Assembly (NCBI GenBank): GCA_025998675.1
Contig: AP024673.1
Span: forward strand, 1,825,221 to 1,889,220
From: Fimbriimonadales bacterium
Lineage (GTDB): Bacteria; Armatimonadota; Fimbriimonadia; Fimbriimonadales; GBS-DC
Direction of reading: 5' to 3'
DNA: 64,000 nt
Under the pieces are notes generated by a model. It had not been told where the DNA came from, did no database searches, and saw only the letters and a list, made by a program, of their open reading frames with translations. Position numbers and translations under genes: made by a program. Below, piece by piece: positions 1-64,000 of the stretch (position 1 is the stretch's first letter; every line of letters starts with the position of its first letter).

Positions 1-25
1 ATTCGCGTCCAGTGGGCGCGGCAGG

Positions 26-31
26 TACAAT
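26..31 (+). promoter_or_regulatory. -10 box (TACAAT) of the ZIP gene
   Basis: GGTACAATT sits 7 bases before the GTG at 39. The same GGTAYAATT box lies just before several other starts in this window, suggesting a leaderless or very short leader transcript. The -35 lies outside or at the edge of the window. Confidence 0.45.
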
Positions 32-38
32 TCGCGTG

Positions 39-818
39 GTGGAACTCCTCGAGAGCTGGATGCCCGCGCATCCCATCGCGCAGGGGCTGGTCGCAGGCGT
101 GTTTATCGTGGCGTTGAACATGGCGGGCGCGCTGCTGGTGCTGTTGTTGCGCCAGCCGTCGGAGCGCGTGCTGGATACGCTGCTGGGTTTTGCCGCGGGC
201 GTGATGCTGGCGGCGAGCTTCACAAGCCTCATTTTGCCTGCGATTGAGCGGGGCGGCGTCGTGCCTGCGCTGCTGGGCGTGGCGCTGGGCGCGCTGGCGA
301 TGGACGCCGCCGACCACTTGATCCCGCACAAGCATCGCTTTATTGGGCGTGAAGGGCTGGATGGGCGTCGCATCCGCGCGGTGCTGCTGTTCGTGATTGC
401 GATTACCCTGCACAACGCGCCTGAGGGGCTGGCGGTCGGCGTGGCGTTCGGCGGGGGGCACTTCCGCGAGGGCGTCTCACTGATGTTTGCTATCGGCGCG
501 CAGAACATCCCCGAGGGCATGGCGGTTGCGTTCGCGGCGCTGGCGGCGGGGTTCGGCAGACGCTTCTACGCGGCGTTCGTGGGCGTGCGCTCAGGGCTGG
601 TCGAGTTGCCGATGGCGGCGCTGGGCGCGACGCTGGTCTACTACCTCGCGCCGCTGGTACCCTATGCGATGGGCTTTGCGGCAGGCGCGATGCTCTATAT
701 CATCAGCGACGAAATCGTGCCCGAAACCCACCGCAAGGGACACGAACGCTGGGCGACCTTCGGACTGATAGCGGGTCTCATTGTGATGCTCTTTCTCGAT
801 GTCGCGCTGGAGGGGTAG
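39..818 (+). CDS. ZIP family divalent metal transporter
   Basis: Polytopic inner-membrane protein of the ZIP (zinc/iron permease) family, expected to import Zn2+ or a similar metal. The two signature helices are visible: HNAPEGLAVGVAFG about residue 125 and IGAQNIPEGMAVAF about residue 155, which carry the metal-coordinating His, Asn and Glu residues. About 260 aa is normal for bacterial GufA-like ZIPs. The frame is open from the GTG at 12, but a TACAAT box at 26-31 argues for a later start; GTG at 39 would be leaderless and ATG at 60 is also possible. The downstream stop is followed by a non-coding gap and a hairpin. Family assignment is firm; substrate is not determined. Confidence 0.87.
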   Translation: MELLESWMPAHPIAQGLVAGVFIVALNMAGALLVLLLRQPSERVLDTLLGFAAGVMLAASFTSLILPAIERGGVVPALLGVALGALAMDAADHLIPHKHRFIGREGLDGRRIRAVLLFVIAITLHNAPEGLAVGVAFGGGHFREGVSLMFAIGAQNIPEGMAVAFAALAAGFGRRFYAAFVGVRSGLVELPMAALGATLVYYLAPLVPYAMGFAAGAMLYIISDEIVPETHRKGHERWATFGLIAGLIVMLFLDVALEG

Positions 819-938
819 CGCCAATCAGTCTGACGTACTGGAAGCGCAGGTCGCTCAGTACACGATATCGCGCCTGCCGCAGGCAGTCTACAAGCGTTCC
901 ACGAGCAGATGACTCGCCTTCTGGAAGAGCAGGCGTAA

Positions 939-961
939 GGGGCAAGCGGTCGCCTTGCCCC
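939..961. terminator. Hairpin between convergent genes
   Basis: GGGGCAAG (939-946) pairs perfectly with CTTGCCCC (954-961) across a 7-base loop. It lies between the converging ZIP and TIM-barrel genes and has no clear T run, so it may act as a weak bidirectional terminator. The rest of 819-938 shows no complete gene; a short open stretch ending in TAA at 935 (…EQMTRLLEEQA) may be a gene remnant. Confidence 0.5.
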
Positions 962-973
962 CTATGCAACGCC

Positions 974-2011
974 TTACCCGCGTTCGAAGGCGGCGTCGAA
1001 CGCCACGCGCGACGGCTCAAAGTCGAGATGGCGCACAAACTGGCACGCCTCGCGCGCCCCGTGTTCCCGATCCATGCCGCTATCTTCCCACTCCACCGAG
1101 AGCGGACCCTGATAGCCAATCTCGTTGAGGGCGCGGATAATCTCCTCGAAGTCAATCGAGCCGCGTCCGGGCGAGCGGAAGTCCCAGTAGCGGCGCGAGT
1201 CGCCGAAGTTCAGATGCCCGCCAAACACACCCGACAGGCGCGGCGTGTCCGACCACCAGACATCCTTCACATGCATATGGAAGATACGGTCGCGGAACTG
1301 GCGGATGAACGCCACATAGTCCACGCCCTGATAGCCCAGGTGGCTGGGGTCGTAGTTGAAGCCGAAGCGCGGATGCCCGTTCACGGCCTGGATGGCGCGC
1401 TCCGCCGTCACGATGTCGTAGGCGATTTCCGTCGGGTGGACCTCCAGCGCGAAGTAGACATCCTCCTGCGCGAACACATCCAGGATGGGCTTCCAGCGTG
1501 CGGCGAAATCGGCGAAACCCTTTTCCACAAGGTCCGGTGGGTTGGGCGGGAACGAATAGAGATAGTACCAGATACTGCTTCCCGTGAAGCCGTTGACCAC
1601 CACGCGCGTCAGCTGGCGTTTCACCTCGTCGGGCGCAGTGTTAAAGAACTTGCGAGCGGCGCGGGCGGTGTGTTGCATCTCCTCCGCCGCGCGCTGGCGC
1701 ACGCCTTCGGGCGAGCCGTCGCCCCACACCCGCGGCGGCAGAATCGCCTTGTGCCGTTCGTCAATCTGGTCGCAGACGGCTTGCCCCACCAGGTGGTTGC
1801 TAATCGCGAAGCACTTCAAACCGTATCGCCCCAGAATCTCCCAGCGCGATTCGCAGTAGCCGTCCTGCGTGAGGGCTTTCTCGACATCGAAGTGGTCGCC
1901 CCAGCACGCCAACTCCAGTCCGTCGTAGCCGAATTCTTTCGCTTTTTGCGCCATCGTCTCAAGGGGCAAATCTGCCCACTGTCCCGTGAACAAGGTCACT
2001 GGTCGCGCCAT
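974..2011 (-). CDS. Xylose-isomerase-like TIM-barrel sugar isomerase/epimerase
   Basis: Cytoplasmic sugar phosphate isomerase/epimerase-like protein (AP endonuclease 2 fold), 345 aa. Candidate metal ligands follow the family order: Glu in [10 protein letters not shown], Asp and His in [13 protein letters not shown], His in HMHVKDVWW and Glu in VEWEDSGMD. The start ATG at 2011 is preceded by GGAGGT at good spacing; the frame stays open upstream to 2143, but that extension is arginine-rich and non-family-like. It is divergent from the thioredoxin-like gene. The exact substrate (a keto-sugar or inositol derivative) cannot be read from sequence. Confidence 0.85.
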
Positions 2012-2069
2012 CGTCGCATTACCTCCAGTGTGCAATTTCCCTGCGCCGCGCCTGTTTCCTGCCAGACGC

Positions 2070-2097
2070 CTTGAATTGCACGCACGCATGGTATAAT
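2070..2097 (+). promoter_or_regulatory. Sigma-70-type promoter of the thioredoxin-like gene
   Basis: TATAAT at 2092-2097 in the context GGTATAATAGG, with a CTTGAA-like -35 at 2070-2075 (16-base spacer). The GGAGG ribosome site follows at 2106-2110. Confidence 0.6.
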
Positions 2098-2115
2098 AGG
2101 GGCGTGGAGGCGATG

Positions 2116-2628
2116 ATGAAACGGTACCTATTACCGCTGGCATTGTTGGGAGTCGCGGCGTTCCTGTTTGCGACGATGCCGTCCAGCGCGCAGCTGCGCG
2201 TGGGGCAGAAGATGCCGGAGATGACTTTCAAAGACCTCAACGGCAAAGAGGTCAAACTGGGCGGCAAGCAGGACAAGGTGTACCTGGTGGACTTCTGGGC
2301 GACCTGGTGCGGTCCGTGCCGCGCCGCCATCCCCTACCTGCAGGAACTGCATGATAAATATAGCAGCCGCGGGCTGGTGGTGGTGGGCGTCGCGCTCGAT
2401 TCGGGCGCGCCAGAGGAAGTGCGCGCGTTCGTCGAACAGAACAAGATGACCTACACAATTGTGACTCCGCCGAACGAGGATGAGGTCATGCGCCGCGCCC
2501 GCGTGAAAGCCTTCCCCACGATGTATATCGTGGACAAGAAAGGGGTTATCCGCTATGCGGAGGAAGGCTTCGCTCCTGAGGTAATGGAGGATATCCTCCG
2601 CGTGCTCGGTCAGACGCTGATTGAGTAG
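2116..2628 (+). CDS. Exported thioredoxin-like (TlpA/ResA-type) protein
   Basis: Secreted or membrane-tethered thiol-disulfide oxidoreductase of the TlpA/ResA/AhpC-TSA group, 170 aa. An N-terminal signal sequence ([18 protein letters not shown] … SSAQ) is followed by a redoxin domain with the active site [11 protein letters not shown] and the cis-proline segment [10 protein letters not shown]. This suggests an extracytoplasmic role in disulfide reduction or cytochrome c maturation. ATG at 2116 is chosen over 2113 because it lies 5 bases from GGAGG. It stands alone upstream of the infC operon, in the same direction, 26 bases before the infC start. Confidence 0.9.
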
Positions 2629-2654
2629 ACCATCAAAGCGAGGGTGAGGAAGCC

Positions 2655-3317
2655 ATTCAGAAGGAACTGAGAATCAACAACCGAATCCGCGCCCGTGAGG
2701 TGCGGGTCATCGATTCGGACGGTAAGCAGTTGGGCGTGATGCCCACGCGCCGCGCGCTGAAAATTGCCCAGGAGCAGGGCTTAGACCTGGTGGAAGTCGC
2801 GCCGACCGCGAACCCGCCCGTGTGTAAGATTCTGGACTACGGGCGGTATCGGTACGAGCAGGAAAAACTGGCAAAGGAAGCCAAGAAGAAGCAGAAGGGC
2901 GGCGATATCAAAACCATCCGCCTGCGTCCCGCCATCGGCGCGCACGACATCGAGACCAAAATTCGCAACGCAATCGAGTTTTTGCAGGAAGGCGATAAGG
3001 TAAAATTCGTGGTCATTTTCCGCAGCCGCGAATTCGGGCGCCCGCAAGCGGGCGAGGCGCTTCTGCGGAAAATCGCCGAGAGCGTACAGGAGTACGGCGC
3101 GATCGACAAGCCGCCAGGGATGGAAGGCAGGCAAATGACGATGGTCATTACGCCCGCCAAAAAGCCCGCGGCGAAACCGAAAACGCCGCCTGCAGAAGGA
3201 GGTTCTGCTGATGCCAAAAATGAAGACGAGCAAGACAGCCGCCAAGCGCTTCAAGCGCACAGCGACGGGCAAACTGATGCACAAGAAAGCCGGGAACAGC
3301 CATCTGTTCCTGAGTAA
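2655..3317 (+). CDS. infC: Translation initiation factor IF-3, AUU start, long C-terminal tail
   Basis: IF-3 binds the 30S subunit and proofreads initiator tRNA and start codon. The full N-domain (RINNRIRAREVRVID) is recovered only if translation starts at ATT 2655, in frame with the rest and preceded by GAGGA; infC is the classical gene with an AUU start, used for autoregulation. Both N- and C-domains are present (ILDYGRYRYEQEK linker; VKFVVIFRSREFGRPQAGE). After the normal end (MTMVITPAKKPAAK) the frame continues with an acidic, Gln-rich tail of about 45 aa, whose last 35 codons lie inside rpmI in another frame. Length is 220 aa against the usual 170-180. Confidence 0.93.
   Translation: MQKELRINNRIRAREVRVIDSDGKQLGVMPTRRALKIAQEQGLDLVEVAPTANPPVCKILDYGRYRYEQEKLAKEAKKKQKGGDIKTIRLRPAIGAHDIETKIRNAIEFLQEGDKVKFVVIFRSREFGRPQAGEALLRKIAESVQEYGAIDKPPGMEGRQMTMVITPAKKPAAKPKTPPAEGGSADAKNEDEQDSRQALQAHSDGQTDAQESREQPSVPE
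3196..3203 (+). promoter_or_regulatory. Perfect Shine-Dalgarno of rpmI inside infC
   Basis: AAGGAGGT, the full anti-16S complement, 7 bases before the rpmI ATG at 3211 and embedded in the infC coding sequence. It lets rpmI be translated independently of the overlapping infC tail. Confidence 0.8.
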
Positions 3318-3408
3318 ATCGCCCGCACGCAAACGCCGACTCGACCAGGAGGGCGAACTCTTCGAGGGCGAGTATCGGCGCATCAATCGCCTGCTGGCAG
3401 GCAAGTAA
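3211..3408 (+). CDS. rpmI: 50S ribosomal protein L35
   Basis: 65 aa, highly basic, beginning PKMKTSKTAAKRFKRTATGK with the L35 pattern KLMHKKAGNSHLFLSKSPARKRRL. It is the second gene of the conserved infC-rpmI-rplT cluster. Its first 107 bases overlap the 3' end of infC in a different frame; the strong internal ribosome site supports the start at 3211. It is followed 14 bases later by rplT. Confidence 0.96.
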   Translation: MPKMKTSKTAAKRFKRTATGKLMHKKAGNSHLFLSKSPARKRRLDQEGELFEGEYRRINRLLAGK

Positions 3409-3422
3409 GGAGGTAAGAAACT

Positions 3423-3776
3423 ATGGCGCGTGTGAAAGGCGGCGCGGCAACCCGCCGTCGCCATAAGAAGGTTCTGAAACTGGCAGAAGGCTACTACGGC
3501 GCGAAAAGCCGCCTGTTCCGCAAGGCGAACGAACAGGTGATGAAGTCGCTGCAGTACGCCTATCGCGACCGACGCCAGCGCAAACGCGATTTCCGACGCC
3601 TGTGGATTACGCGCATCAACGCCGCATGTCGCATGCACGGCATGCGCTACCACGAGTTCATTCACGCGCTGAGCGAGCGCGGCATCGAAGTGAACCGCAA
3701 GCAACTCGCGGAGATGGCGGTGCGCGATCCCGAAGCGTTCGAAATGCTCGTGCAGTCGGTACGCCCAACCTCGTAG
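3423..3776 (+). CDS. rplT: 50S ribosomal protein L20
   Basis: 117 aa, the usual length. Family motifs are clear: [34 protein letters not shown] and [28 protein letters not shown]20 assembles early on 23S rRNA and in many bacteria represses the infC-rpmI-rplT message. An AAGGAGGT ribosome site ends just before the start. The pheS gene begins 7 bases after the stop. Confidence 0.97.
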
Positions 3777-3783
3777 CCCCGCT

Positions 3784-4788
3784 GTGGAGACGATACAGCA
3801 GCTGCTGGAGGAAGCTGAACGCGCTCTCGCGAGCGCCCAGTCCACCGCGGAATTGCAGGCGGTGGAGACGCACTATCTGGGGCGCAAAGGCGCGATTGGC
3901 AATCTGTTGCGACAACTGGGCGCGCTGCCGCCTGAACAGCGCCCCCAGTTCGGGCAGCAGGTGAACGCCGCCCGTGAGCAGCTCGAGCGACTCGTCGCCG
4001 AGCGGCGCACGGCGTTGGAACAGGCGGAACTCGCGCAGCGCATCGAAGCCGAGCGATTGGACATCACCCTGCCCGGCGCGCCCCTGCGCCCCGCACGCCT
4101 GCACCCCCTGACGCTGACCATGCAGCGGGTCAAGCGCGCGCTCGTCGGGCTGGGCTTCGAGTTCGTGGATGGGTATGACCTGGAGCGGTTCGAATACAAC
4201 TTCGGCGCGTTGAACTACCCCGACGATCACCCCGCGATGGACGAGCAGAACTCGTTCCACATCGCGCCGGGCTACCTGATGCGCACCCAGACCACCTCGA
4301 TCCAGGGGCGCATCTTCGAGCAACTCCAGCGCGGGGAGCGCACCCTGCCCATCCGAATCGCGATTATCGGGCGGTGCTACCGCTACGAGAATGTGGACGC
4401 CACCCACTCGCACACCTTCCATCAGGTGGACGCCTTCATGGTGGACGAGGGGGTGAGCATGGCGCACTTGAAGGGCGTGCTGACCCAGTTTGCGCAGCTG
4501 ATGTTCGGCGCGGAGGCGCGTGTGCGCTTCCGACCCGACTTTTTCCCATTCGTGGAGCCGGGCGTTGACTTCGCCATCTCGTGGAAGGGCGGCTGGCTCG
4601 AACTCGGCGGCGCAGGGCTGATCCATCCCAACATTCTGGAACATTACGGCATCGACACGGAACGCTATAGCGGCTTCGCCTTCGGGCTGGGCATCGAGCG
4701 CATCCCGATGCTGCAGTACGGCGTGGACGACCTGCGCCTGTTTCTGGAGAACGACTTGCGCTTTCTGGAGCAGTTTCCGCTGCTGTAG
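3784..4788 (+). CDS. pheS: Phenylalanyl-tRNA synthetase alpha subunit
   Basis: Class II aminoacyl-tRNA synthetase subunit, 334 aa. The N-terminal coiled coil (about residues 1-90) is followed by the catalytic core: motif 2 in CYRYENVDATHSHTFHQVD and motif 3 in FAFGLGIERIPML. GTG at 3784 is the only start consistent with the METIQQLLEEAERAL N-terminus, and there is no clear ribosome site, so coupling to rplT translation is likely. The beta subunit pheT, normally adjacent, is not downstream; the dehydrogenase gene follows instead. Confidence 0.95.
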   Translation: METIQQLLEEAERALASAQSTAELQAVETHYLGRKGAIGNLLRQLGALPPEQRPQFGQQVNAAREQLERLVAERRTALEQAELAQRIEAERLDITLPGAPLRPARLHPLTLTMQRVKRALVGLGFEFVDGYDLERFEYNFGALNYPDDHPAMDEQNSFHIAPGYLMRTQTTSIQGRIFEQLQRGERTLPIRIAIIGRCYRYENVDATHSHTFHQVDAFMVDEGVSMAHLKGVLTQFAQLMFGAEARVRFRPDFFPFVEPGVDFAISWKGGWLELGGAGLIHPNILEHYGIDTERYSGFAFGLGIERIPMLQYGVDDLRLFLENDLRFLEQFPLL

Positions 4789-4790
4789 GC

Positions 4791-4822
4791 GTCGGGCATG
4801 CCCCCGACAGCGACATTACAAT
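4791..4822 (+). promoter_or_regulatory. Hairpin and promoter between pheS and the dehydrogenase
   Basis: GTCGGG-CATGCC-CCCGAC (about 4791-4808) forms a short hairpin after pheS. TACAAT at 4817-4822 and GGGAGGT at 4825-4831 then lead into the dehydrogenase ATG at 4839, suggesting a new transcription unit. Confidence 0.5.
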
Positions 4823-4838
4823 CAGGGAGGTAATTACG

Positions 4839-5765
4839 ATGAAGGTAGGAATCGTTGGCGGCGGTGGGCGCGTCGGCTCGAACGCCGCGTTCACCTTGCA
4901 ACTTATCGGCGCAGTTTCCGAAGTGGTGCTGCTGGATGTGAACCGCGACGCCGCCGAAGGCGAAGCGTTAGACCTGCGGCACGGCGCGGCGTATTCGCAG
5001 CCGGTCCGATTCCGCGCGGGCGACTACGCCGACCTGAACGGCGCGCACATGGTGATTATCACCGCAGGCTTGAGACGCCGACCCGACGAGAGCCGACTGG
5101 AGCTGATTAACCGCAATGTCGGGCTGTTTCGCGAGATTCTGGGCAACATCAAGGGCGTCTCGCTCGCCGATGACGCGATTATTCTGGTGGTTTCGAACCC
5201 GGTGGACATTCTGACCTATCTGGCGGTCCAGGAGTCGGGGCTGCCCGCCGAGCGCGTGATTGGGCTGGGCACGGTGCTGGACACCTGTCGCTTCCGCTCG
5301 TTCCTCGCGGAGCATTTCGGCGTGGCGGCGACCGATGTGGACGCGCTGATTCTGGGCGAACACGGCGACTCGATGGTGCCTGCGTGGAGCTGCGCGACGA
5401 TTGCGGGCGTGCCCATCAAAGACTACCCCGGCTACAGCAAAGAGGCGATGGACGCCGTGTTCGAGCGCACGCGCAACTCAGGCGCGGAGGCGATTCGGCT
5501 TAAAGGCGGCGCGGGCTACGCGGTGGGCGTCTCCATCGCGCAGGTGGTGAACGCGATTGCGCTCGACACGCGCCAGATTCTGCCCGTGTCGACCCTGCAG
5601 ACGGGCGCGCTGGGCGTGAGCGATGTGTGCTTCTCGCTGCCCACGCGCGTCGGACGCAACGGCGTGCAAGCGGTGATTGAAATCGGCGTCTCCGACGAGG
5701 AGCGCACTGCCCTGCAGACCTCTGCGAGCGTTCTGAAGGAGACGCTGCAGAAGGTGATGGGCTGA
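4839..5765 (+). CDS. mdh: Malate/L-lactate dehydrogenase family protein, probably malate dehydrogenase
   Basis: NAD-dependent 2-hydroxyacid dehydrogenase, 308 aa. A Rossmann motif (KVGIVGGGGRVGSNAA), the conserved VSNPVDILTY and the catalytic HGDS segment (LILGEHGDSMVPAWS) are present. In the substrate loop (ITAGLRRRPDESR) Arg occupies the position that is Arg in malate and Gln in lactate enzymes, favouring malate; however GEHGDS is the lactate-type form. With citrate synthase elsewhere in the window a TCA-cycle role is plausible. It shares its stop with the next gene's start (TGATG), so 4839-6498 is a tight operon. Confidence 0.88.
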   Translation: MKVGIVGGGGRVGSNAAFTLQLIGAVSEVVLLDVNRDAAEGEALDLRHGAAYSQPVRFRAGDYADLNGAHMVIITAGLRRRPDESRLELINRNVGLFREILGNIKGVSLADDAIILVVSNPVDILTYLAVQESGLPAERVIGLGTVLDTCRFRSFLAEHFGVAATDVDALILGEHGDSMVPAWSCATIAGVPIKDYPGYSKEAMDAVFERTRNSGAEAIRLKGGAGYAVGVSIAQVVNAIALDTRQILPVSTLQTGALGVSDVCFSLPTRVGRNGVQAVIEIGVSDEERTALQTSASVLKETLQKVMG

Positions 5766-6094
5766 TGCCACTGTACGAATATCGCTGCCTGAAGTGTCGG
5801 AAGCGGTTCGCGCGCCTGCGGACGATTGCCCAGCGCGATGAACCCCAGCCATGTCCCGCGTGCGGCGCGACGGAGTCGAAGCGGCTCGTCTCGCGCGTCG
5901 CACGCCTGCGCTCCGAAGACCAGATGCTCGACGACCTCGCCGACAGCATGGAATTCGCAGGCGACCCCGACGACCCGCAGACCATGCGCCGCTTCATGCG
6001 CGAGATGAGCGCGGCGATGGACGAAGACCCCCACGAGATGGAGGAACTCTTCGAGGAGGAACTTGCTGCCGAGTCGGCAGGAGGCGACGAATGA
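5765..6094 (+). CDS. FmdB-type zinc-ribbon protein
   Basis: 109 aa. The N-terminal FmdB/CxxC zinc ribbon has two Cys pairs (YRCLKCRKRF and CPACGATESKRLVSR). The C-terminal half is strongly acidic (EDPHEMEELFEEELAAESAGGDE) and probably disordered. Function of this family is poorly known, though it was first described as a putative regulator of formamidase. Start overlaps the dehydrogenase stop and its stop overlaps the next ATG, so the three genes are translationally coupled. Confidence 0.85.
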   Translation: MPLYEYRCLKCRKRFARLRTIAQRDEPQPCPACGATESKRLVSRVARLRSEDQMLDDLADSMEFAGDPDDPQTMRRFMREMSAAMDEDPHEMEELFEEELAAESAGGDE

Positions 6095-6498
6095 ACTTGT
6101 CTGCGGCGGAGCAGGCGCTAATCCGCGCGGCGCGTGAGGCGCGGACGCACGCCTACGCGCCTTACTCAGGCTATGCGGTCGGCGCGGCGGTGCTGGCGGA
6201 TGACGGGCGCGTGTTCGCGGGCTGCAATGTGGAGAACGCGAGCTATGGTTTGAGCGTATGCGCCGAGCGCGTGGCAGTGTTTGGCGCGGCGGCGGCGGGC
6301 GCACAGCGGCTTGTAGCCGCGGCGGTCTGCACCCCCGACGGCGGAACCCCATGCGGCGCGTGCCGACAGGTGCTGCTGGAGTTCGCCGCTGCGCCCGACC
6401 AGTTCACCGTGTGGGTGGTCTCACCCGCCCATGTGATTGCCCGCTACACGCTGACGGAGCTGCTGCCCCACGGCTTTCAACTGGCGCGCGGGGAATAA
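6091..6498 (+). CDS. cdd: Cytidine deaminase
   Basis: Pyrimidine salvage enzyme converting cytidine or deoxycytidine to uridine, 135 aa, the short tetrameric type. Zinc ligands are the Cys of SVCAERVA (with the catalytic Glu) and the two Cys of PCGACRQVL; the substrate segment YSGYAVGAAVL and GCNVENASYGL are also present. ATG at 6091 overlaps the previous stop (ATGA) and follows AGGAGG. Confidence 0.96.
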   Translation: MNLSAAEQALIRAAREARTHAYAPYSGYAVGAAVLADDGRVFAGCNVENASYGLSVCAERVAVFGAAAAGAQRLVAAAVCTPDGGTPCGACRQVLLEFAAAPDQFTVWVVSPAHVIARYTLTELLPHGFQLARGE

Positions 6499-6619
6499 TC
6501 CCGATTGGCGGGACAGAGTTCGTAATTATCGTGCACCGACAACGCGAGACAGATACCCACGCCGTCTGACTTGTCCTTCGGTATCAGGCGCGCGGCAGTG
6601 TAGCCGTCCCCGCCCTACC

Positions 6620-7375
6620 TCAGTTCGTCAAGTGATAGTAGACAATCCCGTTCTGCTCGCTCTCGATGGCATGCCGTTCCAGCACGAGGCTTTCCAGCAG
6701 GGTGCGCGCCTCGTGGAGCGGTATCTGGGCGACCATACTCGCTTCGGCGACCGTGATACGCCCGCCATGCTGCAGGGCATGCGCAACTACTGCACGCTCA
6801 CGAATCGCCTGCAGCGCGCCCTCGCGCTCCTTGCGCCCTGTCCAGAACAGCCACCCGCCGAGCGCGGTCATGCCCCACAGGAGAGCCGTCTGGCTCAGGA
6901 ACTGCCCCCACGCAGGGCGATGCCACCAGCCGCCGTGCGCATGGCGCGTGAACCATGCAGAGGCGTAGTCCGCCAGCGCGCCGCTCCAGACGACGACGGC
7001 AATCGCGCCAACCACCGCCAGCGCGCCGCCCAGCACCTGCTTCCATAGATACACAGGCATCATCTCCTGCACGGCAATCGCAGGCGCCAGGTCGCGTTGC
7101 GCCTGATACGAGCGCGCCATCGCCGCATACATACTCACACAGTGATAGAACGCCACGAGAATTGCCACCAGGGAATAGGGCGTCCCGCCCCCGTGGATCC
7201 CCTCCAGCAGGCTCATGTAGAGCAGGAACCACAGCGTCAGCGCGCCCATTAACCACAGCACACCGCGGAACGGCATCCGCTGCAAAAAGTGTCCCAAGCC
7301 CGGCGCCACCAGCGACGCAAACCCATAGACCTGATGCGCCGGTATCTGCAAGCTCTGTATCTGCATCATCAGCAT
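6620..7375 (-). CDS. Membrane protein with C-terminal winged-helix-like domain
   Basis: 251 aa, not assigned to a named family. About five hydrophobic helices lie between residues 15 and 175 (for example GVLWLMGALTLWFLLYM, YSLVAILVAFYHCVSMYAA, VLGGALAVVGAIAVVVW). The cytoplasmic C-terminus (about 185-251, QAIRERAVVAHALQHGGRITVAEASMVAQIPLHEARTLLESL…) resembles a winged-helix module. It could sense a membrane state, but this is inference. The start may also be the second or third Met. It is divergent from the lipoprotein gene; a TACAAT box on this strand lies at 7452-7457. Confidence 0.7.
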   Translation of the reverse strand: MLMMQIQSLQIPAHQVYGFASLVAPGLGHFLQRMPFRGVLWLMGALTLWFLLYMSLLEGIHGGGTPYSLVAILVAFYHCVSMYAAMARSYQAQRDLAPAIAVQEMMPVYLWKQVLGGALAVVGAIAVVVWSGALADYASAWFTRHAHGGWWHRPAWGQFLSQTALLWGMTALGGWLFWTGRKEREGALQAIRERAVVAHALQHGGRITVAEASMVAQIPLHEARTLLESLVLERHAIESEQNGIVYYHLTN

Positions 7376-7451
7376 CCCCCTGTGCTGGTGTTGTTAATTA
7401 TTCCTACTGAATCCTACCGATTCCTGCCAGCATGCCCCCGATTCACCCAGA

Positions 7452-7457
7452 ATTGTA
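7452..7457 (-). promoter_or_regulatory. -10 box (TACAAT) of the membrane-protein gene
   Basis: ATTGTA on the plus strand, within the divergent intergenic region 7376-7572. It gives a leader of about 70 bases. A half-site TTCCTGCCAG at about 7420-7429 lies in that leader. Confidence 0.4.
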
Positions 7458-7590
7458 CCAATGTGAATGCGCGAGTGATAGAACTCCGCAGGTTCCTTTC
7501 ACGAAGCAGGGTACGCCCTGCATTTACCACCGCGATTGCCGATAATCCTCTCAGGCGATCGGTGTCGCTCACTTTCAGAGGAGGATTGTT

Positions 7591-8682
7591 ATGCACAGTC
7601 AACGGATTCTGTGTGCGCTCAGCGCATGCGCTTTGTTCGCTCTCTCGTGGATTCTCAGCGGCTGCGGCGGCGGCTCGACTCCTGCTACAGGCGGGACGCT
7701 CACCGGCTCGGCGGCGGTCAGCAGCTCCGCTGTCTCCCGCGTCGGACGCGCCAGCATCGGCAGCTTGCAGGAACAGCTGAACCGTATCCGTCCCCCACTG
7801 GGTTCGCCCCTGAGCCGCTCGCGTGGGCGACAGGGACTGGACTTCGACGAGGAGCTGGGGCTTTACTACCGCTATCGCGTCGGTAGCTCAGGCGTGTGGA
7901 TTGAGTTGTTCGAGGACTCGGCGGGACAACGCCCTGCAGGTGAGATTGTCTGCAAAGAGGACGATAGCTCCTACGAGACCATCGTCAGCGTCGGCGAAGG
8001 CGCCCAGCAGCAGCGCGCCTACTTCCGCATCGTGGAAACCAGCAACCCCGAGCGTTTCAAACTCCGCGCCCGCTACGAAGACCCGCGCACTGGCGAACGA
8101 CAGAGTATCGAGGGCGACCTGATTGTCGAGCCGAGTAGCCGCCCCTCCAACGAAGAAGAGAATCCTGCAGAGGACTGGACCGAAGAGTTCGAGTGGTGGG
8201 AGAATGACGGCTACTGCGGCGACGACTACTTCGGCGGCGAGGACGAATTCTTCGGCGAGGAAGAATACTTCGACTGTCCCGACGAAGCGGAGAACGACAA
8301 TTACGCGAGCGTGGACGACTTCGTGGTGGTTGGTTTCGAGGGAACGATTACCTACGAAGGCTGCGGCGCGACGGTATCGATTACCTGCACACTGGACTAC
8401 ACGACGGGCGTTCTGTCGGGCGAGGTCGCGATTGACGAAACCATTACAGGCAGCGTCGAGTGCGACTATGACACGAATCAGGGGCAGATGACCCTCGATA
8501 CGCCGCAGGGTCAGGTGCAGGTGGTGTTCAACGGCGATGTGATCGAGGCGCGGTATCCCAACGGGCGCATCGAACGGGTCAACCCCAACCAGTGGGCGAA
8601 CCCGTGCGCGGGCGTTTCCCAGGCGCAGCGGGCGTCACGCGCCGCACGATTCGACGCGTTTATATCGATCGGCGGTTCATAG
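7591..8682 (+). CDS. Acid-rich lipoprotein of unknown function
   Basis: 363 aa. A signal peptide ends in a lipobox (WILSGCGGG), so the mature protein should be lipid-anchored. The middle is extremely acidic and aromatic: from about residue 185 to 240 it is dominated by Glu, Asp, Trp, Phe and Tyr with spaced Cys. The C-terminal 100 residues look like beta-strands (GTITYEGCGATVSITCTLDY, GQMTLDTPQGQVQVVF). AGAGGAGG precedes the ATG. The last codons and stop lie inside a dispersed repeat end (8662-8695), so the C-terminus may have been rewritten by repeat insertion. No family recognised. Confidence 0.8.
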   Translation: MHSQRILCALSACALFALSWILSGCGGGSTPATGGTLTGSAAVSSSAVSRVGRASIGSLQEQLNRIRPPLGSPLSRSRGRQGLDFDEELGLYYRYRVGSSGVWIELFEDSAGQRPAGEIVCKEDDSSYETIVSVGEGAQQQRAYFRIVETSNPERFKLRARYEDPRTGERQSIEGDLIVEPSSRPSNEEENPAEDWTEEFEWWENDGYCGDDYFGGEDEFFGEEEYFDCPDEAENDNYASVDDFVVVGFEGTITYEGCGATVSITCTLDYTTGVLSGEVAIDETITGSVECDYDTNQGQMTLDTPQGQVQVVFNGDVIEARYPNGRIERVNPNQWANPCAGVSQAQRASRAARFDAFISIGGS

Positions 8683-8757
8683 TTCGTAAATCGGCGACCT
8701 ATGGAGTGCGGAAGCGGAGCTTCCGCGCATGCTGAAGCTCCCGCTTCAGCACTCCAA
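8662..8757. repeat. Dispersed hairpin repeat (partial copy)
   Basis: It begins with the shared end sequence (…TCATAGTTCGTAAATCGG) and continues with a hairpin whose outer arms are GGAGTGCGGAAGCGG-like and CTTCAGCACTCC-like (about 8702-8755). Related copies lie at 14441-14622 and at 47337-49165. It covers the stop codon of the lipoprotein gene. Confidence 0.75.
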
Positions 8758-8833
8758 ATTATGCGATTATGCGCGTGTTCGGATAGAGCGACTGTTGATA
8801 ACCTCCTGCAACGGCACTTAGCGCAATCATGAT

Positions 8834-8865
8834 GGCGGGCAGTTTACTCTGCCCGCCGATTTTTT
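8834..8865 (+). terminator. Rho-independent terminator of the lipoprotein gene
   Basis: GGCGGGCAG (8834-8842), loop TTTACT, CTGCCCGCC (8849-8857), then GATTTTTT. Perfect 9-base stem and a T run on the plus strand; its stem may also serve the converging citrate synthase gene. Confidence 0.85.
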
Positions 8866-8877
8866 GCGTCCGACGAC

Positions 8878-10017
8878 TCAGCCGCGCTGGTCGATAGGGG
8901 TAAAGGGCAGGTCGCGGGGACCGTTGTAGTCGCTGCGCGGGCGGATGAGGCGGTTGTTGTCGTGCTGTTCGATGATGTGCGCCGACCAGCCCACAATCCG
9001 CGCCGCCGCGAAGATGGGCGTGTAGAGCGGGATGGGGATGCCCATCATATAGTAAATCGCCGCCGCGGGGAAGTCTACATTCGGGTAGAGGTTCTTCTCG
9101 CGCAGCATCACGCGCTCCATCGTCTCCTGAATCTGGTAGAGGTCGGCGCGTCCCGTCTGCTCGGCGACCTGACGCACATAGTCTTTGAGGATGACCGCGC
9201 GGATGTCGCCCGTTTTGTATTCCCGATGCCCGAAGCCCATGATGCGCGCTTTCTGGGCGAGTTTCTCCATCACCCATGATTCAGCGCGTTCGGGCGCGCC
9301 GATGTCGAGCATCGCTTCCATCGCGGCTTCGTTCGCGCCGCCGTGCAACGCTCCGCGCAGCGCGCCAATCGCCCCCGTCACTGCCGAATACATATCCGCC
9401 AGTGTGGAAGCAATCACCCGCGCCGTGAAGGTAGAGGCGTTATAGCCATGTTCCGTGTAGAGGATGAAGGTGAGGTTCATCACCTGCGCGTGCAGCGGCT
9501 CTGGCTCGCGGTCAAAGAGCATATACAGGAAGTTCGCCGCATGTCCCAGATTGGGGTTCGGCTTCACAGGCTCCTGCCCCTGCAGGATGCGGTAGCCGTT
9601 GGCGACCAGCGTCGCCATGCTGGCGGTGAGCCGAATCGCCTTTTTGAGGTTGGCGTCGTGCGAGTGGTCGTCGGCGTGTGGGTCGAGCATGCCGAGCGCG
9701 GCGACGCCCGCTTGCAACGCCGCCATCAGGTTGCCGCCCCGTGGCAGGGCGCGTAGCACCGCGTAGACCTCGGCAGGTAGTTCACGGTGAGCGACCAGCT
9801 CCGCCTGAAACGCCTCCAGCTGCGCGCGGGTCGGCAGTGCGCCCATCAGCACCAGGTAGGCGACTTCCTCGAACGCGCAGTGCTGCGCCAGGTCGCGAAT
9901 ATCATAGCCGCGATAAATCAGTCGGTTCTCGGCGGCAATCACATCCGAAATCGCGCTAATGCCCGCCGTCACGCCTTCCAAGCCCGGACGATAGGGAATA
10001 ATCTCTTTATCGCTCAT
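8878..10017 (-). CDS. gltA: Citrate synthase (type I/2-methylcitrate family)
   Basis: 379 aa. It condenses acetyl-CoA (or propionyl-CoA) with oxaloacetate. The catalytic triad region is clear: His in LHGGANEAAMEAM, His in MGFGHREYKTGDIRA and Asp in NVDFPAAAIYYMMGIP. The short length fits the Gram-positive/archaeal type that can show 2-methylcitrate synthase activity. ATG at 10017 follows GGAGGC. It is transcribed in the same direction as the PPC/dockerin gene upstream, 56 bases away, but is functionally unrelated. Confidence 0.93.
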   Translation of the reverse strand: MSDKEIIPYRPGLEGVTAGISAISDVIAAENRLIYRGYDIRDLAQHCAFEEVAYLVLMGALPTRAQLEAFQAELVAHRELPAEVYAVLRALPRGGNLMAALQAGVAALGMLDPHADDHSHDANLKKAIRLTASMATLVANGYRILQGQEPVKPNPNLGHAANFLYMLFDREPEPLHAQVMNLTFILYTEHGYNASTFTARVIASTLADMYSAVTGAIGALRGALHGGANEAAMEAMLDIGAPERAESWVMEKLAQKARIMGFGHREYKTGDIRAVILKDYVRQVAEQTGRADLYQIQETMERVMLREKNLYPNVDFPAAAIYYMMGIPIPLYTPIFAAARIVGWSAHIIEQHDNNRLIRPRSDYNGPRDLPFTPIDQRG

Positions 10018-10073
10018 CGTTGCCTCCAGATTCTGTGGCGACATTGCCTGCGTCGCGCCTATAGGATACCCTA

Positions 10074-11750
10074 TCAGCAACCCGCGCCGAACTGGAACAA
10101 CACCTCCAGCAGGTCAGCGTCGTCCACCACGCCGTCGCCGTTGACATCCGAGCCGAGCATGAACGCTGTACGCCCGAAGTCGAACAGCACCTGCAGCAGA
10201 TCGGCGTCGTCCACACAGCCGTTGCGATTCACATCCGCGCGCAGAAGCGACTGCGCGGTGTTGAGCGCATAGGCGACACGCACCGTTGCAGAGGCGAACG
10301 GTTGCAACTCCAGCGTCCACTGATACGCGCCCGTGAAGTCGCCCTCAAACGGCAATTCGCCGTCCGCAAGATTATCAGCAACCGTGTCTGTTAAGCGGTC
10401 GATAATCTGCGGATGCGCCGCCACCTGCCAGTGGGCATGCGGGCTGAGCGCGGCGAAGCGGCATGCGTCGTTGCTGGTCTCCACGCGAATCTGTCCTGAA
10501 TCTCCATTTGCCTGATTGGTTGTCGCGCCGCTCAGGTCGACATCGGCGTAGTGGTACAGATGGATGACGCGGGGCGTAAACTGGAAGTTAATCGTCAACA
10601 CATCGGCGTACAGCACGCTCCCGCCGTCAGCGGTCGCGCGGAGTTCGTACTGTACGGCGAGGATCAGTCCCTCTTCCATGTACGCCATCACCACATGGTC
10701 GGGCGTCGCCTGGTCGTAGTAGTAAAAGTTGCTGATGGCTCGCTCGCGTGTATGGGTCTCCTGCACTCGATACCACCAGCCCATCGCGTAAAAGTGATCG
10801 GCGCCGTGATGGAGCCAGTCAGCGTTATTGAAGGGGAACCGTGTGGGGCTACCCGCAAGGTCGCGCAGGCGAAACTCGGCGTTCGCGCTTTGCAGCACAA
10901 TCTCGGTCGGCAACGGCGCGCTCACACGCAGACGATAGTAGCCGCCCCATGACGCATAGCCGCGCACGAACACATAGTAAGTTCCGCGCGGCGCGAGCGG
11001 AATCTGCACCTCCGACGCGCCCGGATTCATGGAATCCCATTCCGACTCGTCGCTTTCGTAGACCTGTCCGTTGGGCGCGACGACGCGCATGACAGTGTCC
11101 ACATAGGTCTGCGTGCGGATGGTCAGCGTCTGCCCCGTGTTGTCCAGATCGAAGCGGTACACATCGACATCGCCGCCGCCGTAGCTCAGGAAGCGAAATC
11201 CCGGCGTGATTAGCTCGCCGCCCGAAAGCCGCCCCAGATTAATGGCTTGCGCGTCCGTGTCGTTCGGCTCGGTGGGGTCGTAGTCGGGCGCAGTTGTTCC
11301 GGGAAAGACACGCAGAGCATAGCGCGCCCGCCCCAAATTGAAGTAATAAGCGACTTCCACAGTGTAAGTCCCCACGCCGAGGTTCACCGTGACGCCCGAC
11401 GCGAGTCGGTTCAGAGGCGTGTCGGGGTTGCCGTCGTTGTCGTTTTCGGCAATCAGTGCGCCGCTGGCGTCGTAGAGGCGCAGCACGGTATCGAGATTCG
11501 TATCTACCCGTAGCGCGTAGGCTCCTGCCTGTGCGACCTCGAACCGATAAAAATCGCGGTCGCCGACGGGCAGCAGGGTCGCGTCCCAGACGACAAACCC
11601 CTTCGCCCCGTTCACAGGCGCGTCGATAACCTGGGGCGCGGTCAGACTGTCGTTCGGTTCCCGATCCTGGTAGGGCGTCATTTGGATTTGCGCCAGCGCG
11701 CACCCAAGGGTCGCTCCAATTCCTGCCAGCAAGCCTGCCTTTCTAAACAT
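10074..11750 (-). CDS. Secreted protein with two PPC-like domains and C-terminal dockerin-like pair
   Basis: 558 aa from ATG 11750. A signal peptide (FRKAGLLAGIGATLGCALAQ) is followed by two bacterial pre-peptidase C-terminal-type beta domains (each opening with EPNDS/EPNDTDAQ … DFYRF / DVYRFDL … YALRV / YYRLRV). A beta-rich central region of about 200 aa is not recognised. The C-terminus has two Ca-binding EF-hand-like repeats, [19 protein letters not shown] and SDVNGDGVVDDADLLEVLF, ending in GAGC. No catalytic domain is seen. Likely a cell-surface or extracellular binding protein. Confidence 0.85.
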   Translation of the reverse strand: MFRKAGLLAGIGATLGCALAQIQMTPYQDREPNDSLTAPQVIDAPVNGAKGFVVWDATLLPVGDRDFYRFEVAQAGAYALRVDTNLDTVLRLYDASGALIAENDNDGNPDTPLNRLASGVTVNLGVGTYTVEVAYYFNLGRARYALRVFPGTTAPDYDPTEPNDTDAQAINLGRLSGGELITPGFRFLSYGGGDVDVYRFDLDNTGQTLTIRTQTYVDTVMRVVAPNGQVYESDESEWDSMNPGASEVQIPLAPRGTYYVFVRGYASWGGYYRLRVSAPLPTEIVLQSANAEFRLRDLAGSPTRFPFNNADWLHHGADHFYAMGWWYRVQETHTRERAISNFYYYDQATPDHVVMAYMEEGLILAVQYELRATADGGSVLYADVLTINFQFTPRVIHLYHYADVDLSGATTNQANGDSGQIRVETSNDACRFAALSPHAHWQVAAHPQIIDRLTDTVADNLADGELPFEGDFTGAYQWTLELQPFASATVRVAYALNTAQSLLRADVNRNGCVDDADLLQVLFDFGRTAFMLGSDVNGDGVVDDADLLEVLFQFGAGC

Positions 11751-11821
11751 AGGGCGCCTCGTAAAGCGTAAATCATCGGGGCGCATCCGTATCCCGACGC
11801 GCCCCACACGCCTATGATACC

Positions 11822-13387
11822 CTATGAGGCGCGCTCGCGTTCCTGCTGCACCAGCATGCGGCGCAGGATTTTGCCCGAGGGCGATTTGGGGATTTGCTCC
11901 ACGAACTCGATGCGTCGGATTTTTTTGAACGGGGCGACGCGCGCGCTCACATAGTCCATCAGCTCCTCGGCGGTCGCCGCGCCCTTCAGCACCACGAACG
12001 CTTTGGGCACCTCCCCCGCTTCGGGGTCAGGGCTGGGAATAACCGCCGCGTCCGCAACCGCTGGATGCGTCAGCAGCACCGCCTCCAGCTCCGCGGGGGC
12101 AATCTGCAGCCCCTTGTATTTAATCATCTCTTTCACGCGGTCGACGATGTAGAAGTAGCCGTCTTCGTCCACATAGCCGACATCGCCCGTGCGCAGCCAG
12201 CCGTCGGGCGTGAGCGTCTGCGCCGTCGCGTCGGGATTGTTGAGGTAGCCCTTCATCACCTGCGGTCCGCGAATCCAGATTTCGCCCTCCTCGCGCACGC
12301 CGAGAGGGTTGCCCGTCTCCAGGCTGACAATCGCGCACTCGGTGTTGGCGATGGGCACACCCGCCGAGCCGAGCTTGATGCGCGCGGGGTCTTCGGGGTT
12401 CACATGCGTCACGGGGCTGGTCTCGGTCAGCCCGTAGCCCTGCAACACGATACAGCCGAGCCGTTCGGCGCACGCCTGCGCCAGCTCCGCGCTCAGCGGC
12501 GCCGCGCCCGACATGATAATTTTCAGGTGCGAGAGGTCATAGTTGTCCACAATCGGGTGCTTCGCCAGCGCGAGGATAATCGGCGGCACGATGTTCGCTC
12601 GCGTAATCTGGTAGTCCTGCAGAATCTTGAGGAACTGCTCCAGATCGAACCGCGCCATCGTGACGATGGTCATCCCTTTATACAGGCACAGGTTCAATAT
12701 CACCAGCATCCCGTAGATATGATAGAAGGGCAACACGCCAATCACGCGCTCGTCGCGCTGGAGGTTCACGCCCGACGCCAGCGTCTGCACCATGTTGGCG
12801 ACGAGGTTGCGATGGGTGAGCATCACGCCCTTGGGCAAGCCCGTCGTGCCGCTGGAATAGGGCAGCACCACCAGGTCCTCGGCGGGATTGAGCGCGACTT
12901 CGGGTGGCTCGGCGTCGGCGAGCAGCGCGGTGAAGGGCGTCGCGCCTTCGCCCTCGCCTATCACGAACACCTCCTGCACGCCCGCCTGCTGCGCCGCAGG
13001 GATGGCTTTCTCCAGCAGCGGACCGACCGTAATCAGGAACTTCGCGCCCGAATCGCGCAGCTGATACGCCAGCTCGTCGGCGGTATAGAGCGGGTTCGCC
13101 GTCGTGACCATGCCGCCTGCCAGCGCGACGCCGTGATACGCCAGCGGATATTCGGGCAGGTTCGGACTGTAAATGCCGACCACCTCGCCCTTGCGCAGCC
13201 CGCGCTTCGCCAGATTGCCCGCCACGCGCCGCACACCCCCATAGAGCTGCGCATAGGTGAGCGTGCGCCCCGTGTGCCCGTCGATCATCGCGGGCTTGTC
13301 GCCGTATTCCAACGCATGCTGGTAGACCATCTGCGCGACCCCCACTTCGGGTATCGCCACATCTGCATAAGGACTCTTGAACACCAT
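11822..13387 (-). CDS. Acyl-CoA ligase (4-coumarate/long-chain fatty acid type, ANL superfamily)
   Basis: 521 aa. It activates a carboxylic acid with ATP and CoA through an acyl-adenylate. The P-loop YSSGTTGLPKGVMLTH, the GYGLTETSP motif, the hinge segment TGDVGYVDEDGYFYIVDRVKE and the catalytic Lys in PKSPSGKILRR are all present. ATG at 13387 follows GGAGGC. It is divergent from galE across a 69-base region. Substrate not determinable; 4-coumarate-like or medium/long-chain fatty acid are both possible. Confidence 0.9.
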   Translation of the reverse strand: MVFKSPYADVAIPEVGVAQMVYQHALEYGDKPAMIDGHTGRTLTYAQLYGGVRRVAGNLAKRGLRKGEVVGIYSPNLPEYPLAYHGVALAGGMVTTANPLYTADELAYQLRDSGAKFLITVGPLLEKAIPAAQQAGVQEVFVIGEGEGATPFTALLADAEPPEVALNPAEDLVVLPYSSGTTGLPKGVMLTHRNLVANMVQTLASGVNLQRDERVIGVLPFYHIYGMLVILNLCLYKGMTIVTMARFDLEQFLKILQDYQITRANIVPPIILALAKHPIVDNYDLSHLKIIMSGAAPLSAELAQACAERLGCIVLQGYGLTETSPVTHVNPEDPARIKLGSAGVPIANTECAIVSLETGNPLGVREEGEIWIRGPQVMKGYLNNPDATAQTLTPDGWLRTGDVGYVDEDGYFYIVDRVKEMIKYKGLQIAPAELEAVLLTHPAVADAAVIPSPDPEAGEVPKAFVVLKGAATAEELMDYVSARVAPFKKIRRIEFVEQIPKSPSGKILRRMLVQQERERAS

Positions 13388-13417
13388 CGTTGCGCCTCCA
13401 GAGGGAATATATGCGTT

Positions 13418-13448
13418 TTGTGAAAAATTTCCTGCCGCACGGTACAAT
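13418..13448 (+). promoter_or_regulatory. galE promoter, near-leaderless
   Basis: TACAAT at 13443-13448 with a weak TTGTGA -35 at 13418-13423 (19-base spacer). The ATG at 13457 is only 8 bases beyond the -10 box, so little or no 5' leader is expected. TTCCTGCC, a recurring upstream motif, lies in the spacer. Confidence 0.5.
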
Positions 13449-13456
13449 TGGTGTGT

Positions 13457-14440
13457 ATGCTCCTGGTGATTGGCGGCGCGGGCTACATCGGCTCGCATAT
13501 GGTGAAGTACCTGCTGCACAAAGGCGAGTCGGTCGTTGTTTTCGATAATTTCGCAACGGGGCATCGCGGCGCGCTCGCGGGCGGCGTCCTCGAGCAGGGC
13601 GACCTGCGCGACATGGAGACCCTGCTCGGCGTGTTCCGCAAGTATCCGATTGAGTGCGTGCTGCATTTCGCCGCGTATATCTTTGCGGGCGAGTCGATGC
13701 GCGACCCTGCGAAGTATTACGACAACAATGTGCTGGGTTGTCTGCGCCTGATGGAGGCGATGCGCCTCGCGGGCGTGTCGCAGATAATCTTCTCCTCAAC
13801 GGCGGCGGTGTACGGCGAGCCTGAACAGGTTCCCATCCCCGAGACGCATCGCCTCGCGCCCACGAACACCTACGGCGAGACGAAGCGCGTGATGGAGGGC
13901 ATGCTCCACTGGTACGGGCAGGCGTATGGGATTCGCTCGATGGCGCTCCGCTATTTCAACGCGGCGGGCGCCGACCCCGAGGGCGAGCTGGGCGAAGACC
14001 ACCGCCCCGAAGAGCATCTCATTCCGCTCACGCTGTTTGCGGCGCTGGGCAAACGCGAATCCATTGCGGTGTTCGGCGCGGATTACGACACACCTGACGG
14101 CTCCTGCATTCGGGATTATGTGCATGTGTGGGATTTGTGCGAGGCGCACTATCTCGCGCTGCAGCAGTTGCGGGCGGGCGCGCCCAGCAGTGTGTACAAT
14201 CTCGGCAACGGGCAGGGATACTCAGTGCTGGAGGTGATTCGCGCGGCGGAGCAGGTGGTCGGCAAGCCGATTCCGACGGTGTACGCGCCGCGTCGCGCGG
14301 GCGATCCTGCGCGGCTGGTCGCCTCGTCCGAGAAAGCGAAGCGCGAGCTTGGCTGGCAGCCGCGCTACCCCGCGCTGGAGACCATGATCGAACACGCCTA
14401 CCGCTGGTTCCGAACGCACCCGCAGGGGTATGGCGTCTGA
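13457..14440 (+). CDS. galE: UDP-glucose 4-epimerase
   Basis: 327 aa short-chain dehydrogenase of the extended type. It interconverts UDP-glucose and UDP-galactose using bound NAD+. The Rossmann motif LLVIGGAGYIGSHMV, the FSSTAAVYGEP segment, the YxxxK catalytic pair (TYGETKRVME) and RYFNAAGADP are present. ATG at 13457 is preferred over the in-frame TTG/GTG at 13448 and 13451, which overlap the promoter. It probably feeds surface polysaccharide synthesis together with the genes at 50-56 kb. It is followed by a hairpin repeat rather than a partner gene. Confidence 0.95.
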   Translation: MLLVIGGAGYIGSHMVKYLLHKGESVVVFDNFATGHRGALAGGVLEQGDLRDMETLLGVFRKYPIECVLHFAAYIFAGESMRDPAKYYDNNVLGCLRLMEAMRLAGVSQIIFSSTAAVYGEPEQVPIPETHRLAPTNTYGETKRVMEGMLHWYGQAYGIRSMALRYFNAAGADPEGELGEDHRPEEHLIPLTLFAALGKRESIAVFGADYDTPDGSCIRDYVHVWDLCEAHYLALQQLRAGAPSSVYNLGNGQGYSVLEVIRAAEQVVGKPIPTVYAPRRAGDPARLVASSEKAKRELGWQPRYPALETMIEHAYRWFRTHPQGYGV

Positions 14441-14622
14441 TACCAACTGCGCTGTCAGAGTTCGTTAATTGCCTCGCACACACCTGCAGAGATGCGCTTG
14501 TTGCCCGCGCCCCGCGACTATGGAGTGCGGAAGCGGGAGCTTCAGCGTCGCGGAAGCTCCGCTTCCGCACTCCATAAATTACTGCTTTACGAACTATGAG
14601 CCGCCGATCGGTATGAGACCGC
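14441..14622. repeat. Complete dispersed hairpin repeat, about 180 bp
   Basis: Nearly identical to the copy split by the IS at 47337-49165. Ends are imperfect inverted repeats (ATACCAACTG…CAGAGTTCGTTAA at left, TTTACGAACTATGAGCCG…GGTAT at right). The centre (about 14520-14575) is a long hairpin of GGAGTGCGGAAGCGG with its complement. It lies between the converging galE and protease genes and may act as a terminator. Confidence 0.8.
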
Positions 14623-16563
14623 CTACAGCTCGTAGTTGCTCGCCGTGAGGGTGAACTCCAGCCGTTTGCCCCCCCGCTCGACGGTGAGTTTGAGCGGGCG
14701 TCCCACGCGCGTGTAGGAGAGCCGCTCCACGAGCTGCTTCTCGCTCCAGCTAACGGGCGACTGCCCGTCAATCAGCACGATTTTGTCGCCTGCTTTGACG
14801 CCCGCTATGTCCGCGTCGGACATGGGCATCACCCAGCGCACGATGAGGTCCTTGCCCTGCTTGCGCCACCAGACGCCGTAGCCCGCGTTGTCGGCGGCGC
14901 GCTCCGACTCCGTGTTCGGCTGCCACACCATCGTTTCACGGAAGTAGTTGTAGGTCACCTTGTAATGACGCATAATCGGCACGCCCAGCAGCCCGTGGCG
15001 CGTCATCAGCGCGGTCACCGAATCGGAACGCGCATTCTCCGAGAGCTTGTGGTAGGCGTACACCGAGTTGAACTGCAGGGGACCCAGCCGCATGCGGTTG
15101 ATTCGGTACACGCGCAGGTCGCCCGTGAAAAAGTTATACTCGTCGCCTTCAAAAAACTCACCCAGCCGCTTGTACCACTGCTCGATGGTCATCGCGGGTC
15201 CGTCGCTCTTGTCGTGTTGGTAGGTGGGCGGCAGCAAGTTCGTGGACGCGCCCGTGTCCACAATCATGCGGATGGGCTGCTCCTTTTGCCCGACGGTCAT
15301 CGTGACCATGATGTGGTCGCCCGCCATCTCGAAGGGAATGACCACGCCGTCGGGCATCGGGGCGTCGTGTGGCTCGAAGGTGATGGTGCGCTCGGCGAAG
15401 TTGACGGTCGTCTGGAACGCGGCGATGGTCTCGCGCCCCAGCAGTCCAATCACGCGCTTGCCCTCGATGGCGTCGTTGCCCAGAGGCGTGCGCCACACCG
15501 CGCCCCCACTAATCACAATATCGCGCACTTCCGCCTCGCCCACCTTGAGACTCTTGACCCGCACGCGATAGGACGGGAACGCCCCGTACACCATCGTCGC
15601 CCAGTAGTCGCTGTTGGGGATCTTCTCCAGCCCTGCCTCCTTCACGATGGAGTCGTCGATCCATGTGCTGGAGGCGCCCGTGTCGTAGATAATCCAGTAG
15701 GGACCCTTGCCGTTCAGCCAGACCTGCACATAGAGCGAGTTGGTGCTGAACTTGAAGGGCACTTTGACGGGCAGGTTGTCGCGCACAGCAGGCGAGGTTC
15801 CATGCGGCGGTCGCTGGAAGAGTGTGTCGGCAAGCTCGGTCTGCGCATCGACGGCGGTCATCACATAGGTCGCCACATGCCTGCCGTCCACATACATGCG
15901 CGTTTCGAGGGGCATCTGCACCTCGCCCTGCGGGGTGGGCACAGCACGCTGCCCGTGATAGACCACCCCCACACGGCTGACTTTGTCTGTCTCGTAGTCC
16001 ACCTCCTGGTACTCCATGCCGACAATCTGGTTCTGCTCGTTGAGGAAGCAGTGCAGTTTGTTGTCGGGCTTTTTGGGCAGGCTCCGCTGGTGGTCGGGTT
16101 CAGGGAATTGCACGGTGATTCGGTAGGCGGGGCGTCCATCGGGCAGCTGGCTCTGCTCGCCGCCGACCAGCGTTCCCACAGACAGCCACTGCGGAATCAG
16201 CACGAAGTGCGTGTAGAGCGTGTCCTTGATGGCGAACTCATCTTCCTGCGCGATGCTGGAGCTGAGGTACTCGTTTTTGCGCCAGCCTTTGGCGCCGTCG
16301 AAGCCCGTGATGAACTCGTCGTCGCCGTAGCGGATTTCGGTGAGCCGTTTTGTGCCCTTGATGTGCAGGGTGCGTTTCGCCGCGCTTTTCCCGCCGTACT
16401 CGCTGGTGATGTCGTAGTCGATTTTGACGCCGCGCGCGGCGAGGGCGCGATAGGCGTCGCCGCCGTGCCGCTGAATCGCCTGTTCGAAGCGCGTCGCAGC
16501 GTCGTCGCCGAACGCGCATGCGAGCAGCAACAGGAACCCAAGAACCCCAGAAAGCCGATACAT
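14623..16563 (-). CDS. Exported double retropepsin-like aspartyl protease with PDZ domain
   Basis: 646 aa. The N-terminal signal sequence (MYRLSGVLGFLLLLACAFG) is followed by an outer-membrane-lipoprotein-like beta domain (about 20-230). Two pepsin/retropepsin-like halves follow, each with a DTGAS motif: WIIYDTGASSTWID near residue 295 and RMIVDTGASTNLLP near residue 435. A C-terminal PDZ domain (VMPMSDADIAGVKAGDKIVLIDGQ) ends the protein. Two full DTGA motifs in one chain suggest a pseudo-dimeric active site. ATG 16563 is 6 bases from GGAGGG. Substrate unknown. Confidence 0.85.
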   Translation of the reverse strand: MYRLSGVLGFLLLLACAFGDDAATRFEQAIQRHGGDAYRALAARGVKIDYDITSEYGGKSAAKRTLHIKGTKRLTEIRYGDDEFITGFDGAKGWRKNEYLSSSIAQEDEFAIKDTLYTHFVLIPQWLSVGTLVGGEQSQLPDGRPAYRITVQFPEPDHQRSLPKKPDNKLHCFLNEQNQIVGMEYQEVDYETDKVSRVGVVYHGQRAVPTPQGEVQMPLETRMYVDGRHVATYVMTAVDAQTELADTLFQRPPHGTSPAVRDNLPVKVPFKFSTNSLYVQVWLNGKGPYWIIYDTGASSTWIDDSIVKEAGLEKIPNSDYWATMVYGAFPSYRVRVKSLKVGEAEVRDIVISGGAVWRTPLGNDAIEGKRVIGLLGRETIAAFQTTVNFAERTITFEPHDAPMPDGVVIPFEMAGDHIMVTMTVGQKEQPIRMIVDTGASTNLLPPTYQHDKSDGPAMTIEQWYKRLGEFFEGDEYNFFTGDLRVYRINRMRLGPLQFNSVYAYHKLSENARSDSVTALMTRHGLLGVPIMRHYKVTYNYFRETMVWQPNTESERAADNAGYGVWWRKQGKDLIVRWVMPMSDADIAGVKAGDKIVLIDGQSPVSWSEKQLVERLSYTRVGRPLKLTVERGGKRLEFTLTASNYEL

Positions 16564-16638
16564 CACAAACCCTCCATCTTAGAATATTACCCAGCCGTGC
16601 CGATTCCTGCCAGGAGGGGCTATTTTGAGGCAGTTTGG

Positions 16639-16644
16639 TATAAT
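16639..16644 (+). promoter_or_regulatory. -10 box (TATAAT) of the pilC-like gene
   Basis: GGTATAATT ends 7 bases before the ATG at 16652, again predicting a leaderless or near-leaderless message. TTCCTGCCAGGA lies 35 bases upstream. Confidence 0.55.
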
Positions 16645-16651
16645 TTGCGTA

Positions 16652-17860
16652 ATGCCCATTTTCCGCTATGTTGCGCAGACGCCTGAGGGGCGTGAAGTGC
16701 GCGGCACGGTACAGGCGCGCACGCGCCTGGAGGCGACCGACGCTGTGCGCCAGCAGGGCTACTGGCTGCTGGAGCTGTACGCCGAGCCAGAGCCGACCAC
16801 GCCGATACACGCCGCGCGCCAGAGCGTCTGGCAGCCCCTGTTCGGCGGCGTACCCCTCAAGACGCTGGCGCTCTTCTTCCGACAGTTCGCGACGATGCTG
16901 GCGGCGGGCGTGCCGATGTATCAGTCGCTGGAGACGCTGGGCAATCAGCGTGGGGGCAACGCGCGCCTGCGTCGCACCCTCCACGAGATTCGCGACTCGA
17001 TTCTCGCAGGCGAGCGCCTCGCCGACGCCTTCGACAAGCACCCCGCCGTCTTCTCGCCGATTATCCGCGCCATGATTCGCGTGGGCGAGACCAGCGGCGC
17101 GCTGGAAGCCATCCTGCGCAAAATCGCCGAGTATCTGGAGAACGAGCTGGAACTGCGCCGCCTGCTGAGCCGCGTGACCTTCTACCCTAAACTCGTGCTG
17201 TTTTTCGCCATTGTGATTCCGCAACTGATTCCCGCGCTGATTACCCTGGTGGGGGCGCAGGGGGGCGCGCCCGTGAGTCAAGCGTTGATGGGCATCGCGC
17301 TCACCTTCGCGAAGATCCTGCTGGCGATTTTCGCTGTTTGGGCAGTGTTTCGGCTGGCGATGCAGGCGCAGGGGTTCCGCTGGGGCTGGGGACTGTTCAC
17401 GGTGAGCCTGCCATGGATTGGGTTCACCGTGCGTCAGCTGGCGCTGGCGCGGTTCGCCCGTGCGCTGAGCGCGCTCTATGGCGCGGGACTGCCCCTCTCG
17501 CAAGCCATCCGCTACGCCGCCGACGCCACCGGCAACGAGTACCTGCGCAGCCGCATCCAGCCCGCAGGCTCGAAACTGGAGTCAGGGCAGAGCATCACGC
17601 AAACCTTTCTCAGCACGGGCGTCTTCCCGCCGATGGTGATGGATATGGTCGCCACGGGCGAGAACACGGGCGAGCTGGGCTTCATGATGGACAAGGTCGC
17701 CGAGTATTACGAGGAGGAGGGCAAACTCCGTTCGCGACAGGCGGGCTACATTCTGGGCGTGGCGGTCTATATCGGCGTGGCGATCTATGTGGCAATCATT
17801 CTGATCCAGTTTTACTCAGGCTATTTTGGCGCGATTTTCAACGCGGCGGGCGAACCCTGA
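16652..17860 (+). CDS. Type II secretion/type IV pilus inner-membrane platform protein (GspF/PilC)
   Basis: 402 aa, the normal size. The N-terminal 60 residues carry the GspF leader region (IFRYVAQTPEGREVRGTV). Two GspF domains follow, each with the family pattern: FFRQFATMLAAGVPMYQSLETL … VGETSGALEAILRKIAEYLE and FARALSALYGAGLPLSQAIRY … TGENTGELGFMMDKVAEYYEEE, with membrane helices at about 165-190, 210-235 and 370-395. It anchors the assembly ATPase to the pilus base. The prepilin at 23929 is a plausible client. No other pilus gene is next to it; a J-domain gene follows after 3 bases. Confidence 0.93.
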   Translation: MPIFRYVAQTPEGREVRGTVQARTRLEATDAVRQQGYWLLELYAEPEPTTPIHAARQSVWQPLFGGVPLKTLALFFRQFATMLAAGVPMYQSLETLGNQRGGNARLRRTLHEIRDSILAGERLADAFDKHPAVFSPIIRAMIRVGETSGALEAILRKIAEYLENELELRRLLSRVTFYPKLVLFFAIVIPQLIPALITLVGAQGGAPVSQALMGIALTFAKILLAIFAVWAVFRLAMQAQGFRWGWGLFTVSLPWIGFTVRQLALARFARALSALYGAGLPLSQAIRYAADATGNEYLRSRIQPAGSKLESGQSITQTFLSTGVFPPMVMDMVATGENTGELGFMMDKVAEYYEEEGKLRSRQAGYILGVAVYIGVAIYVAIILIQFYSGYFGAIFNAAGEP

Positions 17861-17863
17861 GCC

Positions 17864-18967
17864 ATGCAGAACCATTACGAGGTGCTGGGGCTATCGATGC
17901 ACGCGACGCAGGAGGCGGTACGGCGGCGCTATCGCGAGCTGGTGCGCCAGTATCACCCGGATGTGAACCCGTCGCCGCTGGCGAAGGAGCGGTTCCTGCG
18001 CATTCAGGAGGCGTATCAGGTGCTGTCGGATCCCGAGCGTCGGCGGCACTACGATGCGCTGCTGCGATTGCAGTTGGGCGAGCCGCCGAGCGCGCGCTAC
18101 AATCAGCCGCGCACGCAACCCTCGCGCCCCGCCGCGCCGAGCCAGCCACGCGCCCCCGCCAGCGACGAGCTGCGCCGCGCGATTCTGCAGGCGGAGCGCG
18201 CCTTCCTGCAGGGGCGCATGCAGGACGCGCTCTACTGGGCGAAGCAGGCGACGCGCCTCGCCCCGCGCCATCCCAAAGGGCACGAAATTATCGGCGATGT
18301 GTACCGCACGCAGGGACACTACGACGCCGCGCTGAGCGCCTACACCTACGCCATCCAGTTAGACCCCAACAACCCCGATTTGCAGCGCAAGCTGGACGCG
18401 ACACTGGCGCGCACACAGACGCCGTCCGCATCGCCGCCGTCGCCCCTGCTGCGCAATCTGCCCGCGCTCAAGCTACCCCCCGAATGGAAACTCTACGCCG
18501 CGCAGGCGCTGGGCTGGGGCGCAGTGCTGTTTTTGCTGACGCTGGCGCACACCATACCGGGCAACCCGCTGGCGCTGGGGTGGAGCGTGAACCTGCTGGT
18601 GTACCTGATACTGGCAGGATTCCTAACAGGGTTCCTGATGGCAATCAGTCGCTGGGTCGCGCCGATTGGCGATGCGTTCCCGTGGCGTCGGCGTGGGGGT
18701 CAGATTTCGGCGGGAGGCGCGCTGATCGGGCTGAGCGCGCTCTGTTTCCCGCTGGCGGTGCTGCTGTATACGCTGCTCGCGCTCACGCAGGGCGGGCTGA
18801 GCCAGTCGGTGGCGCGTGTGTTCGGCGTCGGCGGCGCGCTCACGCTGGGATTCGCCCTGCTCTACCCGCACGACATGCTCTATACCATGCTGTTCGGCGG
18901 CAACATGCTGTTCCTTGCGCTGATGGGCGGGTGGTATCTGGCGGACAACCTGCGCCTGTCGCCATAA
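17864..18967 (+). CDS. J-domain, TPR and membrane protein
   Basis: 367 aa. An N-terminal J domain (residues 3-65) carries the HPD tripeptide (YHPDVNPSPLAKERF) and should stimulate a DnaK. A Pro/Arg-rich linker is followed by two TPR-like repeats (about 105-175: AILQAERAFLQGRMQDALYWA, GDVYRTQGHYDAALSAYTYA). Four hydrophobic helices fill residues 205-360. This is not classical DnaJ: the G/F and zinc-finger regions are missing. Its 3-base gap from the pilC-like gene suggests co-translation, so it may be a membrane chaperone co-factor for pilus or secretion machinery. Confidence 0.85.
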   Translation: MQNHYEVLGLSMHATQEAVRRRYRELVRQYHPDVNPSPLAKERFLRIQEAYQVLSDPERRRHYDALLRLQLGEPPSARYNQPRTQPSRPAAPSQPRAPASDELRRAILQAERAFLQGRMQDALYWAKQATRLAPRHPKGHEIIGDVYRTQGHYDAALSAYTYAIQLDPNNPDLQRKLDATLARTQTPSASPPSPLLRNLPALKLPPEWKLYAAQALGWGAVLFLLTLAHTIPGNPLALGWSVNLLVYLILAGFLTGFLMAISRWVAPIGDAFPWRRRGGQISAGGALIGLSALCFPLAVLLYTLLALTQGGLSQSVARVFGVGGALTLGFALLYPHDMLYTMLFGGNMLFLALMGGWYLADNLRLSP

Positions 18968-19354
18968 ACTCAAGAGCAGATTGGACACCTGATTCGCTTA
19001 CTGGAGTGGGTTATGGTACTGCCAGATGTGTTCGAGGAGCGCTACGAGGAGCTGCTGGAAGAGGTGAAGCGCGAGCAGGGCACGCCATACCTGTCTGTGC
19101 TGGAGCGCAAGGCGCTGCGCGAAGGCTGGGAGAAGGGCGTGCAAGATGGTTTGCTGCAAGGGCGCGAACAGGGCTTACAGGACGGCTTAATCCGCCTCCT
19201 GCAGACGCTGTACGGCGAGATTCCCGAATCGCTGGAGGTTCAGCTGCGCGCTATTCGGGACACCGAGACGCTGAAAGCGCTGTATTCGCTTGCCGTTGCC
19301 GCAGGGAGCCTTGAAAACTTTGCGCAGCAGCTGGGGCAGTCCCAGCAAGGCTAA
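18968..19354 (+). pseudogene. C-terminal remnant of an Rpn-type PD-(D/E)XK nuclease/transposase gene
   Basis: In frame directly after the previous stop codon the sequence reads QEQIGHLIRLLEWVMVLP and continues as an open frame to 19354. The repeat RKALREGWEKGVQDGLLQGREQGLQDGL is typical of the tail of Rpn/YhgA-like proteins. The N-terminal nuclease domain is absent, and the first possible ATG (19013) lies in the middle of a conserved segment. A functional short protein of 113 aa cannot be excluded. Confidence 0.6.
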
Positions 19355-19367
19355 TTCTTGCAAAGGC

Positions 19368-19397
19368 TTGCATTTCGCTTCCGCGCTGGGGTATACT
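19368..19397 (+). promoter_or_regulatory. tRNA-Glu promoter
   Basis: TTGCAT (19368-19373), 18-base spacer, TATACT (19392-19397); the tRNA begins 11 bases further on. Confidence 0.7.
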
Positions 19398-19407
19398 TGT
19401 AGCGGCT

Positions 19408-19484
19408 GGCCCCATGGTCTAGCGGTCCAGGACGCCTGGTTTTCAGCCAGGAGGACGGGGGTTCGAATCCCCCTGGGGTCACCA
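19408..19484 (+). tRNA. tRNA-Glu (anticodon TTC), CCA encoded
   Basis: Full cloverleaf: acceptor GGCCCCA with TGGGGTC (one G-T pair), anticodon stem CCTGG/CCAGG enclosing the 7-base loop TTTTCAG with anticodon TTC, T arm GGGGGTTCGAATCCCCC, and a genomically encoded ACCA end. It reads GAA and GAG. Confidence 0.97.
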
Positions 19485-19489
19485 TTCCC

Positions 19490-23251
<3,762 letters not shown>

Positions 23252-23932
23252 TTACAAAGGCTGGTACTCGAAGCGGCTGATAATCACCTCCACCTCGCGC
23301 CCGTTGGTAGGCGGCTCGCCGCCCAGCAGCCACAGGTTGATGCGCGGGTTCTCGTCGCCGGGCGGCGGCACGAAGCTGCCTGTGTACGTCCACTCGGCGA
23401 CAATGGCGCTCGCGCTGGACGGCTGCGGACGATGCCCCCGCACACTGCGGAAATAGAGCCGTCCCGGCTCCCAGCGGAACCAGTGTACCGACTGGCGGAT
23501 GTTCGCGGGCCACTGGAAGGTGTGCTGGGGATGTCCCGAATCGTGCGGGCGGATAGTGTAGTAGCCGTTCGGTCCCGCAGGTCCCTGAAACCGCGCGAAC
23601 TCGATGTCGATTTCGCGATAGCCGAAGTCGCGCGTGTCGCTCCAGGTGAACAGCCCCAGCACAATCTTCGGGTCGAGGTTGTGCACCTCGCTGTCGAGGT
23701 AGAAGCAATAGGTTCCGTAGCCCAGCGAGCGTGTGCAGATGACCTCGGCGCAGTCCCAGCGGCTGCCCGTGCGCGTGATTTTCATGTGCAGTCGCCCGCG
23801 CGCGTCCAGCCACACATTGCACTCCGCGTCCGAGAAGTAGTTTGGTCCCGGTCCGACGGGCGTCGTGTGCCGCTTGACGCGCCAGGTGTAGCCTGAGAAG
23901 CTGATGGTTCGAGAGTATTGCATCGCGTTCAT
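23252..23932 (-). CDS. Concanavalin-like (GH16-type) beta-jelly-roll protein
   Basis: 226 aa. The order [12 protein letters not shown] … [11 protein letters not shown] … [24 protein letters not shown] … [21 protein letters not shown] … [23 protein letters not shown] … [11 protein letters not shown] matches the GH16/ConA jelly roll. The catalytic EIDIE-like segment is present as REIDIEFAR, so glucanase activity is possible, but a family-wide comparison would be needed. No signal peptide is seen. ATG overlaps the prepilin stop (ATGA). Confidence 0.75.
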
Positions 23933-24753
23933 CGGATGTTCGGGTTGTTCTCGTCGGGGTTGTCGCCGCCGAGTTGCCAGTGCCACGGGACTTTGACGGC
24001 GCCGCGCCGCATGGCTTTCACATGTCCATCCGCCCAGACCAGCACAGCGACCTTGCCGCCGTGTCGGTAGCGCACCTGGAAGGCGGCGTTCAGGTTCGCG
24101 CCCAGCCCGTTGAAGTCGCGGTCGATGCGATCCCACTCGGCGTCGGTGCGCGCGGGCTGCCCGCCCCAGCCGTTAATCAGTCCGGGCGTCCACCAGTAGA
24201 GCGCGCCGCAGTTGCCCGACCACTCCTGATTCTGCGTACCGTCGCCGTACACGATGGTCTCCGCCGGGTGCGTCAACAGCGCCAGCGGCGCAGGCGTACA
24301 GGGGTTCAGGTTGTTGGAACACTGCCAGCGGACATTGTTCGCGCTCAGCACGGTGCCGTTGCCGCCGATGCGCTCGCTCATGCTGTACGCCAGCGCGTTG
24401 CGATAGGTCGCCGACGGGCAGCTGCGCACCTGCGGCGCGGGACGCTGACCGTTCGCGCCGTCCGCGTAGGTTTCGAACCTGCCCTCGCCCATGTACGGCG
24501 AAATCAGGAAGTGCCAGATAATCTCGCGCCCCAGCGTGCTGAACGCATTCAGGTAGCCAATCGGGAAGGTCTCGTCGTAATCCTGCAGGTACATATTCGT
24601 CGCCAGCCCGACCTGTCGCGCGTTGGAGGCGCACTGGGTCTGACGCGCCTTCTCGCGCGCCTGCGCAAACACCGGGAATAGAATCGCCGCCAGTATCGCG
24701 ATAATCGCAATCACCACCAGCAGTTCAATCAGTGTAAAACCGTTGCGCTTCAT
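23929..24753 (-). CDS. Type IV prepilin-like protein (major pseudopilin, DUF1559-like)
   Basis: 274 aa. The class III leader and helix [36 protein letters not shown] has the prepilin-peptidase site G|FTLIE. A beta-rich domain follows, with paired Cys and the end motif [15 protein letters not shown] typical of this large family in Armatimonadota and Planctomycetes. GGAGGG lies 7 bases before the chosen ATG (24753; 24756 also possible). The GspF-like platform at 16652 could assemble it. Its position within the sugar operon suggests a secreted carbohydrate-linked role. Confidence 0.88.
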
Positions 24754-24814
24754 CATAGAACCCTCCATCGGTTGTGCGAATGGGGCGCGTTGCACTGCCG
24801 CGCCCCGTGTATGG

Positions 24815-25744
24815 TTAGCTGCCCGCGCCGAAGTTGAACAGCACCGCCAGCAGATCGGCGTCGTCCACCATGCCGTCGCCGTTCACATCTTCATCGAGGC
24901 AGTCGCCGCTGCTGCCAAACGCAAACAGCACCGCCAGCAGGTCCGCATCGTCCACAATCGCGTTGGCGTCGACATCGCCCACAGGCAGGATTGGCAGGTT
25001 CGTCTCGAAGTAATCGAACTCGAACGGTTGCGCCAACCCACATCCGCAGGCGTTGTCTGTGTAGACGCCTATCCGCGCGCCCTGCGACAACATGTTCATG
25101 ATGTGCTGATAGAAGCCGCTATCGGGGTAGTAGCGCCCGCCGTTGAAGCCATCGTATTCAACCCAGCCGTTGGTGCTGGAGTTGCGGAACTGCACGACGA
25201 TATGCGGGTCTTCGCCGCCTACGCGGGCAATTCGCACGCCCATCCAGTTGCTGTCGGGCGTCCAGGGGTTCGTTACGCGCTCGCCCCACGAGAAGGTATC
25301 GCCCTGCTCTGAGTTCGTCGAGCCATTGACGGTGTCGGTCTGGTCGGTTGCGTTGCGCGTAATCAGCGCCTGGAAGTAGTTTTGTGCGCCTGTCGTAATG
25401 AGGATGCCCGCCTGAGTGTAGTTGTTGACTGGTACGGTACTCCAATCGGTGCGGAAGAGAGTCTCGATGTACCACTCTTCGGGGATGTCGCCGCTGACGC
25501 GCAGGGTGGGTACATTTTTGTGTGAGTTGAATCCGCCAAACATCCCGCCGTCGCGCGTTGCGATGGTCATCGAACTGCCGCCGAACGAAACGGCGTTATC
25601 GAACAGGGTACAGAACGGGTCGTTGTCGGGAAGCTTCCAGCTCCACTGCAGGCTAAAGCCGCCGTTGAACTCATCGCGCGTTTGCACATACGCCGTGCTG
25701 AGCAGCGTAATCGCCGCCAGTAGGGATACGAGTGTTCGCTTCAT
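24815..25744 (-). CDS. Secreted beta-sandwich protein with C-terminal dockerin-like pair
   Basis: 309 aa. A signal peptide ([20 protein letters not shown]) is followed by a concanavalin-like domain ([17 protein letters not shown] … [26 protein letters not shown] … [19 protein letters not shown] … GARIGVYTD). Two dockerin-like repeats end it ([44 protein letters not shown]). The architecture parallels that of the gene at 22337. GAAGGAGG precedes the start, which overlaps the LacI stop (ATGA). Probably carbohydrate binding. Confidence 0.82.
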
Positions 25745-26841
25745 TGTTTTGAACCTCCTTCGGTTGAGAATGCATGCTGGAGAGTCGCTGGGGATGCGAG
25801 GGCATACGCAGACGCCACACTGTGGCGCACCACCAGCGCGCCGTTGATAAGGACGCGTTGCGGGCGCGTGTCGCCCGTCTCAATCTGGTGCAGGAGTTGC
25901 TGCGCCGCAAGGTAGCCCACCTGGTAGCGGTCGTGGCGAATGGTGGTGAGAGGGATGCCCATGCGCTCCGCCCACGACGAGTCGTCGAAGCCCGTGACGG
26001 AGATTTGATCGGGCACAGCAATCTCCAGCGTGCGACACTGTTGCAGGAAGCCTATCGCCATGTCGTCGTTTGCTGCCATCACGACCGTTGGCAGTTCGGA
26101 CTGGCGCAGGAGCTGTTCCGCCGCGCGCGCTCCCGATTCGGGACCGTAGTCGCCCTGCAGCACCCACTCCTCGCGGATGGGGACGCCATAGCGCTCGAGG
26201 ACTCGTCGAAACGCCTGCTCGCGCTGATGCGCGCTCCAGTGCAGCGGGTGCCCCTTGATGTACCCAATCGCGCGATGCCCCTGCTGGATGACCCATTCGA
26301 CCAGCATCGTCATCGCGCTCGTGTTGTCGATGTCGATGTGCGACAGGCGATACTCCTCAGGCAGTGTGCTGCCCACCACGACCGCGGGCAGGCTCGAATA
26401 GTGGCGCCATTCCAGCAGCGGCGACCCCATCACAGGCGCAATCAGCACCACGCCATCGATGGAGCCGTTGTCAATCCGTCGCCAGACCGCGGCGGGGTCG
26501 CTCGTGCGCGGGGTAATGAGGCGGATGTCGTAGTCGCGCGGCTCCAGAAACGCCAGGATGCCGTCCAGCACATCGTGCGCATAGAGGTTATGGGTCAGGC
26601 GGGCATGCTGCGGGTCCAGCGCCACCCCAATCGTAGCGGTACGCCGTCGAGCCAGGCTGCGCGCGATAGAGTTCGGGCGGTAGCCCAGCTCCTGCGCCGC
26701 GCGCATCACCTGATGCACCATATCCTCGCGGTACAGATGGCTGCGTCCCTGCAGAATGTTCGAGACAGTGGTAATCGAACATCCGGCGCGCTCTGCCACA
26801 TCGCGTAGCGTCGGTTTGCCTCGCATCGTTGCAGACTCCAT
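25741..26841 (-). CDS. LacI-family transcriptional repressor
   Basis: 366 aa. The N-terminal helix-turn-helix (TLRDVAERAGCSITTVSNILQGRS) and hinge helix (NSIARSLARRRT) are classical LacI. A periplasmic-binding-like effector domain follows (IGVALDPQHARLTH … GVVLIAPVMG … VTGFDDSSWAERMGIPLTTIRHD). The start may be ATG 26841 or ATG 26826. It heads a four-gene downstream series of secreted beta-sandwich and pilin-like proteins and sits behind two LacI-type operators, so autoregulation in response to a sugar is expected. Confidence 0.93.
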   Translation of the reverse strand: MESATMRGKPTLRDVAERAGCSITTVSNILQGRSHLYREDMVHQVMRAAQELGYRPNSIARSLARRRTATIGVALDPQHARLTHNLYAHDVLDGILAFLEPRDYDIRLITPRTSDPAAVWRRIDNGSIDGVVLIAPVMGSPLLEWRHYSSLPAVVVGSTLPEEYRLSHIDIDNTSAMTMLVEWVIQQGHRAIGYIKGHPLHWSAHQREQAFRRVLERYGVPIREEWVLQGDYGPESGARAAEQLLRQSELPTVVMAANDDMAIGFLQQCRTLEIAVPDQISVTGFDDSSWAERMGIPLTTIRHDRYQVGYLAAQQLLHQIETGDTRPQRVLINGALVVRHSVASAYALASPATLQHAFSTEGGSKQ

Positions 26842-26850
26842 CGCCTGCTA

Positions 26851-26864
26851 TGGAAGCGCTTCTA
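26851..26864. promoter_or_regulatory. LacI-type operator O2
   Basis: TGGAAGCGCTTCTA contains the perfect palindrome GAAGCGCTTC with the central CG typical of LacI-family sites. It lies 10 bases before the repressor's first ATG. Confidence 0.8.
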
Positions 26865-26906
26865 AAATGCATCCCTGCATAAGTTCGAAACTACCCTCTC
26901 TGGTTA

Positions 26907-26920
26907 TGGAAGCGTTTCCA
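26907..26920. promoter_or_regulatory. LacI-type operator O1
   Basis: TGGAAGCGTTTCCA, a near-perfect palindrome closely matching O2, placed just downstream of the predicted transcription start. Its centre is 56 bases from that of O2, suitable for looping or double blockade. Confidence 0.82.
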
Positions 26921-26929
26921 AGCACCCCT

Positions 26930-26959
26930 ATTATAGCACACTTTCGGCGCGGATGTCAA
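26930..26959 (-). promoter_or_regulatory. Consensus sigma-70 promoter of the LacI operon
   Basis: On the minus strand TTGACA (26954-26959), an 18-base spacer and TATAAT (26930-26935). Both hexamers are perfect. Transcription would start about 26923, immediately before operator O1. Confidence 0.85.
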
Positions 26960-27051
26960 GGGGCAAACCGAAAATGCCCGGAAAATCACCCTTCGGATGC
27001 CAGTGAGGGTAAAAACAGAAGGAGCCGTTTCAGATTTTTATTGTTGTCGGG

Positions 27052-27067
27052 TATAATTATGTATAAT
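27052..27067 (+). promoter_or_regulatory. Tandem -10 boxes before the HetC-like gene
   Basis: TATAAT occurs at 27052-27057 and again at 27062-27067 within a 10-base direct repeat (GTATAATTAT GTATAATTGG). GGGAGGG follows, 5 bases before the ATG at 27081. Confidence 0.5.
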
Positions 27068-27080
27068 TGGGAGGGATCTT

Positions 27081-29891
27081 ATGAACCACAAGCTACTGAA
27101 ACCGTTTGCGCTCCGATGGGTGGGTCTCGTAGCGCTGATTCTTCTGCTGGCACTGCCTCGCCTCTGCTGGGGGTTCTCGATGGGCTATCACTACGACCTG
27201 ATACGGGAATCCATGCGACGGGAGGGGTTCTCCAGAGATGCGTACTGCGTGGCGCTGGCGGCGAACTCGTACACCGATATCTTTCAGCGAGACGCGCTGG
27301 GAGCGGTAAAACTGATTATCGACGATGACTTCTGTGGCGACTCCAGCCGACTGATAGAAGTCCTGCATTTCGATGCCTTAAAAGACCGTCAGCAAATTGA
27401 CCGCTACTGGCGTCAGCTGATCCACAATACCCACCGGTCAATTGTGGAAAAGGCAAACGCCGGCGATCAGCTGGGCATTCTGATGACGGTGGGTATCACC
27501 CTGCATATCGTGCAGGATTTCTACGCTCACTCGAACTGGACAGAACTGGACATCCCTCGACGCGCGGGAATCAAAGACGCCACCTATTTTGACCTATCCC
27601 CCGCTGCTTTAGACCGGGCAATTAGCGGAAGCATGGTATACGGACGGCGTGGGCTGTTTACGCACGGGGCAGGCGGCATCGAACACGGCGCACTGCATAA
27701 AGACCATGCAGGGAGACCCTACTTTGATTCCGCCTATCGCTGTGCATACAGGGCATCGCTTCAGTGGTTGCGTCTTATTCGCAAGTGGATTGTGGACGAT
27801 TTGCGACGGGCGGACCTGTGGAACAGCTTGTTGAGTTATCAATACACTGGCAATAGAGGGCATCTGTACACGCTGACCAGCTTCGACGAAGGGACGATAC
27901 GCTGGCTGTGCACCTACGGCGGCGCATGGAAAACGCCCCGACGGTGGAGCGAAACAGATATCATCGCTGACGATATGCCGAATGTGCCCGGTATCGGCGT
28001 CACGGAGCAGCTATATGGTCTTCCCTTTCTGGGCAGCGAGTGGTTTGCCAACTGTGCCGCTATCGCGACTGGTATGTTTGAAGCCAAATCGGGAGGCGGT
28101 TTCCTCATAGTGGAACGAGTGGACGCGGCGCGCCGTGAGGTACGGCATGCGGATGTGGCATCGATACCCCCTCTGGACACCCCTGTCATTCAGCAGGCGC
28201 TCAATTTCCTGCCAGGGTGCTTGCCAGACTATGATTCGGTTCAGTGGCTTCGGGTGCGTATCCCCGAGGCGATGGATCTGGATACCGGCGAGGGCGTATT
28301 TGATGTCAACAACGAAGAGGTGGGCGGCACCAGCGACTACTGGGTGATGTTCATCGTAAACGGCGAGACAGAGTATCCCTACACCGAAGCTGAATATGTG
28401 GATAGCAGCAATCCCCTGACCGTATGGGGCGTAATGAAACCGCTGTGGGACCGCCGCCCCGTGCGTCTGGAGGTTCGGATGTTCGAGAGCGATCCCACCG
28501 ACCACAAAGACGAGGAGATGGACATCCGCCCCGGCGCGGGCAAAGCTCTCACCTTTGAGTTTGACCCCGCCACAGGCAGTTATGGCGCCCCCTCTGGTTG
28601 CCGTGTCTGGACTATCCCAGGCGGGTTCTTCATCCAGAGCGATGGAGAAGGAGACCTCCGCGCCAGGATCTATGTCAAGGTGTGGACGATGGACGACTTC
28701 CCGCAGGTGCCGGGCTATCCGCTGCTGTACGCAGACAGGCGATACGATGGGCTGTGCTTGCCTGTTCTGAATGACCGCGGCAATCTTTCGGTGAACGGGT
28801 TCAACGACCGCGCCTCTTCCTTCTGGTTGCCTCCGGTGGGCTGGGCGCTGGATGTGTATGAACACCCGGACTATCGTGGCAATCGGCTCTCTCTGGCACA
28901 CTGCCGGGAAAATCTGCACGACGAGGGGTGGGAGGATCGTATCTCTTCGGTGCGCGTAACGCAGCGCCCCTCAGGTGTGCGCTACGGACCCGTGTTGTGG
29001 ACGGATAGAAACCATAAAGGCTCCGCCCTGCAACTCTTCACCGAGTTGCCCGATTCGTCTGCCTGCGGCTTCTATACTGACCTGTCGCGGTTCAACTTCA
29101 ACGATAAAGCCTCCTCGCTCGAGGTGCCAGATGGCTATATCGTAGAGGTGTATGAACATCCCCATCTCGGTGGACAATCACGACAGTTCACCAGCAGTGT
29201 CCTAGACCTGCACGCGATAGGATGGGAGGACAGGATTTCGTCGGTTCGCGTGATTCCCCCGGCGAGCCGTGCGGTGCGTTCCGAGCGAGATGAGCGCCAG
29301 GCGATTCTTCAGGCGTTGCGCGAATCGGTCAAGCGTTTTCCCGACGAAGACCCCCTGCGCATGGGGTTCCGTTATCTGCGAGAGGATGTGCGGTTCCCAT
29401 CCGATATCGAACTCGCCTTCGCCGTGACGCACATCGCATGGAGAGAAGACTGGGCGTGGGTTGAGGTCACCGCCGAAAACTATGTGGCGGAACTTGCCGC
29501 CCTGTTGCACAAAGAAGACAACCGATGGCAGGTGAAAGGGATTGTTAATCCTGCCTATGTGCGTTGTCCAGACGAAACCGCGAGCCTCGATGTGCTGGCG
29601 TACCTGTATCGCCTCTTTCAGGCGAGGGTGAGCGAGGTGCCGCGCGAAATATTCCCCAGCGTACACCCGGAACGCGAGGCGATTCTTCGCGTGCTGCGCA
29701 AATCTATCCCTGTGGAGCAGACCGTGCTTCTGGTCAAGGCGTTCAAGATCGAGGGCAATCGGGCAACGCTGACGGTACACCCACGCAGCGTGGACGGCTT
29801 GAATCAGTACGAGCCTATCACGGCAGTGATGCGCAAAGAGGGCAACCAGTGGAAGGTTGAGACGCTAAACACCGAAGCGGAGGAGGAGTGA
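27081..29891 (+). CDS. Secreted HetC/phospholipase C-like protein with beta-gamma-crystallin domains
   Basis: 936 aa. A signal peptide (to about residue 31, LALPRLCWGF) leads into an all-helical domain with a zinc-hydrolase-like pattern: HYDLIRESMRREGF, LHFDALKD and ITLHIVQDFYAHSNWTELD, resembling Het-C/zinc-dependent phospholipase C folds. A central beta region (about 390-560) is unrecognised. Beta-gamma-crystallin Greek-key modules follow from about residue 570 to 730 (VYEHPDYRGNRLSL … GWEDRISSVRV; VYEHPHLGGQSRQF … GWEDRISSVRV). Two similar 90-aa repeats end the chain (RQAILQALRESVKRF… and REAILRVLRKSIPV…). Base composition is lower in GC than its neighbours. Confidence 0.75.
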   Translation: MNHKLLKPFALRWVGLVALILLLALPRLCWGFSMGYHYDLIRESMRREGFSRDAYCVALAANSYTDIFQRDALGAVKLIIDDDFCGDSSRLIEVLHFDALKDRQQIDRYWRQLIHNTHRSIVEKANAGDQLGILMTVGITLHIVQDFYAHSNWTELDIPRRAGIKDATYFDLSPAALDRAISGSMVYGRRGLFTHGAGGIEHGALHKDHAGRPYFDSAYRCAYRASLQWLRLIRKWIVDDLRRADLWNSLLSYQYTGNRGHLYTLTSFDEGTIRWLCTYGGAWKTPRRWSETDIIADDMPNVPGIGVTEQLYGLPFLGSEWFANCAAIATGMFEAKSGGGFLIVERVDAARREVRHADVASIPPLDTPVIQQALNFLPGCLPDYDSVQWLRVRIPEAMDLDTGEGVFDVNNEEVGGTSDYWVMFIVNGETEYPYTEAEYVDSSNPLTVWGVMKPLWDRRPVRLEVRMFESDPTDHKDEEMDIRPGAGKALTFEFDPATGSYGAPSGCRVWTIPGGFFIQSDGEGDLRARIYVKVWTMDDFPQVPGYPLLYADRRYDGLCLPVLNDRGNLSVNGFNDRASSFWLPPVGWALDVYEHPDYRGNRLSLAHCRENLHDEGWEDRISSVRVTQRPSGVRYGPVLWTDRNHKGSALQLFTELPDSSACGFYTDLSRFNFNDKASSLEVPDGYIVEVYEHPHLGGQSRQFTSSVLDLHAIGWEDRISSVRVIPPASRAVRSERDERQAILQALRESVKRFPDEDPLRMGFRYLREDVRFPSDIELAFAVTHIAWREDWAWVEVTAENYVAELAALLHKEDNRWQVKGIVNPAYVRCPDETASLDVLAYLYRLFQARVSEVPREIFPSVHPEREAILRVLRKSIPVEQTVLLVKAFKIEGNRATLTVHPRSVDGLNQYEPITAVMRKEGNQWKVETLNTEAEEE

Positions 29892-29894
29892 GTG

Positions 29895-29990
29895 ATGTCC
29901 AAGCTGACGGGGCGCCTGCATGCGTTCACGCGGCGCGCTCCGTCTACAGGAATCTTCTCCGAACCCGCGAATCGAACACGCGGCAGGTGA
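29895..29990 (+). CDS. Possible 31-aa small protein
   Basis: ATG at 29895 lies after GGAGGAGTGAGTG and opens a 31-codon frame (SKLTGRLHAFTRRAPSTGIF…) ending TGA at 29990. It is basic and has no recognised relative. It fills the gap between the HetC-like gene and the oxidoreductase. Could be translated or merely a leader. Confidence 0.25.
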   Translation: MSKLTGRLHAFTRRAPSTGIFSEPANRTRGR

Positions 29991-29996
29991 ACAGTT

Positions 29997-31316
29997 ATGG
30001 AACCCATCACACGGCGCGCATTTCTGGAACGGTCCGGGCGGATGGCAATCGGCGCGGCGGCAGGGCTAACGGCGCTGCGCGGCTGGAGCCACAGCCCGAA
30101 TGATACCATCGGCGTCGCTATCGTCGGGCTGAACGGGCAGGGCAAAACGCATATGCGCAACTTCAGCGAAATCGAGGGCGTGCGCATCGTCGCCCTGTGC
30201 GATGTCGACGAGCGCGTGCTGCAACAGGCAGGCGCGATGGTCGAACAGCGCACAGGCACACGCCCCAAACTCTACACCGATCTGCGCCAGCTGCTGGAAG
30301 ATAAGGAGGTGGACGCCGTCTCGACCGCCACGCCCAACCACTGGCACGCGCTGCTGACCATCTGGGCGTGTCAGGCGGGCAAGGATGTGTATGTCGAAAA
30401 GCCCGCCTGCTGGAGCTTCGAAGAGGGCGAGGCGATGATTCAGGCGGCGCGCAAATACAACCGAATCGTGCAGGTCGGGCATCAGACGCGCTCGGACCCC
30501 GTGACGCGCCTTGCCGTGCAGCGCGCGTGGGCGGGCGAGATTGGCAGGGTCTACATGTCGCGTGGGCTGTGCTACAAGCCGCGGGGACCCATCGGCGTCC
30601 AGAAAGACGCCGACCCGCCGCCATGGCTGAACTGGGAACTCTGGCAGGGACCCGCCACCCGACGCCCCTTCAACCCGAACTATGTGCATTACAACTGGCA
30701 CTGGTTCTGGAACTACGGCAACGGCGATATTGGCAATCAGGGCGTGCATCAGGTGGATGTGGCCCGGTGGTTTCTGAACAAGCGCTATCCGATCAAGGTG
30801 CACTCGGTCGGCGGGCGCTACGGCTACGAAGATCAGGGCGAGACGCCCAACACGCAGGTGGCGACCTTTGAGTACGAGGACGGCGCGCTGCTGGTGTTCG
30901 AGGTGCGCGGGCTGTTCACCAACGACGAGCAGGGCGCGAAGATTGGCAATCTGGTGTACGGCGCATCGGGCTACATGTCGTCGGGCGACGGTTATCAGCC
31001 GCGTCGCGGTCCGCAGGAGACGCTGCCCGAACGGGAGAACCCGCAGCGTCCTGAACTGGGCGGCACGGGCGAGCCGAGCCACTACCGCAACTTTATTCAG
31101 GCGGTGCGCTCCCGCCGCGTGAGCGACCTGCACTGCGATGTGGAAGAGGGCGTCATCTCGGCGCAGCTGGTGCATCTGGCGAACATTTCGTATCGGCTGG
31201 GGCGCGCGCTACGGTTCGACCCCGCACGCAAGCAGTTTGTGGGCGACCGCGAGGCGAACGCGCTCCTGCGCCGCCAGAACCAGCCCAGAGGCTTCGAAAT
31301 CCCGAAGCGCGTGTGA
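29997..31316 (+). CDS. Tat-exported Gfo/Idh/MocA family oxidoreductase
   Basis: 439 aa. The N-terminus has a twin-arginine signal (PITRRAFLERSGRMAIGAAAGLTAL). The NAD(P)-binding domain (IGVAIVGLNGQGKTH) carries the EKPACWS catalytic-lysine segment (YVEKP), and the second half has GNQGVHQVDVARWF with the usual His/Asp. It probably oxidises or isomerises a sugar derivative outside the cytoplasm, as many Tat-dependent paralogues in Planctomycetes-like bacteria are thought to do. Cofactor supply outside the membrane is typically solved by co-folding before export. Neighbouring esterase is only 40 bases downstream. Confidence 0.9.
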   Translation: MEPITRRAFLERSGRMAIGAAAGLTALRGWSHSPNDTIGVAIVGLNGQGKTHMRNFSEIEGVRIVALCDVDERVLQQAGAMVEQRTGTRPKLYTDLRQLLEDKEVDAVSTATPNHWHALLTIWACQAGKDVYVEKPACWSFEEGEAMIQAARKYNRIVQVGHQTRSDPVTRLAVQRAWAGEIGRVYMSRGLCYKPRGPIGVQKDADPPPWLNWELWQGPATRRPFNPNYVHYNWHWFWNYGNGDIGNQGVHQVDVARWFLNKRYPIKVHSVGGRYGYEDQGETPNTQVATFEYEDGALLVFEVRGLFTNDEQGAKIGNLVYGASGYMSSGDGYQPRRGPQETLPERENPQRPELGGTGEPSHYRNFIQAVRSRRVSDLHCDVEEGVISAQLVHLANISYRLGRALRFDPARKQFVGDREANALLRRQNQPRGFEIPKRV

Positions 31317-31356
31317 AGGCAGGAACCGCGTCCCCACTGGCGAATCGACTTGCGCT

Positions 31357-32796
31357 ATGCGGACGGCGCTGGTTGTGGGGCTACTGTGCTGGGCGGCGGC
31401 GTGGAGCCAGTCGCCTGTGTCGCGCGCGGATCTGGCGGTGCGCCTGATTGAGATGGAATCGTGCTGGGAGGCGCATCGCGAATCGGCGGAGGCGCGCATG
31501 CGCGCGACGCGCCCGCTCTCGGAGGGGCTGACCGCCTTCTTTTCGGGCAGGTTCGACGCGCTGGCGCGTAACCTGACGCTGACCTGCGCCGCGCTGCGCT
31601 CCGACGCGCCCCCAACGCCCGAAATGCTCTACGCAGGCGCGCTGGGCGTGCGCATGCCGCATGTGGTGGATAGAGACTCGCTGGAGCGCGGCGAGACCGT
31701 CCTCCGTTTCCAGCTGTTTGCCTATTACACTGCCGAGAAGCCCGAATCGCCCCTCCAGCTCCGCTGGCAGGTCGTGCGTCGCGGCGAGACGCGCCCCCTC
31801 AGTGAGGGGACGCTGGACGCTCCCGAACCCGGCGCGGCGGCGACGCTGCTCAACCGCGCGCCCGAAGGCGACTACGAAGCGCGATTCGAACTCCGACACG
31901 GCGCACAAACCCTGCGCCAGTGGCGACAGACCTTCAGCGTGATTGCGCAGCTGGAATCCCGACTGGAGGCGCTGAGTAAAGCTGCCGAGTCGCACGACGA
32001 CACGGAGCCTGTGGAGCGCATGACCGTGCTGAACGCGCGGGATGTGCTGCGCGAGGCTATTAAGGGCAGCAGCCCCGAAACCTTCTACCCGCTGCTGCGG
32101 ATGCTGCAACTGGCGGAACAGCTCGCTGCTGGCTGGGAAGCGGGCAATTCGGGCTGGCGCGCGGCTGCAGGCGACTACTGGATGGCGACGCTGCACCGCG
32201 AGCGCAAGATCGCCTTCCGATTGTATATTCCCAAGTTCCAGCCAGACCAGCCGATGCCCCTGGTGGTCGCGCTGCACGGCGCGGGCGGCAACGAGCATCT
32301 CTTTTTCGAGGGCTACGGGCTGGGGATTGTGCTGAAGGAGGCGGAGAAGCGCGGCTGGGCGGTGATTGCCCCGCGCGCCGAGATGGGGCTGGCGCATATC
32401 GGCGGCGCGCTGGAGGCGGCGCAGAAACTGCTGCCCATCGACCCGACGCGCGTCTACCTGATGGGGCACTCGATGGGCGGCGCGCACAGCTTCGCCGCGA
32501 TTGCGCAGTACCCCGACCGATTCCGCGCCGTCGCCATCTTCGCGGGCGCGGGACAGCCGACGCAGGTTCCCCCCGACCTGCCGATTCTGATGACCGTCGG
32601 CGAGCAGGAGCTGGGCATGCTCAAGACCAACATCGAGAACGCCTACCGCCGCCTGCAGGGGCAGAACCTGAAGACGCTGGACTACAAGCGGTACGATGGG
32701 TGCGACCATCTGATGATTGTGCGTGAGGCGATGCCCGACGCCTTTGCGTTTTTTGACCGCGCGCCTCAGCGAACGCCGACACTTTCGAAGCCCTGA
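31357..32796 (+). CDS. Exported esterase (PHB depolymerase/feruloyl esterase-like)
   Basis: 479 aa. A signal peptide (RTALVVGLLCWAAAWSQ) and a helical/beta N-terminal region of about 270 aa precede an alpha/beta-hydrolase domain. The oxyanion segment VVALHGAGGNEHLFFEG, the nucleophile elbow YLMGHSMGGAHSF and the terminal His in YDGCDHLMI are visible; the acid is probably in LMTVGEQELGM or nearby. It probably acts on an ester-linked polysaccharide substituent or a polyester. No ribosome site is seen before the ATG at 31357. Confidence 0.85.
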   Translation: MRTALVVGLLCWAAAWSQSPVSRADLAVRLIEMESCWEAHRESAEARMRATRPLSEGLTAFFSGRFDALARNLTLTCAALRSDAPPTPEMLYAGALGVRMPHVVDRDSLERGETVLRFQLFAYYTAEKPESPLQLRWQVVRRGETRPLSEGTLDAPEPGAAATLLNRAPEGDYEARFELRHGAQTLRQWRQTFSVIAQLESRLEALSKAAESHDDTEPVERMTVLNARDVLREAIKGSSPETFYPLLRMLQLAEQLAAGWEAGNSGWRAAAGDYWMATLHRERKIAFRLYIPKFQPDQPMPLVVALHGAGGNEHLFFEGYGLGIVLKEAEKRGWAVIAPRAEMGLAHIGGALEAAQKLLPIDPTRVYLMGHSMGGAHSFAAIAQYPDRFRAVAIFAGAGQPTQVPPDLPILMTVGEQELGMLKTNIENAYRRLQGQNLKTLDYKRYDGCDHLMIVREAMPDAFAFFDRAPQRTPTLSKP

Positions 32797-32829
32797 ACCG
32801 TCGGGTAGACTCAGAAGCGGGGAGTGCCT

Positions 32830-33936
32830 ATGTCGAAGCGACCGTCGATACAGCAAGAGTACCAGCGCCAGCTCATGCTCCGCTGGATTACGACCGTCAC
32901 CCAGTGGCTGATGAGCGTAGGCGCGATATTGTTTGTGCTGGGGTTGGTCTATCTGCTGTACGCGCTGGTGTTCGCCAATCTCGATTCGCAGAGTTTCTCG
33001 GCGCAGGATCAGGCGCGCATTCGGGACAATCTGGGGCTGGCGGGCAACGCGCTGCTGCTGGGCGCGGGCTTCATCGTGATTGGGCTGGCATGGAACTATC
33101 TGGAGGAGCCGCTGGTGGGCGTTGCGCTGCTGGTCGCCGCCGCGCTGTTCTACTGGGGGCTGCCGTTTCTGTTCGGGCAGTTCGGCGCGCTGCCGACGCC
33201 GGGCGGGCTGGGCGATTTTGCGCTCTCGCGTGTGCGCAACGCCGCGTGGGTGCTGTTCCCGCCGGGGCTGGTGCTGACGGTGTTCGTGAGCCTGTCGCAC
33301 GCGATTAAGCGGCTGCGCTACGGCGCGAGCATGGATCAGTCGCTCAAACTCGGCGCGGAGGTGAGCAAGCAGCAGGTCCCGCAGCGATTTCTGGGCAAGT
33401 GCTGGCAACTGCCCTACTGCCGCGACTATGTGCGCGAACGGTGCCCGATTTATCACGCGCGGCGCACCTGCTGGCGCGAGGGCGTCGGCTGCATGTGCGA
33501 GGAGAAGAACATCGCGCTCGCGCTCAAAGATGTGCGCGTCAGCGACGACCCCGAAAAGAACGCCAAATACATCCCCCATAACACGACGCTCAGCAAGTGG
33601 GAGTTGAAGCAGCGCTGCAACGAGTGCGTGATTTACAACGAACACCAGCGCCAGAAGTACCAGCTGTTCGCGCCGCTGACGGTGGGCACGGTGCTGGGCG
33701 TCGCTTACTTTTTCCGCGCGTCGTTGCAGGCGCAGGTGCTGAACCTGCTGGGCGCGATCGACGCGGCGCTGGCGCGCTTCACGCTGATGCCCAGCGAGGC
33801 GCGCGAGGGCGTGCTGAAAGCCGCCGCGCAGACCAGCGAAGCCGCCGCGCTTGTGCTTTACATCGCGCTGGTGATTGTCGTGCTGAGCTACGCGCTGCGC
33901 ACGGTAGAGACGGTGGTGTTCAAATGGAAATGGTGA
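32830..33936 (+). CDS. Membrane protein with two-CW-type Cys-rich loop
   Basis: 368 aa, family not recognised. Four or five transmembrane helices lie in residues 25-165 and two more near 280-365. Between them a hydrophilic segment carries a dense Cys pattern: KCWQLPYCRDYVRERCPIY, TCWREGVGCMCEEKN, and KQRCNECVIYNE. The CW…C…CP.Y…CW…GC arrangement resembles the 'two-CW' motif seen next to redox or signalling domains. Metal or [Fe-S] binding is an inference. GGAG lies 5 bases before ATG 32830. The stop overlaps the biotin-carrier-like gene, so the two are coupled. Confidence 0.7.
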   Translation: MSKRPSIQQEYQRQLMLRWITTVTQWLMSVGAILFVLGLVYLLYALVFANLDSQSFSAQDQARIRDNLGLAGNALLLGAGFIVIGLAWNYLEEPLVGVALLVAAALFYWGLPFLFGQFGALPTPGGLGDFALSRVRNAAWVLFPPGLVLTVFVSLSHAIKRLRYGASMDQSLKLGAEVSKQQVPQRFLGKCWQLPYCRDYVRERCPIYHARRTCWREGVGCMCEEKNIALALKDVRVSDDPEKNAKYIPHNTTLSKWELKQRCNECVIYNEHQRQKYQLFAPLTVGTVLGVAYFFRASLQAQVLNLLGAIDAALARFTLMPSEAREGVLKAAAQTSEAAALVLYIALVIVVLSYALRTVETVVFKWKW

Positions 33937-34391
33937 ACGAGGTACTGGAGCAGGTGGAGCAGCTGGCGCAGCTGATGGCGCAGCACGGGGCGACCCGTCT
34001 GGAGCTGGGCGACGCGACGCAACGGATTACGCTGGCGCGCGCCTCTGGGGCGGGCGCGCCGCCTGCCCACGACGAGGCGATGCCCCCGCTCTTTCTGAGC
34101 GACTACGCGGCGTCCGAGGCGGCGCCCGACGCGGAGCCAGAGAGCCTGTGGCAGCCGCCCGCGCTGCTGGAGGTGCGCTCCGAGTTCGTGGGCTACTGCA
34201 CGCTCGCGCCCCTGCACATCGGCGCGGCGGTCGAACGCGGGCAGGCGCTGGCGACCGTCGAGGTGCTGGGCATCCCCAACGAAGTGGTTGCGCCGCTGCC
34301 CGCCGTGCTGGAAGGCTGGGCGGTCGAATCGGGTCAGCCCGTGCAGTACGGGCAGCCCATCGCCTACCTGCGCCCCCTGAGCGAGGAGTAG
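33930..34391 (+). CDS. Biotin-carrier-like protein without the biotinylated lysine
   Basis: About 153 aa (155 from ATG 33924). The layout is that of acetyl-CoA carboxylase biotin carboxyl carrier protein: an N-terminal helix (VEQLAQLMAQHGATRLELGD), an acidic/Pro linker, and a biotinyl/lipoyl hammerhead (FVGYCTLAPLHIGAAVERGQALATVE … ESGQPVQYGQPIAYLRPL). Where AccB has EAMKMMNE, this protein has EVLGIPNE, so Gly replaces the target Lys. It cannot be biotinylated at the usual place. Plant and cyanobacterial BADC-type proteins with this loss regulate acetyl-CoA carboxylase; a similar role here is inference. Confidence 0.8.
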   Translation: MVNEVLEQVEQLAQLMAQHGATRLELGDATQRITLARASGAGAPPAHDEAMPPLFLSDYAASEAAPDAEPESLWQPPALLEVRSEFVGYCTLAPLHIGAAVERGQALATVEVLGIPNEVVAPLPAVLEGWAVESGQPVQYGQPIAYLRPLSEE

Positions 34392-34543
34392 CAGACGGGG
34401 GTATTCCATCGAATCGGCGTGCTTCGGCGCAGCAAATTGTTCGCCTCCCACGAGGAGAGCATACCTCACGGGAGTAGCTCGTGCAGTGCAGTTTCGTTGA
34501 CTATCAGGCTGGGAGTTTAATACGACCTCAACAACGCATTCCC

Positions 34544-34564
34544 CTGCAAAAACCGCCCCACCGC
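34544..34564. repeat. 21-bp fragment identical to the RHS core
   Basis: The bases 34544-34564 are identical to part of the RHS core that encodes VGRFLQ (seen at about 35905-35930). They directly follow the toxin homology, marking a recombination junction. Confidence 0.7.
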
Positions 34565-34793
34565 CTATGTCCAGCACAATCACCCGACGCGCTCCATCAT
34601 CCACCTCGTAGACAATCCGATACCTGCCTATCCGCAACCGCCACCCTTCACGCCCACGCAACTTGAGACAGCCCGCAGAACGCGGCTCCACTGCCAACCC
34701 CTGTAACGCCTCCCTGACACGTGGATAAACTTCCGCAGGCAGCTTCTCTAATTGCTTCACCGCACGCGGCAGGATTTCTACCTTATAATTCAC
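34563..34793 (-). pseudogene. RelE/ParE-type toxin, 3' end replaced
   Basis: From GTG 34793 the frame reads NYKVEILPRAVKQLEKLPAE … LRGREGWRLRIGRYRIVYEVDD … VIVLDIG, a clear RelE/ParE-superfamily mRNA interferase or gyrase toxin. The normal tail after VIVLDIG (usually xxRxxVY) is absent: at 34564 homology ends at the 21-bp RHS fragment and the frame runs on antisense through the biotin-carrier gene. It overlaps the antitoxin stop by GTGA. Probably inactive. Confidence 0.75.
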
Positions 34794-34988
34794 GAACGCG
34801 ATTCCTCAAGCGAGCGGAGCGCTTCTTCTAAAGGCACTGGCTGCTGTCCCGAAGCTTTCGCCTCATCGTAAGCTTGAATCGCCTCGAGCTCCTCCAGTGC
34901 CTCCAACAGCGATGTCCAGCAGAACCGCCACAGGGTTGCCGTCAGCGTCCACCACATAGTGCGCCTGTAGTTGTTGCACGGGTTTCAT
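34790..34988 (-). pseudogene. Phd/YefM-type antitoxin, frameshifted
   Basis: From ATG 34988 the protein begins KPVQQLQAHYVVDADGNPVAVLLDIA, the N-terminal part of a common antitoxin family. It then meets a small deletion near 34905; continuing in another frame gives LLEALEELEAIQAYDEAKASG … LEEALRSLEESRS and the stop at 34790. The pair therefore looks like a broken type II toxin-antitoxin module. Confidence 0.75.
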
Positions 34989-35112
34989 CTGTCTTGATTA
35001 TACCCCAATCGTAGCCCCAATGCACGGTTCCACATGATTACTTCGCCAAAAACACTCGATGAAGCCATTATAAGTTTACTGCCCATATTCTGCGCACAGT
35101 TATTCCAAATAA

Positions 35113-35397
35113 TCAACGGGCATAACATGAGGCCTTAACTAATACGATTATAGTAATAATTAAGAAGGTAAAATCTAAAATCAAAGCTATAAATGGTTTT
35201 CCGACATCTTTAACAATCAAAATGATGAAAAACAAAATAAGATTAAAAAGTAGACTTCGTATTAAGCACAATCCTTCCGAAGTTCTTCCTGCAGCAAAGC
35301 ACTCCTTCGCTTTACGACCTAATATGCCTCCGCCCACTACAAATAAACCAGTGATCACACCAAGTGGCAACCCACTTTGAATGCAGTTGTCAATCAT
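35113..35397 (-). CDS. Small membrane protein, candidate immunity protein of RHS cassette 3
   Basis: 94 aa from ATG 35397, which follows AGGAGG. Three hydrophobic stretches are visible: LPLGVITGLFVVGGGILG, SLLFNLILFFIILIVKDV and LILDFTFLIITIIVLV. It has no recognised family and is distinctly AT-rich compared with the chromosome. It begins 41 bases after the stop of the RHS-tip frame, the usual position for a cognate immunity gene. A membrane immunity protein would fit a membrane-targeting toxin. Function is inferred from position only. Confidence 0.55.
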   Translation of the reverse strand: MIDNCIQSGLPLGVITGLFVVGGGILGRKAKECFAAGRTSEGLCLIRSLLFNLILFFIILIVKDVGKPFIALILDFTFLIITIIVLVKASCYAR

Positions 35398-35437
35398 GTC
35401 TTTCCTCCTATGAACAGAGACTTGTCTCAATTCATCA

Positions 35438-36166
35438 TTACAAAAAATACTTAGGTGGGGCTTCCAAAATCGGTATGCCATTAGGATACAAAGGGAATGG
35501 CAGTTTCTCTGGAGCAGGTGCTAATATTTTCTTCAAACCCGCCGCGCAACTCCCTGCTAAGCCTGTGATAGCGCCTTCCACTGCCCCTCCTACCATGTCG
35601 TCGACAAGTTGATTGTTGTCCCAGCTTCCTAAATCATTGTCCCAGTAATAAGAGTTTGCTGCTACTGCCGCGCCTCCCAAAGCGCCATACGCTATGCTAC
35701 CAGCAACCATAATAGGTCCACTTGCAGGTAATGTAACTGTAGCTAGAACTATAAAGCCAACAGCTATTACAGCGTTGGTGAGATGTTTTCCCCAATTTAT
35801 TTTCATCCCACTCGGATCCACGGCGTTCACGGGGTCGTTCACGCAGTACGCATACGCATTCAGCGTCAGCGGGGCATAGATAGACCCCAGCCACGGATCC
35901 TGCTGCAAAAACCGCCCCACCGCAGGGTCGTACCAGCGCACGCCCACCTTCTGCAACCCGCCCGTGAGCGCCTCGTTCCGATACCCCCACGCCCCGTTCC
36001 AGTCGTAGGTCGCCCGCACGCCGCTGACTGTGTCGCCGAATGCATCGGTGACGGGCGCAGGCAGGTACGCGCCGCTGGATGTGGACTTCGCCGCCAGATC
36101 CCCACGCCAGTTCCAGTGCATATACTCCGTTCCCGCGCTGCTGACCTGCTGGTACATCGCGCCCCG
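35438..36166 (-). CDS. Displaced RHS C-terminal cassette 3 (core end plus toxin tip)
   Basis: The frame contains about 115 aa of RHS core almost identical to the main gene ([20 protein letters not shown] … [17 protein letters not shown] … [16 protein letters not shown]), then a unique tip of about 120 aa ([26 protein letters not shown] … [22 protein letters not shown] … PPKYFL) rich in Gly, Ala and hydrophobic residues. There is no convincing ribosome site or signal peptide, so it is probably silent until recombined with the main gene. The frame remains open to 36253. Confidence 0.75.
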
Positions 36167-36170
36167 TAGT
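35810..36170. repeat. RHS core DNA repeat, copy 3
   Basis: About 360 bases nearly identical in DNA to 38475-38862 and 39617-39998. Substrate for homologous exchange of the distal tips. Confidence 0.85.
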
Positions 36171-36281
36171 CGAATTGTACCTCCTCTTTGACTCCGTAGC
36201 GCGTCCCAGTGCGAACTGTGCACAAGCATCGGGCGTGCATCCCACATATCCACAAAGTCTGCCCTTCGCGTGTCCAGACTG

Positions 36282-37187
36282 CTATTGTTTAGCCTTTAGC
36301 GCAGTTAGCCCTATCTTCAATAACTCTATCAGCGCGCCCTCTGTCAAGGGCAAAAAGGACTGCGGATGAGTCTTAACAGCCTCTTCATACAGCTTTTGGG
36401 CTTGCGGTACTTTTCCCTGCGTTTCCTCTATAATTCCCAGATAATAAAGTGCCAGAGCTCTTTTCCGTCGTCCACCCGGCGCACGAATATCTACTTGCGC
36501 CAGAGCTTTCTGCAGATGCTGTTTCGCCAGCGCGTACTGGCGGCGACTGATTGCCACCCGTGCGACCCCAATCCGAGCTTGAATGCTCGTCGAATCCACT
36601 TTCAGCGCCTGTTGATAGGCGGCGGATGCTCGCTCCAACCATACAGATCTGTCAGTGACGCGGTAGCGATCCATAAATAAATCGCCCTTCACTCGCAGAA
36701 GAGCTGCGCGATCCACAGCATCCCATGATTGTTTCAAGGCGGTCTGGACAGCTGTGTGTGCCTCTTGCCATCGTCCTAAATTCACACAGGCGTAAATGAT
36801 GCCTAAATGGACATTTATGTCAGAACTATCTAAACGGCGCGCTTGTAGAGCGTGCTGCAGGGACTGTTCCCACCTCCACTGCTGGGCGTAGAAACACATC
36901 AACCAGAAGTGAGTCATAAAACTGTCTGGCTCTCGAGCCAGTTGAGTAAGCAGCTGTGCTTCCGTGTACGGGATGTCAATCTCTGGCGGAGGATACTGAA
37001 TAGGGATAGGTCTTCTGAGTGGAGCTGTTGGAGACTTTTGTGTGGTGGACGGCTGGGTTGGTCGCTGGTTGCGCTGCGCTACAAGCTCGACGCAACCACA
37101 GAAAACCGCGATAACAAGAAAGGCTATCCTGAAGCGGAAGCTCCAGTGCTTGAACTCGGTTCCCGCACTACTGACCTGTTGATACAT
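36282..37187 (-). CDS. TPR-repeat membrane/secreted protein with captured RHS N-terminus
   Basis: 301 aa. The first 11 residues, [11 protein letters not shown], are RHS core. They run straight into [20 protein letters not shown], a signal/anchor segment, and a Pro-rich stretch. Five or so TPR-like units follow ([98 protein letters not shown]). The native start appears to have been replaced by recombination with an RHS copy. The protein could be expressed from the new ATG, although no clear ribosome site is seen. Confidence 0.65.
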
Positions 37188-37213
37188 CGCTGCCCCGTAG
37201 CTGGAGTATACCC
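37140..37213. repeat. RHS core fragment (copy 2 remnant)
   Basis: Bases 37154-37210 match 38798-38852 and 39937-39992 of the RHS core with scattered substitutions; only the segment around [11 protein letters not shown] survives, fused to the TPR gene on one side and to DUF433-like sequence on the other. Confidence 0.75.
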
Positions 37214-37314
37214 AAGTAAAGCATCGCCGCCTGCAGGTCTTCGCGCTCCAGGTCGGGATAGTCGCGCAGAATCTCTTCAGGCGTCATCCCGCTGGCGAGC
37301 CACTCCAGCACGGT
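37210..37314 (-). pseudogene. C-terminal fragment of a DUF433-type antitoxin
   Basis: TVLEWLASGMTPEEILRDYPDLEREDLQAAMLYLG is the conserved C-terminal half of DUF433 (VapB-like helix-turn-helix) proteins. The N-terminal half is replaced by transposase sequence and the end runs into an RHS fragment. Confidence 0.7.
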
Positions 37315-37556
37315 TGCCAGTAGTAGACGGTTTTCCACGGGGGCAGGTCGTTGGGGAGGGCGTACCACGGGCAGCCTGTGGTCAGCACATAGAGGATGGC
37401 GTTGACGATTGCGCGCAGGGGATACTTGCGGGGTGCGCCGATGGGCTTGCGCTTACGTCCGTAGAGGGCTTTTTTGAGGAGGGGTTCAATGATTGCCCAC
37501 TCCTTGTCGGTAAGGTCGTTGCGATAGGCTGTTCTCTGGCTTGTAGTGAGGTGAAG
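37315..37556 (-). pseudogene. N-terminal fragment of an IS5-family transposase
   Basis: Minus-strand translation gives YRNDLTDKEWAIIEPLLKKA … IGAPRKYPLRAIVNAILYVL, then TGCPWYALPNDLPPWKTVYYWQ, the DUF4096-like N-terminus of IS5-type transposases. It is cut at VYYWQ, where DUF433 sequence begins. A second, diverged fragment of the same family lies at 56720-56870. Confidence 0.75.
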
Positions 37557-37585
37557 TGTACCTAAATCAGCTCCATAGACACCTT

Positions 37586-38095
37586 TTACAAGAGAGAGTG
37601 TATTTTTTCCGCAGTTAATCCGACCTCTTGAAGCATGCGAGAAGCTACACTATCTTGTTGACATACAATCCCATACAGTATGTGCTGCGTTCCAACCCAG
37701 CGTTCAGGACGCTGGGCGGCTTGAGCAAGGGCGATGCGTGTAGCCTCACGAGCTTGTATTGACAAGGTAGGGCTATTGTGCACTAGATCTGATGGCAGCA
37801 GAGACAGATGCTGTCTAATATGCATTCGCAAATTCTCAATGTCGGCATCAATCTCTTCTATCACTTGCGCGACAACACCCTGTCTCTGGCTAAGAATTGC
37901 AAGGAGTAAATGTTCGGGCTGTATTTCAGAGTGCTTATATGTTTGAGCAAGATGGGTTGCGTCGTAATATACCTTTCTTGCGACTTCACTCATCCGATGC
38001 CAGCTGACGCCACCCAAGTAAGCCACGAGACGAGATAGAGCGGAGTCGACGAAAAGTATCACCGAGGCGAACCAATCGCGTAGTAAATCTAACAT
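37586..38095 (-). CDS. Membrane-tethered Clp N-domain protein, candidate immunity protein of cassette 1
   Basis: 169 aa from ATG 38095, 9 bases after GGAGGT. A short hydrophobic N-terminus (LRDWFASVILFVDSALSRLVAYLGG) is followed by a Clp_N double repeat: ARKVYYDATHLAQTYKHSEIQPEHLLLAIL and AREATRIALAQAAQRPERWVGTQHILYGIV. The AAA+ domains of ClpA/ClpC are absent. It starts 18 bases after the stop of RHS cassette 1, the same relative place as the other small genes behind tips. It may be immunity, a substrate adaptor, or an unrelated stress protein. Confidence 0.75.
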   Translation of the reverse strand: MLDLLRDWFASVILFVDSALSRLVAYLGGVSWHRMSEVARKVYYDATHLAQTYKHSEIQPEHLLLAILSQRQGVVAQVIEEIDADIENLRMHIRQHLSLLPSDLVHNSPTLSIQAREATRIALAQAAQRPERWVGTQHILYGIVCQQDSVASRMLQEVGLTAEKIHSLL

Positions 38096-38112
38096 CGTGA
38101 ACATACCTCCAG

Positions 38113-38901
38113 TCACCACATCAATCTATTGAACAACCACGGATAAGATTCATAAGCGGCATCTCCAAGATCGTTGATACTAATGTCAGTTCCCATTAAC
38201 CAGCTGGCAAAATATGCTATAATAGGTTTGCCCGTCTTCGTCTCCACGATTGTATCAGCTGCTCGCCCCACGCCATACGAAGCAATGGCACATACAGTGA
38301 CTAATGTACTCCCGACAACAAATCTTCGAACAGTAGGTGGGTACTTCGGGAATCCGCGAACAGGTGGTTTCTCGTAATCCTTTGGCATCCACCTGAAGTC
38401 ACCAGGCTCAGTTCCCCAAGGCATGGAAGGATTTTCAATGACCCACCTCATACCAGGCGTTAGCGGTTGCTTCCCACTCGGATCCGCCGCATTCACGGGG
38501 TCATTCACGCAGTACGCATACGCATTCAGCGTCAGCGGGGCATAAATAGACCCCAGCCACGGATCCTGCTGCAAAAACCGACCCACTGCAGGGTCGTACC
38601 AGCGCACGCACACCTTCTGCAACCCGCCTGTGAGCGCCTCGTTCCGATAGCCCCACGCCCCGTTCCAGTCGTAGGTCGCCCGCACGCCGCTAACGGTATC
38701 ACCAAACGCATCCGTGACGGGCGCAGGCAGATACGCGCCACTGGGAATGGACTTTGCGGCTAAGTCGCCGCGCACACTCCAGTGTGTATATTCGGTTCCC
38801 GCGCTGCTGACCTGCTGGTACATCGCTGCCCCGTAGTCGTAGTATACCCAGTTGCCGTTCACTTGTTTGGCGTGCCTCCTAAACTTTTGTCGTGCGCACA
38901 T
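38113..38901 (-). CDS. Displaced RHS C-terminal cassette 1
   Basis: 262 aa open frame. Residues about 15-145 repeat the RHS core ([24 protein letters not shown] … [14 protein letters not shown] … [13 protein letters not shown]). The tip of about 117 aa is unique ([30 protein letters not shown] … [22 protein letters not shown] … [14 protein letters not shown]). Core-region base changes against the main copy show it has been separate for some time (for example VCVRWYDP for VGVRWYDP). No signal peptide or ribosome site; likely a silent store. Confidence 0.75.
38475..38862. repeat. RHS core DNA repeat, copy 1
   Basis: About 390 bases closely matching 39617-39998 and 35810-36170; the match ends abruptly at the tip on one side and just upstream of the NGNWVYY codons on the other. 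Confidence 0.85.
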
Positions 38902-38949
38902 GACCCCTTGAGAGGCGCTGTTAATCAGCAGTCGCTTTGATAGTCACTG

Positions 38950-39222
38950 TCAATTATTATCGCGGTCAGAACTGGCAGTGGTGGATCGCATCAGACGCCA
39001 TCCCCACCAAACGCCCAAAGATCCTCCTACCCCACTACCGAAAGTTGCCATCCACATCTCCTTTCTAACAACTTCACTCCACGCCTGTTGAACGCTTATC
39101 TGATCCAGCCACATACGGGCTACAGTAATCCCAACCAAACCACCTAAGACACCTCCAATAAAGCCTGCCACCAAGAGAAAAGCCTCAAACCAGCTTAGTT
39201 GTTGCCCAAAAACCTTTTTCAT
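38950..39222 (-). CDS. Small membrane protein, candidate immunity protein of the main RHS tip
   Basis: 90 aa from ATG 39222, after GGGGGC. Two hydrophobic helices: WFEAFLLVAGFIGGVLGGLVGITVA and ATFGSGVGGSLGVWWGWRLM; both are Gly-rich like the main toxin tip. It begins 35 bases after the RHS stop codon. Position suggests immunity; no family is recognised. Confidence 0.55.
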   Translation of the reverse strand: MKKVFGQQLSWFEAFLLVAGFIGGVLGGLVGITVARMWLDQISVQQAWSEVVRKEMWMATFGSGVGGSLGVWWGWRLMRSTTASSDRDNN

Positions 39223-39257
39223 AATGTGCCCCCTTTCCGACAGCAATCGAGAGCGAA

Positions 39258-42200
39258 TTACACTGGAAAGCGTGGCGGGGATATCGGTCCAAAAGAACGC
39301 AGGAGAATATCCAACACTTCAAATAACGCCCTATGTGGATTATCCACTATCTGCTCAACCCGACACTGCCAAGTGAGTTCCCCAAGTGCACTCCCGATAG
39401 CACCTCCTGTGACTGCTCCCAGAAATCCTCCTACGAACCCTCCTACAGCGGCGCCAGAGACTGTGCCAACTATCGGCAGTGTGATTGTGCCACCTGCAGC
39501 GCCAGCTGCGCTACCGATAGCCGCTCCAGCCGCGCCACCTACAAATCCGCCCCCTGCTCCCCAGGCCCCAACATATCCTCGATGGATAACCTCCTTCCAG
39601 TTTACCCTCATTCCATCAGAATCCACAGCGTTCACGGGGTCGTTCACGCAGTACGCATACGCATTCAGCGTCAGCGGGGCATAGATAGACCCCAGCCACG
39701 GATCCTGCTGCAAAAACCGCCCGACCGCAGGGTCGTACCAGCGCACGCCCACCTTCTGCAACCCGCCCGTGAGCGCCTCGTTCCGATACCCCCACGCCCC
39801 GTTCCAGTCGTAGGTCGCCCGCACGCCGCTGACCGTGTCGCCGAATGCATCCGTGACGGGCGCAGGCAGGTACGCGCCGCTGGAGGTGGACTTCGCCGCC
39901 AGATCCCCACGCCAGTTCCAGTGCATATACTCCGTTCCTGCGCTGCTGATCTGCTGGTACATCGCTGCCCCGTAGCCGTAGTATACCCAGTTGCCGTTAG
40001 CGCGCTCGGCAATCAGCGCGTCGCCTGAATACAGGTACGCGATTCCTTGATCCCCTTCTTGATCCCCGCGCACTGCACGCACGCGACGCCCCAGTCCATC
40101 ATATTTGTACACCCAGCCCACATCATCATGATTCTGCAAACTCACAAGATTTCCTTCCGCATCATAGCCCAGCAACCAGGTCTCCCCGTTCACCCGACGC
40201 ACAGTCACATTCCCGTCAAGGTCGTGCGCCCACATCTGACCGTTCAAGGATACGAGCTGGTTCGCCTCGTTATACACCATCACATCTGTGAAGGTCTGCC
40301 CGTTGGCTGTGCGGGTGCGCGTCAGGCGGTTGCCCACCTTATCATACCCGTACTCTATTGTGTAGGCGTTCGCGCCTGTGCGGACCTCGCGCACCAGTTG
40401 TCCCTGATGGTCGTAGGTATAGGTCGTGGTCGACGCCAGCTGCAACGCCCCCTGCGCCGAAGGGAGATACTCCTGCTTCGTCTCGATGCGTCCAAGAGCG
40501 TCGTAAATAAGCGTCTCTTTGCGGAAGGGCGTAGAACCAGCGCGCCACTCGATTTCCTGCACACGATCGGGGAACTGCCCGTCGTATCGGTACACGGTTT
40601 CCGTGTTGTTGGCGTATCGGATGCGCTGCAGGCGTCCTGTGGTCGCCTCGTAAATATAGGTCACTTCGGGTTGCTCGGAGTTGTCAGCGAACACATACTC
40701 CAGTTCGCCTGCAAGCGAGTAGTGATACCGATACTGCTTCAGGGTCTGTTGCCCATCTTCGAGAGTGAGTTCTGTAAGTCGCCCGCGATTCCAGTGGTAT
40801 TCCACAGTCCCTTCGGGCGTGTGCACGCGTTGTAGCTCGCCCGTGTTCTCGTGGTATTCCCACACGGTGTTGCGCGACGGCTGTCCTACTGGCTCCTCGT
40901 GCATCGTCAGAGGTTTCCCCTCAGGTGTGTAAGTGTATCTCACGACTTTATCAAGCGTCTGCTTCTGGCGCAGTCGTCCCCAGCTGTCGTACTTGTAGGT
41001 GATGGTCTGCTCCCGTGCGTTGGTCGCCTGAAGCACCCAGCCCAACGCATTCCGCTGCACGCTCCCACCCTGATTGAGGGCGTTCTGCACCTGCTGCATG
41101 TGTCCGTAGGCGTCGTAGAGATATTTCTGCGTGCGATGCCCTTCGGCGTCCCACGCCTCTTGCAGCAGTCCGCGCGCCACATCCCACACATAGGTGGTAA
41201 TCGCCTCAACGCCCGCGCCCTCTCCTGCCAGTTCACGGACCTGCTCAAGGTCGCCAAAGGCGTTGTAGGTGTAAAACAGGCGATACTTATCTGGAGGCGT
41301 CAGCGCATCGCGCACGCTGCGCAGGCGGTTAAGCGCGGTGTACTCCAGTTCCACTGCGTTGCCTGCAGGGTCTTCCACACGGGTAAGATTGCCTCGCTCA
41401 TCCCAGCAGAAGTGGTACACACTCCCCGCAGGCGATTGCACGTTCTGGAGCTGGTAGAGGGTGTTCCAGCCCAGTTGTGTTGCGCGTCCCAGCGGGTCTA
41501 TGGTGCGGTTGAGCCGTCCCAGCGCGTCGTATTCGTAAGTCAGGAACCCCAGATTACCATCCATGTCTTGACTGATTGCGTAATGGACGCGCCGAACGGT
41601 CGCCCCCAGCGAGCTGGCGCATTCGCCGCTGGTGTCGATCACAGGACACGCGCGGATGGGAGTCGCGCATACCACCGCACGCAGATTCCCTGCACCCGGT
41701 CCGCCAGAACCTGGAGGTCCCAGCACGCGGTAGCCTGTACACTCAAAGGACTGGTAGCTTGTGGCGTCGTATTCGTACACCACTGCTGCGCCGTCACGAT
41801 CTTCAACCTGTGTCAGCACATAGCGCGGCTCATTTGGTACGCCGAAGTCTGCGTAGCTGAACTTGTAGGCGTGCTCGCGCGGGTCAACCTCACCCTCGTA
41901 CACAAGAGGAGGAAAGACAATCCGCTCAAGACGCGGGATGTTATCGCCAGGTTCGGCGAGTCCGGCGGGCAGGTATCTGAACCTCCAGATTTGTTCGGGG
42001 ACATCGGGCGCGCCCTCCACACGCACCGACGCCAGCTTGCCCTGCCATACGCTATGCGGCGCATCGGTCCCATAGTAATCGAACCGCAACGCCCGCCCCG
42101 TCGTATCGACCACACGCGCCAACTGCCCACTGGCAGGGTTATACTCCAGAGACACTCCCTGGTTATGCAAGTCGCGAATTGCGATGAGCCGCCCCGAAAG

Positions 42201-43318
42201 ATTGAACACCCAGCGTATCTGCGAAGCGCGAATGAGATGATATTCGTTCTCTACACGAACCAGTCGGTCATATACGCCTTTCATCGCGGTATAGCTGCCG
42301 TCGGGCTGCTCGGCGAAGGCTAACACGCGCCCATCCGGCTCCTCAAGGATTAATCCTTCCGCAAACGGTATCAGCCGCGCTTCAAAAGTATGACGCCAGC
42401 CAACGCCCAGCGCGCCTACGCGCGTGTCCAGCGCGTTATAAGTCAGCCCAAATGCGATTCCAGACTGCCCGCCCCAGCCCGTAAGCCCGAAACCGAGGGT
42501 CAGATTACCGTTAGCGGGATTAACCACGCCGTAAGGCACTGGAAAGCTTCCCTGCCAGGCGAATGGCGCGCCAAAGGTGTTGGGTGCAGGCGACGTCGCC
42601 GCCACATCGGTGCGACTGATGGTGAGCCAGCTCTCGCCTGCAGGCGCAATCACCTGAACAGCGTAGGCGTTCGGCGTCGGAACCTGTACAGAGACCACTT
42701 GGAGAGGATTGCCGTTGAAGGAGGCAGCAGTGGTGTAGTGCGCGCCTGTACTCATGTCGCGCAGATTAATCTGTACCGTGCCCGTGAAGGCGCCCGCATA
42801 ATCGCCCAGCTGCACTGCGAACTGGAGTGTGTACCAGCCGCCGGGCGCGGGAAAGTTGCCCCACGAAGCGTCGGAACTCTGCCCCCAGCTGAACAACACA
42901 ATCATCAGGTCTGCGTCATCGACGATGCCGTCGCCGTTGAGGTCGGCGTCGGGATTATTGCCGCCCATCGCGAACTGCACGGTCAACAAATCGGAGTCGT
43001 CCACGATACCGTCGCGCGTGGCGTCGCCATTCGTGAGGGTAAGCGTGGGAATGTCAGGCGGACAGGGTGCGTTCAGATTGCTGAGAAAATCGAAGGTGCG
43101 AGTGCGGTTGGCAGAGTGAACAGCCATAATTAAACTGTTAGCACTATTTACCCCCCCCCCCACCGCTCAGGGGTTGCGTTGGCTACGGCAGCGGGCATCG
43201 CCACAGACGGCGCAATCATCGCTGCACCCAGCATAAGCGCGACTCCTTTGCCAATCCAGCCCTGCGCCAGCGTTCGGCGCACACGCTTCAGACTCCAACC
43301 CTTCCGAATACCCAACAT
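39258..43318 (-). CDS. RHS/YD-repeat polymorphic toxin, split by a poly-G frameshift
   Basis: In the reading frame of the body, 1301 aa end at 39258. From the N-terminus: a dockerin-like pair ([42 protein letters not shown]), a beta domain, more than 20 RHS/YD repeats ([34 protein letters not shown]), the core end [17 protein letters not shown] … [10 protein letters not shown], and a 117-aa Gly-zipper tip ending [11 protein letters not shown]. Upstream, ATG 43318 (after GGAGG) encodes a signal peptide [20 protein letters not shown] … [15 protein letters not shown] that runs into stop after a run of 11 G; 12 G would fuse it to the body (1353 aa). Secreted or surface toxin. An internal ATG at 43127 would lack a signal. 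Confidence 0.85.
39617..39998. repeat. RHS core DNA repeat, master copy
   Basis: Distal RHS core of the full-length gene; its near-identical copies at 35810-36170 and 38475-38862 carry other tips. Confidence 0.85.
43151..43161. repeat. Poly-G tract (11 G on the coding strand) inside the RHS gene
   Basis: Eleven consecutive C on the plus strand. It separates the signal-peptide frame (…TPERWGGG-stop) from the body frame ([10 protein letters not shown]). Homopolymer G tracts of 8-14 are classical slipped-strand phase-variation sites, and are also error-prone in sequencing. Confidence 0.9.
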
Positions 43319-43348
43319 GGCGTCATCCTCCACTGGTCATCTGCGATC

Positions 43349-43364
43349 CCCGCAACTCTGCGGG
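43349..43364. promoter_or_regulatory. Hairpin in the RHS mRNA leader
   Basis: CCCGCA (43349-43354) pairs with TGCGGG (43359-43364) across a 4-base loop; it falls about 5-20 bases inside the predicted transcript. Confidence 0.4.
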
Positions 43365-43374
43365 TTGCATTTAT

Positions 43375-43403
43375 ATTATAGCACAGAATTTCACGTTTGT
43401 CAA
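43375..43403 (-). promoter_or_regulatory. Perfect consensus promoter of the RHS gene
   Basis: On the minus strand TTGACA (43398-43403), 17-base spacer, TATAAT (43375-43380). Predicted start near 43368, about 50 bases before the signal-peptide ATG. It is divergent from the Tricorn gene. Confidence 0.85.
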
Positions 43404-43531
43404 GAGGCGGCGGGGGAATTTCGGGGGAAATCGAGGCAAATTGCAATCGATTGGTAATCACCCTTTGGCGCTGGCGTATGGGGCGCAGGATAACAGCATG
43501 GGCTCTGTGCAGCGCCCCAAGCCGACGCAGG

Positions 43532-43537
43532 TACAAT
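43532..43537 (+). promoter_or_regulatory. -10 box (TACAAT) of the Tricorn gene
   Basis: GGTACAATC ends 9 bases before the ATG at 43547, again implying almost no leader. Confidence 0.5.
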
Positions 43538-43546
43538 CGTTCCACC

Positions 43547-46500
43547 ATGCACAGACTCAGCGTGTTGGGCGTCCTTCTGGGCGCGCTGGCGACGGCGGCA
43601 GGAGCCGACGCCGACGCAACGAATCCTGCCCAATCGGAGAGACCAACGATGAGCAACACCAGGGGCTACTACCGCTTTCCGACGATTCACGGCGACACGG
43701 TGGCGTTCGCCTGCGAGGACGATTTGTGGACGGTTTCCGTCTCAGGCGGCTACGCGCGGCGGCTGACCACCAGCCTGAGCGAGGTTGCGACCCCGCGCTT
43801 CTCACCCGACGGGCAGTGGATTGCCTTCGTTGCGCGGGACGAGGGACATCCCGAAGTGTATGTGATGCCCGCGGCAGGCGGCGAGCCGAGACGCCTCACC
43901 TATCAGGCGGCGGCGCGCGTGCAGGTCGTCGGCTGGACGCCCGACGGTCAGTCGGTGATTTACGCCAGCAGCGCGGCGCGCCCCCCGCGCGAAGTCTGGC
44001 TCTGGCGCGTTCCACTGGAGGGCGGACTGCCCCAGCAGTACCCCTACGGACTGGCGCACCATATCAGCTTCGGACCGAACGGCGCGGTCATTCTCGGCAG
44101 GCACACGGGCGACCCCGCGTGGTGGAAACGCTATCGCGGCGGCACGGCGGGCGTGTTCTGGATTGACCGCACAGGCGAGGGCAACTTCGAGCGATTCAAG
44201 CCCACCGAGGGCAACCTGACCGCCCCGATGTGGATTGGCAATCGAATCTACTTCGTGTCCGACCACGAGGGGATTGCGAACATCTACTCCTGCACGCCCG
44301 ACGGCGGCGACCTGCAGCGCCACACGAATCACCGCGAATACTATGTGCGCTACCCCAGCACGGACGGCGCGCGCATCGTGTACCACGCAGGCGCTGACCT
44401 CTATGTGCTGGACCTAGCGACGGGCGAGGAGCGGCAGATTCCCGTCGAGCTTCGAAGCCCGCGCACGCAGGCGCAGCGCAAGTTCGTCGACAGCGCGAAG
44501 TACCTACAGGAATACGCGCTGCACCCGCAGGGGCACACGCTGTTGCTGACCGTGCGCGGCAAGCCGTTCGTGATGGGCAACTGGGAGGGGGCAGTGCTAC
44601 AGCACGGCGAGGCGCAGGGCGCGCGCTACCGCCTGAGCCAGTTCCTGCCCGACGGGACGCGCATCCTCACCGTCTCCGACGCCAGCGGCGAACCCCGCCT
44701 CGAACTGCACGCCCCCGACGGCGTCACGCGCTACGAATCACTCGATATCGGACACCCCTACCAGATGGCGGTCTGCCCTACCACCGACCGCGCCGCCCTC
44801 AGCAACCACCGCCTCGAGCTGATGCTGTTCGACATCGCGAAGGGCGAGCTGCGGCTGATCGAGCGCAGCGACAGCGCGGCGATTGCGGGCTTCGCGTGGT
44901 CGCCGTGCGGACGCTGGCTGGCGTACAGCTTCGCGCCCAACGAACGCACGCACATCCTCAAGATTTACGACGCCGACACAGGCGCGATTCACGAGCTGAC
45001 GCGCCCGGAGTTCCGCGATGTGTCGCCCGCGTGGGACCCCGACGGCGAGATGCTCTACTTCCTCTCCTATCGCGACTACGACCCCGTGCCCGACAACCTG
45101 CAGTACGAGCTGTCGTTCCCGATGGGGATGCGCGTGATGGCGATTGTGCTGCGCAAGGACATCCCCAACCCGCTGCTGCCCCAGCCGCGCCCATTCGAGG
45201 AGAGCGCGAAACCCAAAGACGAAACCGCCCAGCCAACTGAGCCGAAGACAACCACCATCGACTTCGAAGACATCCACCTGCGCGTGATTACCGTGCCGCT
45301 GCCTGCGGGCATCTACGGGCAGGTCGCGGGGCTGAGCAAAAAGCGCGTGCTGGCGACGCAGTTCCCCGTCGAGGGCACGCTGGGCACGAGCTGGTGGTCT
45401 GAAGACGGCGAGGGCAAGGGCACACTGCTGATGTACGATTTCCTGAACGCCAAAACCGAGACCCTGGCGGGCAAAGTGAACGACTTCACGCTGTCGCTGG
45501 ACGGCAAGACGCTGGCGTACCGTTCGGGCAAGCGGCTGCGCGTTGTGCCCGCGGGTCAGAAGCCCGACGAGAAGCATGAGAGCGCGCCCCCCTCCCGCGA
45601 GAGCGGCTGGATTGACCTCAGTCGCGTGCGATGCGCCGTCGTGCCCACCCGCGAGTGGCAGCAGATGTACCGCGAGGCGTGGCGGCTGCAACGCGAGTTC
45701 TTCTGGAGCGCGGACATGTCGGGCGTGGACTGGCAGAAGGTGTACGACCGCTACTACCCGCTGCTGGAGCGCGTCGCCACACGCAGCGAGTTCTCCGATT
45801 TGATGTGGGAGATGCAGGGCGAGCTGGGCACTTCGCACTGCTACGAGTTCGGCGGCGACTACCGCCAGCCGCCGCAGTATTCGGTCGGGCTGCTGGGCGC
45901 GGAGTTCGAATGGGACGCCGCCGCGCAGGGCTATCGCATTACGCGCATCCTCACGGGCGACCCGTGGCTGGACGACGCCGACTCGCCCCTCAACGAGCCG
46001 GGCGTGAACGCGCAGGTCGGCGAAGCGCTGATTGCCGTCAACGGACGCCCCCTGACCCCTGCCTTCACGCCAGGCGAGGCGCTGTTGCATCAGGCGGGGG
46101 CGGTGGTGCAGCTCACCCTGCGCGCGCCCAGCGGCGAGACGCGCACCGTGACCACCCGAACCCTCAGCGACGAGTCCAAACTGCGCTACCGCGACTGGGT
46201 GAACCGCAACCGCGCCTATGTGCATGAAAAAACCAACGGGCAGGTCGGCTACATTCACATCCCCGATATGGGCAGCGCGGGCTTTTCGGAGTTCCATCGC
46301 GCGTTTATGCCCGAACTGACGCGCCCCGCGCTGATTGTGGATGTGCGGGCGAACGGCGGCGGGTATGTGTCCGCGCTGCTGCTGGAGAAGCTGGGGCGCA
46401 AGCGGCTTGGCTACGATGTGCCGCGCTGGGGCAAGCCGATGCCCTACCCCTACGACTCGCCGATGGGACCGCTGGTCGCCCTCACCGACGAGCGGGCAGG

Positions 46501-46846
46501 CTCCGACGGCGATATGTTCAGCCACGCCTTCAAACTGATGAAACTTGGCGTGCTGATTGGCAAGCGCACATGGGGCGGCGTGATTGGCATCTCGCCCAAG
46601 TCGGTGTTCGTGGATCAGGGGTTGACCACCCAGCCCGAATACGCCTTCTGGTTCCACGATGTCGGCTGGCGCGTCGAGAACTACGGCACAGACCCCGACA
46701 TCGAGGTGGACTACGCGCCGCAGGACTACATGGCGGGGCGCGACCCGCAGCTGGAGCGGGCGATTGCGGAGATTATGCGCCAGCTGGAGGCGAACCCGCC
46801 GAAACTGCCCGACTTCGAGCCGCGCCCCAAACTGCCGCTGCCGTAG
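43547..46846 (+). CDS. Tricorn protease homologue
   Basis: 1099 aa, the usual length of Tricorn. A possible signal sequence (HRLSVLGVLLGALATAAGADA) precedes a six-bladed propeller (VAFACEDDLWTVSVSGGYARRLT …), a seven-bladed propeller, a C1 helical domain, a PDZ domain (RITRILTGDPWLDDADSPLNEPGVNAQVGEALIAVNG) and the C2 protease domain. Catalytic residues are visible: Ser-His in GELGTSHCYEFGG, nucleophile Ser in ERAGSDGDMFSHAF and Glu in RVENYGTDPDIEVD. It degrades oligopeptides. A periplasmic location would differ from the archaeal enzyme. Start ATG 43547 fits the promoter. Confidence 0.93.
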   Translation: MHRLSVLGVLLGALATAAGADADATNPAQSERPTMSNTRGYYRFPTIHGDTVAFACEDDLWTVSVSGGYARRLTTSLSEVATPRFSPDGQWIAFVARDEGHPEVYVMPAAGGEPRRLTYQAAARVQVVGWTPDGQSVIYASSAARPPREVWLWRVPLEGGLPQQYPYGLAHHISFGPNGAVILGRHTGDPAWWKRYRGGTAGVFWIDRTGEGNFERFKPTEGNLTAPMWIGNRIYFVSDHEGIANIYSCTPDGGDLQRHTNHREYYVRYPSTDGARIVYHAGADLYVLDLATGEERQIPVELRSPRTQAQRKFVDSAKYLQEYALHPQGHTLLLTVRGKPFVMGNWEGAVLQHGEAQGARYRLSQFLPDGTRILTVSDASGEPRLELHAPDGVTRYESLDIGHPYQMAVCPTTDRAALSNHRLELMLFDIAKGELRLIERSDSAAIAGFAWSPCGRWLAYSFAPNERTHILKIYDADTGAIHELTRPEFRDVSPAWDPDGEMLYFLSYRDYDPVPDNLQYELSFPMGMRVMAIVLRKDIPNPLLPQPRPFEESAKPKDETAQPTEPKTTTIDFEDIHLRVITVPLPAGIYGQVAGLSKKRVLATQFPVEGTLGTSWWSEDGEGKGTLLMYDFLNAKTETLAGKVNDFTLSLDGKTLAYRSGKRLRVVPAGQKPDEKHESAPPSRESGWIDLSRVRCAVVPTREWQQMYREAWRLQREFFWSADMSGVDWQKVYDRYYPLLERVATRSEFSDLMWEMQGELGTSHCYEFGGDYRQPPQYSVGLLGAEFEWDAAAQGYRITRILTGDPWLDDADSPLNEPGVNAQVGEALIAVNGRPLTPAFTPGEALLHQAGAVVQLTLRAPSGETRTVTTRTLSDESKLRYRDWVNRNRAYVHEKTNGQVGYIHIPDMGSAGFSEFHRAFMPELTRPALIVDVRANGGGYVSALLLEKLGRKRLGYDVPRWGKPMPYPYDSPMGPLVALTDERAGSDGDMFSHAFKLMKLGVLIGKRTWGGVIGISPKSVFVDQGLTTQPEYAFWFHDVGWRVENYGTDPDIEVDYAPQDYMAGRDPQLERAIAEIMRQLEANPPKLPDFEPRPKLPLP

Positions 46847-47176
46847 CGACGCGCCGTCTTTCCCTGTGGGTGTCTGCGTAGCTCAGCGCCGTTACGGTGA
46901 GCTTTCAGCAGCCCTTTGCCTGCGCGTGTGCGTAATACCAATCTGCTGGTCATAGTTCGTAAATCGTCGACGCCTGTCGCCCTCACCCCCTTTGTCCCCT
47001 CTCTCAACGGATTGGGAGAAGGGGATAGCGTCTTGCGCGACGCTCGCACGGCTCCCCTCGCCCGCGCAGCGGGAGAGGGGCTGGGGATGAGGGCAACAAG
47101 GCGCGCAGCTCTCTGGTTGTAGACGCACGGTAAGAAGCCGTTTAGGAATGCGTGTTCGAATCCAGACGGGTGAACC
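46847..47176. other. Intergenic repeat-rich region after the Tricorn gene
   Basis: No gene seen. 46943-46975 carries the dispersed end sequence (GGTCATAGTTCGTAAATCG). 46981-47098 is an imperfect inverted repeat whose arms are CCCTCACCCCCTTTG-like and GGGGATGAGGGC-like, a form of repeat found in many thermophile genomes. It probably also serves as terminator. Confidence 0.55.
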
Positions 47177-47329
47177 TGCTCTGTTGCAAGGATGCTTGTT
47201 TTGTCTTCTGGCACAGCTCTCTTCGCCGCGTGGGGCGCGGCGACCGCGCCCCTACTTATGCCTGTACGGACGCGGTTCCCGCGTCCTATTCCCCAGCGCC
47301 CCCATTCTTTGCAACAGAGCAGGTGAACC
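47169..47329. mobile_element. MITE with 13-bp inverted repeats and 8-bp target duplication
   Basis: The element spans 47177-47321 (145 bp). TIRs are TGCTCTGTTGCAA (47177-47189) and its exact complement TTGCAACAGAGCA (47309-47321). Both sides are flanked by GGTGAACC (47169-47176 and 47322-47329), an 8-bp direct duplication. No transposase inside; it must be mobilised in trans. Confidence 0.85.
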
Positions 47330-47336
47330 CGTTCCT

Positions 47337-47467
47337 AATACCAACTGCGCTGTCAGAGTTCGTTAATTGCCTCGCACACACCTGCAGAGATGCGCTTGTT
47401 GCCCGCGCCCCGCGACTATGGAGTGCGGAAGCGGGAGCTTCAGCGTCGCGGAAGCTCCGCTTCCGCA
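47337..47467. repeat. Left part of a dispersed hairpin repeat interrupted by the IS
   Basis: Identical in nearly every base to 14441-14570; it resumes at 49099-49165 beyond the insertion sequence. Confidence 0.85.
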
Positions 47468-49098
47468 CTGATGTTTGTCATTTCCATCAGGCGTGAACAT
47501 ATGCCGCAGACCCCAGAATCCACCCAAAAGTCCGCTCAAAACGCCCCACAAAACCCCAAAAACACCCCCAAACACACCCAATCCCTCACCAACGAAACGC
47601 CCCCAACCAGATCCATAGCCCCTCCCGACACCACCAACACCCACACAACCCATTTTTCGCCCCTTTACCCAAACAGCACCCACAGCCCCCTGAAGCCCAG
47701 TTTTCCAACAACACCCCCCAACGAACATCCCGCAACACCTCCCGCAAAGTCCAACGACGCTCACCCCCAGCCCGCAACCACCCCCACGCCCGATACCCGC
47801 TCAACACCAACACCCCATACACCCACGCGCTCCACGACACGCTCCGCTCCCCACTCACCAACCCCCAGCACGGCTTCTCCCCCAGCCCAAACCCGCTCTT
47901 GAGGCTCCGAAAACACACCTCTATCTCCCAACGCTGCCACAACAACCCCACCAACCGCTCCAACGCCAACGGCAACTGCCAGCCCCCCTGACCATCCCCA
48001 ACCGCTTGCACCCAGAACGCCTGCGGCGCACGGGTCTTCTCTCGCTTGCGCCGCTTGCGACGCCCCCGCACAAGAATCACGAAAAACACCGGCGCCCCCC
48101 AGTCTTTGCGACGACACGGACCCAGCACCCGCACAGGAACCCGTATCGCGCGCCCCCGCGCGTGTATCTGAACCATCTGCCAGCCTGTGCGCCCCTGCCA
48201 CACCTCGCACGGACGCCACCAACGCGCCCCATACACCCGCCGACGCCCCCGACCCGTGTGCGCCTCAGGCAGGTCGCACCAGAGCGAGTCGCGCCGCGCA
48301 CGGGCACAACAGACCGTGTTGGGCAACAGCAGCGTACCCCACGCTTTCGTGTCGCCCCGCCCGTCGCCGACGCAGACCAACAACTGCTGCGTGCGCCCTG
48401 CCGCATCCAGCGTCGCACGCACCCGTCGCACGCCTTCTATCCAGCCCGCTATCTCCGAGCGACGGGAACCCTCTTGGGCACGGGCGCAGCGTTGGGAGAA
48501 TGCAGGCAGCCACTCAATCGGGACGCAGCGGGCGTTGCCGTCGTCGGGGGGCACAAGCGCGCCGAGCATCACAAAGCTCTGCGCCCAGCGTAGTCCGCGC
48601 GCGAAGGGGGCGTTTTGAGGGTTTTGTCGCCAGAAGGCGCCGGGAATAGACTTGCCTGTTCGGGGGACGGTCGTGCCGTCGGCGATGACGCAGTAGGGCT
48701 GTTCGGGCGGGCAGTGTTGGAGGGTGTGCAGGCGCAGGGTGTGAAAAGCGTCGTCGGGTTGGAAGTAGCGTTGGAAGAGGCGATAGGCGGCGGGGCGTGG
48801 GTGGGTTCGGTGGGGCTGGTGGGTGCGTTCCAGTTGGGCGATGGTTTTGTGGGTGGGTGCGAGGAGTTCGGCGTAGAGGAGTTGTCGGAGGGTTTGGTTA
48901 GGTTCTGGGCGTTGGGTGCGTGTGGGGAGTTGTTGGAGGAGTTGCTGGAGGTGGTATACTGGGTGTGTTATTGGGTTAGCTCCATCGGGTTGCTCCTGTG
49001 TGTGGATTGGTGTTTTCATAGTGTGCAGGAGATACCCGATGGAGCGTTTTTCTGTCAAGGGGTGGGCGCAGCGGGTGAGGAGAAATGACAAACATCAG
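47468..49098. mobile_element. Complete insertion sequence, 1631 bp, IS4-like
   Basis: Perfect 17-bp terminal inverted repeats: CTGATGTTTGTCATTTC at 47468-47484 and its complement at 49082-49098. A 21-bp direct duplication of target flanks it (47447-47467 and 49099-49119), longer than the 9-13 bp usual for IS4 relatives. It contains one transposase gene on the minus strand and looks intact, inserted within the stem of a dispersed hairpin repeat. Confidence 0.9.
47586..49019 (-). CDS. DDE transposase of the IS4-like group
   Basis: 477 aa from ATG 49019 (the frame is open into the right inverted repeat). Candidate catalytic residues: Asp in CVIADGTTVPRTGKSIPGAFW, Asp in LLVCVGDGRGDTKAWG and Glu in the YREK-type signature RWEIEVCFRSLKSGFGLGEK. 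Between them is an Arg-rich beta region. The C-terminal 70 residues are Trp/Gly/Cys-rich, reflecting the very C-biased plus strand. It should be a full-length, probably active enzyme. IS family placement (IS4/IS701/IS1634 side) is uncertain. Confidence 0.85.
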   Translation of the reverse strand: MKTPIHTQEQPDGANPITHPVYHLQQLLQQLPTRTQRPEPNQTLRQLLYAELLAPTHKTIAQLERTHQPHRTHPRPAAYRLFQRYFQPDDAFHTLRLHTLQHCPPEQPYCVIADGTTVPRTGKSIPGAFWRQNPQNAPFARGLRWAQSFVMLGALVPPDDGNARCVPIEWLPAFSQRCARAQEGSRRSEIAGWIEGVRRVRATLDAAGRTQQLLVCVGDGRGDTKAWGTLLLPNTVCCARARRDSLWCDLPEAHTGRGRRRVYGARWWRPCEVWQGRTGWQMVQIHARGRAIRVPVRVLGPCRRKDWGAPVFFVILVRGRRKRRKREKTRAPQAFWVQAVGDGQGGWQLPLALERLVGLLWQRWEIEVCFRSLKSGFGLGEKPCWGLVSGERSVSWSAWVYGVLVLSGYRAWGWLRAGGERRWTLREVLRDVRWGVLLENWASGGCGCCLGKGAKNGLCGCWWCREGLWIWLGAFRW

Positions 49099-49165
49099 CG
49101 CGGAAGCTCCGCTTCCGCACTCCATAAATTACTGCTTTACGAACTATGAGCCGCCGATCGGTATA
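49099..49165. repeat. Right part of the interrupted hairpin repeat
   Basis: Begins with the 21-bp target duplication and continues CTCCATAAATTACTGC … to GATCGGTATA, matching 14550-14613. Confidence 0.85.
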
Positions 49166-49516
49166 ACAAACGAAGCCAGCCTGCGCTGGCTCCCCGTAGC
49201 TTGGGTATCCTGCCCAAAATCAAGCGCAGGATGCGCTTGCTACTTCAGCCGACGAAGGTCGGCTTTGTGTAATAGGAACGGCTTCAGCCGTCTGGCACAA
49301 ACGCCCCACATTCCGTTGCTTGCCCGCTTTCTTGGATTGTTTCTAATTACAAAGTCTGACCCGCCGATCGGTATTAAGTATCTCTGCGTTGGAATTGCCG
49401 CATGTGTGCGACTCGTCGTTTTTAGGGGGCGCGGATGCGCGAACAGAGAGACTGCCGAAAACTCTCTGCAACAGCACTTAGTCGTTGACGGCGAGGTCTG
49501 TCTACAAGGGGCGCGC
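49166..49516. other. Intergenic region with further repeat pieces
   Basis: No credible gene. 49345-49373 holds another copy of the dispersed end (GACCCGCCGATCGGTATTAA). GGAACGGCTTCAGCCGTC at about 49273-49290 recurs in related form at 55239-55256. If the two 37-base repeats downstream are a CRISPR array, its leader would lie at the right of this stretch. Confidence 0.45.
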
Positions 49517-49627
49517 GTTTCAATTAGCACCCACCCTTGGGGGTGAATGCTACGCCGCACCCGTCGTAGGCGTCGGGCGCGTCGCCCTCTGTTTCAATTA
49601 GCACCCACCCTTGGGGGTAAATGCTAC
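49517..49627. CRISPR. Two-repeat CRISPR-like array
   Basis: A 37-base unit starting GTTTCAATTAGCACCCACCC occurs at 49517-49553 and 49591-49627, separated by a 37-base unique spacer (49554-49590). The units differ at one position near the end, as terminal repeats often do. The unit can fold (AGCACCC with GGGTGAATGCT). No cas gene in the window, so it is either an orphan or remnant array or a chance duplicated element. Confidence 0.5.
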
Positions 49628-50035
49628 GGTATAGTCTACCTCATCACATCCCCCCTTTGTCAAGTCCTGCGCGCGCTTCTTAACAATTGACCCCCCATTT
49701 TGAACTCAACGCCCGTGGCGAACCTCGACTCGATTTGAACTCAAGTGCGAATTTGGGGGAGGTTCGCCACTTTTGTAGGGTTTTCTGGCGGTTGGCGTGT
49801 GGGTGTGTTTTTGGGGTGTTTTTGAGTTCAGATTTTGGGGGTGGTGTGAGGTTATCTGGGGGTGTTTTGGGTGTTGAGTTCAGATATTTAGCGTGGCTAA
49901 GGAGTTGGCGAAGGTCTGTAGACATTTGATTCAAGTTTAAGTGGGTGGGAGGTTCGCCAGAAGTTTAGCGTGGCTAAGGATTCGCTGACTGGCTGCTGGC
50001 AGGAGTTGGGACGCACAGTGCGAATCGTCGGGCTG
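49628..50035. other. Intergenic region with short direct and inverted repeats
   Basis: No gene seen. GGCGAACCTC (49717-49726) is complementary to GAGGTTCGCC (49759-49768). TTTAGCGTGGCTAAGGA occurs twice (about 49889-49905 and 49965-49981). GAGTTCAGAT occurs twice between 49820 and 49890. G/T-rich on the plus strand. Confidence 0.5.
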
Positions 50036-51415
50036 ATGAAGACGGCGGTGATTTTATGCGCAGGTCGGGGCGCGCGTTTCTGGCCGTACAACGAGGTGCG
50101 CCACAAGGCGGCGACTCCTGTGATGAATCGCCCGAATGTGCGGCGGCTGGCGGAGTCGCTGCGTCAGGCGGGCGTCGAGCGGCTGATTGTGGTGGTCGGG
50201 GCGTATGAGGCGTCGGTGCGCGCTGCGCTGCACGATTTCGAGGCGCCCGTCGCCTTCATCCGCCAGAACCCGCCGACGGGCACGGCGCACGCGGTGCAGC
50301 ACGCGCTGCCGCTGATTGGCGACGAGCCGTTTCTGGTGGCATACGGCGACATTGTGACCCCGCCCGAAACCATCCGCCGCCTGATGGAGGCGTTCCAGCA
50401 GTCGGGCGCGCTGGCGGCGGTCGTGGCGCAGCCGTACCTGCCGGAGCATGACCCGCGCGACTGGATTGGCGCAATCGTGCGCGAGGGCGCGCTGCGGCGC
50501 ATCGAGGGGCACAGCGCGGACACGAACTACCGCCTGGGCGGGCTGTATGCGTTCCAGCCGCACATTCGCGCCGCGCTGGACGCCCATCCGGGGCTGATGA
50601 CCAGCGTGCCCGTCGGCGGCATGCCCCCGCTGGAAGCCGAGCTGGCGCAGACCCTGCAGACGCTGCTGGAACAGGGGCAGGACATCCCCATCGTGGAGCC
50701 TGCGGGCTTTCTGGTGGATATGGACAAGCCGTGGCACCTGTGGGAGGCGAACGCGCGCTGGCTGGACTACGAAGCGAGCCGACTGGAGAGCGACCGCATC
50801 AGCAAGACCGCCCAGATCGACGACTCCGCTGAAATCTATGGCAGGCTGGTCGTGGAAGACGGCGCGGTGATTGGCAAGCGGGTGGTGATTCGGGGCAACT
50901 GTTTTGTGGAACGCGAGGCGCATCTGACCAACGGCGCGATGGTGATGGGCGCGGCGGCGATTGGCGCACGGAGCTACCTGCGCGACTACTGCCATCTGTC
51001 GGGCGGCACGGTGGTCGGCAGCGGGTGCATCGTCGGGCACGGCGCGGAGATGGACGGCGTGATGCTGGAGGGCAGCTTCCTGTTCCATTACTGCGAGATT
51101 ATGGGCGTGGTGGGGCAGCGGGTGGACATCGGCGCGGCGACGGTGTGCGGCACGCTGCGCTTCGACGACGGCGACACGGTTCACACCGTGCGCGGGCGAC
51201 GCGAGCGACCCGACTTCGGCGCGAACGGCACCTACTTCGGCGACTTCTCGCGTACAGGCGTGAATGTGATTACCATGCCCGGCGTCAAAATCGGCGCGTA
51301 CTCGTGCGTCGGCGCGGGGATTGTGGTCTACGAGGACATCCCCAGCCACAAACTGGTCCTGCTGAAGCAGGAGCTGGTCTACCGCGACTGGGGACCGGAA
51401 CGATACGGGTGGTGA
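50036..51415 (+). CDS. Sugar nucleotidyltransferase with left-handed beta-helix (GlmU-like)
   Basis: 459 aa. The N-terminal nucleotidyltransferase domain (KTAVILCAGRGARFWPYNEVRHKAATPVMNRP) has the conserved G-x-G-x-R-like loop and Lys; VAYGDIVTP is the metal-binding Asp region. From about residue 265 a hexapeptide left-handed beta helix follows (AQIDDSAEIYGRLVVEDGAVIGKRVVIRGN … GVNVITMPGVKIGAYSCVGAGIVVYEDI). It resembles GlmU and related bifunctional enzymes; UDP-GlcNAc synthesis is possible but the acetyltransferase residues were not confirmed. ATG 50036 chosen; no strong ribosome site. It heads the surface-polysaccharide cluster. Confidence 0.88.
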   Translation: MKTAVILCAGRGARFWPYNEVRHKAATPVMNRPNVRRLAESLRQAGVERLIVVVGAYEASVRAALHDFEAPVAFIRQNPPTGTAHAVQHALPLIGDEPFLVAYGDIVTPPETIRRLMEAFQQSGALAAVVAQPYLPEHDPRDWIGAIVREGALRRIEGHSADTNYRLGGLYAFQPHIRAALDAHPGLMTSVPVGGMPPLEAELAQTLQTLLEQGQDIPIVEPAGFLVDMDKPWHLWEANARWLDYEASRLESDRISKTAQIDDSAEIYGRLVVEDGAVIGKRVVIRGNCFVEREAHLTNGAMVMGAAAIGARSYLRDYCHLSGGTVVGSGCIVGHGAEMDGVMLEGSFLFHYCEIMGVVGQRVDIGAATVCGTLRFDDGDTVHTVRGRRERPDFGANGTYFGDFSRTGVNVITMPGVKIGAYSCVGAGIVVYEDIPSHKLVLLKQELVYRDWGPERYGW

Positions 51416-52980
51416 TGCAACGCTTCTTGCTGGCGTTGACGGCGACGGGAATCGGGCTGTTTGCCCTGATTAAGCCCGTTCATATCGATGATACGGTCGT
51501 GTTGCATGTGGCGCAGAACATTTTGCACGATCCGTTGCGTCCGTTCGCGGGCGACTTTTTCTGGCTGGAAGAGCCGCAGCCGCTGGCGCAGGTCACGACC
51601 AACCCGCCGCTGGTGAGCTACTGGCTTGCGCCGTGGATTGCGCTGGCGGGCTACCGCGAGTGGGTGTTGCACCTGTCGTTTGCGCCGTTTCTCGCGCTGC
51701 TGATGTGGGGCATGCATCGTCTGGCGACGCGCTGGCTGGGGGCGTCGTGGGCGTGGTGGGCGGTGGGCTGGCTGATGCTGTCGCCTGCGGTGCTGCCGGG
51801 CATGAACCTGATGCGCGATGTGCCCGCGCTGGCGCTGCTGGTGGGCGGGCTGGCGTGCTGGGTGGAGGGCGTGGAGCGTCGCGGGGCGCGCTGGCTGCTG
51901 ATGGGCGCGCTGCTGACGGGGCTGGCGGGGCTGGCGAAATACACCGCGCTCATCGGCATTCCCCTGATCGGGCTGTACGCGCTGCAGCGGCGCGCGTATG
52001 GGGCGCTGGGCTGGCTGCCGATTGCACTCACACCCATCGCGGGCTGGTCGGCGTGGAACCTGTGGGTAGATGGACAGGTACACCTGCTGTACCTGTGGCA
52101 GGAACGGCGGGGCGGCGCGCCGTGGACGGCGAAGCTGTTGCCAGGCATCGTCGGGCTGGGCGCGAGTACCCTGCTGTTCGTGGGCGGCAGGCGATGGTTC
52201 ATAGACGCACTGGGGCAGGGCTGGCGCTGGAAAGTTGCGCTGCTTGTAGCAATCGGCGGGCTGGCGCTGTGGGGGCATCTCACGCAGTTCGCAGGACAGC
52301 CCGTGTATGAGCAGACGCTGGTCTGGCTGCTGGCAGGCGCGACGGTACTGGGGCTGGCGCTGCTGGCGAGCGCGCCCGACGACGCTGCGCCCGTATCCCG
52401 ATTCCTGCGTGTGTGGCTGCTAATCGCGCTGGCGGCGGCGGTTTGGGGCGTGCCCTTTCAGGCGATGCGCCATCTGCTGTACGCGCTGCCGCCGCTGATC
52501 CTATTGCTGACGCTGTGGGTGGGCAGGAACCTGAACCTGTTGCTGGCGCAGGGGGTGCTGTGTCTGGCGGTCATCGCGGCGGACTACGACTACGCTGTGC
52601 GCTACAAGCGAGGCGCCGCCGCCTACGCCGAGCTGTTTCGGGGCGAGCGGGTCTGGTACGCAGGGTCGTGGGGCTGGATGTTCTACGCCGAGCAGCAGGG
52701 CTTCCGCAAGTTGTTGCCCGACGGCGCGGGGCTGCAGCGCGGCGATATTGTGGTTATCCCCGAGCGCGTCTATAAGGGCAAGACGCCGCCCGATTTGCAC
52801 CGCCATCTCGTGTTGTTGGACGAGACGCCCTGTTTGCCGACGCTGCCCCTGCGCACGATGGACTTTCGCGGGGCGGCGTATTACGCCCTGATCCGCACGA
52901 ACGCGCCGTTCCGATTCAGCCTGCACTGGGACGAGCCGCTGGAGATTCGCCGCGCCTACCGATGGACGCCCCCACGCTGA
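51415..52980 (+). CDS. Polytopic glycosyltransferase (GT39/ArnT-like)
   Basis: 521 aa with about 10-12 transmembrane helices. The first periplasmic loop has the DD pair (VHIDDTVVLHVAQNILHDP) and the LAQVTTNPPLVSYWL segment seen in dolichyl-phosphate-mannose or undecaprenyl-phosphate-arabinose transferases. It should transfer a lipid-linked sugar to an acceptor at the outer face. The start overlaps the previous stop (TGATG). The following GT2 gene overlaps its 3' end by 19 bases and probably makes the lipid-linked donor. Confidence 0.85.
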   Translation: MQRFLLALTATGIGLFALIKPVHIDDTVVLHVAQNILHDPLRPFAGDFFWLEEPQPLAQVTTNPPLVSYWLAPWIALAGYREWVLHLSFAPFLALLMWGMHRLATRWLGASWAWWAVGWLMLSPAVLPGMNLMRDVPALALLVGGLACWVEGVERRGARWLLMGALLTGLAGLAKYTALIGIPLIGLYALQRRAYGALGWLPIALTPIAGWSAWNLWVDGQVHLLYLWQERRGGAPWTAKLLPGIVGLGASTLLFVGGRRWFIDALGQGWRWKVALLVAIGGLALWGHLTQFAGQPVYEQTLVWLLAGATVLGLALLASAPDDAAPVSRFLRVWLLIALAAAVWGVPFQAMRHLLYALPPLILLLTLWVGRNLNLLLAQGVLCLAVIAADYDYAVRYKRGAAAYAELFRGERVWYAGSWGWMFYAEQQGFRKLLPDGAGLQRGDIVVIPERVYKGKTPPDLHRHLVLLDETPCLPTLPLRTMDFRGAAYYALIRTNAPFRFSLHWDEPLEIRRAYRWTPPR

Positions 52981-53660
52981 GCCTGATTGTGCCGCTGTAT
53001 AACGAGGCGCCGAACCTGCCGCCCCTGCTGGAGGCGTGTACGGCGGCGTTGACGCGCACGGGCGAGTCGTGGGAGATAGTGCTGATTGACGACGGCAGCG
53101 ACGACGGGAGCGCAGCGTTTATTCAGCAGGGGGCGCAAGCTGACCCGCGCGTGCGCTTTGTGCGCCACCCCCAGCGACTGGGCAAGACACAGGCGTATGC
53201 GACGGGCTTCCGCGCGGCGCGGGGGCAGTACCTGTTCACCATAGACGCCGACCTGCAGGAAGACCCGACGGCGATCCCCGCGATGCTGACGCGCCTGCGC
53301 ACGGACGCCGACATGGTGGTCGGCTGGCGCAGGGTGCGGCGCGACCCGCTGCCAAAGGTGCTGGCGTCGCGGGTGTTCAACGCGGCGCTGCGCTGGGGGC
53401 TGCGCCTGCCCCTGCACGACGCGAACTGCGGCTTCAAAGGCATGCAGCGCGCCGTCGCCAACGCGCTGCTGCCCTATCTGGAGCGCGATTTCCATCGCTA
53501 CCTGCCGCTGATTGCGCATCGGCTGGGGTTCCGTGTGGTGGAGGTGGTCGTGGCGCATCGTCCGCGCGCCTGCGGGCGTTCGCGCTACGGGCTGGAGCGC
53601 TACGGGCGCGCCGCCGCCGACCTGTGGGCGGTGTTGCAACGGCTGCGTCGCTTCGATTGA
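52962..53660 (+). CDS. Family 2 glycosyltransferase (polyprenyl-phosphate sugar synthase type)
   Basis: 232 aa GT-A fold. SLIVPLYNEAPNLPPLLE, the nucleotide-binding VLIDDGSDDGS and the DxD-like TIDADLQEDP segment are clear. It resembles dolichol/undecaprenyl-phosphate mannose or glucose synthases but lacks C-terminal membrane helices. Together with the GT39-like protein it forms a donor-maker/transferase pair. Overlap by 19 bases implies coupled translation. Confidence 0.9.
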   Translation: MDAPTLSLIVPLYNEAPNLPPLLEACTAALTRTGESWEIVLIDDGSDDGSAAFIQQGAQADPRVRFVRHPQRLGKTQAYATGFRAARGQYLFTIDADLQEDPTAIPAMLTRLRTDADMVVGWRRVRRDPLPKVLASRVFNAALRWGLRLPLHDANCGFKGMQRAVANALLPYLERDFHRYLPLIAHRLGFRVVEVVVAHRPRACGRSRYGLERYGRAAADLWAVLQRLRRFD

Positions 53661-53674
53661 ACTCTCCCAGAGTG

Positions 53675-53755
53675 CATACTGTAGCAGGTGTTCGAGACGC
53701 TCCAGCAGATGCACCACCAGCTGCTCCGCACGCCCCCACCGTCAACGAAGGGACG
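53675..53755 (-). pseudogene. Remnant of a second GT4 gene start
   Basis: The minus strand encodes AEQLVVHLLERLEHL, closely matching AEQLVVHLLEHLD of the GT4 gene at 55335-56495. Nothing else of the gene remains, so it is probably a duplicated fragment. Confidence 0.45.
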
Positions 53756-53771
53756 ATATTTTAGCATACCC

Positions 53772-55205
53772 CTAACCACCCCGCCGCGCCTGCGCCAGCA
53801 TCCCCAGTATCTCACGCATCTGCCGCAGGCTGGCAGGTTGCCCCAGCAATCCTGCAGCAACCAGATACAACCACCAGCTCAGCCATGGCGCAAGCAGCGC
53901 CGCGATCATCCCCCCCGTCCACAGAAGCGTCACCCCGTACTGGACGCGCCCAATGTGACGGAGTACCCCCAGATGACGCATCCAACAGCCTGGCAAGATA
54001 GCCAGCAAATCGGCACAGTTGAACACCAGAAGCCTATACTCTGGAGGCGAAATAACCAATCCAATATATGTTATCAAAAACAAAAGTATAATATATACGG
54101 TATTAGCATTCAAAACTAATCTTGCTTGTTTCCTCACCATAAGCGCGGAAGCATGAATAGAGAACAGTGCGCCGATAAGTGTGCGTGTTCCCATGAGCGT
54201 GAACACCATCAGCAGCGACGGAATGTTCCAGCGCTCTCCCAGCACATAGGGCAATATGAAGAGCCCAGCCGCCGCGAATGCGGCAAACAAAGCTCCCAGC
54301 GCCAGCGTCTGCAGTTGGATTACTTCCTGGATAGCGCGCAGCAGGCGTGTGGTATCGTCCTGAATTCGTGCGAATGCAGGGATTGATAGTCGCGAGGCAG
54401 TTTCTTTGACGAATGTGAGCATACTAATGAATCGACGCGCCAGTGCGACATACCCCACGGCTTCACTGCCCGCAAGCGGCAGTAAGAGCATCGATGGCGC
54501 GAGGTTTTGCAACTGATGCACCCAGTCCGATAACGCCACAGAGAAGCCGTATCGGAGCATCGGACGCAGCTCCGCACGGTTCCAGTAGTGGCGCGGACGG
54601 TAGCGCGAGGCAGTGAAAAAACCTGCGACTGTCACCAGCTGACTTGCCCAGAATCCCGCTACCATCGCCCACACGCCGAAACCAGTCAACGCCATGGGGA
54701 TCGCAGCACAGTAAAAGGCGACCTGCGCTCCTATCTCCACAAGCGCCGTTTTACGATAATCCAGCTCGCGCTCCAGCAGTGCCAGTGGTACCGCGCTGAC
54801 AAGCGCCAGCGGCAGTCCTCCCAGCAAAGTCAGAAGCACAGGAATGAACCCCTCCGTGCGCACCCAGTAGTGCCCCAAGGCGAGCATCAGTCCGCCGATA
54901 ATAATCGTCAGCAGTAGCCCATACCCCAGCAGCCACCAGAACGCCAGATGGAACAGTTCCAACGGCGCGTCGCGTCGCTCACGAACAAGGTAAATATTCA
55001 CCCCCATTTTGCCAATCGTGACCATGTAGGTGAAAATAGCTGCTACAGAGTTATATAAGCCGTAGTTTGCGGGACCGATAATGCGCGTCAGGAACAAAGC
55101 GCCCAGAAGCCCAAGAATGACCATCGCCCCGTGCCGTGCCGTGAGGTACACACCACCTGTGAGCGCTTTGGAGCGCAGGGAATCCCTGTCTGATTGACGC
55201 GACAT
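53772..55205 (-). CDS. Polysaccharide flippase (Wzx/MurJ-like, MOP superfamily)
   Basis: 477 aa, about 14 transmembrane helices spread along the chain. The N-terminus (LRSKALTGGVYLTARHGAMVILGLLGALFLTRIIGPANYGLYN) and the middle (FSVALSDWVHQLQNLAPSMLL … GYVALARRFISMLTF) match the lipopolysaccharide/teichoic-acid exporter group. It would flip a lipid-linked repeat unit across the membrane. It is convergent with the GT2 gene and co-directional with the GT4 gene. Confidence 0.9.
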   Translation of the reverse strand: MSRQSDRDSLRSKALTGGVYLTARHGAMVILGLLGALFLTRIIGPANYGLYNSVAAIFTYMVTIGKMGVNIYLVRERRDAPLELFHLAFWWLLGYGLLLTIIIGGLMLALGHYWVRTEGFIPVLLTLLGGLPLALVSAVPLALLERELDYRKTALVEIGAQVAFYCAAIPMALTGFGVWAMVAGFWASQLVTVAGFFTASRYRPRHYWNRAELRPMLRYGFSVALSDWVHQLQNLAPSMLLLPLAGSEAVGYVALARRFISMLTFVKETASRLSIPAFARIQDDTTRLLRAIQEVIQLQTLALGALFAAFAAAGLFILPYVLGERWNIPSLLMVFTLMGTRTLIGALFSIHASALMVRKQARLVLNANTVYIILLFLITYIGLVISPPEYRLLVFNCADLLAILPGCWMRHLGVLRHIGRVQYGVTLLWTGGMIAALLAPWLSWWLYLVAAGLLGQPASLRQMREILGMLAQARRGG

Positions 55206-55334
55206 GCCAGACTCAATTATGGCAGATTCGGCGTTGTCTCCATGGGAACGGTTTCAGCCGTCGGGCAGAGGCGCTCTTCTGCACGCTTTGGACGCGCTCG
55301 AACGGCTTGCCGAACTGTATTGCACCAATTGGTT

Positions 55335-56495
55335 TTAGCTACGATTACGCTGGTTTTTCTCAAGTAGATGTGTATAAAGTTGCTCGTATCCACGCACGGT
55401 GAGGCGAATGTCGAAATGCTCCATCGCGTGCTGGCGCGCCGCTGCGCCCATCGTCTGCCGTCGGGCAGGGCTATCGACCATCGTCTGCAGTGCCCCTGCC
55501 AGCGCGTCCCTGTCTTCGGACGGAACCAGCAAGCCTGTCTCACCATGCTGCACCAACTCAGGCACGCCCCCAACTGCCGTACTGACCACGGGTAGCCCCG
55601 CCGCCATCGCCTCCATTACCGACAGCGGGTTGCCCTCCACGCGCGAAGACAGCACAAAAGCATCCGAAGCGTTCAGGATATCCGCTACATCTGCGCGCAC
55701 CCCCAGAAAGCGCACCCGCGCCTGCAGCCCCAGCGCGTCGACCTGTTCACGCGCCTTTTCTTGCAGCTCACCCCCACCGACCAGCAACAGGTACAGCGGC
55801 GCAGACGGCGACTGCACCCGCGCAAACGCCTCAATCAGCAATGCATGGTTCTTCGGCGGGGCAAAGCGTCCGACATGGGTCAGCACGATGGCGTGCGGCT
55901 CAAGTCCGTGCGCCCTGCGCCACTGGAGGCGCCTGTCGGCATCAGGCGCGTACTCGTCGGTCGGAATACCGTTGGGAATCAGCGGCGGGTCAGGATAGCC
56001 GTAGACCCTCTGGATGCTGGCGCGTATCTCTTCCGCAATTGCCACAGGTACCACATGCCCCACGCGATACCGAAACGCCAACGACCGTACCACTGGACCC
56101 ATCCGAAATCCAATGTCCCTTTCTGCCAGGCTATGTACCGTGTAGACCCGTGCAGGTGTGCGATAGCGAAGCATGAGTGGATAAGCGTAGTTGAGCGCAA
56201 CCAGGTGCGTATGCACCACCGCCGGGCGGTACTGGCGAAAGAGTGCATTCAGCATGCGCAGCACGCGCATGCTCATCGTGTTGCCCTTGTCCAGAAAGTG
56301 TAGCGGGATGCCCAGCTGTTGCACGCGCGCCTCTAAGTGCGAACCTGTGGGGGGTTGCAGACAGATACACACAGGCATAAACTGATCACGATCCAGATGC
56401 TCCAGCAGGTGTACCACCAACTGCTCTGCACCCGCTGGTACGAGAGAGGCAATGATTTGGAATACAGTTCTCTGAGATGTTCTAATTTTTATCAT
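55335..56495 (-). CDS. Family 4 glycosyltransferase
   Basis: 386 aa GT-B fold. Donor-site motifs are visible: THVGRFAPPKNHALLIEAF, LVGGGELQEKAR, and the E-x7-E-type segment SSRVEGNPLSVMEAMAAGLPVVSTAVGGVPELVQ. The N-terminal acceptor domain opens with VFQIIASLVPAGAEQLVVHLLEHLD. It likely adds a hexose during surface glycan assembly. The upstream flank is AT-rich; no strong ribosome site. A truncated copy of its start lies at 53675-53755. Confidence 0.92.
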   Translation of the reverse strand: MIKIRTSQRTVFQIIASLVPAGAEQLVVHLLEHLDRDQFMPVCICLQPPTGSHLEARVQQLGIPLHFLDKGNTMSMRVLRMLNALFRQYRPAVVHTHLVALNYAYPLMLRYRTPARVYTVHSLAERDIGFRMGPVVRSLAFRYRVGHVVPVAIAEEIRASIQRVYGYPDPPLIPNGIPTDEYAPDADRRLQWRRAHGLEPHAIVLTHVGRFAPPKNHALLIEAFARVQSPSAPLYLLLVGGGELQEKAREQVDALGLQARVRFLGVRADVADILNASDAFVLSSRVEGNPLSVMEAMAAGLPVVSTAVGGVPELVQHGETGLLVPSEDRDALAGALQTMVDSPARRQTMGAAARQHAMEHFDIRLTVRGYEQLYTHLLEKNQRNRS

Positions 56496-56719
56496 ACTTA
56501 TATTAATGAATAGTAAAATTTATCTTGAAACGGCATCCTAATAGTGGGTACCCACCCATTCCAATGCTCCAGCATTGCCCGAAGCAGTATACGCGGCTCA
56601 AGGGTCTGTTGAGTTGCCATTGGCATTAATTATGGCACACTTTGCAGGAAGAAGTACCCTGAGTGGTATGTCGGTTCCTCAAGAGGCGATTCAGGCAGCT
56701 GTGGATAAGCCAGAGGCTA
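56496..56719. other. Intergenic region upstream of the GT4 gene
   Basis: AT-rich for the first 45 bases, then no recognisable gene. It contains the small inverted repeat CAATGCTCCAGCATTG (56561-56576). Confidence 0.35.
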
Positions 56720-56870
56720 GCCTCTCGCAGCCGCCTGGTCGACAACAACTGGGCAATCTTGGAACCTCTCCTCAAAGAAGCCATCCACGGACGCACGCGC
56801 AACGCCATCGGCGCACCCCGTAAGTATCCCCTGCGCGAAATCGTCAACGCTATCCTCTACGCGCAGGGGA
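56720..56870 (+). pseudogene. N-terminal fragment of an IS5-family transposase
   Basis: RLVDNNWAILEPLLKEAIHGRTRNAIGAPRKYPLREIVNAILYAQGSVV matches the fragment at 37315-37556 (YRNDLTDKEWAIIEPLLKKA…). The catalytic part is missing and the end runs into the 3' flank of the CDGSH gene. Confidence 0.7.
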
Positions 56871-56904
56871 GTGTGGTGAGGGCGTCGGGTTCGTTCGAAG
56901 AGGC

Positions 56905-57108
56905 TCAGTCTTCCTCATCGTCGGGGGCGGTCTCCAGCGCCTCGATAATCGCGGGTCCCGCGTTGCCTTCCAGCGTCTTGTGCGTGCCGTCGCAGAACGG
57001 GAACTCTGCGGAGCGCATGCAGCGGCACAGAGCGATACGCTCGCCCGGCTCGAGCTTCATCACAGTGCGCAGCTTGCCGTTGCGCTCTTCGGTCTCGTGA
57101 ATCGCCAT
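56905..57108 (-). CDS. CDGSH iron-sulfur domain protein
   Basis: 67 aa. The signature CRCMRSAEFPFCDGTH supplies the three Cys and one His that bind a labile [2Fe-2S] cluster. The length is that of minimal bacterial CDGSH proteins; the role is likely redox or Fe-S related. GGAGGG precedes the ATG. It begins 14 bases after the aminopeptidase stop and is probably co-transcribed with it. Confidence 0.92.
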   Translation of the reverse strand: MAIHETEERNGKLRTVMKLEPGERIALCRCMRSAEFPFCDGTHKTLEGNAGPAIIEALETAPDDEED

Positions 57109-57122
57109 TGGATACCCTCCTG

Positions 57123-58253
57123 TCAGTAGTTGAGCGGTTGTAGCTGGGGCTGGGTGAACTGCCCATCTTTGCGCACCAGCACGCCGTCGAAGTAGATTTC
57201 GCCGCCGCCGTACTCAGGACGCTGGATGACCACCAGGTCCCAGTGTACCTGCGAGCGGTTGCCGTTGTCCGCCTCGCCGTAGGCGTTGCCCGGCGTGAAG
57301 TGGAACGACCCCGCGATTTTCTCGTCGAACAGGGTGTCGTTCATCGGGTGCAGAATGTAGCGGTTGAAGCCCAGCGACCACTCGCCGATGTAGCGCGCGC
57401 CCTCGTCCGAGTCGAGAATACGATTCAGCTTGCGCGGGTTGCCCGCTCCCGGACGGTCGCCGTCGTCCGCGCAGGTCGCCTCCACAATCTTGCCCTTCTG
57501 CAGCCTGAAGCGGATGTCGCGGTACAGGTTGCCCTCGTACACGCTGTTGGTGTTGATTGTGATTTCGCCTTCCACCGAGTCGCGCACAGGGCAGGTGAAG
57601 CACTCGCCGTCGGGGATGTTGTGCGTGCCGTAGCAGGGCACAACGCCGATGCCTTCAATCGAAAAGCGCAGGTCTGTGCCCGGTCCCTTGATATGCACCT
57701 CGCGCGTGCGCTGCATGAGTTCCACCAGTGGGGCGACATCGCGCGCCATCTGGGCGTAGTCCAGCGTGCAGACGCGGAAGTAGAAGTCCTCGAACGCCTC
57801 GGTGCTCATGTTGGCGGCTTGCGCCATGCCGTGCGTGGGCCAGCGCAGCACGACCCAGCGCGTTTTGGGCACGCGCACCTCCTGATGCACGGGAACCCAC
57901 CAGTGCTGGCGCACGAGTTGCATCTGGGTCTGGGGGATGTCGGACATCTCGGCGTAGTTGGGCGCGCCGCGCAGCCCGATATAGCCCTGCACGCCCTCCA
58001 TCTGGGCGCGTTCCAGCCCCGCGAGGAACTTAATCTGCGCCTCGCTCGCGTGCTGATACAGCGCGCGCAGGGCGGGCGTCTGCTTAATCAACGGGATTGC
58101 CTCGCCGCCTGCCGCATGCACCGTGCGCATCAGCAACGCGACGAACTCGGCGGGCATATCGAACGCTTCGATCAGCACACGCTCGCCGGGCTGCACGCGC
58201 ACCGAATGATGCACCAGCACATCCGCCAGTTTCTGCCAGCGTGCGTCGATCAT
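57123..58253 (-). CDS. M29 family aminopeptidase
   Basis: 376 aa metallo-aminopeptidase of the thermophilic aminopeptidase T/AmpS family. Metal-site segments are present: EGEITINTNSVYEGNLYRD, IGEWSLGFNRYILHP, AGSFHFTPGNAYGE and VHWDLVV (His-x-Asp). It releases N-terminal residues from peptides, complementing the Tricorn homologue. The start overlaps the stop of the NodB-like gene (ATGA). The three genes 58987-56905 form an operon. Confidence 0.92.
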   Translation of the reverse strand: MIDARWQKLADVLVHHSVRVQPGERVLIEAFDMPAEFVALLMRTVHAAGGEAIPLIKQTPALRALYQHASEAQIKFLAGLERAQMEGVQGYIGLRGAPNYAEMSDIPQTQMQLVRQHWWVPVHQEVRVPKTRWVVLRWPTHGMAQAANMSTEAFEDFYFRVCTLDYAQMARDVAPLVELMQRTREVHIKGPGTDLRFSIEGIGVVPCYGTHNIPDGECFTCPVRDSVEGEITINTNSVYEGNLYRDIRFRLQKGKIVEATCADDGDRPGAGNPRKLNRILDSDEGARYIGEWSLGFNRYILHPMNDTLFDEKIAGSFHFTPGNAYGEADNGNRSQVHWDLVVIQRPEYGGGEIYFDGVLVRKDGQFTQPQLQPLNY

Positions 58254-58987
58254 AGCGTGTACTCCGAGACAATCTGGGTCAGGGTTGCGAAGCGGGCGTT
58301 GTGCTTTTTCAGCAGCAGAATCGCCTCGCGCAGGGTCTCCACGCTGTCGTGATAATCGTAGCCGCCCAGACAGATGATAGGCGTGCCTTGATCGAGGTGA
58401 TGGTTCAGGATGGGTTCCACGACCTCCCAGCCCTGATCGAGGTATCCGATTTTGCCGTTGGCGGTCGCGACAGGCACAATCAGAATCTTCGCCTCTCCTT
58501 GCTTGCGCACATCCTGATAGGAGGGATGGTACGGCTTGGCGGGCGCGCCGTCCCAGTCCACAAACATTCGGTACTCGGCGTCGGGAACCGCGCTGCTGTC
58601 CACCAGGAACCCCATGTCTTCCAGATACTTCAGGTCGGGGGGGATAAGCGCGTAGCTGCCAGCACGGAACGCGGTCGGCTTGAGGTGAATCTGCTTCAGC
58701 AAATCTTTGCCCGTCTGAATCATCTCGCCGCGCTCGCGGGGGTCTTCGATGTAATGTCCCTGCGCGTCCTCAAAATGCAGGTGCAAGCCAAACTCGTGCC
58801 ACGAGGGGATTCGATGCAGATACTCACGATAATAGAGTTGCACATTCGCCATCGGGTCTTTGCCTGAGACCTGTATCATCCAGGTCAGGGGTATCGTAAA
58901 CTCCTCTGCCACTTTGATATACTCCTGCGTATAGCAGCGCGGGTAGTCTGCGGCTTCGCAGTCCAGTGTAATCGCAACGGTCGGCAT
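58250..58987 (-). CDS. Polysaccharide deacetylase-like (NodB fold) protein
   Basis: 245 aa. The NodB start (VAITLDCEAADYP), the HxxxxH-like HEFGLHLHFED, AFRAGSYALIPPDLKYLEDMGFLVDSSAVPD and the C-terminal VETLREAILLLKKHNARFATLTQIVSEY match the carbohydrate esterase 4 fold. No signal peptide is found, so it may act in the cytoplasm on a small amide or sugar. GGAGGAGG precedes the ATG. Confidence 0.85.
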   Translation of the reverse strand: MPTVAITLDCEAADYPRCYTQEYIKVAEEFTIPLTWMIQVSGKDPMANVQLYYREYLHRIPSWHEFGLHLHFEDAQGHYIEDPRERGEMIQTGKDLLKQIHLKPTAFRAGSYALIPPDLKYLEDMGFLVDSSAVPDAEYRMFVDWDGAPAKPYHPSYQDVRKQGEAKILIVPVATANGKIGYLDQGWEVVEPILNHHLDQGTPIICLGGYDYHDSVETLREAILLLKKHNARFATLTQIVSEYTL

Positions 58988-59066
58988 GGTTATCAGTCCT
59001 CCTCCGCGTTAGTCGCAGGGGTTGGGTTCGTCGGCGCGTTGGGGATTCCTGCTACTTTTTCAGCCT

Positions 59067-59450
59067 TCAATCGGGCATGTCGGGCAGGGAAAGTTTGCCC
59101 TGTTCGCGCAGCCAGCGCAGGGCGGCGGCGGCGTAGCGACGAGAACTGCCCATCCAGTCGCGCACGCGGGCGACGGTAATCGGCGGCGGCAGCGTGCGCA
59201 GATGCGCGGCAAGCGCGTGCAGATGCTCGGCGGCGAAGTAAATCTCCTCGCCCGCGTCGGCAATCTCGCCGCGTTCGACGCCGACCTGCAGCATGGCGCG
59301 CACCGCGTCGGGCGGCGCGCCGACCAGCCGCGACGCCGCGCGCACGGACGGCGGCGCGTACCCCGCCTCACGGTACACCGCCAGCACCCGCTGGTAGAAC
59401 GCCTCGTGCCGCGCCTTCCACCGACGCGGCGCAGAGTCAGCGCTCTGCAT
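59067..59450 (-). CDS. SelB-like C-terminal winged-helix fragment
   Basis: 127 aa from ATG 59450. RHEAFYQRVLAVYREAGYAPPSVRAA … AMLQVGVERGEIADAGEEIYFAAEHLHALAAHLR … ITVARVRDWMGSSRRYAAAALRWLREQG closely follows the last two winged helices of the selenocysteine elongation factor SelB (…FRDLLGTSRKYALPLLE). The GTPase part is missing, so it is either a stand-alone RNA-binding protein or a truncated selB. The ATG overlaps the end of the preceding methyltransferase frame in its shifted form. Confidence 0.6.
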   Translation of the reverse strand: MQSADSAPRRWKARHEAFYQRVLAVYREAGYAPPSVRAASRLVGAPPDAVRAMLQVGVERGEIADAGEEIYFAAEHLHALAAHLRTLPPPITVARVRDWMGSSRRYAAAALRWLREQGKLSLPDMPD

Positions 59451-60725
59451 TGCCTTTCCGTCGTCCTGCCTCTTCTCCTGCAATAAACCGTTCAAGGTAG
59501 CGATGGGGCTGCGCGCGGTCGGCGACCGCCAGACGCATCTCAATCATTTTGCGGTTGATGAAGAGTCGGTTGGTAAGATACATATAGACAGGCGCGGGCT
59601 GTCAGCGCTGTCCGACGCTCCTTCGAATCGCAACAGCACGCGCTTGCCCGCCACATAGGTTTTCAGGTAGTTGAGGGCGCGTGTTTGCAGAGGCGCAGGC
59701 ACGCGCACGCCCAGCAGCGCCACCTGCACGCCCTCGTCGGTACGCAGGATGGGCGTCTCTCCCTCGAAGCGAACGGCTGCCGTGATGCGGTAGGTTTTCT
59801 CTTCGGTCGCAGCGGCGTGCGCGCGGGCGTCTACGGGCGCGGCGTCCTTGATGCGCGGCGCATACCCTGCGGGCGGTTCAACAGGCGTCAGCGGCGTCTC
59901 GCGCAGGTGAACGCTCAGATTCGGCGGCAGCAGGCTGTCCGCGCCCAGCCGCTGCCGAATCAGGGGTACGAAGTCGGGCTGGATTTCGTAGCCAATCGCG
60001 TTTCGGTTCAGCGTGAGCGCCGCCTGCAAAGTCGTGCCGCTGCCCACAAACGGGTCCAGCACCGTCTCGCCGACCAGCGAGAACATCCGTATCAGGCGGC
60101 GGGGCAGCTCTTCGGGGAACATCGCCTCGTGTCGCGTCTGGCGCTCGCCTGCGAACTGCCAGTGCCCGCTGAAGAGGGTTTTCCACTCGTCGGTGGTCAG
60201 CGCGGAGGCTTCACGCGCCGCCGCCGATACCCCGGGCGACTTGCCCGGCTTGCGGAACAGCAGGATATACTCGTAGTCCAGCTCCACAATCCCGTTGGGC
60301 GGGTAGGGGAACGACCCCATCACCACCGCGCCGCCTGATGGGCGCATCGTTGTCTTCTTTTGCCAGATAATCGCGCCCAGATAATCGAAACCGATGGTCT
60401 CGCACTGGGCGATAATCTCCGCGTGCAGGGGGATTACCTTATATTGCCCGTAGAGATTCGCGCGCGCGAACTGGTCGCCGATGTTAATGCACAGGCGGCG
60501 TCCGGGCATTAGCACGCGCCAGCACTCGCGCCACACCCGACTGAGGTCATACAGGTACTCGTGCAGGGTCTGCCCGTAGCCAATCTGGCAGGGCGTCCCG
60601 TAGTCCTTGATGTGCCAGTAGGGAGGCGAGGTGACAATCAGGGCGACGCTTTCGTCGGGCGTCTCCGCCATCGTGCGGCTGTCGGCGATGTAGACCTGTG
60701 CGCAGCAAGCGTTGCTCGACGCCAT
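59451..60725 (-). CDS. Site-specific DNA methyltransferase with SNase-like tail, probable frameshift
   Basis: The frame from ATG 60725 gives 393 aa to 59544. Motif IV is ALIVTSPPYWHIKDYG and motif I (permuted) is VLDPFVGSGTTLQAAL, the beta-type N4-cytosine/N6-adenine order. After a linker a nuclease-like beta domain begins (YRITAAVRFEGETPILRTDEGVQVALLGVRV … YLKTYVAGKRVLLRFEG). Near 59600 the frame drifts to LSICILPTDSSSTAK-stop. The other frame continues VYMYLTNRLFINRKMIEMRLAVADRAQPHRYLERF, as expected for a Staphylococcal-nuclease-like tail, ending at 59451. A one-base indel or sequencing error is likely. Which restriction partner, if any, is unknown. Confidence 0.75.
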
Positions 60726-60743
60726 CGGCAACAGTATACCCGC

Positions 60744-62810
60744 CTACTTCCCCGCTGGGGGCTTGTACGGCTCCGGGCGGTTCGCGATTACGAAAAGGTA
60801 CTGTTTGCTTTCGCCGCCGGGCGCAAGGAACTCGATCACCCACCCGCGCATGGGTACCTTCAGCAGGCGGCTGTCGGGATAGCGTTCCTGCAAATCCTGC
60901 ACATGTTGCGGCAGTTGCTCGGCGCCCGTATCGGTAGAGGCGGGAGGCAAATAATAGGTCATGCCCTCGGAGACCAGCAAAAAGCCTGTTGTTTCCCGGC
61001 GGGGCGACAGGCGCACGGCGGGCGATTCAGGACGCGGGGCGGACTCGTCATCCGTATTTCCCACTGGAAAAAGCGTCTCTCCCAGCGAGTGAGTCCTGTT
61101 CGCCAGCTGACTGGGCGTGTCGGTTCGCGGCAGCGGCTCACGGAAGAGCGCTTGGGGCGGCGGGAAGTCGTCCCCGCAGGCAGTCAGAAAGCGCCGTTGC
61201 TGGGTCGGGTTGAACTGGCTGGCTATCAGCCACTCGCCCGACTCCAGCGCGCGCCGCTGCGCAGGGGCAAGCGACGCCAGAAAGTGCAACGCGGGCAGGC
61301 ACGAGATTAGCGGGTCCAGGTCGAACTGCGTCAGCATCAGCGACAACGCCTCCGTCTCCATGTAGCGCCGTACCTGCGCTTCGGAGAGTTGCCCCGCCAG
61401 CTCGATGTAATCGTTCAGCGTGAGCGGCTCGTGGGCGGCTTTTTGTTCCAGTCGGCGCAGCGTCGCTTCGGGCAGCTCCAGCGTGCGCCGCTCCCAGTAG
61501 TCGCGATGGCGTCCCAGCAGGTAGTCGCCCTCCAGCCGCAGCCAGAGGTGGTCCCGCAGTTGCGTCAGGCGCCTGCGCGGGGTGAACCCGTCGCGTGCAA
61601 TCGCGATGCTCGCGCCGCGCAGCGCGTCGGCAATCACGGGCATCTGCGCCTGAATCGCCAGATACTCCAGCGCGTCGGCGGTCGTGCCCAATTCGATGTC
61701 GCGCGCGAGCGCAGGGGACTCGGCGTAGTCGGGCAGCGGCGGCAGCGGCTCTTTAGAGCGCGGCTGTTCGGGCAGCGCGGCTTCCAATGCGCTCGGCTCA
61801 GACGCCCAGTCGTCCCAGAACTGCCCATAGCCGCCCCGCCGCAAATATTCGTAAGGGGGCTGATGGCGATACGAATACCGCTGCAGCATCGGACGCGATT
61901 CAGCCGAAGAGTCGTCCTCAGGCTGTTGCTGTGTGATACTGATTATCTCGGACTGGAGACCGCCCAGAAACGGCGAGTAGCGAATCCAGACGCCCCAGAA
62001 GTCGGGATTGCGACTCTCGAAGGTCAGCGTGATATTGTCCTCGCGCGTCGCCCAGCGCGCGTTACGCTGATAGTTGGGCAGCAGCGCGTCAGGCGGCGCG
62101 GCGTAGATATTCGGAGCGGGCTTGGAACTCAGCCCGATGGTCTCCCCCTGCAGCAACCGCTCGATAACCGCATCGGGCAAGGACGCCAGACACAGATAGA
62201 CCACGCCCAATGCAGGATACTGTAGCACATTCACATCTGGCTCCATCTGCGAGCCTGTCCAGTGCTGGATGGGTTGCGGCGTGAGGAGGTGCAGCAGGAC
62301 GGAGCGAAGCGCTGTTCTGGGGCTGGCGTCACGGGCGTTGTCTGCTGCTGCCTGATCGCGGAGCTTGCGTCGCTGTTCGACAGGCAATCGGCTGATTTCG
62401 CGTGTGAGCGCAACCAGGTCGTACACAAACTGGCGTCGTTGCGCCTCCAGAGCGCGCACGGCTTTCTCTTCCTGCAGGCGCGTCTCATCAGGCACATACA
62501 GCACATAGGCGTCTTCATCCTTGCGCCACGCATAGCGCAACGCCGCCGCCAGCTGCGTCAAAATCTCATGCGCGGGGCGCTCCTGCACAAACACGGCGAC
62601 TTTCTCGTCGGCGATGGCGTCCTGACAGCGCAGGGCGACGCCGAGCCGATTGCTGAGGGTGCGCAGGGCGTCGCGCAACGGCTCCATCTTGACCCAGACG
62701 GTGATGCGCCGTTGCAGGGCAGGCTCCTGCGACAACTCCACAGGCTGCGCCCACGCCAGTCCCCAGCAACAGACAACTGCGAACACCGAAAGCCTTCTCC
62801 AGACTCGCAT
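60744..62810 (-). CDS. Exported protein with secretin/TonB short N-terminal domain
   Basis: 688 aa from ATG 62810. A signal peptide (RVWRRLSVFAVVCCWGLAWAQ) is followed by an STN-like domain (RRITVWVKMEPLRDALRTLSNRLGVALRCQDAIADEKVAVFVQERPAHEILTQLA … YAWRKDEDAYVLY). The remaining 560 aa are not recognised; there is no secretin beta-barrel (no clear VPxLxxIPxLG). It contains repeated TADALEYLAIQAQMPVIADAL-like STN-related sequence near residue 390. A periplasmic protein acting on or near the pilus/secretion channel is possible. Divergent from the aldehyde dehydrogenase. Confidence 0.7.
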   Translation of the reverse strand: MRVWRRLSVFAVVCCWGLAWAQPVELSQEPALQRRITVWVKMEPLRDALRTLSNRLGVALRCQDAIADEKVAVFVQERPAHEILTQLAAALRYAWRKDEDAYVLYVPDETRLQEEKAVRALEAQRRQFVYDLVALTREISRLPVEQRRKLRDQAAADNARDASPRTALRSVLLHLLTPQPIQHWTGSQMEPDVNVLQYPALGVVYLCLASLPDAVIERLLQGETIGLSSKPAPNIYAAPPDALLPNYQRNARWATREDNITLTFESRNPDFWGVWIRYSPFLGGLQSEIISITQQQPEDDSSAESRPMLQRYSYRHQPPYEYLRRGGYGQFWDDWASEPSALEAALPEQPRSKEPLPPLPDYAESPALARDIELGTTADALEYLAIQAQMPVIADALRGASIAIARDGFTPRRRLTQLRDHLWLRLEGDYLLGRHRDYWERRTLELPEATLRRLEQKAAHEPLTLNDYIELAGQLSEAQVRRYMETEALSLMLTQFDLDPLISCLPALHFLASLAPAQRRALESGEWLIASQFNPTQQRRFLTACGDDFPPPQALFREPLPRTDTPSQLANRTHSLGETLFPVGNTDDESAPRPESPAVRLSPRRETTGFLLVSEGMTYYLPPASTDTGAEQLPQHVQDLQERYPDSRLLKVPMRGWVIEFLAPGGESKQYLFVIANRPEPYKPPAGK

Positions 62811-62828
62811 AGACTCACCCGCACAATA

Positions 62829-62867
62829 GTTTCGAAACAGTCCGCTCCGATTCCTGCCATGCAGGAA
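62829..62867. promoter_or_regulatory. Two palindromes in the divergent promoter region
   Basis: GTTTCGAAAC (62829-62838) is a perfect 10-bp palindrome. TTCCTGC-CAT-GCAGGAA (62851-62867) is a perfect 7-3-7 palindrome containing the motif that recurs before other genes. Possible operators for the flanking genes. Confidence 0.45.
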
Positions 62868-62897
62868 AATTTGAACATCTGTTCGAATCTGCAGGGT

Positions 62898-64000
62898 ATG
62901 GAGCGGATAGTGGTCCGAAGCCCTGCGGATGGGAGCGTGGTGGGCGAAGTGGCGCTCACGCCGCCCGAGGCGATTGAGGCGATGGCGCAGCGGGCGCATC
63001 AGGCGTATCTGCACTGGCGCACGGTTCCCCTGCATCAGCGCGTGGCGCCGCTGCGTCGCCTGAAGCGACTGATTCTGCAGGAGCGGCATGCAATCGCCGA
63101 GCTGGTCGCCCGCGAGCAGGGCAAGCCGCGCATCGAGGCGATGATTGTGGAGCTGTTCCCGCCGCTGGATGTGAGCGCGTTTCTGATGTACGAGGGCGTG
63201 CGTTTGCTCCAGCCGCGGCGCGTGCGCTCGCGAAATCCCTTCTTCAGCGACCGACGCAGCACTTACTATTTCCATCCCTATGGCGTGTGGGCGGTGATTG
63301 CCCCGTGGAACTACCCGTTCACCATCCCGATGACTCAGCTGATGGCGCTCACGCTGGCGGGCAACGCCGCGCTGCTCAAGCCGTCGCCGCTGACCCCGCA
63401 CATCGGCGCGAAGGTCGTGGAGCTGTTCGAGCGGGCGGGCTTTCCGGAGGGGCTGGTGCAGGTGGTGCAGGGCGGCGCGGCGCAGGGCGAGGCGCTCTTA
63501 GCCAGCCCGACCGTGCGCGGGGTTATCTTCACAGGCAGCGTGCCCGTCGGGCGATTGGTCGCCGAGCAAGCTGCGCGCACTAACAAAAAGGTGATTCTGG
63601 AGCTGGGCGGCAAAGACCCCGCGCTTGTGCTGGCGGACGCCGACCTGCAGCACACCGCGCAAGGCATCGCATGGGCGGCGATGGTCAACGCGGGGCAGAC
63701 CTGCGCCTCCATCGAGCGGGTGTATGTGGAAGCGCGCGTCTACGAGCCGTTTCTGGACGCCCTGCGGGCGGAGCTGACGAAAATTCGGCTGGGGCACCCC
63801 CTGCACGAAGACACCGACATGGGTCCTGTGATTGCGCCGTTCCAGCGCGAGCGCGTCCAGCGGCATATCGAGGACGCCTGCGCGCGGGGCGGGCGTATCC
63901 TGACGGGCGGGCGCGTGCGCACCGAGCTGGGCGAGTTGTATCACGAGCCGACGCTGATTGCCGACGCCACCGACGAGATGCTCGGCATGCAGGAGGAGAC
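62898..64000 (+). CDS. Aldehyde/succinate-semialdehyde dehydrogenase (partial, runs off the end)
   Basis: NAD(P)-dependent aldehyde dehydrogenase, at least 367 aa within the window. VIAPWNYPFTIPMTQLMALTLAGNAALLKPSP (cofactor site), FTGSVPVGRLVAEQA, the general base in VILELGGKDPALVL and the catalytic Cys in NAGQTCASIERVYVE are present. ATG 62898 is used; an in-frame ATG at 62859 lies inside a palindrome. The 3' end is missing, so subfamily is uncertain (succinate semialdehyde or broad aliphatic). Confidence 0.92.
   Translation, partial: MERIVVRSPADGSVVGEVALTPPEAIEAMAQRAHQAYLHWRTVPLHQRVAPLRRLKRLILQERHAIAELVAREQGKPRIEAMIVELFPPLDVSAFLMYEGVRLLQPRRVRSRNPFFSDRRSTYYFHPYGVWAVIAPWNYPFTIPMTQLMALTLAGNAALLKPSPLTPHIGAKVVELFERAGFPEGLVQVVQGGAAQGEALLASPTVRGVIFTGSVPVGRLVAEQAARTNKKVILELGGKDPALVLADADLQHTAQGIAWAAMVNAGQTCASIERVYVEARVYEPFLDALRAELTKIRLGHPLHEDTDMGPVIAPFQRERVQRHIEDACARGGRILTGGRVRTELGELYHEPTLIADATDEMLGMQEE

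Follow-up and report, generated by a model that had tools for sequence, protein, structure and literature searches.

Within the 64,000-nucleotide stretch of Fimbriimonadales DNA that we analysed (here called the window), two overlapping genes lie in tandem on the forward strand. The first encodes a Cys-rich membrane protein (P0002) and the second, accB2, a lysine-less paralogue of BCCP (AccB), the biotin-carrying subunit of acetyl-CoA carboxylase (ACC) (Table 1). The same 13-bp overlap is found in most of the genus and family, and this constancy of start and overlap rules out a wrong frame or start for accB2. Two further features were recorded on the opposite strand downstream: a RelE/ParE-like toxin frame and a group of RHS genes, whose products share a common 38-letter core and differ in their tips.

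Table 1. Features of the accB2 region (positions in the window, unless given as residues).
Feature	Position	Strand	Remarks
Cys-rich polytopic membrane protein P0002, 368 aa	32830..33936	+	overlaps accB2 by 13 bp
Overlap of membrane-protein gene 3' end and accB2 start	33924..33936	+	translational-coupling geometry
accB2, lysine-less BCCP paralogue, 155 aa	33924..34391	+	ATG start; TIGR00531, Pfam, AF2
EVLGIPNE, degenerate biotinylation site	34260..34283	+	Gly116 codon GGC at 34269-34271 replaces Lys
accB2 product: N-terminal helix and two strands	residues 2-38
accB2 product: disordered linker	residues about 40-80
accB2 product: hammerhead with shortened thumb	residues 82-151
RelE/ParE-like toxin frame (MNYKVEILPRAVKQLEKLPAEVYPRVREAL...)	34530-34793	-	convergent with accB2; sequence inspection only
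One long RHS/YD-repeat protein and two orphan RHS C-terminal modules	35438-36253, 38113-38901, 39258-43163	-

The accB2 product matches positions 3-153 of the 156 in the BCCP model TIGR00531 (E 4.7e-9), with a score of 36.9 bits that falls below the curated cut-off of 115.2 bits. Its Pfam Biotin_lipoyl match lies just over the cut-off, and a weak match to HlyD_3 was also obtained. A family profile (A1) aligned with E. coli BCCP (4hr7_B) over positions 3-133, the N-terminal domain included, with an E value of 5.2e-21. The AF2 model, computed from a 41-row alignment drawn from the window and related loci, begins with a helix and two strands, followed by a linker of low confidence and a hammerhead predicted with a pLDDT of 97-98; among PDB structures it is closest to the biotinyl domain of E. 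coli BCCP (1bdo). AccB2 thus has both the hammerhead and the AccB-type N-terminal domain of the BCCP superfamily, and it shares with E. coli AccB (1bdo, 4hr7) the domain order, the fold, the V-E-Y/F-G-Q-P C-terminal strand and, in most families, the gene position ahead of accC. However, it lacks the biotinylatable Lys in E-X-M-K-M/L that marks a catalytic AccB: the EAMKM motif is lost, and the site reads VEVLGIPNEV, with Gly116 where EAMK has its lysine. No lysine occurs anywhere in the protein, or in seven close relatives, so that attachment of biotin or lipoate through lysine is impossible. The AccB-type thumb insert is also shortened, AccB2 having GYCTLAPLHIGAAVERG where the canonical AccB of the same genome (AccB1) has GMFYRGPSPSEPPYVEEG; other family members are similarly shorter.

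This canonical copy is encoded elsewhere in the source genome (2.99 Mb, one contig), at C1:2343954-2344304, next to a homoserine-dehydrogenase-like gene; its site (EAMKVFNE) and thumb are intact, which rules out accB2 as the sole accB of the genome. AccC is encoded at 1102014, AccA at 118244 and AccD at 119215. It is well known that E. coli-type ACC requires AccC acting on biotinylated AccB. As AccB1, AccA, AccC and AccD are all present, a full catalytic ACC exists without AccB2. The first-pass annotation of this DNA had described a Gly in place of the biotinyl lysine within a retained hammerhead domain, and had proposed a search for a second, intact accB; the open reading frame, the replaced residue and the modelled fold agree with that description, and the second gene has now been found, so that the absence of any other accB, which that annotation had named among its grounds for refutation, does not apply.

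AccB2 is well conserved in the surrounding order. BCCP-type homologues, i.e. members of the AccB2 family or canonical AccB, were found in 58 of the 61 nearest genomes. The former lysine position is Gly in all 21 aligned order members, where it forms one of only three invariant columns, and in 60/60 further order genomes; the single exception seen to this order-wide Gly is a Thr in G020. A VG and GQ..EYGQ core is also conserved across the order. Within the genus, dN/dS of accB2 is 0.06-0.31 by a simple Nei-Gojobori estimate, in which some dS values are high. Since the Gly is invariant and purifying selection acts on the gene, the loss of the lysine is no chance event, and by these measures accB2 encodes a protein that is being maintained, its Gly fixed, and not one in decay. 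In two reduced genomes of the same order (G054 and G055, 1.5 Mb) no AccB1, AccB2 or Cys-rich membrane protein was found, and these bacteria possibly depend on outside fatty acids.

Across the little-studied phylum Armatimonadota, 235 of 237 genomes were matched in a profile search, a count that includes canonical AccB. In the 29 genomes where both copies were read, the AccB1 site is always K, whereas that of AccB2 is G (16), K (7), R (3), T (2) or H (1). Forty further matches outside the order have K (25), G (8), R (2), D (2), T (1), H (1) or S (1). The K-bearing AccB2 sequences (L188, L190, L192, L194, L199, L267-L302) often read ESMKLMND or ESMKLLND, with Ser replacing the usual Ala. In an IQ-TREE phylogeny of bacterial sequences, Armatimonadota AccB1 (clade support 100/98) and the proteins of other bacteria are split from AccB2 (branch support 94/97), with two rows as exceptions: G113, which bears K, and L131, a fragmentary outgroup sequence. 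Parsimony on the site-masked tree requires at least four K/non-K changes; their exact number and the direction of the K losses are not certain, the AccB2 branches being long and several forks weak. Judging from these alignments and the tree, AccB2 is an ancient, phylum-wide Armatimonadota paralogue of the ACC BCCP that is not biotinylatable in the source lineage, and lysine loss recurs across the phylum and is no local oddity. The K kept in many other families (mostly as ESMKLMND) suggests that the ancestral AccB2 may have been a biotinylated carrier. No K-less accB was seen outside Armatimonadota: all 76 non-Armatimonadota proteins among the best 80 matches listed carry K.

In most families accB2 is part of the series efp – 8-Cys membrane protein – accB2 – pilin-like protein – accC – nusB – folD, complete or with some members missing. 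Of 42 accB2 loci, 31 have accC no more than two genes downstream (30 by simple motif counting, plus L104 by eye), and 23 have a gene for the Cys-rich membrane protein directly upstream (simple motif counting). At 76 AccB loci of other phyla among the matches listed, accC follows in 72 and efp lies directly before in nine; neither the membrane-protein gene nor the pilin-like gene was seen at any of these loci. Because other phyla, with a K-bearing AccB, also show the efp-accB-accC order, accB2 occupies the inherited accB slot, and in the sample examined the two additional genes are specific to Armatimonadota. The small pilin-like protein between accB2 and accC (L062, L063, L067, L104, L185), found across the phylum, has weak N_methyl matches at its N-terminal helix and conserved Cys/His at its C-terminus (e.g. 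CPHPGHEKY). In the source genome accC has moved and now lies beside nusB and a phosphate-transport-ATPase-like gene. As accC no longer adjoins accB2 in the source genus, the link between AccB2 and AccC rests on relatives.

P0002 contains about five hydrophobic segments. Between its N-terminal TM helices and the C-terminal TM helix lie eight Cys (191, 197, 205, 214, 221, 223, 263 and 266), which are kept in nearly all of 25 family members across the phylum. The family has no meaningful match in Pfam, NCBIfam or PDB, and a single-sequence AF2 model (pLDDT 59) was too poor to use. Speculatively, the eight Cys hint at bound metal or an Fe-S site, through which redox state might feed in. One copy of a P0002-type protein is encoded in nearly all AccB2 genomes tested, including 14/14 genomes of family f3, where it is not adjacent to accB2. 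The membrane protein is missing from five genomes (G017, G054, G055, G157, G205) in which no AccB2 was found, and G157 may be without the contig bearing both genes. Mismatches were also found: five genomes (G169, G172, G212, G218, G223) encode the membrane protein with no accB2 detected, and one (G108) has accB2 without it. Some of these probably come from draft assemblies. The membrane protein of another locus (L104:4964-6001) has lost most of the eight-Cys region, yet a Gly-bearing accB2 and accC are adjacent to it.

The closest parallel to AccB2 is found in plants. Arabidopsis BADC1-3 are BCCP paralogues without the biotinylation lysine that exist beside active BCCP and have been proposed as non-catalytic subunits of heteromeric ACC (PMC11926652, PMC7712654). 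Whether they act as inhibitors or as an assembly 'glue' is disputed (PMC11926652, PMC7712654). AccB2 is likewise a BCCP paralogue with no biotinyl lysine that coexists with an intact BCCP, as expected of a BADC-like analogue. It differs in being bacterial, in being encoded in the accC operon of most families, in the Gly replacement and in the pairing with an 8-Cys membrane protein. Moreover, it forms a lineage-specific Armatimonadota group. The thumb has been implicated by plant work in the contact between BCCP and BADC, and it is shortened in AccB2 itself. Since AccB2 belongs, in the tree of bacterial sequences, to a group that is specific to Armatimonadota and partly K-bearing, it probably arose independently of plant BADC.

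The first-pass annotation had anticipated both an independent bacterial equivalent of BADC and its pairing with a Cys-rich membrane protein. The former now appears likely, as a phylum-level Armatimonadota paralogue in a tree of bacterial sequences; the latter holds, the upstream frame being real and overlapping and the pairing conserved across the phylum. Two statements in that annotation are unsupported or unproven: no description of BADC in cyanobacteria was found in the literature searched, and the one cyanobacterial BCCP seen (L176) has K, while down-regulation of ACC is contested even for plant BADC (PMC11926652). Our literature search, outside which most subscription papers lay, returned no report of a bacterial lysine-less BCCP; a Chloroflexus paper (PMC11077971) concerns a fused BC-BCCP with intact EAMKM. 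AccB2 resembles BADC in being a BCCP paralogue that cannot be biotinylated and that coexists with an active copy.

We propose that AccB2 is a non-catalytic scaffold or regulatory subunit of the AccC-BCCP sub-complex, tethered to the membrane via the Cys-rich protein, and give this reading a probability of roughly 0.55. It is supported by the full-length BCCP homology, the complete lack of lysine, the purifying selection, the invariant Gly, the intact AccB1 within a complete catalytic ACC, the presence of the Cys-rich protein beside accB2 or elsewhere in the genome, and the linkage to accC, the proximity of which in relatives ties AccB2 to biotin carboxylase. Under this proposal, the N-terminal domain and hammerhead of AccB2 would mix with biotinylated AccB1 and dock on AccC; a lysine-less BCCP encoded with accC could occupy the same interfaces as AccB, as plant BADC proteins do. 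The 8-Cys membrane protein could then hold the AccC-BCCP assembly at the cytoplasmic membrane, the place of fatty-acid use, or alternatively link it to a metal, Fe-S or redox signal. Binding of AccB2 to AccC and AccB1 and to the membrane protein is predicted, as is a membrane localisation of ACC; the association with biotin carboxylase is supported by gene order in relatives. Against this proposal stand the separation of accC from accB2 in the source genus, the K kept in the AccB2 of many families, the shortened thumb and the six genomes, some of them perhaps incomplete drafts, in which AccB2 and the membrane protein do not coincide.

Another reading, which we consider unlikely, follows the original BADC model: AccB2 would be a plain competitive inhibitor that fills the BCCP sites on AccC, dilutes AccB1 and throttles malonyl-CoA. 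An otherwise BCCP-like protein with the same fold and the same loss as BADC, encoded with accC in most families, could act in this way. Such an inhibitor needs its own dosage control, yet in most families accB2 shares an operon with accC, so that inhibitor and target are presumably expressed together; the model also leaves the conserved membrane partner unexplained, and an NMR study of the plant proteins argues for a stabilising role of BADC in BC-BCCP (PMC11926652). We judge an effect of AccB2 on assembly or tethering to be somewhat more likely than competitive inhibition. Next in order, and likewise improbable, is a departure from ACC altogether, in which AccB2 serves as a cytoplasmic adaptor in complex with the Cys-rich membrane protein and the accC linkage is historical. 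The membrane protein/accB2 pair does persist after accC has moved (in the source genus and most of family f1), and the membrane protein is missing in genomes without accB2; hammerheads also act as adaptors in HlyD/RND proteins, to which the weak HlyD_3 match may relate. It is difficult to reconcile this reading with the conserved N-terminal BCCP domain, or with family f3, in which accB2 stays beside accC and the membrane-protein gene lies elsewhere.

An alternative carrier, with another residue or cofactor replacing the biotinyl lysine, is very improbable. The AccB2 of some Armatimonadota retain the K and might carry biotin, but lysine is entirely missing from the accB2 product and seven close relatives, Gly offers no side chain for attaching a group, and none of the residues found at the site elsewhere (R, H, T, S, D, G) is a known carrier residue. 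Finally, a pseudogene decaying after a second accB took over can practically be discarded: the functional AccB1 makes AccB2 catalytically redundant, but the selection data (dN/dS 0.06-0.31), the frame open in the genus members read, the invariant Gly, the conserved core and the near phylum-wide retention refute it.

The proposed membrane tie of AccB2 has a functional parallel, and only that, in the plant CTI proteins, membrane proteins tied to ACC regulation by which ACC is docked at the plastid envelope (PMC7712654). CTIs bind alpha-CT, while the Armatimonadota partner has an 8-Cys domain and no meaningful family match. More tentatively, and still doubtful to us, the whole phylum may have turned the accB inherited in the efp-accB-accC-nusB-folD operon into a non-catalytic, often lysine-less subunit that a conserved 8-Cys (metal or Fe-S) protein ties to the membrane, giving a redox- or membrane-sensing control of ACC whose evolution paralleled that of plant BADC/CTI.

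Acetyl-CoA carboxylase commits carbon to fatty acids. The repeated loss of the lysine in bacteria, with both copies in one small genome and with lineages that keep K, would provide a simple test system for the dispute between inhibition and assembly, and would also point to an uncharacterised Cys-rich membrane partner of ACC. In addition, naming accB by its position next to accC mislabels the active carrier in many Armatimonadota. The retention of AccB2 beside a working AccB1 suggests that this BCCP has turned into a structural or regulatory part, as happened independently in plants.
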